Shown piece by piece: positions 1-34,793 of a stretch of DNA of 34,793 nt (position 1 is its first letter; the number at the start of each line of letters is the position of its first letter). Source of the stretch: an uncultured Ignavibacteria bacterium. GTDB taxonomy: Bacteria > Bacteroidota > Ignavibacteria > SZUA-365. Below the pieces are notes generated by a model. The model did not search any database and was not told where the DNA came from. It saw only the letters and a program-made list of their open reading frames with translations. The DNA lies in NCBI GenBank assembly GCA_913061095.1, contig CAJXVM010000034.1, positions 1 through 34,793 on the forward strand, written 5' to 3'. Position numbers and translations under genes: made by a program.

Positions 1-146
1 TGGCGGCTTGTCATGCAAAGGGTCGGGACCGGGGGACTGTGCGCCCGAGCCGGTGGCTCGGGCGGGACACAGCTGGCGGCTTGTCATGCAAAGGGTCGGG
101 ACCGGGGGACTGTGCGCCCGAGCCGGTGGCTCGGGAGGGACGCTGC
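1..146. repeat. 73-bp tandem repeat with GAGCC/GGCTC hairpin
   Basis: Two head-to-tail copies of a 73-bp unit (1-73 and 74-146) differ at about three positions near their ends. Each holds a perfect hairpin: GCCCGAGCC, loop GGT, GGCTCGGGC at 43-63, and an almost identical one at 116-136. The array touches the window start, so more copies may lie upstream. The hairpin core GAGCC-N3-GGCTC recurs at 174-200 and 18327-18347, and a RAYT transposase starts at 337. These look like REP-type elements next to their possible transposase. The link is inferred. Confidence 0.8.
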
Positions 147-173
147 TGGGGGGCCTGTGGGATGCCGGAGAGT

Positions 174-200
174 GGCGGACGAGCCATCGGCTCGTCCGCC
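174..200. repeat. Perfect 12-bp stem hairpin, REP-like
   Basis: GGCGGACGAGCC, loop ATC, then GGCTCGTCCGCC. It shares the GAGCC-N3-GGCTC core with the hairpins at 43-63 and 116-136. It lies between the tandem repeat and the transposase gene. No T-run follows, so a terminator role is not supported. Confidence 0.75.
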
Positions 201-336
201 TTGACTCAGCATCTTGCGGTATGCTGCCCCAGAGCCACAAACTCCTCCACAGAGAGTGGACAGCTTTCTCCATTGACCAGACTTACTGCCGGGTTTAAGT
301 TGCCCCTCCACAACTGCAACAAACAGGGAGATTGCC

Positions 337-882
337 ATGTGGTTTCATGGAAAGTACCGGGGACCCGGAAAGCGGTCACGGCGTATGCGGGGACGTGACT
401 ACAGCGCAGCCGGATACTACTTCATCACTTTCAACACATACCGGCGACAGCATCTGCTGGGCACGATCGAGGAGGGCGTGACCATGCTCAATGAGTGCGG
501 GGGCATCCTGCTCTCGGAATGGCGCCGTCTCGACCGGACGCGATCGGATGTCATCACGGATATCTGCGCCATCATGCCGAATCATTTCCACGGCCTGCTG
601 TATTTGCAGCCGCTTAATGGCTGCGCTCCGGCGATGGGTACCGGCGATATCGATGCCTTCAAATGCAGAGCCGGCACGCTCGGGGCGGTTGTCGCTCAGC
701 TGAAATCACGCGTGACAAAACGCATCAGGGAAATCCCCGGTCATGAACATATGCGGGTCTGGCAGGAGAACTACCACGACAGAATTATTCGCGACCGGCG
801 CGATCTGCTCCGAATCAGGCGGTATATCATGCGCAATCCCGCGTGTTTCGGGAAGAAGAAGAACAGGAAGAGAGGGATATGA
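337..882 (+). CDS. REP-associated tyrosine transposase (RAYT, Y1 family)
   Basis: This 181-residue protein belongs to the single-domain HUH/Y1 transposases of the TnpA_REP (RAYT) type. Visible motifs are the metal-binding pair in MPNHFHGLL (H83, H85), the GTLGAVVAQLKSRVTKRI stretch (about 113-130) typical of RAYTs, and the catalytic tyrosine context WQENYHDRII (Y146), followed by the RRYIMRNPA end motif. RAYTs are known to bind and nick REP hairpins and are usually single-copy domesticated genes rather than active insertion sequences. The ATG follows an AGGGAG ribosome site by six bases. GAGCC/GGCTC hairpins lie just upstream, in keeping with a REP-RAYT arrangement. The length is normal and the reading frame intact. 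Family assignment is firm. Which repeat family in this window it acts on is not known. Confidence 0.92.
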   Translation: MWFHGKYRGPGKRSRRMRGRDYSAAGYYFITFNTYRRQHLLGTIEEGVTMLNECGGILLSEWRRLDRTRSDVITDICAIMPNHFHGLLYLQPLNGCAPAMGTGDIDAFKCRAGTLGAVVAQLKSRVTKRIREIPGHEHMRVWQENYHDRIIRDRRDLLRIRRYIMRNPACFGKKKNRKRGI

Positions 883-1130
883 TCATCGTCCTGCACATCT
901 GGCATCATTTCGAGGATCGCGGGGATTGACAATCCCCCTGCTTGATTCTCACCACGGGGGTGAGTAATATTCCACACGATATTCTCTTCTTTTCCTGTTC
1001 TGCGGTTTTTTCAGTCGGAGCAGTACTGTACCGCAAATCGGTTTGACAGTATTCACAGGTGCGTAACCTGTGAGGACGTTCGATCCGCCGGGAATGGATC
1101 GACGGAACGGGAAGCCTCCACGGAGCACGT
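883..1130. promoter_or_regulatory. Intergenic region with two inverted repeats
   Basis: This 248-bp gap between the transposase and the first response regulator has no gene. It holds a hairpin GGGGATTG-A-CAATCCCC (921-937), which could end the transposase transcript although no T-run follows. It also holds a perfect inverted repeat CACAGGT-N5-ACCTGTG (1054-1072), just after a TTGACA (1043-1048) and 59 bp before the regulator start. The second repeat is a reasonable operator candidate, perhaps for autoregulation. This is inference from position and symmetry only. Confidence 0.4.
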
Positions 1131-1778
1131 ATGAGCATCAGGGTTCTTCTTGCCGACGATCACCGCCTTATGCGCGAGGCACTGCGCAGCATCATCGAAA
1201 ACGAGCTGCACATGGAAGTCGTCAGTCTCGTCGGCAACGGGCGGGAGGCGGTGCAGCAGACCGTGGATCTGCGGCCGGATGTCGTGGTCCTGGATGTGCA
1301 CATGCCGGTTCTCAACGGGATCGATGCCGCCCGCGAGATCGCGACCGCCTCGCCGGAAGCGCGCATCATCGCGCTTTCCATGTACAACGACAGTCTCTAT
1401 ATCGCGGAAATGTTCCGCGCCGGCGCGCATGGCTACGTGATCAAGCATTCGGCCATCGATGAGCTGGAACTCGCGATCAAAACCGTTCTCACCGGCCGTC
1501 GCTACATCAGCCGCGATGTCACCGATGTGGTCATCGACGATTATATTCGCCAGCTTGAGTTCGGCGGACGCGACCTCGCCGAAAGTCTGACTCCCCGGGA
1601 ACGGCAGGTCTTGCAGCTCATCTCCGAAGGACACTCGACCAAGGAAATCGCCGATACCATCGACGTATCCGTTTCCACGGTCGAAACCCACCGCCGCCAT
1701 CTCATGACCAAGCTCGAGGCCCATTCGGTTGCGGATCTCACCAAGCATGCCATCCGCCTGGGACTCACCCGGGTCTGA
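1131..1778 (+). CDS. NarL/FixJ-family response regulator
   Basis: This 215-residue two-domain regulator has an N-terminal receiver (about 3-118) with acidic pair D9/D10, phosphoacceptor D55 in VVVLDVHMP, S83 and K105. A C-terminal LuxR-type helix-turn-helix follows (about 149-208, LTPRERQVLQLISEG ... VSTVETHRRHLMTKL). Phosphorylation by a NarX-type kinase is expected to let it bind DNA and change transcription. The natural partner is one of the two HisKA_3 kinases directly downstream. It has its own upstream gap with an inverted repeat and is separated from the first kinase by 139 bp containing a promoter-like site. It resembles the regulator at 5705-6364 but differs throughout, so the pair is an old duplication or two members of one family. 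The regulated genes cannot be named from sequence. Confidence 0.93.
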   Translation: MSIRVLLADDHRLMREALRSIIENELHMEVVSLVGNGREAVQQTVDLRPDVVVLDVHMPVLNGIDAAREIATASPEARIIALSMYNDSLYIAEMFRAGAHGYVIKHSAIDELELAIKTVLTGRRYISRDVTDVVIDDYIRQLEFGGRDLAESLTPRERQVLQLISEGHSTKEIADTIDVSVSTVETHRRHLMTKLEAHSVADLTKHAIRLGLTRV

Positions 1779-1821
1779 TCTTCCTCACGGATTTCACAGG
1801 ACGGAATCACGGGATCCGTGA

Positions 1822-1852
1822 TTGACGTGTCATCCTTCTTTCGTTAGATTTT
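1822..1852 (+). promoter_or_regulatory. Candidate Bacteroidota-type promoter for the kinase operon
   Basis: TTG at 1822-1824 is followed after 20 bp by TAGATTTT (1845-1852). This fits the known Bacteroidota -33 TTG / -7 TAnnTTTG pattern except for the last base. It lies 66 bp upstream of the chosen kinase start. Inferred from consensus and position. Confidence 0.4.
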
Positions 1853-1917
1853 TCACATCCCCGTTTCCCGGCAGTATTCGAGGATGTCAATCATCCATCC
1901 ACCCGGCGGAGAAGCCG

Positions 1918-3291
1918 TTGAGGCCGTTGAGACACTCCATCATGATCATGCTGTTCGTGTCGGTGCAGACCGTCCCGTGTGTCGCACAGTCCGACAGCGC
2001 GGCGGCAGAGCATGAGCGCGAATCCCGACGCCCGGTGACGGAGGCGGCAGAGCATGAGCGCGAATATCACCGTCTGGTGACGGAGGCGGAAGAACGGGAT
2101 TCCATGCTCACCGCCCTGAATCGCCGCCAGGTCGAGGAACTGGCCGCACGCTATGAAACGAAGCGCAGGGAGAGGGAAATCGCCCTGCTCGAACGCGAAC
2201 AGCGCCAGCGTGAGCTGCAGCTCGCACAGCGGGAGGCGGACATCGCGCTCATGCGGCAGCGGCGGGAAGAGAGAAAGCGGGAGACGGAGCTGCTCGCGCA
2301 GGAACAGTCGATCCGGCAGCTCGAACTCCAACGGACACAGGATGCACTGACCGCACGGCAGCTCAAGCTGCTGGAGCAGCACGAAGAGCGCGTCCGCAAC
2401 CAGGATACGCTCCGCCTGCAGGAAATTGCGCTGGAGCGCGCCTCCCTGCAGCGCGGCGTCATCGGGACAGGGATCGTGATCGTCCTGCTTCTCCTGGCTG
2501 TCGGGTACCAGATGTTTCGCAGGAGGAGGACGGTGATGCAGCTGCGCGAGCAGCATGCAGCCAGGCACGCGAATATCCTCGAGACACAGCTGCAGACGGA
2601 CGCTGCCGCGGCGGAGAGCAGGCGGATCACCGCGGAGCGGGAATTCGCCATGCAGCTGATCAGGGCACAGGAGGAGGAACGGAGCCGCATCGCGGGTGCG
2701 CTGCATGACGGCATCTCACAGGATCTCATCATCATGAAGTTCCGCGCCGCGATGGCGCAGAAGGACGATGCGGCGGCAGGTGAGCATATCACCGAAATCG
2801 CCGAGTCGGCGGCGGAGAGCATCGAGGAGGTGCGACGCATTTCACGGGACCTGCGTCCGTCGCAGCTCGAGCGTGTCGGACTGACGGCGACGATCGACAG
2901 CATGCTTCGCAGCGTGCGCGAAAGCACTGCGCTGGAGATCGATGCACAGATCAGCGCGATGGACGGACTCTTCTCTCCTGACCAGGAGATCGGATTCTAT
3001 CGCATCGTACAGGAGGCGATGAATAATATTCTCAGGCACGCGCATGCGCATCGCGTCGAAGTTCAGCTGCAGTCCGATGACGGTGTTCTCCGGCTGATGA
3101 TCCACGACGACGGACGGGGATTCGATCCCGCCACGACGGAGAACGGGAATGGCGGACTCGGACTCAAGAGCATGCGAACACGCGCGCAGATGCTCGGCGG
3201 GGAACTGCGTATTGAAAGCGGATCGCGTTCAGGAACGACGCTGTGGTGTGAAATCCCGCTTCAGCCGGAGACGGCGGAGAGCGCGTCATGA
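1918..3291 (+). CDS. NarX-type sensor histidine kinase with periplasmic coiled coil
   Basis: Membrane sensor kinase of the HisKA_3/HATPase_c type. I chose the TTG at 1918 because it follows a GGAG site and gives a proper signal peptide (RPLRHSIMIMLFVSVQ, cleavage near VAQ); the open frame itself extends up to 1822. A very charged periplasmic coiled coil (about residues 25-175) begins with a 14-residue tandem duplication. One membrane helix (about 180-200) follows, then a cytoplasmic coiled coil, the phosphoacceptor motif ALHDGISQDL (H263), an N box (NNILRHAH, N369), DDGRGF and GGLGLKSM. No known ligand-binding domain is seen, so the signal is unknown. Its stop overlaps the next kinase start by ATGA, implying translational coupling. 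The likely target is a neighbouring NarL-type regulator. Confidence 0.88.
   Translation: MRPLRHSIMIMLFVSVQTVPCVAQSDSAAAEHERESRRPVTEAAEHEREYHRLVTEAEERDSMLTALNRRQVEELAARYETKRREREIALLEREQRQRELQLAQREADIALMRQRREERKRETELLAQEQSIRQLELQRTQDALTARQLKLLEQHEERVRNQDTLRLQEIALERASLQRGVIGTGIVIVLLLLAVGYQMFRRRRTVMQLREQHAARHANILETQLQTDAAAAESRRITAEREFAMQLIRAQEEERSRIAGALHDGISQDLIIMKFRAAMAQKDDAAAGEHITEIAESAAESIEEVRRISRDLRPSQLERVGLTATIDSMLRSVRESTALEIDAQISAMDGLFSPDQEIGFYRIVQEAMNNILRHAHAHRVEVQLQSDDGVLRLMIHDDGRGFDPATTENGNGGLGLKSMRTRAQMLGGELRIESGSRSGTTLWCEIPLQPETAESAS
2002..2085 (+). repeat. 42-bp tandem duplication inside the kinase gene
   Basis: Two 42-bp copies (2002-2043, 2044-2085) encode EHERESRRPVTEAA and EHEREYHRLVTEAE-like segments at the start of the periplasmic coiled coil. 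The unit is a multiple of three, so the frame is kept. It may vary in number between strains. Confidence 0.75.
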
Positions 3292-5708
3292 AGCGGCGAA
3301 CAGGGCCATATTTCCTTGTGATGTTCCTTTTCCTGCGATGGCTGGTGCCCGGCGCCTGCGTGCAGGCACAGCAGTCCGCTCCCTGGACACAGAGCAGAAT
3401 CGACAGTCTCAAACAATTGTATACCGCCGCGACGGACGACAGCACCCGTGGTGCGCTGTGCCGCGGGATCGGCTACGGACTGCGAAAGCTGTACCGGACC
3501 GGCGAATCGATGTCGTGGTTCGAACGCAGCATCCGGCACGATACCACGGCGGGCCAGTACGGAACAGCCGCACGAACCTGGCGGGTGCTCGGCGGCGGCT
3601 GGCGGACGCTGGACAACCGGCTCCGTGCGATGGAAGCGTATGAGCGAAGCCTGCGCATGTACACGGAACTCGATGACACGCTCGGACTGGTGCAGGCGAC
3701 ATGGAACATCGCGCAGATGCATACGACGAACGGGGATTACACACAGTCCATGCACCACTACCGCAAGGCATATGAAATGGCCGAGGCCGTCGGAGATACG
3801 GGCCTCATTGCGTCAACGCTCTTTCTTATCGGTGTGGAACACGATTTCATGGGTGAAAAAGATGAAGGGATTCGCTGTCTGCGCCGCTGCCTCGCCCTGC
3901 GGGAGCAGCTCGGCAATCCGCGGCTCGTGGAGTTCACGCTCGTCATCCTCGCCGCCATAAACACGAACGGCGGGTACTACGACAAAGCCCTGACGCATCT
4001 CGCGCGCAGCAGGGCCATAGCGGACTCACTCGGTGATAAGGCGAGGATCGCCACGAATCACCACAGTGTGGGCAGGATATTCCGGGAACAGGGAGACACG
4101 GTCACCGCCATCGCGTATGAACAGCAGGCATTGCGCCTGTACAGGGAAGCCGGAAGTCTTCGCGACATTGATTGGACGCTTCGGCTGCTCGGCACGCTGT
4201 ACAGCAAAACCGGGAAATATGACAGCGCCATGTATTGCTTCAACGAGGCCCTCGCGGTGACGGATTCGCTCGGCCAGCAGCGCGGGCGTGTGCGCTGGCA
4301 CTGCGAGCAGATGGCACGGCACTACGCGCGCATGGGCGATTTCACGCGGGCCATTGCATACCAGCGCCGGTATATGGCCCTTGCGGATTCGGCATACAAT
4401 GCCGCAACTCTGCGGCGGATAAACGAACTGACCGCCGCGTACGAATCAGATCTGCGAGAGCGGAAAATCGCGATTCTGGATGCGGACCGCGTGATTGATT
4501 CCCTCCGGCTGCTTCAGTATGCGACCGATCTCGAACGGCAGCGGTCGCAACTCCATCGGAAGCAGCAGGAGGCCGAATTGCTGGCCGCGTCGAAACAGCT
4601 GCAGCAGCTGCGTCTCGCGCGTGCCGCAGATACGCTGCGTCTGCGCGAACGGACGATCGCCCTCGGGGAAGCGGAGCATGCGCGGCAGCGGAGACGGCTT
4701 GCACTGCGGAAGGCGGGCGTTCTGCGGGAGGAAATGTGGCGCAATATCTCGGCGGGCGGACTCGGCGCTGTGCTGCTTCTCGCTTTCGTCGTCCTCCGCA
4801 CCTGGCGACAGCGGCGCGCCGACGCGGAACTGCACACCCGGGCCGCGGAGCGACGCGTCCGCGAGGCGGAAGCGCATGCGGCGAAACAGCAGGCGGACAT
4901 CGCCCGGCAGGAGCACGCGCTGGAGCGGCGTTTCACGACACAGCTCATCGCGACACAGGAGCAGGAGCGGAAGCGCATCGCCGGCGCGCTGCATGACGGG
5001 ATCGGCCAGGATCTGCTGATCATCAAGCACCGGGCACACATGGCGCAGGATGACGCGGAACAGCGACGCGAACATCTCGGCGACATCATGCACATCGCCG
5101 TCGAGGCGGTGGAGGATGTCCGGCGCCTGTGCCGGGACCTGCGTCCCTATCAGCTCGAAAGGGTGGGACTGACCGAAACGCTGCGCGGCATGCTGGCATC
5201 GCTGCGCGAAAGCACATCCCTGACGATTCATGCGGACATTGAATCAATCGACGGCCTGATTCCTCCCGAGAGGGAGATCGACCTGTACCGCGTGGCGCAG
5301 GAAGGACTCAACAACGTTATCAAACACGCCGAGGCCACGACGGTTAACATTTCATTGTCCCGCGACGGTGATTCCCTGCATCTGCGTATCCGGGATGACG
5401 GACGGGGATTCGATCCTGCCGCAACATCGCAGGGTGGACATACAGGCGGCATGGGATTGCTTGACATGACCGAGCGGCTGCATCTGCTCGGCGGAGCATT
5501 CCGAATCGAGAGTACTCCGGGCAGCGGGACGCACATCACGGCGACAATCCCGGTCGGGAATGCTCCGCCACGACACGGGAAGCAGTCAGGAATGACCGAA
5601 TCAATCGGGATCAGCAGAACCAATCACCGTTCTGACGGGAAGGATGACGGTGAGAATGGCGGAATTGTATTCGCGGATCAAGATACAGAGAAGGAGAAGG
5701 AGGCATGA
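3288..5708 (+). CDS. Sensor histidine kinase with N-terminal TPR domain
   Basis: An 806-residue kinase with signal peptide (MKRRTGPYFLVMFLFLRWL), about seven tetratricopeptide repeats (roughly residues 60-380, for example YEKAL-like helices 'AMEAYERSLRMY', 'AIAYEQQALRLY', 'DSAMYCFNEALAV'), a long coiled coil, one membrane helix (about 487-507), a second coiled coil and the HisKA_3/HATPase_c core. H569 lies in ALHDGIGQDL, the N box at N675, DDGRGF and MGLLDM follow. The core closely resembles the upstream kinase, while the sensor parts differ, suggesting duplication with sensor replacement. A polar tail of about 50 residues after the ATPase domain is unusual. Its first four bases overlap the previous gene and its last four overlap the next regulator, so three genes form a coupled operon. 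The TPR part probably senses a protein or cell-surface state. Confidence 0.92.
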   Translation: MKRRTGPYFLVMFLFLRWLVPGACVQAQQSAPWTQSRIDSLKQLYTAATDDSTRGALCRGIGYGLRKLYRTGESMSWFERSIRHDTTAGQYGTAARTWRVLGGGWRTLDNRLRAMEAYERSLRMYTELDDTLGLVQATWNIAQMHTTNGDYTQSMHHYRKAYEMAEAVGDTGLIASTLFLIGVEHDFMGEKDEGIRCLRRCLALREQLGNPRLVEFTLVILAAINTNGGYYDKALTHLARSRAIADSLGDKARIATNHHSVGRIFREQGDTVTAIAYEQQALRLYREAGSLRDIDWTLRLLGTLYSKTGKYDSAMYCFNEALAVTDSLGQQRGRVRWHCEQMARHYARMGDFTRAIAYQRRYMALADSAYNAATLRRINELTAAYESDLRERKIAILDADRVIDSLRLLQYATDLERQRSQLHRKQQEAELLAASKQLQQLRLARAADTLRLRERTIALGEAEHARQRRRLALRKAGVLREEMWRNISAGGLGAVLLLAFVVLRTWRQRRADAELHTRAAERRVREAEAHAAKQQADIARQEHALERRFTTQLIATQEQERKRIAGALHDGIGQDLLIIKHRAHMAQDDAEQRREHLGDIMHIAVEAVEDVRRLCRDLRPYQLERVGLTETLRGMLASLRESTSLTIHADIESIDGLIPPEREIDLYRVAQEGLNNVIKHAEATTVNISLSRDGDSLHLRIRDDGRGFDPAATSQGGHTGGMGLLDMTERLHLLGGAFRIESTPGSGTHITATIPVGNAPPRHGKQSGMTESIGISRTNHRSDGKDDGENGGIVFADQDTEKEKEA

Positions 5709-6364
5709 ACGATTCCCACAGCTTCGACCACATTCGCGTTGTCCTCGCCGATGATCACCCTGTGGTGCGAAGCGGCCTGCGCATGATGCTCGAACGTGAA
5801 GAAAACCTGCACATCGTCGGGGAGTCCTCGGATGGCACCGAAGCGCTTGCTCTGATCAGGGAAGCGCAACCGGACGTCGCCCTGATCGACATCGAAATGC
5901 CCGGCATGACCGGTCTCGACATCCTGCGGGAGATCCGTGCGGAGAACCTCGAGACACGCTGTATTGTCCTGACCCTGTATGACGACTCCGTTGTGTACCA
6001 CAAAGCGGTGCAGAACGGCGCGAGAGGTTATATCCTCAAGGACAGTCCCCCGCAGGATATCCTGCGAAGCATCCGCTGCGTCGCCCGCGGAGAGCTGTTC
6101 CTTGGTCACGCTGACAAGCAGGGGGAGCGGAGAAACGCCCATCCGCGCGCCGCCGGACTGATGGCCGTCGACGGTCTCACCTCCTGTGAGCGCCGCGTGC
6201 TGCGCATGATCGCGGAGAACAAGTCCACGCGCACCATCGCGGAGGAACTCTGCGTCAGTACGCGAACGATTGACAGCCACCGGGCGAATATCTGTTCAAA
6301 GCTCGGCGAACACGGCAGCTACGGACTTATCCGTTTTGCCGTCGAGCATCGCATGTATCTCTGA
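5705..6364 (+). CDS. NarL/FixJ-family response regulator
   Basis: This 219-residue regulator has a receiver (about 9-125) with D16/D17, phosphoacceptor D62 in VALIDIEMP, T89 and K111. A LuxR-type helix-turn-helix follows (about 155-215, LTSCERRVLRMIAEN ... STRTIDSHRANICSKL). The start ATG overlaps the stop of the TPR kinase (ATGA) and is preceded by AAGGAGG, so it is translated with that kinase and is its likely partner. A linker of about 30 polar residues separates the domains. The next gene is 213 bp away; that gap holds only a 10-bp palindrome GTAGCGCTAC (6502-6511). Confidence 0.94.
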   Translation: MNDSHSFDHIRVVLADDHPVVRSGLRMMLEREENLHIVGESSDGTEALALIREAQPDVALIDIEMPGMTGLDILREIRAENLETRCIVLTLYDDSVVYHKAVQNGARGYILKDSPPQDILRSIRCVARGELFLGHADKQGERRNAHPRAAGLMAVDGLTSCERRVLRMIAENKSTRTIAEELCVSTRTIDSHRANICSKLGEHGSYGLIRFAVEHRMYL

Positions 6365-6577
6365 GCGGCGACGGCGAGTGACAACGGCTGTTCCGTGACC
6401 ATGCCGATCACCTGTTCCCCGTCAACCTGTCCACCCTGTTTCATCGATTGTTTCTGACGCGCTGAGACACTGATTCCCGGCACAGCGCAGTCGAAAAATA
6501 GGTAGCGCTACTGAGGCATGTCACATTCCCGCTTCCGTTTTTACGCACAGGTATCCAGAATGAAAATGAGGTATCCC

Positions 6578-8050
6578 ATGTCCAGAGAGAGAGGCCGGTC
6601 ATTCGGTCGTGCCTGCTGCTGCGTGCTTCTGTTGTTTTTCGTGTGTATCGCCACGCATACAGCCCCGGCCCAGTGGCAGGAGGAAAGCTGCCTGTTCACG
6701 GCGACCGACAGTGCGCGGACGGCATATTGCAACAGCAAAAACCTTGTCGCGCAGGGTGATTATGTGCACATGACCTGGTCGGATAAGGAAAGCGGCAAGT
6801 GGCGGTCCCTGTATCGAAGGTCCACGGACGGGGGAGACACCTGGGATGATGTCGTGCCACTATCCGACGCCAACTCTGATTTGTACAGGCAGGATGCATG
6901 CATTGCCGTTGAAGGATCGAATGTCTACGTCGTCTGGATGGACAGGAGAACAGGGAAATACCAGCTGTTCCTGCGGACGTCGACGGACAACGGCGGGAGC
7001 TGGTCTGACGATCACTGCATTAAAATCGACACCGGCGACTGCATGTTCCCCGCCATCGCCGTCGACGGATCCACGCTGCATGTAGCGTACACGGAGATTC
7101 AGCGATATACACGCGGGGCGTATTACATGCGCTCTACCGACGGCGGCCGCCGCTGGCTGCATGACATCCAGATGAATGAAGGATACTTTGCGGAATGCGG
7201 GTCCGTCGTACTCGAAGGAGATGTGCTTCATGTCTGCTGGTACGATTACAGCTACGGCAATTCGGAAATCATGTATCGGCGCTCGACCGACGGCGGTGTT
7301 TCATGGAGCGAACGGATGCGCCTTTCCGATGATCCCGGTGTGTCAAATGGCAGCACGCTGGCGGCATCGGGGAACGACGTGCATGTATTCTGGCATGATC
7401 TTCGAACAGGCGTGTGGGATGTCCATTACTTGTACTCCTGGGATGGCGGCCTGCACTGGGGCGAAGACGAGCCCATCATGGTGACGCCGTATGACTGTTA
7501 TTTTCCGACCGTGGCGATTTCCGGTCAGACCGTGCATCTCGCGTGGGTTGACAAGCGCAGCGATGAGGGTGATATCTACTACTGCCGTTCCGATGATGGC
7601 GGCCTGTCCTGGAGCGTCGAACAGCCGATTACATCATCCTCTCGCAGATCCCGATTCCCGTTCCTGAGCGTATCGGGAAGCGTGTTGCACGCTCTGTGGA
7701 TGGACGATTACAAAGAAATATTCTATCGCCGCGATCCCACGGGGAATCCGGTCACGACTGCCGCCGAAACGCGCGCAGCACCGGCGGGATACAGCCTCGA
7801 ACAGAACCACCCGAATCCGTTTGCCGCGCGGAGTGCCGTGCGATTCACCCTCCCCGGCAGCAGCAGCGTGCGGATCACGGTGCATGACCTCCTGGGCAAT
7901 ACGCTTCAGACGATCGTGGACGATCAGCGCGCTGCGGGCACATATACCGCGCTCATCGACGGCGCGGCGCTCTCATCCGGCATGTATCTCTGCCGCATGA
8001 TCGCCGGCGAAGTGGTGCTGAACAGGATGATGACCGTTCTGAAACGATAA
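6578..8050 (+). CDS. Secreted Asp-box (sialidase-like propeller) protein with T9SS tail
   Basis: A protein of about 490 residues exported by Sec and then probably by type IX secretion. The ATG at 6578 follows GAGG by six bases and gives a signal peptide (CCCVLLLFFVCIATHTAPAQ); in-frame ATGs lie upstream to 6518. The body shows six regularly spaced Asp-box motifs (STDGGDTWDD, STDNGGSWSD, STDGGRRW, STDGGVSWSE, SWDGGLHWGE, SDDGGLSWSV), the mark of BNR/sialidase-type beta propellers. The catalytic arginine triad of true sialidases is not evident, so enzyme activity should not be assumed. The C-terminal 80 residues (SLEQNHPNPFAARSAVRFTL ... GMYLCRM) are a type A T9SS sorting domain. A surface or extracellular binding protein is the best guess. 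Confidence 0.87.
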   Translation: MSRERGRSFGRACCCVLLLFFVCIATHTAPAQWQEESCLFTATDSARTAYCNSKNLVAQGDYVHMTWSDKESGKWRSLYRRSTDGGDTWDDVVPLSDANSDLYRQDACIAVEGSNVYVVWMDRRTGKYQLFLRTSTDNGGSWSDDHCIKIDTGDCMFPAIAVDGSTLHVAYTEIQRYTRGAYYMRSTDGGRRWLHDIQMNEGYFAECGSVVLEGDVLHVCWYDYSYGNSEIMYRRSTDGGVSWSERMRLSDDPGVSNGSTLAASGNDVHVFWHDLRTGVWDVHYLYSWDGGLHWGEDEPIMVTPYDCYFPTVAISGQTVHLAWVDKRSDEGDIYYCRSDDGGLSWSVEQPITSSSRRSRFPFLSVSGSVLHALWMDDYKEIFYRRDPTGNPVTTAAETRAAPAGYSLEQNHPNPFAARSAVRFTLPGSSSVRITVHDLLGNTLQTIVDDQRAAGTYTALIDGAALSSGMYLCRMIAGEVVLNRMMTVLKR

Positions 8051-8095
8051 CCCGTTCCGCGGCGCGAGACGACATCCGAACACGACAGAAAGCGA

Positions 8096-8455
8096 ATGAT
8101 CACCATGCGACTTCTCATTGTGGACGACAACCGGCGGATGCGCCGCTTCCTTCACTCGCTCGTGCAGGACCTGGTCAGCGAAAGCTGTGAAGCGGAAAAC
8201 GGCATCGACGCGGTGGAGAAGTACGCGCAGTTCCATCCCGACGCCGTGCTGATGGATATCCGCATGCCGTTCATGGACGGACTGGAAGCCACGCGGCGCA
8301 TCCTCGCCGGCGACGCCGGCGCCCGCGTGGTCATCGTCACGGATTTCGACACGCCCGAGTATCGTGCGCAGGCCAGCACTGCCGGCGCGCGGGGATATCT
8401 CAGCAAGGACGAGCTTTTCGATCTGCACGGCATGCTGGAGGAGCTTGAGGCATGA
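8096..8455 (+). CDS. Receiver-only (CheY-like) response regulator
   Basis: This 119-residue protein is a receiver domain with no output domain. It has D10/D11, phosphoacceptor D54 in VLMDIRMP, T82 and K104. A second in-frame ATG (8105) gives the more usual start MRLLIVDDN; neither has a clear ribosome site. It could act by protein contact or as a phosphate sink for the kinases upstream. It lies between two T9SS-exported proteins and ends 52 bp before the next gene, so it may be co-transcribed with the S41-like gene. No output partner is visible. Confidence 0.9.
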   Translation: MITMRLLIVDDNRRMRRFLHSLVQDLVSESCEAENGIDAVEKYAQFHPDAVLMDIRMPFMDGLEATRRILAGDAGARVVIVTDFDTPEYRAQASTAGARGYLSKDELFDLHGMLEELEA

Positions 8456-8507
8456 CCCGTGCGGCAATACAGTCCGATCTCCGGAATTTCAGATCACAGG
8501 AGGCTTC

Positions 8508-10454
8508 ATGAGGACCTTGACAGTACTGATTGCATGCCTGCTGCTGTCGACCGCGCTGCAGGCGCAGTCTGTCAGCTACCAGGACCGGCTCTACTACACG
8601 TGCAAGGTCTGGGGGCTGCTCAAATATCATCATTCGGAGGTGTCGCAGTGCAGGGTGGACTGGGACGAGGTGCTGCGAAACACCCTTCCCGATATCAAGG
8701 CCGCGGAGAGCCGTGACGATTTCAACGATGTGCTTCTCGCCATGTATCACCTGGCCGGACCGATGGAACTGCCCACGTCCGAGATGCCGCAGGTGCCCGA
8801 GGAGTTCATTCTCAACCGCGATGTCGACTGGCTGCAGGATACCGCGCTGCGCGATGACCTGCGGGATTCACTGCAGGTTGTGCTCGATCATTTTCGTCCG
8901 CACGCCATCTGCCATGTCAAGGAAAACCGCATGGGCTCCTGGCTCTCCTTTCCCACGGATAATCCGCATCTCAACGTGACGGTGTCGGAAGACTTCCCCG
9001 ATGAACCCGACAGGCTGCTGTGCATGTTCACGTACTGGAACATTCTCGCCTGGTTCAATCCCAATGCCGGCATCCTCGATGTGCCGTGGGACAGCACGCT
9101 GCACCGCACCATTCTCGAGGTCGCCGAGGCCGACGACGCCGAAGCGTTTTACGACAGCTATCGCCACATGGCATCGGGACTGGACGATGCGCATGTCAAC
9201 GGACGCATATCGTGGAGCGGCCACGCCTATGAGGTATACGGATTGAAAATCATTCTCGGATGGACGAGCGAGGGATACACGGTACTGAAATCCGACGTGC
9301 CGGAAATTTCCGTGGGGGATGTTCTGCGTTCGGTGGACGGCACATCCGTCGCGCAGCTCGAGGAGCAGCTCCGTCCGCTCATGTCGTCGGGGAATGAAAG
9401 CGTGTTCCGGCGGGATTTCTGCACGCGCATGCTGATGGGCGGGTATTACATGCCGATCGAAGCTGTGCTCGAGAATCCCGATCGCGGGGAGTATACGTAT
9501 ACCGGAACGAGAAACTACGCGATGACTTCCTCGTGGCATTCCGATTACTATCCCTGCGACTCCCTCGCCGATGTGCACTGGACCGTGCTCGACGGCGGCA
9601 TCGGGTACGTGCACATGGGGAATCTCGTCACGGACGATGTCCCTGCCATGTACCGCGACCTGCGCGATCTGCCGGCCATCATCTTCGACGTGCGCAACTA
9701 CCCGCGGGGGACGGCCGACGAAATCGCCGACGCGATGCTGCCGTATGAACTTGACTTTGTTCGCTTCCTGCTCCCGAACGTGACATACCCCGGGACCTAT
9801 ATCGAACTGGCCCTGAGTGCGGGGAACGACGGCAATCCCAACGCCTACAACGGGAAGGTCATCATCCTCTGCAATGAGAATACGCAGAGCCATGCGGAGT
9901 ATTCGTGCATGTATCTGAGGGCTATGCCGGGCTCGGTGATCGTGGGAAGCCAGACGGCGGGTGCGGACGGCAACATCTCGTACTGGAACCTGACGCAAGA
10001 TATTTCAGCGGGATATACGTCCCTGGGCGTCTACTGGCCCGACGGCGGGAACACGCAGCGCATCGGGATCGTCCCGGATTCTGTTGTGATTCCCTCGCAG
10101 CGGGATATCATAGCCGGACGCGATGCGGTGCTGGAGAAAGCGCTCGCCATCGCTGGCGTCACTGTCGCGGCCGAAGCACCGCCGCTTGCCCGGGATATGA
10201 CGCTCGAGCAGAATTTTCCGAATCCCTTCAATCCAGCGACGTCGATTCGTTTTTCCATCCCGCATGCCGGACACGTGCGGCTCGTGGTCACCGATCTGCT
10301 CGGGCGTCATGTGGAAACACTGCTTGACGAGCGCAGACAGGCCGGCGCGCACATGGTGACGTGGGATGCGGGCACCCTGCCGTCCGGCAGCTATCGCTAT
10401 GCGCTGGAGGCGGACGGGCAGACACTGAGCAGGATTATGCTGTTTACGAAATAG
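8508..10454 (+). CDS. S41-family peptidase-like protein with T9SS tail
   Basis: This 648-residue secreted protein starts at an ATG five bases after AGGAGG. Upstream in-frame codons overlap the previous gene and are rejected. Signal peptide MRTLTVLIACLLLSTALQAQ. A helical N-terminal part (KVWGLLKYHH) resembles that of C-terminal processing (Tsp/CtpA, tricorn-like) peptidases. A PDZ-like region follows (about 245-300, ISVGDVLRSVDG), then the S41 core GGIGYVHMGNL, AIIFDVRNYPRG and NENTQSHAEY, in which S461 sits at the usual nucleophile position, followed by GSQTAGADG. The last 85 residues (LEQNFPNPFNPATSIRFSIP and after) are a clear T9SS sorting domain. It probably cuts peptides or proteins outside the cell. 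A terminator lies 57 bp after the stop. Confidence 0.9.
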   Translation: MRTLTVLIACLLLSTALQAQSVSYQDRLYYTCKVWGLLKYHHSEVSQCRVDWDEVLRNTLPDIKAAESRDDFNDVLLAMYHLAGPMELPTSEMPQVPEEFILNRDVDWLQDTALRDDLRDSLQVVLDHFRPHAICHVKENRMGSWLSFPTDNPHLNVTVSEDFPDEPDRLLCMFTYWNILAWFNPNAGILDVPWDSTLHRTILEVAEADDAEAFYDSYRHMASGLDDAHVNGRISWSGHAYEVYGLKIILGWTSEGYTVLKSDVPEISVGDVLRSVDGTSVAQLEEQLRPLMSSGNESVFRRDFCTRMLMGGYYMPIEAVLENPDRGEYTYTGTRNYAMTSSWHSDYYPCDSLADVHWTVLDGGIGYVHMGNLVTDDVPAMYRDLRDLPAIIFDVRNYPRGTADEIADAMLPYELDFVRFLLPNVTYPGTYIELALSAGNDGNPNAYNGKVIILCNENTQSHAEYSCMYLRAMPGSVIVGSQTAGADGNISYWNLTQDISAGYTSLGVYWPDGGNTQRIGIVPDSVVIPSQRDIIAGRDAVLEKALAIAGVTVAAEAPPLARDMTLEQNFPNPFNPATSIRFSIPHAGHVRLVVTDLLGRHVETLLDERRQAGAHMVTWDAGTLPSGSYRYALEADGQTLSRIMLFTK

Positions 10455-10510
10455 GTGTTGACGGTCCTGCGGTGTGACGGGGCCGACTTCAGGGGTCAAT
10501 CACGCACAGT

Positions 10511-10544
10511 CGCCCCGTCGGCAACGGCGGGGCGTTGTTTTGTT
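10511..10544 (+). terminator. Rho-independent terminator after the S41-like gene
   Basis: Stem CGCCCCG (10511-10517) pairs with CGGGGCG (10528-10534), followed by TTGTTTTGTT. It serves the + strand transcript ending at 10454. The minus-strand gene ends at the same place but has no T-run in its direction. Confidence 0.75.
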
Positions 10545-10762
10545 CAGGGATTCTCGAACGGATCGGGCATCTTCATGCGCATGACGGGGAAGCGCGTGCG
10601 GCCGGTGGTGAGCATGCGCTCGACGTAGGGCTTGCAGAGTCCGCACTTGAGACCGAACTCGACGCAGGACTGCAGTGCGGCAACGTCGCGAACGTCCTCG
10701 CGCGCGGCGATCTTTTTCAGCTCGCAGAAGGGTTTTGAATAGCAGATGCAGCGGTCAACCAT
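10544..10762 (-). CDS. BFD-like [2Fe-2S]-binding protein
   Basis: A 72-residue protein with cysteines C5 and C7 (RCICYSKPF) and C40/C43 (KCGLCKPYV). The pattern CxC-x32-CxxC matches the BFD-like [2Fe-2S] domain of bacterioferritin-associated ferredoxin and related redox proteins. I chose the ATG at 10762; the open frame continues upstream to 10867, but that part is basic and cysteine-rich without the fold. Two further cysteines (C13, C33) are not part of the usual four. It stands alone on the minus strand, next to a cytochrome pair on the other strand, which may only be coincidence. Role: electron transfer or iron handling, not provable here. The 260 bp between it and the cytochromes hold no other gene. 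Confidence 0.72.
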   Translation of the reverse strand: MVDRCICYSKPFCELKKIAAREDVRDVAALQSCVEFGLKCGLCKPYVERMLTTGRTRFPVMRMKMPDPFENP

Positions 10763-11025
10763 GATGTTTCGTTCGATCCGTCCGCGGCGATGCCTGCAGA
10801 CAGTGCTGGTTTCGGATTTCAGTTCGAAGCTTCGACTACAACAGCAGGAGCGGGAGAAAAAGTTCATATTGATTTTATTTTTGCAGGCCGACGGATGCGG
10901 AACAGATGCGCGGACCCGAAATGCCGCGGTGGATGGAAAAAGTTCAGCGCGATTCTCTGATTTGTGACGGGAATTTATTAAGATAAAGCAGTCATGATTT
11001 CCTTTTCCCGTGGCCGGGAGCCAGG

Positions 11026-12624
11026 ATGTATCGCGCCGTTCTCCTTTTCCTCATGTTGTTTCTCCTCTGCACCGCACCCGATGCAGCGCAGGAGCTGACC
11101 GATGAAACCTCCCGCTGGTTCAGCGGATCGGGGAATTGCGCGTTCTGTCACGCGGCGGGACGCAGTGCACTGCGCGATGCCGCAGGCCAGGATGTCTCAC
11201 CGGTGCACGGCTGGCGCGCGTCCGCGATGGCGCATGCGGCCGTGGATCCGTTCTGGCAGGCGGCGGTGCGGCGCGAAGCGGCCTCCCATGAGGATCCCGC
11301 CGCGGTGGAGGACAAATGCGGCACCTGTCACGCGCCCGCGCAGCGCACCGAGGCCGCGCAGGACGGCAGGCGCTTCCGCCTCGGCGATCTCGACGCGCTC
11401 GGCGCCGAAGGCGTGACCTGCACGGTCTGCCATCAGATCCGGGATGAGGGACTCGGCACAGAGGCATCCTACTCGGGACACTATGTCATCGACGGCGAGG
11501 CGGACGAGATTTTCGGTCCCTACGAGAATCCCGTGCAGATGCCGATGTGGCGCCACGTGGAATATCGTCCCGTGTACGGGCCACATGTGGAGGAGTCCGC
11601 CCTCTGCGGCACCTGCCACGCACTGTTCATTGCACAGCCGGATGCCGACTCCCGGCAGACGCGCATGGTCGCCGAGCAGACGACGTATCTCGAATGGCGC
11701 GCGAGCGACTGGGCACGCGGCGGGGTGAGCTGCCAGGACTGTCACATGCCGGTGGTGGAACACGAAACCGCAATCGCGCGTCGTCCCCCGTGGCTCGACG
11801 CGCGCGAACGTGTCTGGAAGCACGAGTTCGCCGGGGCGAACAGGCATCTGCTTGCACTGAAGGATATCACGCAGCACGCATCCGCGGCGCATCGCGAAGG
11901 ACGACTGGAGCGCGTCGACGCGCTGCTGCGCTCCGCTCTTGAATTCGAAAGCGACCTCGCGCTGCGCAATGATTCGCTCGTCGGACGCATCGTGGTGCAC
12001 AACCGCAGCGGACACCGGCTGCCGACCGGCATCCCGTACCGCCGCATGTGGCTGCGCCTGCGCCTGTCCGACGGCGAGGGACGCCTGCTGTTCGCCGGCG
12101 GTGAACATCCGCCGCCGTGGCCGCCGCTGCGTGCTGATCAGCCGCCCGCAGACGCCGCATCCCGCGAAGCGGATATCCGAAATATGGATGCCGTCAATGC
12201 TGCCGTCCCTGGCGGGGCTGCACATAGCGTTCCATCCCGCGAAGCGGTATCGCGCACTGTCGTGCGCACGCCGGACGACCTCCCCGTGTACGAGGCGGTG
12301 ATGATGGACAGGGCTGCCTGCGCCACCGACCGCCTGCTCGCGCAGCACGGCTTCCTCTCCGACACGCGCATCCTGCCGAAGGGGTACGCGGAACGCGCAT
12401 ACGACACGCGCGCCGCGGGAACGGACACCATCCGCATCGCCATCCCGCTCGGCATGCGCTGCGCGTCCCTCCGCGTGGAGGCATCCATGCTCTACCAGCC
12501 CTTCGCCGACGAAGTCATCGATACATTCATCGCATCATCGCAAAGCGCCGCGCTGACATCCCACGACAGCACGCCGGCGGTGATGCGCACACATACGATT
12601 ATTCTCGCACCTGAAGATTTGTAA
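11026..12624 (+). CDS. Secreted five-heme c-type cytochrome
   Basis: A 532-residue protein with signal peptide (MYRAVLLFLMLFLLCTAPDA) and five CxxCH heme sites: CAFCH (38), CGTCH (98), CTVCH (132), CGTCH (194) and CQDCH (236). All hemes are in the first half; the second half (about 300-532) is beta-rich and heme-free. Conserved blocks such as SGSGNCxxCH, DPFWQA, GPYENPV, TYLEWR and CHMP are shared with the next gene, showing a tandem duplication. Hemes attach in the periplasm; an electron-transfer or heme-enzyme role is expected, but no substrate can be named. The ATG follows GGGAG. It is nine bases from the next gene, so the two form an operon. Unlike its neighbour, it has no T9SS-like tail. 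Confidence 0.88.
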   Translation: MYRAVLLFLMLFLLCTAPDAAQELTDETSRWFSGSGNCAFCHAAGRSALRDAAGQDVSPVHGWRASAMAHAAVDPFWQAAVRREAASHEDPAAVEDKCGTCHAPAQRTEAAQDGRRFRLGDLDALGAEGVTCTVCHQIRDEGLGTEASYSGHYVIDGEADEIFGPYENPVQMPMWRHVEYRPVYGPHVEESALCGTCHALFIAQPDADSRQTRMVAEQTTYLEWRASDWARGGVSCQDCHMPVVEHETAIARRPPWLDARERVWKHEFAGANRHLLALKDITQHASAAHREGRLERVDALLRSALEFESDLALRNDSLVGRIVVHNRSGHRLPTGIPYRRMWLRLRLSDGEGRLLFAGGEHPPPWPPLRADQPPADAASREADIRNMDAVNAAVPGGAAHSVPSREAVSRTVVRTPDDLPVYEAVMMDRAACATDRLLAQHGFLSDTRILPKGYAERAYDTRAAGTDTIRIAIPLGMRCASLRVEASMLYQPFADEVIDTFIASSQSAALTSHDSTPAVMRTHTIILAPEDL

Positions 12625-12633
12625 GGAGGTCCC

Positions 12634-14541
12634 ATGAAGGCCTGTCAGTTTGTATTCACTCTCGCCCTGCTGCTCGCGCTCGGCACGGCATCCGCATACG
12701 CACAGCGCGAACTCTCGAACGGCACGAGCGACATGTTCAGCGGCTCGGGCAACTGCACGATGTGCCACGGCGCCGGCTCCAGCGCCAACGTGACGAGTAC
12801 CGGAGAGGACGTCTCCCCGCCGACCACCTGGCGATCCGCGATGATGGCCAACGCCGCGCGGGATCCGTTCTGGCAGGCCGTCGTCCGCAGCGAATCCGCC
12901 GACCTGCCGGCGATCAGCGGCGTCGTGGAGGACAAATGCACGAACTGCCACGTGCCGATGGGACACGAGGAGGCGCAGGCCGTGGGCGACATGGAATACA
13001 TTCTCGACGAGGCGAAGGCCGACGGTCTGGCGATGGACGGCGTGAGCTGCACGCTCTGCCACCAGGTGGAGCCCGACAACTTCGGCACGGTCGCGAGCTT
13101 CTCGGGCGGATATGAAATCGCCGAAACGCGCCTGACCTATGGTCCGTACGAGAACCCCGTCATCCAGCCGATGCTCAACATCACCGGCTACGAGCCCGTC
13201 TTCGCAGCGCATATGGAGAAATCCGAACTCTGCGCGACCTGCCACACGCTGTTCACCCCGTATGTGGACGCGACGGGACAGATCGCCGGCGAGTTCCCCG
13301 AGCAGACGCCGTACCTCGAGTGGCGCGAGAGCGTGTATCCCGGGCAGGAGCGGCACTGTCAGAGCTGCCACATGCCCGCGCTCGAGGAGGGCATCAAGAT
13401 CTCGACCCTCCCGATGAATGCGCCGCCTCGGTCGCCATATTTTCAGCACCACTTCGTGGGCGGCAACAGCTACATGCTCGGCGTGCTCAAGGCGCATGGC
13501 GACGACCTTGGCGTCACTGCGTTCGATGAGCATTTCGACAGCAGCATCGTGCGGACGCAGGCGCAGCTGACCGAGAGCACCGTGCGTCTCTCCGGCACGG
13601 CCCGTCTCGACGGGGCGAACCTCCTTGTGGATGTCACCGTCGAGAATCTCGCCGGACACAAGTTCCCGTCGGGATTCCCGAGCCGGCGCGCCTGGCTGCA
13701 TGTGACGGTGAAGGATGCGCAGCAGCAGACCGTGTTCGAATCGGGGGGATGGAACGCCGACGGGGAACTGCTGGCCGGAGAGGGATTCCATGCGCATGCC
13801 GACCGGATCACTGATACATCCCCGCAGGTGTATGAGTCGGTGATGGAGGATACCGACGGCGCGGTGACGGCGCGGCTGCTGCGCGCGGCGGCGTATCGCA
13901 AGGATAACCGGCTGCTGCCGGCGGGATATACGTCCGCGGCGATGGCGAACGATACCATCGGCGTGAAAGGCGCGGCGCTGGGCGATGCGGATTTCAACGA
14001 CATCGACGGCAGCGGAAACACGGGGGGCGACGTCGTGCATTATGCCGTGCCGGTGAACGCCGGCGATGGTCCCTTCACTGCGACGGTGGAGATGTGCTAT
14101 CAGTCCATCAAGCCCATCTTCATCGAGAACCTCGAGCGGCATGATATCGCCGAGGTCAACCGCATGCTCGACTATCACGCGAGCAGCAGCGGCAAGGTGG
14201 TCGTGATCAGTCAGCTCGCGCTGAACTCGGACGTCAACAGCGTGGACGCGCTGCCGGATGCCGGGTCCATCGCGGCGCTGGAATCCTGGCCGTCGCCGCT
14301 TTCGATTGCCCGCGGCGCGGATGCGCGTCTCGGGTGGACGCTCCTGCGTCCGGCCCGCGCCGTGACCGTGGAGTTGTATACGCTGCTCGGACAGCGCGTC
14401 GCCGCCTGGCAGCTGGGTATGCAGGAGGCGGGGCACCACGGACTGCGCATCCCGCTGCATCGGCTGCGGGCGGGAATGCATCTGGTGGTTCTGCGTGTTG
14501 ACAGAGAACGGAAGGCCGTGCCGCTGACGGTGCTTCCGTAA
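12634..14541 (+). CDS. Secreted five-heme c-type cytochrome with T9SS-like tail
   Basis: This 635-residue paralogue of the upstream cytochrome has a strong AAGGAGG site six bases or so before the ATG. Signal peptide MKACQFVFTLALLLALGTAS. Heme sites are CTMCH (41), CTNCH (102), CTLCH (139), CATCH (200) and CQSCH (242), at nearly the same spacing as in its neighbour. The beta-rich second half is followed by an extra domain of about 85 residues (ESWPSPLSIARGADARL ... VELYTLLGQRVAAWQLG ... RAGMHLVVLRV), which matches the pattern of type A T9SS sorting domains, although the usual PNPF is changed to PSPL. If functional, this would place a multiheme protein on the cell surface. The tail assignment is inference; the cytochrome assignment is firm. 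Confidence 0.88.
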   Translation: MKACQFVFTLALLLALGTASAYAQRELSNGTSDMFSGSGNCTMCHGAGSSANVTSTGEDVSPPTTWRSAMMANAARDPFWQAVVRSESADLPAISGVVEDKCTNCHVPMGHEEAQAVGDMEYILDEAKADGLAMDGVSCTLCHQVEPDNFGTVASFSGGYEIAETRLTYGPYENPVIQPMLNITGYEPVFAAHMEKSELCATCHTLFTPYVDATGQIAGEFPEQTPYLEWRESVYPGQERHCQSCHMPALEEGIKISTLPMNAPPRSPYFQHHFVGGNSYMLGVLKAHGDDLGVTAFDEHFDSSIVRTQAQLTESTVRLSGTARLDGANLLVDVTVENLAGHKFPSGFPSRRAWLHVTVKDAQQQTVFESGGWNADGELLAGEGFHAHADRITDTSPQVYESVMEDTDGAVTARLLRAAAYRKDNRLLPAGYTSAAMANDTIGVKGAALGDADFNDIDGSGNTGGDVVHYAVPVNAGDGPFTATVEMCYQSIKPIFIENLERHDIAEVNRMLDYHASSSGKVVVISQLALNSDVNSVDALPDAGSIAALESWPSPLSIARGADARLGWTLLRPARAVTVELYTLLGQRVAAWQLGMQEAGHHGLRIPLHRLRAGMHLVVLRVDRERKAVPLTVLP

Positions 14542-14558
14542 CCGGAACATGCGCCCGC

Positions 14559-14580
14559 CGGGACCGGCATCCCGGTCCCG
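14559..14580. other. Perfect 9-bp stem hairpin after the cytochrome operon
   Basis: CGGGACCGG, loop CATC, CCGGTCCCG, starting 18 bp after the cytochrome stop. No T-run follows, so it is either a weak (perhaps Rho-aided) terminator or another interspersed palindrome. No GTAG head is seen. Confidence 0.5.
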
Positions 14581-14717
14581 CCTGTCAGGCGCGCGGAGTG
14601 TGCTGCGGAGCCGGGCGGAACGCCACATGCCGCCCGCCGCTTCCGTAGCGACACGAAAACGCCTTGCCCGGCTCGTGCGCAGGTTCTATTTTGCGAAAAA
14701 ACACAAGGACGCCGACG

Positions 14718-15446
14718 ATGCGCTTGACGCGACTGGCCGCAACGGCCCTGTTCATATTTTCATTCCTGTTCACCGCGCTTCCCCTGCAGGCGCAGGAGGG
14801 CGGCCGCATCGTGTTCACCGATCCGAAGAGTGACGACGAAGTGGTCAGCGAGGAGGATCTCTCGCCGCGCCGTCACACCTGGGGCGGTGACATCATGATC
14901 GGGACCGACGGATTCGGTGTCGGATTTTTCTACCACTACCTGTTCAACGACGTCGTCACCGGGTTCGCAAACCTGAGTCTTTCCGAGGCGAAGGATGACC
15001 GGCAGCGCGACTACTACAATCCCTGGCTGGGACAGTACTCGCCCAACAAGACGCATTACGTCTTTCGCGTTCCGCTGTTTCTCGGACTGCAGTACCGGCT
15101 GTTCAAGGAGCAGATCGTGGACAACTTCCGGCCCTTCGTCAATGCCGGTGCGGGTCCCGTCATGCTCTACGTTTCCCCCGCCGAAGAGGGCGGTGATTTT
15201 CTCGGCAGTCTTGGCGGCGGCACGACGCATTACACATACGGCGGTTTTCTCGGTGCGGGCGCGCAGTTCGGCTGGGACCGTTCGAGCGTGATCGGTGTGA
15301 ACGTGCGGTACTTCATCATTCCCGTGCCCGACGGTATTTCCAGCGTCGTCGTGCCCGATGCCGACGCGCCCAACAACGAGCGTCCCGTGCCCCTCGACAA
15401 CGCCAATGGATTCTACATCACGCTGAATTTCGGCACGGCATTTTGA
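14718..15446 (+). CDS. Outer-membrane beta-barrel protein
   Basis: A 242-residue protein with signal peptide (MRLTRLAATALFIFSFLFTA, cleavage near LQAQ). Alternating hydrophobic strands follow (GFGVGFFYHYLF, HYVFRVPLFLGLQYRLF, TYGGFLGAGAQFGW, VIGVNVRYFIIPV), and the last residues, FYITLNFGTAF, end in phenylalanine as outer-membrane barrels do. The start follows AAGGA (14705). Its size suits an 8- to 10-stranded OmpA/OmpW-like barrel. No plug or peptidoglycan domain is present. It follows the cytochromes by 176 bp and may be independent; a role in electron conduits is possible but unsupported. A TATTTTG element at 14689 could be its promoter. Confidence 0.75.
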   Translation: MRLTRLAATALFIFSFLFTALPLQAQEGGRIVFTDPKSDDEVVSEEDLSPRRHTWGGDIMIGTDGFGVGFFYHYLFNDVVTGFANLSLSEAKDDRQRDYYNPWLGQYSPNKTHYVFRVPLFLGLQYRLFKEQIVDNFRPFVNAGAGPVMLYVSPAEEGGDFLGSLGGGTTHYTYGGFLGAGAQFGWDRSSVIGVNVRYFIIPVPDGISSVVVPDADAPNNERPVPLDNANGFYITLNFGTAF

Positions 15447-15719
15447 ACAGTTTCAGACCCGTTCCCCTCGAAATTAGGTAAGCGTGGCTGACTGTTTAAT
15501 CCCACTCCCTCTTTTCCGGTATTGAATTCCCCGAAACAGCAGGGGATGCACCCGAAGATCAGCTGATATCTCTCTGTAACGGTGAAAGTAGCGGGAAGGA
15601 ACGGGGAAAAATATCCTTCCGGGTGATTCGGACAGCAATATGTTTCGCAAGAATTTTTTTTTTCTCACTGGAAGCGATTGCGAGTGATTGAAATTAAATG
15701 ACTTAGACAATTCGTTGGA

Positions 15720-15985
15720 GAAAGGCACTGTTAGGGTTTTGTATTTGTCCTGTGAAGATCGTATGTTTAGCCATGAGAAATTTGAAACCTCCTCTCTCTT
15801 TATCTTACCCCACCTGCGTTGACACAGGGGGCTCAGATTTTACTCGCATGTCCGTTTCGACGGGCACTTGCCTCGCGAAATCCTTCTATACCGCACCCCC
15901 CGTGGTATAGCTATATTTCCGACTTATCTCCTGAGGAATTTGAACCTCAAGCCGCCGCAAGTTGACCCCCCTTGCGGCGGTCCGC
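15720..15985. ncRNA. Hairpin-rich low-GC non-coding region, candidate structured RNA
   Basis: The 730-bp gap between two converging genes (15447-16176) has no convincing gene, and its first 550 bp are much richer in A/T than the surroundings. Within 15720-15985 I see consecutive stems: CCTGCG/CACAGG around 15817-15832; TGTCCGT-TTCG-ACGGGCA (15849-15866, a stable UUCG-type loop); CTATACCGC/GTGGTATAG (15886-15910, one G-T pair); CTGAGG/CCTCAAG (15931-15951); and CCGCCGCAAG/CTTGCGGCGG (15952-15980). The third and last both have CCCCC-rich loops. On the minus strand an AGGAGG and a 21-codon frame (from 15772) follow the hairpins. It does not match RNase P, SRP, tmRNA or 6S signatures that I can recall. 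Strand and function are unknown. Confidence 0.35.
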
Positions 15986-16046
15986 GTTTATAGGGTTTCG
16001 TCAACACTACAGTGATGCATACGGCGGAAATTCCGGGCAGGAAGCA

Positions 16047-16112
16047 CAGTTCTGGCGGGCGGATAATGCAGTCCTGGCGGGCGGATAATGCAGTTCTGGC
16101 GGGCGGAAACAG
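16047..16112. repeat. 22-bp tandem repeat, three copies
   Basis: Three copies at 16047, 16069 and 16091 share the core CTGGCGGGCGGATAATG; the last copy ends in AAACAG instead. They lie in the gap before the OsmC-like gene end. No gene is associated. Confidence 0.8.
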
Positions 16113-16176
16113 CAGCGGCGCGACAGGATGCCGCGCCGCGTGATTGCGTGTGTCAGTGGGAGGCTGAGGCGTCGAC

Positions 16177-16605
16177 TCAGCGGGATTCTTCGACGCGGTA
16201 GCTGTGGGTGATCTCGCAGGCCTTCTCCAGCATGGCCGTCACGCCGCAGTACTTTGTCTGCGACAGTTCGATGGCGCGCTCGACGTCCTTCTCGGCGATG
16301 TCTTTTCCGAAGAAGACATATTCGATGTGAATTTTCGTGAATACGATGGGGTGTTCCTCGGATTCGTCCGCTTCGATATGGATGTCGAAGCCGTCGAGGT
16401 TCACGCGCTTCTTGGTGAGGACGGATGCGACGTCGCTGCCGGTGCAGCCGGCGAGGGACATGAGCATCAGCTCCTTGGGACGCACGCCGGCGTCGCTGCC
16501 GCCGAATTTTTCGGGTCCGTCCATGACCACCCAGTGGTTCGAATCCGTGCGTCCGGCGAAGGTCACGCCGTTTTTCGCGATCTGTGTTGCGAATGCTTTT
16601 TTCAT
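16177..16605 (-). CDS. OsmC-like family protein
   Basis: A 142-residue protein of the OsmC/Ohr fold, whose members reduce organic or fatty-acid hydroperoxides through a pair of cysteines. Both cysteines are present: C54 in SLAGCTGSDV and C120 in KYCGVTAML. The sequence is nearer to the YhfA/OsmC-like branch than to Ohr itself, so peroxidase activity is likely but not certain. I chose the ATG at 16605 (MKKAFATQIAKNG), the usual N-terminus for this family; no ribosome site is visible, and the frame runs on upstream to 16746. The upstream region is taken up by a palindromic repeat array, so its promoter must lie within about 100 bp. It is transcribed alone. Confidence 0.85.
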   Translation of the reverse strand: MKKAFATQIAKNGVTFAGRTDSNHWVVMDGPEKFGGSDAGVRPKELMLMSLAGCTGSDVASVLTKKRVNLDGFDIHIEADESEEHPIVFTKIHIEYVFFGKDIAEKDVERAIELSQTKYCGVTAMLEKACEITHSYRVEESR

Positions 16606-16709
16606 GGGGATGTGAGTCCGTGTTGATTGAACAGATGTTTCGTCATTGATCATAAGATGCGGTGAGAGGGAGGGGAGATGCAAGTGGGGGGGAAGATGCG
16701 CTGCGCTCC

Positions 16710-17010
16710 CGACCACACCCTTCCGGGTGTGGCTACCGCCATCCATGTATGTCTTGCGCTAGCCACACGCGTGAGCGTGCATGACGCACCGTGCGGATGG
16801 CGCTAACCACACGCGTGAGCGTGTGGGACGAGGCGGACGCTCCCGACCCCACCCTTCCGGGTGTGGCTACCGCCATCCATGTACGTCATGCGCTAGCCAC
16901 ACGCGTGAGCGTGTGGGACGAGGCGGACGCTCCCGACCACACCCTTACGGGTGTGGCTACCGCCATCCATGTACGTCATGCGCTAACCACACGCGTGAGC
17001 GTGTGGTCGC
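16710..17010. repeat. REP/BIME-like array, 90-bp period
   Basis: Alternating palindromes of two types: CCACACGC-GTGA-GCGTGTGG and, on the other strand, GTAG followed by CCACACCC-GGAA-GGGTGTGG (one copy has CGTA instead). Two complete 90-bp units (16801-16890, 16891-16980) are nearly identical, with an older degenerate unit before and a partial one after. The palindromes carry GTAG, CTAG or CTAA at their outer edge. The array fills the gap between the divergent osmC-like and rho genes and ends 130 bp before the rho start. The arrangement matches bacterial interspersed mosaic elements. Not CRISPR: no unique spacers. Confidence 0.85.
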
Positions 17011-17082
17011 ATGAGGGGCGTTCCCCTCCCCCCCGGCTGCTCATGCTCGTGCTCGTTAAAAGGTGCATTCGGGGAAATAAAG

Positions 17083-17093
17083 CCGTATATTTA
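17083..17093 (+). promoter_or_regulatory. Promoter-like CCGTATATTTA motif upstream of rho
   Basis: CCGTATATTTA lies 47 bp before the rho start. The same eleven bases occur 39 bp before the methyltransferase start at 24554. TATATTTA resembles the Bacteroidota -7 element TAnnTTTG. Inferred. Confidence 0.35.
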
Positions 17094-17139
17094 CAGAGCC
17101 TGTGAAGGTATCACCTTCCGTTTTTTGTTTCAGGGGAAT

Positions 17140-18294
17140 ATGAGAGAAATCGAATTCAGCGGGGTGTTCGAACTGGAGCCCAAAGGCTTCGGCTTCGTGC
17201 GCAAAATAAGCAGGGAATTTCATCGCGAGCGTACAGACGTGTACATCCCGACAGGGATGGTCAACGACCTGGGACTGCGCGACGGCTGCCTCATGACCGG
17301 CACCGCCCGCGAGAAGGGCAAGCAGGTGCAGGTGTTGTCCATTCACGATATCAACGGCGTGCCGCCGAACCAGTACAAGTCTGTGATCGAACTGACGCGG
17401 CAGGTGGCCATCGCTCCCGATCAGCGCATCAATCTCGAGACGCCCGACGTGACGACGCGCGTGGTGGATCTGATCGCGCCGATCGGCCGCGGCCAGCGGG
17501 CGTTGATCGTTTCGCCGCCGCGCTCCGGCAAGACCATCCTCATGCAGAAAATCGCCGACGCGATCACGCGCAATCACAAGGATCTCGAGCTTCTCGTGCT
17601 GCTCGTCGACGAGCGTCCCGAGGAGGTCACCGAGATGACACGCGCCGTGCGCGGCAAGGTGTTCGCCAGCAGCAACGACCGCGACTTCGCCAGCCACTCC
17701 CGCGTCGCGCGCCTCACACTCGAATACGCCAAGCGGCAGGCCGAGACGGGGAAGGACGTCGTGATCCTGCTCGATTCGCTCACGCGGCTCGGACGCGCCT
17801 ACAACGCCGGCATGAAGGGCAGCGGACGCATCATGTCGGGCGGTGTGGACGCCCGCGCGCTGGAAATCCCCAAGAAAATTTTCGGCGCATCCCGCAATAT
17901 CGAACACGGCGGATCGCTGACCATCATCGCGACCATTCTCGTCGAAACGGGCTCGCAGATGGATGAGCTGATTTTCCAGGAGTTCAAGGGCACGGGCAAC
18001 TCGGAAATCGTGCTCGAACGCGAGCTCGCCGACCTGCGCATTTTTCCCGCCATCAACATCCAGCTCACCGGCACGCGCCGCGAGGAGCTGCTGCTCGGTG
18101 ACGACACCGACAAACACTTCAAGCTGCGCCGCGCCCTCCTCGAAGGCAGCAACCGTGAGGCCATGCAGGGGCTTCTCCAGTACCTGCGGCGCTTCCGTTC
18201 GAACCGCGAGCTGCTCGACGCCGTCGACGCGCTGAGTCCGGGTGAATTCTCCGGCTTCAATGGCGGCGGCGGACGGCGGCGCCGGCGGATCTGA
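17140..18294 (+). CDS. rho: Transcription termination factor Rho (short form)
   Basis: A 384-residue hexameric RNA helicase that ends transcription at Rho-dependent sites. It begins directly with the RNA-binding cold-shock domain (GFGFVR at 16-21), followed by the RecA-like ATPase: Walker A SPPRSGKT (125-132), Walker B VVILLDSLTRLGRAYN, the Q loop region SGGVDARAL and the R loop, and the conserved end EHGGSLTIIATILVETGSQMD, then LTGTRREELLL. The usual N-terminal helical subdomain of about 45 residues is absent: upstream in-frame codons to 17011 encode nothing like it and overlap a repeat array. The ATG follows AGGGG closely. A glycine-arginine tail (GGGGRRRRRI) ends the protein. The function is secure; the missing N-terminus is the oddity, and the genome could hold a second, full rho. 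Confidence 0.95.
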   Translation: MREIEFSGVFELEPKGFGFVRKISREFHRERTDVYIPTGMVNDLGLRDGCLMTGTAREKGKQVQVLSIHDINGVPPNQYKSVIELTRQVAIAPDQRINLETPDVTTRVVDLIAPIGRGQRALIVSPPRSGKTILMQKIADAITRNHKDLELLVLLVDERPEEVTEMTRAVRGKVFASSNDRDFASHSRVARLTLEYAKRQAETGKDVVILLDSLTRLGRAYNAGMKGSGRIMSGGVDARALEIPKKIFGASRNIEHGGSLTIIATILVETGSQMDELIFQEFKGTGNSEIVLERELADLRIFPAINIQLTGTRREELLLGDDTDKHFKLRRALLEGSNREAMQGLLQYLRRFRSNRELLDAVDALSPGEFSGFNGGGGRRRRRI

Positions 18295-18326
18295 AACTTC
18301 CGATATAAGAGATCGAATGACAGGCA

Positions 18327-18351
18327 GGCCGAGCCGTTGGCTCGGCCCTAC
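18327..18351 (-). repeat. REP-like hairpin with GTAG head
   Basis: On the minus strand, GTAG is followed directly by GGCCGAGCC-AAC-GGCTCGGCC. It has the same GAGCC/GGCTC core as the hairpins upstream of the transposase (43-200). The GTAG tetranucleotide beside the stem is the hallmark of RAYT-linked REPs. Confidence 0.75.
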
Positions 18352-18367
18352 ATTTGGCCAATAAACA

Positions 18368-18395
18368 CACAGGGTCCGCCATGGCGGACCCTGTG
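18368..18395 (-). terminator. 12-bp perfect palindrome, likely terminator
   Basis: A 12-bp stem with CATG loop lies between the converging rho and lipoprotein genes, 25 bp beyond the lipoprotein stop. In minus-strand direction it is followed by TGTTTATTG, a modest T-run. On the + strand no T-run follows, but it may still help to stop the rho transcript. Confidence 0.6.
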
Positions 18396-18419
18396 CTGAT
18401 GCAGCGTATGTGAACGGCT

Positions 18420-19307
18420 TCAGCCGCGCGGGCCGACACCGCCCCCACGATGCCCTCGACGCCAGTCGAGGCGCATTTTCTTCATGATCTCCCATTTCTT
18501 GATCTGCTCCTCGTCGAGCACGTCGCGGATGTCCTCGTCCGTGCCCTCGAGAATTTCCTTCATCTTCTCGCGCAGGGCCTCGGGATTGCCCGCATTCTCG
18601 ATGCGCGCCTGCCGGATGGCCTCGTGCTGATCGAGGAGGATCTGCCGGATCGCCGCGACCTGCTCTTCGGTCAGGTCGAGCATCTGCTTCCAGATGCGCA
18701 GCTGGTGGTCGATGCGCATCTCCACCCATTTCTGGCGAAGCTCCTCGCGCAGCTGGCGGATTTCTTCCTTGAGATCCTCGACATTCTGCAGCTCCTCGGT
18801 GCTGAGCAGTGCATTCATCGCTTCGATGAGATCCTCGTGTTCCTCCTGCAGCAACTGACGTAGCAGCTCGGGATTGTCGCGGTTCTCCTCGATGATCTTC
18901 ATGCGCTCTTCGTTTGATTCCTTGATCAGATCGATGAGCTTCTGCTTCGTTTCCTCGTCGAGATCCGGATTCGCCTGCACGATGAGGCGGAGGTGCATGA
19001 GCGCACCCATGTCGAAGCCGATGTGCCGCGGATCGCGATTGCCGGCGAAACCGGGCGCGGTACCGTCGATGATGTTGTTCAATGCCTGCGTCTGTGCCGG
19101 ATCGAGCAGGAGGGTCAGGTCCTCCTCCATCCAGAACATCTCATCGAGCTGGGCCATCTGCTCGTTGCTGAGATCGAAATTCTCGATCGCCTTCAGGAGT
19201 GTGGTATTGGACGTGCCCGTGACGGGCTGGTTGACGTCGCTCTGCTGTTCGCAGGCACTGAACGCCAGGGCAGCGATCAGCAGAATGGACAATGCAATAT
19301 TCTTCAT
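18420..19307 (-). CDS. Lipoprotein with LTxxQ-type helices (Spy/CpxP-like)
   Basis: A 295-residue predicted lipoprotein with signal peptide MKNIALSILLIAALAFSAC and lipid-attachment cysteine C19. The mature part is almost entirely charged alpha helix. It has LTEEQVAAIRQIL and similar NEQMAQLDEMF and DEEQIKKWE segments like the LTxxQ motif of periplasmic Spy/CpxP proteins, which act as chaperones or metal-stress sensors. The helices repeat (LDEETKQKLIDLIKES, LSTEELQNVEDLKEEI, LTEEQVAAI), suggesting an extended or cage-like form. The C-terminus is arginine- and glycine-rich (RRGHRGGGVGPRG). The chosen ATG follows AGGTG by seven bases. The similarity to Spy is by motif only. The 160 bp upstream (19308-19468) contain a T8 run in a GAGTC/GACTC hairpin (19404-19424) and no gene. 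Confidence 0.7.
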   Translation of the reverse strand: MKNIALSILLIAALAFSACEQQSDVNQPVTGTSNTTLLKAIENFDLSNEQMAQLDEMFWMEEDLTLLLDPAQTQALNNIIDGTAPGFAGNRDPRHIGFDMGALMHLRLIVQANPDLDEETKQKLIDLIKESNEERMKIIEENRDNPELLRQLLQEEHEDLIEAMNALLSTEELQNVEDLKEEIRQLREELRQKWVEMRIDHQLRIWKQMLDLTEEQVAAIRQILLDQHEAIRQARIENAGNPEALREKMKEILEGTDEDIRDVLDEEQIKKWEIMKKMRLDWRRGHRGGGVGPRG

Positions 19308-19464
19308 GGCAACACCTGTGGGATGATTCGTCATTAGTGGATTGTGGCTTTCTGGGAGACGTCTGCCAGTAGGACACAATCGAGGGAGTCGGGTTTAATC
19401 GGATGGAGTCGTTTTTTTTGACTCGGGGGAATGACAAACGGAGGGGGGGAAAGGTTACAGACAG

Positions 19465-19655
19465 ATAACCCCACCCTCACGGGTGGGGTTACCGGATGAC
19501 GTGGCGGTATGCGGAAGCCACCCGCGTGAGCGTGTGGATGCGGGGGCAATCCCACCCTCACGGGTGGGGTTACCGGATGACGTGGCGGTATGCGGAAGCC
19601 ACACGCGTGAGCGTGTGGTTGCGGGGGCGACCCCCACCCTCACGGGTGGGGTTAC
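19465..19655. repeat. REP/BIME-like array, 81-82-bp period
   Basis: Three CCCCACCC-TCAC-GGGTGGGG palindromes (starting 19469, 19550, 19632; the second has one changed base) alternate with two CCACRCGC-GTGA-GCGTGTGG palindromes (about 19516 and 19598). In the minus direction each of the first kind starts with GTAA. The head of the last one (19655-19652) supplies the TAA stop of the beta-propeller gene. Same family as the arrays at 16710 and 25322. Confidence 0.85.
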
Positions 19656-22282
19656 CGCATCACCACCATTTTGCGGGTGCTGCTGCGCACACCGTCGGTG
19701 ATGGTGGTGAAATACACGCCCGGAAGCAGATCCGCGGTGCGCACGCGCAGCTGATGCGTGCCGGCGTCATGGCGTCCCTCGGCGAGGGTGCGCAGACGGC
19801 GCCCGGCCGCGTCATGCAGCGTGACCGTGATCTCGGAGGAGCGATCCAGCGCGAACTCCAGCGTCGTGCCGGCGGCGCGCGCGGGATTCGGGTAGTTCCG
19901 CATCACGGCGAACTCCTGCGGAGCGGCGTCAATGCGGCCGGCGGACAGCACCGCGTCGGTGATCCACATGCCGCGTCCGAAGGTGGCAGCAATCAGGCGG
20001 TTCTGATCGTCGATGTCGATGTCGTAGACCACGACGTTCGGCAGATCGGTGCCGAAACGCGTCCACGTCGCACCGCTGTTGCGCGTGTACCACACGCCGA
20101 GATCCGTGGCGATGAACAGCGCGTCGTCGGGACGATCCTTCGAGATCGCGATACTGTTGACCGGAATATCGGGCAGGTCGCCGGAAATGTCGATCCACTC
20201 CTGGCCGCGGTTTGTGGTCTTGTACACATGTCCGCCGCCGAAACCGGAGTAGGTCAGGTAGGCGATGTCGGAATTGCGGGGATCGATGCGCACGCGCGTG
20301 ACCCAGCGCTCGGGCAGTTCTTCCGTGATGGGCACCCACTCGGGATCCAGCGACAGGATGTTGTCGCAGACCTGCACGTGTCCGTCGCCGCAGCCGATGT
20401 ACATGACGCTCGGATCACTCTCGCTGACGTCGAAGGTCGAAATGACGGAGAAGCCGCCGGAACGCCCGGTGGTCAGATCCTCGTCGCCGATCGGCATCCA
20501 GGTGGGATTGCCGGTGTGCACGTTTTTCGCCGTGTACATGTACTGCGTCGCCGTGTACATGCGCGTGTTGTCGTTCGGGGCGAGCATCATCGGGATCAGC
20601 CAGTTGAAACGGTCGCGCCCCAGCGCGCCGAAGCCCTGGTCGAGCCGCGTCCATGTCGACCCCCTGTTCGTACTGCGCCAGGGTACCTCCTGTCCGGCGC
20701 CCTCGACGGCCACGCGCGAATAAATGACGTTGCTGTTGGTGGGATCGACGAGCACGTAGCCACCGTCACCGCCGCGGGGCAGATTCCACTCCCTGTTGTC
20801 GGTGTCGATGGTCTGGAAGATGCCGTGATCCTGCGCCCCGCCGTAAAAGCGGTCTTCGTCATTCGGATCCCAGGCGAGGGTGTAGAACTGAATGGTCTCC
20901 AGCGTGCGGCCCATCTCCAGCTCGAAGGACGACCCGTTGTTCTCGGTGCGGTACACGCCGCCGTCATTCCCGAGATACATGTACTTCCCGTCGGGCGTGA
21001 ATTCCATCACATGCTGATCCACGTGCACGGGCGTATTGCCGCGCGTGACGGCCGTCCATGTCGTGCCGCGGTTCCGCGACCGGTACACCTCGATGCCGCC
21101 CACGAGCACCACGTCGGGATCCGTCGGCGAAATCGCCGCGCAGAGGTCGTAGTGTCCCTGCCCGGAGGTGAGAGACTGCGGAAGACTCGTGATCCGCTCC
21201 CAGTTCTGTCCCGCGTCGGAGGAGCGCATGACGCAGAAGAAATCGCGCTCGTCGCCTTCGTACGCTTTCTCGCTCTTGACCAGGAAGGCCATCAGCAGGT
21301 CCGGCGCCGCCGCCGACACCGCCAGGTCGATGCGTCCGATGCTGTCGCCCTCGGGCCAGTTGCTGTCGAGCTTGCTGCGGCTGAAATTCGCGCCGCCGTT
21401 GGTGGACATGTACACGCCGTTAATGCGCGTGCCGGCGTCGTTGCCCATCGCCGCGAAAATGATGTCGGGGTTGTCGGGCTTCTGCACCACGTCGGTGATG
21501 ATGCCCGGCTGGGGACGCGACCAGTTCTGTCCGCCGTCCTCGGTGCGGTACAGTCCGCCGCGCGTCGCCGCCATCACGATGTCGGTATTCCGCGGATCGA
21601 TGGCCATCTTGTACACCTCGCTGGTCTCGGTGGGCCAGGGCAGGAGATTCCACGTGGCGCCGGCGTCGGTGGACTTCATGATGCCCACGCCGCCGTAGAT
21701 CGGAGCGGAATTGTAGCGGTAGCTGTCGCGGATGGGCTCGCCGGTGCCGGCGTACACGATGTCGGGATTGTCGGGATCCACGACGATCGCGCCGACGGGA
21801 ATCGCCGGAGCGAAATCCATCATCGGCGTCCACGAGCCGTTCATCCCGCCGTTGGTGGATTTGAACACGCCGCCGCTCGCGCCGCCGGCATACACGATAC
21901 TGTAGTCATCGGGATTGAACGCGATCGCGCGGATGCGTCCGGCATAGTTGCCCGGACCCACCGGCTTCCATTCGTTCGCCATGCTGGCCTTGTCCATCCC
22001 CTTGTTCAGGCGGGATTCCACCTCGAGCAGGGCGTCGAGATGCGCCTGCTCCACGTTGTTGACGGGACTGCCGAAGAGGCGGGTCATGTAATAGAACTTG
22101 TGTCCGACCGCATGCTTCGCCGGCCCGGAATTCGACCGGATTTCCGCGTTGCGCCAGGCCGTCAGCTCGTCGAGCGCATCCTGCCACGCCGGCGGACTCG
22201 CCGGCATTGTCAGCAGGACCACCGCCGCGGCGATGCCCAGCGCGGAAAAAAGCCTGATTCGTTGTGTCATTGTGTGTTTCAT
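19652..22282 (-). CDS. Large secreted beta-propeller (sortilin/VPS10-like, BNR) protein with T9SS tail
   Basis: An 876-residue secreted protein. I chose the ATG at 22282 because GAGGA lies six to seven bases before it; the frame opens six codons earlier. Signal peptide MTQRIRLFSALGIAAAVVLL. The body contains about ten propeller blades with Asp-box motifs (FKSTNGGMNGSW, MKSTDAGATW, YRTEDGGQNWS, MRSSDAGQNWE, YRSRNRGTTW, YKTTNRGQEW, WYTRNSGATW) and NPDIVYAG-type strands, as in VPS10/sortilin-like and xyloglucanase-like folds. The last 80 residues (MRNYPNPARAAGTTLEFAL ... LLPGVYFTTI) are a T9SS sorting domain. It probably binds or degrades an extracellular polymer; no catalytic residues can be assigned. 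Its stop codon TAA is the head of a palindromic repeat. The sugar-transferase gene lies 130 bp upstream in the same direction. Confidence 0.88.
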   Translation of the reverse strand: MKHTMTQRIRLFSALGIAAAVVLLTMPASPPAWQDALDELTAWRNAEIRSNSGPAKHAVGHKFYYMTRLFGSPVNNVEQAHLDALLEVESRLNKGMDKASMANEWKPVGPGNYAGRIRAIAFNPDDYSIVYAGGASGGVFKSTNGGMNGSWTPMMDFAPAIPVGAIVVDPDNPDIVYAGTGEPIRDSYRYNSAPIYGGVGIMKSTDAGATWNLLPWPTETSEVYKMAIDPRNTDIVMAATRGGLYRTEDGGQNWSRPQPGIITDVVQKPDNPDIIFAAMGNDAGTRINGVYMSTNGGANFSRSKLDSNWPEGDSIGRIDLAVSAAAPDLLMAFLVKSEKAYEGDERDFFCVMRSSDAGQNWERITSLPQSLTSGQGHYDLCAAISPTDPDVVLVGGIEVYRSRNRGTTWTAVTRGNTPVHVDQHVMEFTPDGKYMYLGNDGGVYRTENNGSSFELEMGRTLETIQFYTLAWDPNDEDRFYGGAQDHGIFQTIDTDNREWNLPRGGDGGYVLVDPTNSNVIYSRVAVEGAGQEVPWRSTNRGSTWTRLDQGFGALGRDRFNWLIPMMLAPNDNTRMYTATQYMYTAKNVHTGNPTWMPIGDEDLTTGRSGGFSVISTFDVSESDPSVMYIGCGDGHVQVCDNILSLDPEWVPITEELPERWVTRVRIDPRNSDIAYLTYSGFGGGHVYKTTNRGQEWIDISGDLPDIPVNSIAISKDRPDDALFIATDLGVWYTRNSGATWTRFGTDLPNVVVYDIDIDDQNRLIAATFGRGMWITDAVLSAGRIDAAPQEFAVMRNYPNPARAAGTTLEFALDRSSEITVTLHDAAGRRLRTLAEGRHDAGTHQLRVRTADLLPGVYFTTITDGVRSSTRKMVVMR

Positions 22283-22412
22283 CGTCGATCCTCTATACAT
22301 CTAACGTACGGATTACCGCAGCACATGGGAGACACCGGAGGGGTTATCCGGGTTCCCCCGAACAAATAATCTATGATAATTTTCTCTCGATTACTATGGA
22401 AATCGGGGGGGA

Positions 22413-23807
22413 TCAGGCCTGCCCTTTCGCCGTGATCATGCGGAAGAAGGTGTGGATGAGAATTTTGATGTCCATCCGCAGCGACATGTTCTCTATGTAA
22501 TAGAGGTCGAAACGGAGTTTCTGGCGGACGTCCTCGAGGGTGGAGTCGTAGCGGTGCTTGACCTGCGCCCAGCCGGTGAGGCCCGGACGCACGTTCAGGC
22601 GGCGGCGGTACAGCGGAATCTCCCTGATGAACTGCTCGACGAAAAACGGCCGCTCGGGCCGGGGACCGATCAGGCTCATGCTCCCTTCGAGGATATTCAG
22701 GAACTGCGGGATCTCGTCGAGATGCATCCGCCGCAGGATGCGTCCCACCGGCGTGACCCGCGGGTCGTCCTTGTCCGCCCATCGGGGACCCGATTTCGTC
22801 TCGGCATCCTGCGTCATCGAGCGGAATTTCACCATGCGGAATATCCGTCCGTTCTTCCCCACGCGCTCCTGCGTGTAAAACACCGGTCCGCGGGAGGTCA
22901 GCTTGATCGCCAATCCCACAAGAATCCAGAACGGGAGTCCCACGACCAGGACGATCAGCGACACCGTGATATCCATGATGCGCTTGACCACGCGCTCCCA
23001 GGGCTGCATCAGCTGGGGGGATATCTCGATCAGCGGGATGCCGTAGAGCTGGTTGGTGCGCGCCTGTCCGGAGATGATGTCGTACATGTCGGGACGGATT
23101 TTGATCTTCACGTTGAAGGCGCTGCACTTGCCGATGATGTCGAGCAGCAGGTCGTGGTCCGTCGACGGCAGGGCGATGATCACCTCCTGCACGGGGTGGT
23201 CGCGCAGCACCTCCTCGAGCTGCTCGATGCGTCCGAGATACGGCGCGCGCGTTTCCTCCTCGATGTCATGCGAACTGACATAGCCGATCACCTTGAATCC
23301 CAGCATCGGGAATTCGAGGATCTGGTCGTAGAGTTCGCGCGACTGCCGGAAGCTGCCCACGATCAGCGCCGAGCGCGAGATCACGCCCGAGAGCGTCAGG
23401 CGGCGCAGCACGGTGCGATACGAGAGGCGTCCGATACTCACCGCCGTGAGCATGATCAGCCAGTATCCGACGATCAGCAGGCGGGATGTGGCGGGATCCT
23501 GCGTGATCGTGTCGTCGACGAAGATCAGGAAGAACAGCAGGATCACGCCCGCCGACACGCTCTTGAAAATGGAGACCAGTTCGTCGAAGCGCGACTCGGC
23601 GTACCACGGACGATACAGGCCGAAGAACAGGAACAGGAGGAGCCAGAACAGTCCGACCGTCAGCATCGGCAGCCAGAACAGCGGCTGGATGATATTCTCG
23701 AACAGCTCCGACCGCACGCGGAAGGCGTAATACACCACCCATGCCAGGTTGACCATCAGTCCGTCGATGATCAGGAGGATAGTTGTTTCTGTTTTTCTGG
23801 ACAGCAT
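22413..23807 (-). CDS. Polyprenyl-phosphate sugar-1-phosphate transferase (WcaJ/WbaP type)
   Basis: A 464-residue membrane enzyme that starts exopolysaccharide repeat units by moving a sugar phosphate from a nucleotide sugar to undecaprenyl phosphate. About four N-terminal membrane helices (ILLIIDGLMVNLAWVVYYAF, MLTVGLFWLLLFLFFGLY, SAGVILLFFLIF, SRLLIVGYWLIMLTAV) lead to a Rossmann-like linker (SALIVGSFRQ) and one re-entrant helix (about 275-300). The catalytic Bac_transf domain follows: GPVFYTQERVG, FRMVKFRSM, MHLDEIPQFLN, GSMSLIGPRPERP and RPGLTGWAQV. I chose the ATG at 23807 (MLSRKTETTIL); the frame extends upstream through a REP hairpin and the hicA remnant, which are not part of the protein. 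No ribosome site is seen, as is common in Bacteroidota. Confidence 0.93.
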   Translation of the reverse strand: MLSRKTETTILLIIDGLMVNLAWVVYYAFRVRSELFENIIQPLFWLPMLTVGLFWLLLFLFFGLYRPWYAESRFDELVSIFKSVSAGVILLFFLIFVDDTITQDPATSRLLIVGYWLIMLTAVSIGRLSYRTVLRRLTLSGVISRSALIVGSFRQSRELYDQILEFPMLGFKVIGYVSSHDIEEETRAPYLGRIEQLEEVLRDHPVQEVIIALPSTDHDLLLDIIGKCSAFNVKIKIRPDMYDIISGQARTNQLYGIPLIEISPQLMQPWERVVKRIMDITVSLIVLVVGLPFWILVGLAIKLTSRGPVFYTQERVGKNGRIFRMVKFRSMTQDAETKSGPRWADKDDPRVTPVGRILRRMHLDEIPQFLNILEGSMSLIGPRPERPFFVEQFIREIPLYRRRLNVRPGLTGWAQVKHRYDSTLEDVRQKLRFDLYYIENMSLRMDIKILIHTFFRMITAKGQA

Positions 23808-23838
23808 GGATAAAATTAGCGAGAAAATGCGTGAGATC

Positions 23839-23862
23839 GTAACCCCACGCGTGAGCGTGGGG
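23839..23862. repeat. Single REP-like hairpin upstream of the sugar transferase
   Basis: GTAA followed by CCCCACGC-GTGA-GCGTGGGG, oriented on the + strand. It lies 31 bp before the sugar-transferase start and 10 bp beyond the hicA remnant end. Same family as the arrays elsewhere. In the transferase mRNA it would form a strong leader hairpin. Confidence 0.8.
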
Positions 23863-23871
23863 ACAGGGGCG

Positions 23872-24008
23872 TCACTTCTCCAGCCAGTCCCAGAATTCCG
23901 ATTCCTCGATCCCCAGAGTCCGTGATCTCCCCGTGTCCGTTTTTTGTGAAGTCCCAGTGAGCGAAGATATTTTCTGAACTTTCTTATCGGTACTGGACGG
24001 TGCGGCAT
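23872..24008 (-). pseudogene. hicA: Truncated, frameshifted hicA toxin remnant
   Basis: The ATG at 24008 lies two bases after the hicB stop and opens a HicA-like N-terminus: PVPIRKFRKYLRSLGLHKKR, then TRGDHGLW, which includes the conserved catalytic-type histidine in a GDHxxW context. After about 32 residues the frame no longer resembles HicA. In another frame the downstream bases read TLGIEESEFWDWLEK and stop (TGA at 23874-23872), which looks like a HicA C-terminus. The simplest reading is an internal deletion of some 25-40 codons that also shifted the frame. HicA toxins are small dsRBD-like mRNA interferases; this one is predicted inactive. The junction position is approximate. Confidence 0.65.
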
Positions 24009-24010
24009 TC

Positions 24011-24358
24011 TCAGCTGAGTGGGATTGCTACCTGTTCAGTGTGCGTTTCGACAGGCGGATTATGCTCAAGAGTCCTGAATTTCGGAGGCTGGTATCTGGG
24101 TGTGGGTTTGTGCTGTAGCTTCCAGCCGAGTCCAAGGAGTACTTTTTCAAGGGTTCCCTTCTGCAAGGTATCCTCAAAAAAAATTCCGACGGCTTCAAGG
24201 AACCGTTCCCTCGCCTTCTCCGGGGTTTTTGCATAGGTGGTCACATCGAGTGCGGGCGAACAGGCAACAAAATACCCGTGATCCTCGACAATATTGACGC
24301 GGATTTCGACCGATACCTTTTTGCCATCCTGTTTTATGCGATTTGCGCGTGCCGGCAT
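24011..24358 (-). CDS. hicB: HicB-family antitoxin
   Basis: A 115-residue antitoxin of the type II HicAB systems. The ATG at 24358 follows AGGAGG by six bases; an in-frame ATG six codons upstream has no such site. The N-terminal half shows the partially degraded RNase H-like HicB fold (VSVEIRVNIVEDHGYFVACS, then PALDVTTYAKTPEKARERFL), which normally binds and blocks HicA. The C-terminal part (about 75-115) is basic and proline-rich and lacks an obvious helix-turn-helix or ribbon-helix-helix, so DNA binding is uncertain. Gene order is antitoxin first, with two bases between its stop and the broken hicA. It is therefore an orphan antitoxin here; it may still regulate itself or neutralise a HicA elsewhere. 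Confidence 0.85.
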   Translation of the reverse strand: MPARANRIKQDGKKVSVEIRVNIVEDHGYFVACSPALDVTTYAKTPEKARERFLEAVGIFFEDTLQKGTLEKVLLGLGWKLQHKPTPRYQPPKFRTLEHNPPVETHTEQVAIPLS

Positions 24359-24507
24359 GTGTGCCTCCTGTTTCATCCTGTGACCGGCTGTAAGGCAATG
24401 TGAAGACGCCCTCATCCAGCAAGGGCAATTCAAAATACGAAATGGCTCCTCGTATTCAAGTGCTTCCCCGGCCCCGGAAAAGTAATTCCCCGTCCTCGAT
24501 TTTTCCG

Positions 24508-24515
24508 TATATTTA
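24508..24515 (+). promoter_or_regulatory. Promoter-like TATATTTA element
   Basis: TATATTTA within CCGTATATTTA, 39 bp before the methyltransferase start. The same eleven bases precede rho. Resembles the Bacteroidota -7 element. The 195-bp divergent gap with hicB holds no other feature I can name. Confidence 0.35.
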
Positions 24516-24553
24516 ACGATAAACAAAACCGCAACAACAGCCGCCCGCCGACC

Positions 24554-25315
24554 ATGACCTTCGATACCGCCCTTCAGCACCTTGAACACGTTCCCCACAT
24601 TCCGCCGGACCGCGGGAAGCTGCTGTACGAATTCATCCGGAAGCAGCAGCCGCGGCACATTCTGGAGCTGGGATTCGCGCACGGCACGTCGGCCTGCTAC
24701 ATGGCCGCGGCGCTGGAGGAAAACGGCGAGGGACGCATCACGACGATCGACAGCGTGGTGGCGAAGGGCCGCGAGCCGGACATTCACACGCTGCTGGAGC
24801 GCACCGGACTGGGCGCGTTCGTCGATCCCGTGTTCGCCGAGCGCTCCTACACCTGGGAGCTGATGAAGCTGCTCGAGCGGCATACGCATGAGGGACGCAC
24901 CGAAGCGCAGTTCGACTTCGTCTTCATCGACGGCGGACACACCTGGGATTCCGACGGATTCAGCTTCCTGCTGGCCGACCGCCTGCTGCGTCCGGGCGGC
25001 TGGGTGCTCTTCGACGACGTGCTGTGGACGCCCGCCGAGAGCGCGGGGGAGGACTGGGTCGAAGCCATGCCCGCCGAGGAGCGCGACACCGCGCATGTCG
25101 AAAAAATCTTCAACCTCCTCGTCGTGCCCCATCCCTCCTACGACAGCTTCGAATTCGACGGCACCTGGGCCTGGGCCCGCAAAACACCCGACGCCGTCAC
25201 CGCCGCCGCCGACCGCAGTGACGTGGTTTCCGCGATATACGAGCAGACCAGCGCCGCGCGGCGATCGTTTCTCGTTCGCAGGTATTTGAAAAAGCTGTTC
25301 CGGATTGGGGGGTGA
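24554..25315 (+). CDS. Class I SAM-dependent methyltransferase (Methyltransf_24-like)
   Basis: A 253-residue protein with a Rossmann-type methyltransferase fold. Motif I is ILELGFAHGTSACYMA (about 36-51), the acidic residue after strand 2 is in TTIDSV, and FDFVFIDGGHTW (about 120-131) matches the Methyltransf_24 family, whose members often modify sugars in polysaccharide clusters or small phenolics. A PGGWVLFDDV block follows. The acceptor cannot be told. It is the only + strand gene within the polysaccharide locus, sits between hicBA and GT2, and has its own promoter-like site. No ribosome site is visible before the ATG. Seven bases beyond its stop a palindromic repeat array begins. Confidence 0.85.
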   Translation: MTFDTALQHLEHVPHIPPDRGKLLYEFIRKQQPRHILELGFAHGTSACYMAAALEENGEGRITTIDSVVAKGREPDIHTLLERTGLGAFVDPVFAERSYTWELMKLLERHTHEGRTEAQFDFVFIDGGHTWDSDGFSFLLADRLLRPGGWVLFDDVLWTPAESAGEDWVEAMPAEERDTAHVEKIFNLLVVPHPSYDSFEFDGTWAWARKTPDAVTAAADRSDVVSAIYEQTSAARRSFLVRRYLKKLFRIGG

Positions 25316-25321
25316 GGGCAC

Positions 25322-25543
25322 TAACCACACGCGTGAGCGTGTGGATGCGGGGGAGGCGCACGCCACCCCCACCCTCACGGGTGGGGTTACCCGATGTCAC
25401 ATACGGATGGTGGTAGCCACACGCGTGAGCGTGTGGATGCGTGAGCCCGACCCGATGTCACATACGGATGGCGCTAACCACACGCGTGAGCGTGTGGATG
25501 CGGGGGAGGCGCACGCCACCCCCACCCTCACGGGTGGGGCTAC
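25322..25543. repeat. REP/BIME-like array between methyltransferase and GT2
   Basis: Alternating CCACACGC-GTGA-GCGTGTGG palindromes (about 25325, 25415, 25478) and CCCCACCC-TCAC-GGGTGGGG palindromes (about 25368, 25521). Heads are CTAA, GTAG and, on the minus strand, GTAA/GTAG. The last head (25543-25540) supplies the TAG stop of the glycosyltransferase. Units flanking the middle share the sequence CGATGTCACATACGGATGG. The array lies between two converging genes. Confidence 0.85.
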
Positions 25544-26694
25544 TCCCGCACGCTCGGTTCCCAGGTGGGAGGCGGACGTTTGAACGGCAACGTGATCCAC
25601 GCCACGAGGAGGGCGGCGTTGATGGCGGTGAAGTAGAAGGGAAGGGAGAACACACCGAGGCGGCGGCCGGCGAGTTCGGCGAGCCATCCCAAGATTGTCA
25701 GCGCGCCGAAGGCGGCCATGGCCCAGAGCAGGGGCTCGCGCAGGGCGCCGTCCGCGGGGAGCGCGATGATCGCGCCGGCGGCAATCAATAACATGAACGG
25801 CACGATCCAGCGAAGGAATTTGTGGAAGAGCAGCATCATCTGCACGCGCAGCGGATAGCGCCGCCACACGCGCATGATGTGCGGAATGGAGTTGAAGCTC
25901 GTGCGCGCCACGCGCACCTTGCGGCGGAATTCCTCGCGCATGCTCGGCGAGGTGCTCTCCTCCGCCACGGCGTCGCTCTCGTAGACGACGCGCATCCCCG
26001 CCGCCGTGATGCGCAGCGGCAGCAGCAGGTCGTCGGCCACCTGCGTATCCTCGGGCTGCGGTTCGAACGCCGCGCGCCGGATCGCGTAAATCCCGCCCGT
26101 CGCGCCGAGCGCGGTGGCATAGCGTGCCTCGGCTTTCTTGATGACGTTTTCGTAGGACCAGTAGGTTCGCTCCCCCGCGCCTCCCACGCTGGCATCCCCG
26201 CCGCGCAGCAGCAGGTTGCCGCACACCGCGCCCACGCGCTCGTCGGCGAAATGCCGCATGAGCCTCTGCACCGCATCCGGCGCGTACATGGTGTTGGCAT
26301 CCGAAAAAACCACGAAGGGCGTCTCCACCTCAGCGAGCAGGCGATTGATGGTGCGCAGCTTGCCCCCGCGCGGGAAATCCCGCCAGTCAATGCGCTCGTC
26401 GGCATCCGCCGCGTCGCGGAGCAGGACGTTCGTGCCGTCCGAGGAACCGTCCGATCCCACCAGCAGCCGGAGGCGTCCCCCGGGATACTCCATCGCCCGG
26501 AAATTCGCGAGCTTGGCGGGGAGGACCTGCTCCTCGTTGTACACGGCGACGACCATGGTCACGTCGGGACGCAGCGCGTCGTCGGTGCGCCAGGGACGCC
26601 CGCGGTGCCGCGCCAGCCACTCCATCACGAGGGGATAGAGCGCGTAGGTGGCGACGAGGGCGGCGAGTGATATGATGAGGATGATGGATGCCAT
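25540..26694 (-). CDS. Family 2 glycosyltransferase, membrane-bound
   Basis: A 384-residue GT2 enzyme with one N-terminal membrane helix (ASIILIISLAALVATYALY) and three to four C-terminal helices (from about 295). The catalytic GT-A domain shows VVAVYNEEQVLPAKL, the nucleotide-binding VGSDGSSDGT (79-88), the metal-site FSDANT (130-135), GATGGIYAIRR and EDTQVADDLLL (215-225). The architecture resembles processive or undecaprenyl-linked transferases of polysaccharide synthesis. The sugar cannot be told. The protein ends at WEPSVRE, where the stop TAG is the GTAG head of a repeat; the end may have been altered by its insertion. It lies 120 bp downstream of the Wzz-like gene, in the same direction. 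Confidence 0.93.
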   Translation of the reverse strand: MASIILIISLAALVATYALYPLVMEWLARHRGRPWRTDDALRPDVTMVVAVYNEEQVLPAKLANFRAMEYPGGRLRLLVGSDGSSDGTNVLLRDAADADERIDWRDFPRGGKLRTINRLLAEVETPFVVFSDANTMYAPDAVQRLMRHFADERVGAVCGNLLLRGGDASVGGAGERTYWSYENVIKKAEARYATALGATGGIYAIRRAAFEPQPEDTQVADDLLLPLRITAAGMRVVYESDAVAEESTSPSMREEFRRKVRVARTSFNSIPHIMRVWRRYPLRVQMMLLFHKFLRWIVPFMLLIAAGAIIALPADGALREPLLWAMAAFGALTILGWLAELAGRRLGVFSLPFYFTAINAALLVAWITLPFKRPPPTWEPSVRE

Positions 26695-26707
26695 GTGCGT
26701 TTGATGT

Positions 26708-26818
26708 GGTGCCCTTTCAGGGCACCGGGGAGTTTTTTGGGGGGGGTGGTGCCCTCATTCAGACCCAGGGCTTCGCCCTGGGCTGAACCGTGTCGCCCCT
26801 TCAGGGCGAATACACTAC
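26708..26818. repeat. Cluster of three REP-like hairpins (TTCAGGGC family)
   Basis: GGTGCCC-TTTCA-GGGCACC (26708-26726), CCCAGGGC-TTC-GCCCTGGG (26764-26782) and TCGCCC-CTTCA-GGGCGA (26793-26809) fill the gap between GT2 and the Wzz-like gene. Read on the minus strand the cluster starts with GTAG (26818-26815), and this TAG is the stop codon of the Wzz-like gene. The motif TTCAGGGC occurs twice. It is a different family from the CACACGC palindromes. Confidence 0.8.
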
Positions 26819-28005
26819 GACTCCCGCCGGAAGCTCATGCTCCGCCGCAGGCTCTCCCATTCGTCGGGATATGCCGCGCGGTAATGCTGCACGCGTTCGC
26901 GGATGAGCACAAAGGCCACGGCGAGTATCAGCGCCAGCACCACCGTGCCGAGCACGATGAAGGAGCGCTTGGGACCGGCCTTGCGCTCAGGCACTTCCGC
27001 GCGGTCGAGCGGCACGAGCACGTGCATCTGCTTCTGCTCTTCGATCACCGCCTGCTGGTACATCGGGAGGAGAAAGGCCTGCAGCTTGCTGAGGATTTCA
27101 ATGTCGCGGTAGAGACGCAGGTAGGTGAGTCCCTCTTCGGGGAGATCGGTGCCCTCGCGGCCCACGAGTCCGGCCAGCTCGTTGTCGCCCATGCCCGGGA
27201 TCTGCTGCTCCATCTCCTCGACGATGGCGCGCTGGGCGCGCACTTCCGCGTCGTCGGCGCCGAGGTTGCGCTCGAGCATGGAGAGATACACTTTCTGCAG
27301 TCCCAGCTGCGCGTACAGCTCGCTCGCCGCGGAGACGGCCGCCTCGGTCTGCTCCTTCAGCGCGTAAATCTTCGTGCGCTCCTGGAACGCCGCCAGCTGC
27401 TGCTCCAGCTCGCGCAGGCTGTCGCGCGTGCTCGTGTACTGCAGCTCGACGAATGTGCGGTTGTTGCGCGCCTCGATGCTGTTGAGTTCGGTGGAGATGT
27501 CATTGAGATGCCGGAAATACGACTCCGCCATCTCCGCCGCGCGCTCGGGATCATAATCCGTCACGCTGATCACCATGCGGCCATCCTCGGCGGCGGTGAA
27601 ATCGGAATTGGATTGCAGTTCCTCGAGTGCATCCTCCATCGAGCCGTCGGTGCCGTACACCTCCATCAGGTCGAACTCTCGCACCAGCTCCTCGCCGATG
27701 CGGCGGCTCTGCAGGATGGCGAGGTAATTGTATCCCTCGCCCTGCGTGCCGAGGCTCGAGATGCCGAAGCTGCGCAGGGTGGACGACAGTCCGCCCGTCA
27801 CCCGCTCGAGCAGTCCCGACGACCCCTGCGGCGGAAGGAAGGTCGCCGTGGCCGTGTACCAGTTCGAAAGGCTCAGCGACAGCGCGACGGATGCCGCCAC
27901 CGCGACCAGGAACGTCACCGCCAGCAGCTTCCAGTGCTTCAGGATGACGAACACCGAGCGGACGAACGGTTGTGAGCTGTGTTCAGTATCGTGCGTGTCG
28001 GACAT
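26815..28005 (-). CDS. Wzz/chain-length determinant family protein
   Basis: A 396-residue inner-membrane polysaccharide co-polymerase-like protein. It has an N-terminal membrane helix (about 24-46, HWKLLAVTFLVAVAASVALS), a long periplasmic coiled coil (about 170-330, with FVELQYTSTRDSLRELEQQL) and a C-terminal helix (about 350-370, SFIVLGTVVLALILAVAFVL). The pattern SNWYTATATFLPP after the first helix is typical of the Wzz fold. No cytoplasmic tyrosine kinase domain is fused. It should control polymer length together with the SLBB export protein encoded directly upstream. The stop codon TAG is the head of a repeat cluster. The start has no ribosome site; 14-bp direct repeats lie immediately upstream. 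Confidence 0.9.
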   Translation of the reverse strand: MSDTHDTEHSSQPFVRSVFVILKHWKLLAVTFLVAVAASVALSLSLSNWYTATATFLPPQGSSGLLERVTGGLSSTLRSFGISSLGTQGEGYNYLAILQSRRIGEELVREFDLMEVYGTDGSMEDALEELQSNSDFTAAEDGRMVISVTDYDPERAAEMAESYFRHLNDISTELNSIEARNNRTFVELQYTSTRDSLRELEQQLAAFQERTKIYALKEQTEAAVSAASELYAQLGLQKVYLSMLERNLGADDAEVRAQRAIVEEMEQQIPGMGDNELAGLVGREGTDLPEEGLTYLRLYRDIEILSKLQAFLLPMYQQAVIEEQKQMHVLVPLDRAEVPERKAGPKRSFIVLGTVVLALILAVAFVLIRERVQHYRAAYPDEWESLRRSMSFRRES

Positions 28006-28010
28006 TGTGG

Positions 28011-28128
28011 ATTGCAGATTTCAGATTGCAGATTTCAGACGGTTCGTAAAGAGGTGAAGGGGTGAAGAGGTAAAGAAACCCCTTCGTGTCTTCATGTCTT
28101 CGTGCCTTCGTGCCCACCAAGAGACATC
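28011..28128. repeat. Short direct repeats between export and Wzz-like genes
   Basis: ATTGCAGATTTCAG occurs twice in tandem (28011-28024, 28025-28038), and CTTCGTG/CTTCATG units recur at 28082-28112. Read on the minus strand, the latter part begins GTAGGATGTCTCTTGGTGGG, and its TAG is the export gene stop. These look like two further interspersed repeat types. Confidence 0.6.
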
Positions 28129-30063
28129 CTACCGCGTGTTCAATATGGATATCACCAGTCCCGCCACACCGGCGAGGGAGCCCGCGATGGCCGCGACGAC
28201 GGCGAGAAGCTCTGTCGTGGATGCCACCGGCACGAGCGGCTCATGCGGCACGTAAATCATGTCGCCCGGCTCGATCACCGCTTCGTCGGGCTTCACCCAG
28301 GCGCGCGTGTTGGATTTGATCACCGCCGCGCGATCCTCGTCGGCGGACTCGCCGATCCCGCCCGCCTGCTCAATGTACCATTCGAAATCCTTGCCCTCGC
28401 TCCACGGCACGAAGCCGTGCGTATTCACCTGTCCGTACACGTACACCGTGCGCGTGTTGCGCGGCACCAGCAGCACATCGCCGTCCTCGAGCGGCACATC
28501 CGCCGCCGCCTGCTTTGCGACGAACAGCCGGTGGAAATCCACCGCCACCTGTCCCTCGCGCAGCCGCGCGTTCATCGACCAGTACAGCGTGTCTTCGTTC
28601 ACGAGCGGACTCTTCTCAAACGTGCGGTCCTTCTCCCGCGAGGGATCGGGCGCCACGCCCTCGATGCCGATCTGCCGGCGGTACAGCTCCGAAAGTCCGG
28701 GCCAGGCCTGGGACGTGAATCCCCCCGCCATCTTCACCAGCTCGCTGAGGCGCGTCTCGCCGGGCACGATGGGATAGGCGCCGGGCTGCTCTACCTCGCC
28801 ATCCACCACCGCCGTGCCGAGATTCCCGCTCTGGCGCCGGGCGTACACGATCAGGCGGTCGCCGGGCTCGAGCTCCATGTCATTGACGCCCTCGCCGCCG
28901 AGCGTTGAGACGGGGATGTCGATGGATTCCTTGCCCTCCCGCGTCAGCTCCGCGCCGATGACGGTTTTCGTGGGATCGAGGCCGAAGCCCATGCGCAGGA
29001 GATCCGACAGCCGGTCGCCGCGCATGTATTCGAACACGCCCGGACGCTGCACGGCGCCCAGCACCGCGATCGTCGGCGTGGAGACGTCGCGCTGCGGCAC
29101 GATGATGATGTCGCCCTCGCGGAGGAGGGGATCGTAGCGTCCATCGCGCGTCGCCTCGTACATCGGGATATCCGCGCGGCTGGTGCTGCCGTCGGCGTGC
29201 TGAATGACGATGCGGCGCAGCGCGCGGCGCTCGGTTTCCCAGGATCCGAAATAGCGCGCGCCGAGGCGCTGGCGGTAATTCGGATTCGACACGCCGTCGC
29301 CCTGCTGCATGAGCTGCAGTTTCGTGGTGGATTCCGGCTCCTGCTCCACCGCGGCCATCTGCAGCGCCATGGAGACGGGGGTGCCGGCAGTCACGCGCAG
29401 GAGTCCCGGCGTCTTCACCTCGCCGCGGATTTTCACGAGAATCGGACGCGGCTGCAGCAGTGTCAGCGTGCCTTCGAAGGCGGGATATTTGCGCTTGAGC
29501 ACATTCGTCACCTCGCGGCGCGCCTCGGCGAGCGTCTTGCCGCCGACCGGCACCGCGCCCACTTTCGGGATGACCAGTGATCCGTCGGCGCTCACCGGCA
29601 GCACGGCCTCGACATTCACGGGCATGGTGATCACGAGGGACATCACGTCGTTCGGACCGCAGACATACAGCTCCGGCTCCACCGTGCGCGCGACGGGAGC
29701 CGTCTCGCGCCCCAGCACCGACGCAGCCGCCTCGCCGCTCTTGCCTTCCTTCTGCATCAGGGGATTGAAGGAGTCGAGCTGTGCGTGGAGGCAAACAGGG
29801 AGAACGAGGAGGGCAAGGAGGATGGTAACCCCACGCGTCAGCGTGTGTATGCGGGCATCATCGGGTGCAGTAACCCCACGCGTCAGCGTGTGTATGCGGG
29901 CATGATCGGGTGCAGTAACCCCACGCGTCAGCGTGTGTATGCGGGCATCATCGGGTGCAGTAACCCCACGCGTCAGCGTGGGGATCACGCGTGAATCCCC
30001 ACCACTCTTCTTGTTGATACACTCGGAGTGAATTGACTCTTCCATCCTGTACAAATAACTCAT
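28129..30063 (-). CDS. Polysaccharide export protein (Wza-like, SLBB domains) with repeat-encoded N-terminus
   Basis: A 644-residue export protein. After an export core (YVCGPNDVMSLVITMP, ADGSLVIPKVGAVPV) come several SLBB domains (KIRGEVKTPGLLRV, VLGAVQRPGVFEY, VVDGEVEQPGAYPI, YVYGQVNTHGFVPW) and a final membrane helix (VVAAIAGSLAGVAGLVISIL). It should form the envelope channel for the polymer. The signal-peptide core ILLALLVLPVCLHA occupies residues 81-94, far from the start: residues 27-80 are encoded by a 45-bp palindromic array (TRGVTAPDDARIHTL repeated). No ATG, GTG or TTG lies between the array and the core, so translation must start at 30063 (overlapping the wecB stop by ATGA) or at 30045. 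Whether this long leader still directs export is uncertain. Confidence 0.85.
   Translation of the reverse strand: MSYLYRMEESIHSECINKKSGGDSRVIPTLTRGVTAPDDARIHTLTRGVTAPDHARIHTLTRGVTAPDDARIHTLTRGVTILLALLVLPVCLHAQLDSFNPLMQKEGKSGEAAASVLGRETAPVARTVEPELYVCGPNDVMSLVITMPVNVEAVLPVSADGSLVIPKVGAVPVGGKTLAEARREVTNVLKRKYPAFEGTLTLLQPRPILVKIRGEVKTPGLLRVTAGTPVSMALQMAAVEQEPESTTKLQLMQQGDGVSNPNYRQRLGARYFGSWETERRALRRIVIQHADGSTSRADIPMYEATRDGRYDPLLREGDIIIVPQRDVSTPTIAVLGAVQRPGVFEYMRGDRLSDLLRMGFGLDPTKTVIGAELTREGKESIDIPVSTLGGEGVNDMELEPGDRLIVYARRQSGNLGTAVVDGEVEQPGAYPIVPGETRLSELVKMAGGFTSQAWPGLSELYRRQIGIEGVAPDPSREKDRTFEKSPLVNEDTLYWSMNARLREGQVAVDFHRLFVAKQAAADVPLEDGDVLLVPRNTRTVYVYGQVNTHGFVPWSEGKDFEWYIEQAGGIGESADEDRAAVIKSNTRAWVKPDEAVIEPGDMIYVPHEPLVPVASTTELLAVVAAIAGSLAGVAGLVISILNTR
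29825..29983. repeat. 45-bp REP-like tandem array inside the export gene
   Basis: Units start at 29825, 29870, 29915 and 29960: three full copies and one partial, period exactly 45 bp. Each carries GTAA and CCCCACGC-GTCA-GCGTG; the last makes a perfect palindrome ending in GTGGGG. Since 45 is a multiple of three and the units contain no stop in the export frame, copy-number change leaves the gene open. The loop is GTCA rather than the GTGA seen in the other arrays. Confidence 0.9.
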
Positions 30064-31163
30064 ACCTGAAATTTTTCCAGTAAAATGGCAACGATGCGCT
30101 CAGCGGCGCGGCCGTCCCACAATTCAGGAATATTACCTTCTTTTGCGCTGCCGTTCAATGCGGCGCGCGATTTTTCCACTGCCAGCGGGATGTCAAGCCC
30201 AACCACTTCGTTGGTGCCGATCTCGGCGGTGATCGGACGCTCGGTGTTCTCGCGCAGCGTGATGCAGGGCACGCCGAGCCAGGTGGACTCCTCCTGGATG
30301 CCGCCCGAGTCGGTGAGGATCAGCGCGGCGTTGTCCATGAGCTTCAGGAAATCCAGGTAGCCGATCGGGTCGCAGAGCGTGAGCGAGGATATCGCGTCGA
30401 AGCGCTCGGCCAGGCCGAACTCCGCGATGCGCGCCCGCGTGCGCGGGTGCACCGGGAAAATGAAGCGCGTGTCGCTCTGGATGGATTCAAAGAGGGAGAG
30501 GATTTTCTCGAGGTTCTCCTTCACGTCGACGTTGCTCGGACGATGCAGCGTCACGAGCGTGAAGGCTTTCGGCAGGACGTCGAAGCGCGCGAGCGCATCC
30601 GACAGCGCGGCCTTCTCGCGGTAGTACGCGAGTGAGTCGATCATCACATGTCCCGTGAAGAATACCTTTTCGTCGGGGATGCCTTCGCGGCGCAGGTTGT
30701 CGATGCCGGCCTGTTCGGTGACAAAGAGGTAGTCGGACAGCACATCCGTGACGAGGCGGTTGATCTCCTCGGGCATGTCGCGGTCGAAGCTGCGGAGTCC
30801 GGCCTCCACATGCGCCACGGGGATTTTCAATTTCGACGCCGTCACCGAGCAGGCGAGCGTGGAGTTCACGTCGCCGACCACGATCACCAGGTCCGGCTGC
30901 TCCTCGCGCAGCACCTTCTCGAACTCCACCATCACGCGGGCGGTCTGTTCGGCATGCGAACCCGAGCCCACGCCGAGATAGATATCCGGCTGCGGCAGCT
31001 CCAGGTCCTCGAAAAAAATCTTCGACATTTTCTCGTCGTAATGCTGGCCGGTATGGCAGATCATGTGCCGCACCCGCTCCGCATGTGCGGCGAACGCGCG
31101 ATGCAGGGGAGCGACTTTCATGAAATTCGGCCTCGCGCCGACGACGGAGATGATTTTGAGCAT
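30060..31163 (-). CDS. wecB: UDP-N-acetylglucosamine 2-epimerase (non-hydrolysing)
   Basis: A 367-residue cytoplasmic enzyme that interconverts UDP-GlcNAc and UDP-ManNAc. Family signatures are VVGARPNFMKVAPL (7-20), the GDVNST block with D98, HVEAGLRSFDRDMPEE with E120 and E133, TLHRPSNVD, PVHPRTR, and LTDSGGIQEES, which binds the UDP. The length is normal. The ATG at 31163 follows AGGAAAT and lies one base after the stop of the dehydrogenase gene; its own TGA overlaps the ATG of the export gene. The tight packing supports one operon. With the adjacent dehydrogenase it could make UDP-ManNAc uronate. Confidence 0.95.
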   Translation of the reverse strand: MLKIISVVGARPNFMKVAPLHRAFAAHAERVRHMICHTGQHYDEKMSKIFFEDLELPQPDIYLGVGSGSHAEQTARVMVEFEKVLREEQPDLVIVVGDVNSTLACSVTASKLKIPVAHVEAGLRSFDRDMPEEINRLVTDVLSDYLFVTEQAGIDNLRREGIPDEKVFFTGHVMIDSLAYYREKAALSDALARFDVLPKAFTLVTLHRPSNVDVKENLEKILSLFESIQSDTRFIFPVHPRTRARIAEFGLAERFDAISSLTLCDPIGYLDFLKLMDNAALILTDSGGIQEESTWLGVPCITLRENTERPITAEIGTNEVVGLDIPLAVEKSRAALNGSAKEGNIPELWDGRAAERIVAILLEKFQV

Positions 31164-31164
31164 A

Positions 31165-32487
31165 TTATTTCCTGCCGTCACCGAGTACCGTCACGTGCTT
31201 CTTCGGACCCTTTACGTCTTTCGTGGCGTTGCGGGTGTCGATGACGACTTTCGCGTGCTTGAGGATCATCTCGTAGTCGTAATCCGAGTGGTCGGTGGTG
31301 ATGACGACGCAGTCCATTTCCTCGAGCAGTTCGGGCGTGAGCTTGCGCGAACGCAGGCGCCGCCCGTTGACGCGCACTTGGGGAACGTACGGGTCGTTGT
31401 AATGCAGGTTGCGGACGTGGTCCTCGAGCAGCAGCTCCATGATGCGCAGGGCGGGAGAATGCCGCGTGTCGTCGACGTCTTTCTTGAACGCCACGCCGAG
31501 CATCAGGATGTTGGCATCCATCACCGAAATAGGCATCATCCCGAGCTGGCGGAAGAGCATGTTCTTCACATAAAACGGCATGCTCTCGTTGGTCTCCGCC
31601 GCGAGGTTGATGAAGTTCGTCTGGAAATCGAACTTGCGCGCGATCCACGAGAGATAATATGGATCGATGAGGATGCAGTGTCCGCCGATGCCCGGACCCG
31701 GATAAAACGGCATGAAGCCGAAGGGCTTGGTCTTGGCGGCCTCGATGACCTCCCACATGTCGATGCCTTCCATGCGGTCGCAGAGCTGCGCCAGCTCGTT
31801 CACCAGCGCGATGTTCACGCTGCGGAAAATGTTCTCCAGCAGCTTCTCCATCTCGGCGATCTTGGGATTCGACACCGGCACGACCGTGGCGATGACCTGC
31901 TCGGTGACGAGCTTCGCGAACTTCGTGCACTTCTTTGTGACGCCGCCGACGACTGTGGGAGTATTCGCGGTGGTCCACGTCTTGTTGCCCGGATCGATGC
32001 GCTCCGGCGAGAAGGCGAGGTAGTAGTCGCGACCCGCCTTCATGCCCGTGCGCTCGAGAATCGGCTGCACGTAATGCTGCGTGGTGCCGGGGAAGGTGGT
32101 GGATTTGAGGATGACGATATGCTCGCGCCGCAGGCCGGGCAGGATGCCCTCGGCCGCGTCGACGATGTAGGAAATGTCGGGATCCTTCGTTTCCGTGAAC
32201 GGCGTGGGCACACAGATGAAGACCACATCCATCTTGCGGATGTTGCGGTAATTCTCCTCGGCGGACAGGAGGCCGTCCTTCACCGCCTTCGCGAGCAGCG
32301 CATCGTCCACGTCATCGATGTAATTCTTCCCCCTGTTGATCGCATCGGTTTTCTTTTTGTCCGTGTCGATGCCGATCGTGCGGAAGCCCGCCGTCGCATA
32401 CTCCACCGCCAGCGGCAGGCCCACATACCCGAGCCCGATCACACCGACCGTGATGTCCTTCGAAGTGATTTTCTGTTCAAGTGTCAT
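31165..32487 (-). CDS. UDP-N-acetylhexosamine 6-dehydrogenase (WecC/WbpA type)
   Basis: A 440-residue NAD-dependent enzyme oxidising C6 of a nucleotide sugar to the acid. The NAD fold begins with GVIGLGYVGLPLA (15-27). K215 and N219 lie in AEMEKLLENIFRSVNIALVN, and the catalytic cysteine C271 in PGIGGHCILIDPYYL. The C-terminal UDP-binding domain includes LMLGVAFKKDVDDTRHSP. The sequence style is closer to UDP-GlcNAc/UDP-ManNAc dehydrogenases than to UDP-glucose dehydrogenase; beside wecB, UDP-ManNAc is a likely substrate, but WbpA-like use of UDP-GlcNAc is also possible. I chose the ATG at 32487, as family members start shortly before the NAD fold; no ribosome site is visible. Confidence 0.93.
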   Translation of the reverse strand: MTLEQKITSKDITVGVIGLGYVGLPLAVEYATAGFRTIGIDTDKKKTDAINRGKNYIDDVDDALLAKAVKDGLLSAEENYRNIRKMDVVFICVPTPFTETKDPDISYIVDAAEGILPGLRREHIVILKSTTFPGTTQHYVQPILERTGMKAGRDYYLAFSPERIDPGNKTWTTANTPTVVGGVTKKCTKFAKLVTEQVIATVVPVSNPKIAEMEKLLENIFRSVNIALVNELAQLCDRMEGIDMWEVIEAAKTKPFGFMPFYPGPGIGGHCILIDPYYLSWIARKFDFQTNFINLAAETNESMPFYVKNMLFRQLGMMPISVMDANILMLGVAFKKDVDDTRHSPALRIMELLLEDHVRNLHYNDPYVPQVRVNGRRLRSRKLTPELLEEMDCVVITTDHSDYDYEMILKHAKVVIDTRNATKDVKGPKKHVTVLGDGRK

Positions 32488-32519
32488 TGGTGATGTATCT
32501 AGATGGTTTGGATGAATCC

Positions 32520-32655
32520 GGATTTGGGCAGATTGCACGGAGGAATCATATCGCAGATTTCCTCAGATTCATGCGCAGATTTTCTCAGATTGCTTTTTCA
32601 TACAAGCAATCTGTGCAAATCTGCGTGTACTCTGCGAAAATCTGCGCTATGATTC
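32520..32655. repeat. CAGATT-type interspersed repeat with long nested inverted repeat
   Basis: This gap between rfbB and the dehydrogenase is built of GCAGATT/CTCAGATT words. CGCAGATTT (32574-32582) and CAGATTGCTT (32586-32595) pair with AAGCAATCTG (32604-32613) and AAATCTGCG (32617-32625), separated by a 3-by-3 internal loop and an 8-base end loop. Related words occur at 33789-33850. The region is AT-rich compared with the flanking genes. Confidence 0.75.
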
Positions 32656-32661
32656 TCTGTG

Positions 32662-33690
32662 TCATCTATTCGCGTACTGTTTATCGTAGTACTCCATATA
32701 CTCCCCGCTCATCACCCTCCGCCACCAGTCCTCATGCTCCCGGTACCAGGCAATCGTCTCCGCGATCCCGGCATCGAAATCCGTCTCCGCCTCCCATCCG
32801 AGCTCGCGCTTGATTTTCGAGGAGTCGATGGCGTAGCGCCTATCGTGGGCGGGACGATCTTTCACAAAGGTAATCAGTGATTCGGGTTTCCCCAGCACGC
32901 GCAGGATGAGCTTCACGATTTCGATGTTGGGCCACTCGTTGCTCGAGCCGACGTTGTACACCGCGCCCGGCGCGCCCGCCTCCAGCACGCGCAGCACCGC
33001 GAGGGAGTGGTCGCGCGTGTGAATCCAGTCCCGCACGTTCATGCCGTCGCCGTACACCGGCAGCGGCTTGTCGTTCATCGCGTTGATGAGCATGAGCGGG
33101 ATGAGCTTCTCGGGGAACTGGTATGGACCGTAGTTGTTCGAGCAGCGCGTGATGATAGCCGGGAAGTCGAAGGTCTTGATGTAGGACTGCACCACCAGGT
33201 CCGACGCCGCCTTGGAGGCCGCGTAGGGGGATGTGGGATCAATGGGCGACCGTTCGGTGAAGGCGCCTTCGGGTCCCAGCGAACCGTACACCTCGTCGGT
33301 GGAGATATGGATGAAGCGCTCGACGCCCGCCGCGCGGCTTTCCTCGAGCATCACGTGCGTGCCGAGCACGTTCGTGTGCGTGAACACCATCGGACCCAGG
33401 ATGCTGCGGTCCACATGCGACTCCGCCGCGAAATGCACCACCGCATCGATGTCGCGGGATTGCAGCGCGGCGCGCACCGCCTCGGCATCCGTGATGTCGG
33501 CCCTGAGGAAGGAGTACTGGCCTTCCAGGTCCGCCAGGTTCTCCAGGTTGCCGGCATACGTCAGCTTGTCCAGCACTGTCACCCGCGTGTCGGGACGCCG
33601 TTCGATCAGCGTCCGGACGAAATTACTCCCGATAAACCCCGCACCGCCGGTGACCAATACGGATTGCGGGTTGAAGTTTTGTGTCGGCAT
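32662..33690 (-). CDS. rfbB: dTDP-glucose 4,6-dehydratase
   Basis: A 342-residue short-chain dehydrogenase-type enzyme forming dTDP-4-keto-6-deoxyglucose, the precursor of rhamnose and other deoxysugars. It has the NAD-binding TGGAGFIGSNF (14-24), HFAAESHVDRSI (86-97), the catalytic triplet T131-D132-E133 in STDEVYG, and Y156/K160 in YAASK. RCSNNYGPYQFPEKLIPLM is the family signature of RfbB. I chose the ATG at 33690; the open frame runs upstream to 33804 over a repeat-rich leader. No rfbA, rfbC or rfbD is seen in the window, so they are elsewhere or the product is used by another route. First gene of the minus-strand polysaccharide locus in this window. Confidence 0.95.
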   Translation of the reverse strand: MPTQNFNPQSVLVTGGAGFIGSNFVRTLIERRPDTRVTVLDKLTYAGNLENLADLEGQYSFLRADITDAEAVRAALQSRDIDAVVHFAAESHVDRSILGPMVFTHTNVLGTHVMLEESRAAGVERFIHISTDEVYGSLGPEGAFTERSPIDPTSPYAASKAASDLVVQSYIKTFDFPAIITRCSNNYGPYQFPEKLIPLMLINAMNDKPLPVYGDGMNVRDWIHTRDHSLAVLRVLEAGAPGAVYNVGSSNEWPNIEIVKLILRVLGKPESLITFVKDRPAHDRRYAIDSSKIKRELGWEAETDFDAGIAETIAWYREHEDWWRRVMSGEYMEYYDKQYANR

Positions 33691-33788
33691 TGAGGATGAG
33701 CTCTCTTTATTCAAATGCGTCTTAATCCTGCAACATACGGAAAAGGATGGAATAGGTGAAAGGCCGAGTGAAGGCAACTGAAAGGCAA

Positions 33789-33850
33789 CCACAGATTCAC
33801 ACAAATTTTTGCACAGATTCTACAGTAGAATAAGCTTTGTGAGAATCTGG
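33789..33850. repeat. ACAGATT-type repeat upstream of rfbB
   Basis: Words ACAGATTC, GCACAGATTC and GAGAATCTG, with a hairpin ATTCTAC-A-GTAGAAT (33817-33831). The same type as 32520-32655, so this family flanks rfbB on both sides. It overlaps the proposed intron start. Confidence 0.55.
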
Positions 33851-34312
33851 TGCATCAGGCGAAACCGGACTGATCTTGTAAACTGCAGGGAGTTTACCAT
33901 GGCTATTGCTTGTTCACCATGAAGGGACGCGGTCGGCGCGTGCGGGCAACCGGCACGTCGAAGCCCTGCGGACCAATCATGCGAGCCGTAATGGAAATGA
34001 ACCTGGATCAGCCTCGTTACTTTTATGCGGGTGGGTAGCCTGTCAGATTGGGTGAAGCCCGCAACCACCGACAGATCAACGAGCACAGGAAATCGGTGGG
34101 CCCGCCGACACCCCAGGGGACAGCACATAGACAGATTCGTCACGGAACCTGAGAGACCCGTCCTGACGTCGGTGATAGCCACATCGAGCAGACCGGAAAA
34201 CATAACGGCTGCTCTGTTGGGTCGGGAGTCGGACGGACCCATAGTAGCGAGCAAGCCGGGGTGATGCCGGTGGAGCGATGGGGCCCGAGAGAAGCGATGG
34301 GGCCCGAGAGAA
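33839..34312 (+). mobile_element. Group II intron-like 5' RNA region, truncated
   Basis: The region has no protein gene but shows the look of group II intron domain I sequence that normally precedes a reverse-transcriptase gene: CATCAGGCGAAACCGG, CTTGTAAACTGCAGGGAG, GGAAATGAACCTGGATCA, ACCTGAGAGACCCGTCCTGA, GGGAGTCGGACGGACCCATA, and ATGCCGGTGGAGCGA before GGGGCCCGAG. A GTGAG at 33839 could be the 5' end (consensus GUGYG). The expected reverse-transcriptase frame does not follow; instead there is a 19-bp duplication and unrelated sequence, so the element is broken. The assignment rests on remembered sequence style, not on a computed fold. 5' and 3' limits are approximate. Confidence 0.55.
34275..34312. 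repeat. 19-bp direct repeat at the intron-fragment end
   Basis: GCGATGGGGCCCGAGAGAA occurs twice back to back (34275-34293, 34294-34312). It lies where the intron-encoded reverse transcriptase would be expected to begin, and may mark the rearrangement that removed it. Confidence 0.8.
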
Positions 34313-34374
34313 GAAGTGCTTGCAACAATTTAGCTATGGTAGGTGTCACTGTGGGAGCAGTTCAAAGGAAAGCG

Positions 34375-34451
34375 GTTAAAATGGCTCGGAATAGGGAATC
34401 TACAGATTACTCATAATCTATTGGTCGCAGGTTCAAGTTCTACAGGGCGCA
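34375..34451 (+). pseudogene. Possible degenerate tRNA remnant
   Basis: The 3' half has tRNA geometry: CTCATAA (anticodon-loop-like, CAT), a five-base variable part TGGTC, then GCAGG-TTCAAGT-TCTAC (T arm with one C-A mismatch), AGGGCGC and A. The 5' half is poor: GCTC starts a D arm but GAAT replaces GAGC, the anticodon stem carries an apparent three-base insertion, and the acceptor 5' strand does not pair. If genuine, it is a decayed elongator tRNA-Met/Ile2-like gene. A chance match is possible. Confidence 0.3.
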
Positions 34452-34526
34452 CTTACTGCTTCCAACCTTCTTGGAAGTGGTGAATGTACAGAAGAGCGGA
34501 ATCCAAGCGGTTTCACTCTTCTTGTT

Positions 34527-34793
<267 letters not shown>

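Follow-up and report, generated by a model that had tools for sequence, protein, structure and literature searches.

A cluster of REP elements has probably been captured in the leader of a polysaccharide export gene from an uncultured Ignavibacteria bacterium, tolerated in frame, amplified, and translated as a long signal-peptide n-region. The gene lies in the window (the whole 34,793-nucleotide stretch of DNA that was analyzed), and its product scores over the cut-off for both PF02563 and PF10531 (Poly_export and SLBB), as in the Polysaccharide export (Wza/OPX) family. A Wzz-like gene is found downstream, and a UDP-sugar dehydrogenase gene lies upstream of the epimerase gene that precedes the export gene. 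Taken with the export and epimerase genes, these neighbors suggest an exopolysaccharide operon (Table 1).

Tandem Repeats Finder returned positions 29825–29980 as a repeat with a period of 45, 3.5 copies, and 98% matches, and the minus-strand frame 30063–28129 stays open across it; the in-frame, stop-free 45-bp array of 3.5 copies described in the first-pass annotation was thereby confirmed. REP cores are located at 29830, 29875, 29920, and 29965, giving four copies by core count. The copies differ at one base, and the unit corresponds to 15 hydrophilic, arginine-containing residues. All of the candidate start codons of the export gene (ATG 30063, TTG 30054, ATG 30045, and GTG 29988) are upstream of the array, and no ATG, GTG, or TTG was found in the export-gene frame between the array and ILLALLVLPV. 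The earlier claim that the only usable starts precede the array holds for these three codons, but it overlooked TTG 30054, GTG 29988, and an in-frame CTG contained in each array copy, the last of which (29841) is a weak alternative start. ATG 30063 is the favored start because its ATGA overlap with the epimerase stop matches the layout of an insert-free orthologue in a relative (G008); 25 codons separate this ATG from the array. A start at GTG 29988 would also keep the array inside the protein.

Read from ATG 30063, the leader would have an 80-residue n-region in which K+R number 11 and D+E number 9; alignment with the orthologues matches both its core and its LHA–Q site. The predicted cleavage pair (Ala-Gln, A94-Q95) is invariant in this alignment, and residues 81–94, originally assigned to the hydrophobic core, are the correct span for core plus cleavage site. 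The coding signal per codon is 0.2–0.3 in the insert, compared to 0.6–0.9 in the mature export protein; the weak signal is as expected for foreign sequence and equally fits sequence that is untranslated. Judged from the sequence, the export protein probably starts out with an n-region of about 80 residues and loses it along with the rest of the signal peptide; the mature protein, presumably secreted, is probably unaffected.

Table 1. Features of the export gene, its leader, and related repeats in the window
Feature	Position	Strand	Remarks
Polysaccharide export gene (Poly_export + SLBB)	28129..30063	-	644 aa; first 80 codons hold the REP array; orthologues known
Hydrophobic signal core and predicted cleavage site	29782..29823	-	ILLALLVLPVCLHA, then Q; residues 81-94
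REP array, 45-bp unit, 3.5 copies (four palindrome cores)	29825..29980	-	read as IPTLTRGVTAPDDARIHTLTRGVT...
Partial extra palindrome GGGGATTCACGCGTGATCCCC	29981..30001		adjoins the array; holds in-frame GTG 29988
Predicted leader region IPTLTRGVTAPDDAR			would be array-encoded; predicted mature export protein from QLDSFNPL onward
ATGA overlap	30060..30063	-	export-gene start ATG and epimerase stop TGA; same layout in G008
UDP-N-acetylglucosamine 2-epimerase gene	30060..31181	-	373 aa; upstream of the export gene; stop overlaps the export start
Same-family REP copies	16764..17005		intergenic array, 90-bp spacing
Same-family REP copies	19519..19617		intergenic, 81-bp spacing
Single REP	23839..23862		upstream of a membrane protein gene with its own downstream ATG (contrast case)
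Three REP copies	25326..25496		intergenic

The repeat belongs to a family that is dispersed through the genome. The REP CCCCACGCTGACGCGTGGGG is an imperfect palindrome with a stem of 8 and a loop of 4, in keeping with the 20–40-bp stem-loops typical of GTAG-type (RAYT-associated) REPs, and its core CACGCGTNAGCGTG was found at 160 sites in the 4.6-Mb genome, compared to 1 for the reversed control pattern, which bears out the initial description of the repeat as REP-like. In the window alone, 14 matches to the core were present where 0.02 were expected. The longer form GTARCCMCACGCGTNAGCGTGKGG was counted at 200 sites (up to 3 mismatches) in 824 kb chosen around REP sites, a sample whose REP density is not the genome average; in ten stretches, 60 real sites compared with 0 for its reversed control. 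The foot of the stem among 128 REP cores was read as GTAA in 33, GTAG in 20, and GTAT in 14, and the array copies read GTAA. Approximately 89% of the 824 kb was called coding, yet the REP sites that overlap a called gene number at most 22 of 200, and several of these genes are artefacts of calling. The genes called across REPs at L077, L094, and L081 are questionable. Across 38 same-strand gene gaps, the REP cluster began a median of 17.5 nt after the upstream stop and lay 97.5 nt before the next start, and a REP was within 60 nt of the upstream stop in 28 of them. REP sites are nearly all intergenic, and the placement in the export leader is indeed as unusual as it had first appeared.

Long tandem clusters occur elsewhere in the genome. 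A very regular set of seven REP copies with a 72-bp period was seen at L094 5894–6349 (contig C21), and ten head-to-tail REPs with a 36-bp period directly follow a desaturase stop codon at L096 10096–10433 (contig C25). On its other strand, the latter array has an open frame of 140 codons but is apparently noncoding. A period divisible by three was considered as a sign of coding and was ruled out by this intergenic array of ten 36-bp units.

The array's REP was also found in frame in unrelated proteins. In an E2 acyltransferase (L066 16301–17647), three REPs encoding PTRERGDEEEPKKEEGSAG units lie between the lipoyl and E3-binding domains; because conserved domains flank the linker on both sides, this example shows that the REP can be translated. 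In signal peptidase I, the N-terminal cytoplasmic tail holds two REPs (DSPTHERGDD ... DSPTRERGDD), and the tail fits a niche behind stop codons because the REPs begin about 20 nt past the stop of the upstream gene. In both of these proteins the element is clearly an in-frame coding one with sequence on either side, and the corresponding status in the export gene rests on the absence of a later ATG, GTG, or TTG. A REP stands directly before the signal core of a lipoprotein (IPTLTRG followed by AILLLLVLSAC) and is probably in frame, depending, as in the export gene, on the choice of start. In the lipoprotein leader at L083 4755–5855, a TACTGC-rich repeat HTAYCLLRTASCLLRTA is followed by a REP immediately ahead of the lipobox, and the leader seems to be made of two successive repeat families. 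Several further candidates were rejected: a match in RpoB (L075 8802) was a chance match to the core pattern within a conserved protein, and at L057, L059, L070, L071, L080, and window position 23839, the downstream genes have their own later start.

Among the relatives displayed, none carried the array's REP in signal peptidase or E2, and other elements were found in the same segments. The signal peptidase tail of G004 contains two copies of that genome's own GTAG REP (26 genomic sites), and the E2 linker of G006 and G009 contains a palindrome that was found solely in that gene within the loci examined. Relatives also have other stretches in the E2 linker that are palindromic or of low complexity; G004, for example, has a DDESAR repeat there.

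The export gene of the genome analyzed here (G000, a 42-contig assembly) was compared with those of five same-family relatives with a readable 5′ end (G001, G006, G008, G009, and G010). The G008 gene (MKHVLLSLCIVALLLQSAPVAAQ) is free of the insert; it begins within an ATGA shared with the epimerase stop, and the h-region follows three codons later. G013 and G014, from another family in the same order, have short leaders (MKYFLTILPL) and likewise lack the insert. Homologues that start just before the core had been named in the first-pass annotation as evidence against its reading, and G008, G013, and G014 are of this kind, but their short leader is the ancestral form and no such ordinary start is left in G000. 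The G006 and G009 genes share a 90-bp palindromic element in open frame, in one copy and two copies, respectively, with the second G009 copy in another register. This element is dispersed at 12 places in G006 and 22 in G009, and is absent from G001, G008, and G010. In both genomes its end places an in-frame GTG immediately ahead of the core, and the element may supply a start codon rather than being read through. At L018 in G009, the second palindromic copy abuts the hydrophobic core and seems to shorten it (CLLLTTLPAFAQ); the export signal peptide of this genome may be weak, and the element's own GTG may serve as its start. The G001 gene contains two different palindromes, and the G010 gene has a perfect 28-bp palindrome, for which two places were counted; all are of low copy number, which falls short of showing them to be REP families. 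As for later start codons, G010 offers only TTGs within the core. Read-through of the repeat is required only in G000 and G001 because these have no later ATG, GTG, or TTG. Stems of at least 7 bp numbered 8 in the 1,116 nt from epimerase stop to cleavage site and 27 in 25,505 nt elsewhere in the six loci. The corresponding densities of 7.2 and 1.1 per kb (p = 8e-5) pool related, nonindependent genomes and are thus only indicative; the single stem in G008 is an ordinary 7-bp match.

These observations point to a probable sequence of events. REP elements would have entered immediately past the stop codon of the epimerase gene and, because that stop overlaps the export start in this compact operon, would have come to lie between the first codons of the export gene and its h-region. 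Insertions that broke the frame would have been lost, and in-frame ones would stay in weakly constrained n-regions or tails; this insert may have survived because it is in frame and stop-free and because a hydrophilic, arginine-containing peptide is tolerable in an n-region. The array would then have grown through tandem duplication of the 45-bp (15-codon) unit. A tolerated insertion is preferred over a switch because the orthologues carry different palindromes or none and because the same REP occurs in unrelated proteins, and repeated tolerated capture fits these data better than a purpose-built switch.

Counted against the capture of a translated array is CTG 29841, since a start there, within the last REP copy, would give a normal-looking signal peptide of conventional form (MTRGVTILLALLVLPVCLHA). 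Initiation at this codon, or at an ATC at the core, would leave the array untranslated, as a leader separating the epimerase and export genes, an arrangement that would match the overwhelmingly intergenic location of G000 REPs near upstream stops, as well as the possible GTG start at the end of the element in G006 and G009. CTG starts are rare. No ATG, GTG, or TTG follows the repeats in G000 or G001, ATG 30063 keeps the ATGA overlap found in G008, and the E2 linker shows that the same REP is translatable, all of which argue for read-through. Although Di Nocera et al. (PMC3733652) warn that many N-terminal REPs are extragenic and appear otherwise through wrong start annotation, a noncanonical start is considered rather unlikely for this gene. 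Palindromes of different origin are also found ~20–80 nt past the epimerase stop in 5 of the 6 genomes compared, and the bias toward upstream stops extends genome-wide. Both features would be expected if the palindromes served the epimerase, with a hairpin after its stop protecting or processing the operon mRNA at the expense of the export n-region. Such a role appears unlikely given that G008 has no strong hairpin at this position and that an insertion preference combined with purging would give the same positional bias. It is similarly improbable that, in this bacterial group, the export-gene signal peptide, the signal peptidase tail, and the E2 linker repeatedly captured lineage-specific palindromes under selection for a useful hairpin, particularly at operon junctions, and paid for it with the translated peptide; were this the case, signal-peptide n-regions would routinely harbor mobile RNA hairpins.

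A tunable leader had been suggested in the first-pass annotation; as an adaptive device, the array would alter mRNA structure or the export efficiency of the exopolysaccharide channel through changes in copy number. A period divisible by three, near-identical copies indicative of recent amplification, and the presence of palindromes at the export site in several lineages are all compatible with this proposal. However, tuning by mRNA hairpins was not borne out by folding of the 5′ region, which did not exceed shuffled sequence in structure (z −0.81; 25 of the 100 shuffles did equally well), the same REPs occur in unrelated proteins, and G008 and the order-level relatives do without such an insert. 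A specific regulatory role for the array is unlikely because several kinds of palindrome occupy the site and some relatives have none, and an adaptive tunable leader is very unlikely. An assembly error or a decayed gene can be given hardly any credence. Repeats assembled from short reads can be mis-sized and the genome is in 42 contigs, but the copies differ at one base, the frame is open, the mature protein has a strong coding signal together with conserved domains, and palindromes occupy this position, again with the frame open, in relatives that were assembled separately.

The captured array resembles several known systems. GTAG/CGTC-tagged REPs are short dispersed palindromes located mostly just after stops and occasionally in frame within genes; the intragenic ones often come as dimers or groups and are overrepresented at N-termini, and different REPs occupy about the same recB site in two Xanthomonas species (PMC3733652). 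The elements described here share the dispersal, the preference for sites just after stops, and the occasional in-frame copies, but they probably form a signal-peptide n-region without a later ATG, GTG, or TTG, have other palindromes as counterparts in the same segment in several sister lineages, and have a stem foot that is mostly GTAA, GTAG, or GTAT rather than strictly GTAG. Rickettsia palindromic elements (RPEs) are also found in frame within unrelated protein genes, to which they add peptide (PMC10969869). Both kinds are palindromic, in frame, and in unrelated proteins; RPEs are ~150 bp and come from another phylum, and their length sets them apart from a 20–24-bp REP in a 45-bp array. 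In PARCEL, as here, tandem palindromic DNA is read as protein, often in membrane-targeted proteins (PMC2996958), but its units are 25 amphipathic residues in proteins of unknown function, whereas these are 15 hydrophilic residues in the leader of a known export protein; the array does not contain the tandem 25-residue amphipathic motif that defines PARCEL. Autotransporters have long signal sequences with an extended signal peptide region (PMC2805444). An unusually long n-region precedes a Sec-type core in both cases. In autotransporters the extension is a protein motif that is conserved, whereas the extension here is repeat DNA that is not conserved between species, and the export protein gave no match to the Pfam domain for the autotransporter extended signal.

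In-frame palindromic elements are therefore already known from RPEs and intragenic REPs, including the Xanthomonas recB case. The new aspects are the placement of REPs where they would form a signal-peptide n-region, with no ordinary start after them, and the occurrence of different palindromes in the same protein segments of sister lineages; the literature search yielded no paper in which REPs form signal peptides and none on Ignavibacteria REPs. Tolerated capture would provide a natural route by which selfish noncoding repeats become protein, with the stop/start overlap placing the REP niche inside the next leader, and its recurrence at one site would amount to a natural experiment on the tolerance of n-regions and cytoplasmic tails. 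The case argues against treating every N-terminal REP as an annotation error.

A Y1 transposase (C16:102271–102615) has REPs of the array's kind on both sides. It scored 67.7 with the IS200/IS605 model (cut-off 55) and 21.8 with the RAYT model (cut-off 80), and because these curated models class the transposase as IS200/IS605 and not RAYT, it is at most a candidate for the enzyme mobilizing the REP; this classification counts against the main reading. No palindromes were found near the C5 gene, the sole RAYT over the cut-off. At 277–880 in the window, a gene resembling Y1/REP-associated transposases has partial NF047646 matches at 391–612 and 676–840, and the strong palindromes beside it (42–64, 117–135, and 174–200) are of a different family from the array's REP. 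A second IS200-like transposase, at L076 9300–10400 (contig C8), has palindromes of a further family (TTCCGGGCTCACGCCCGGAA) on its flanks, which suggests that transposase copies have their own palindromes.
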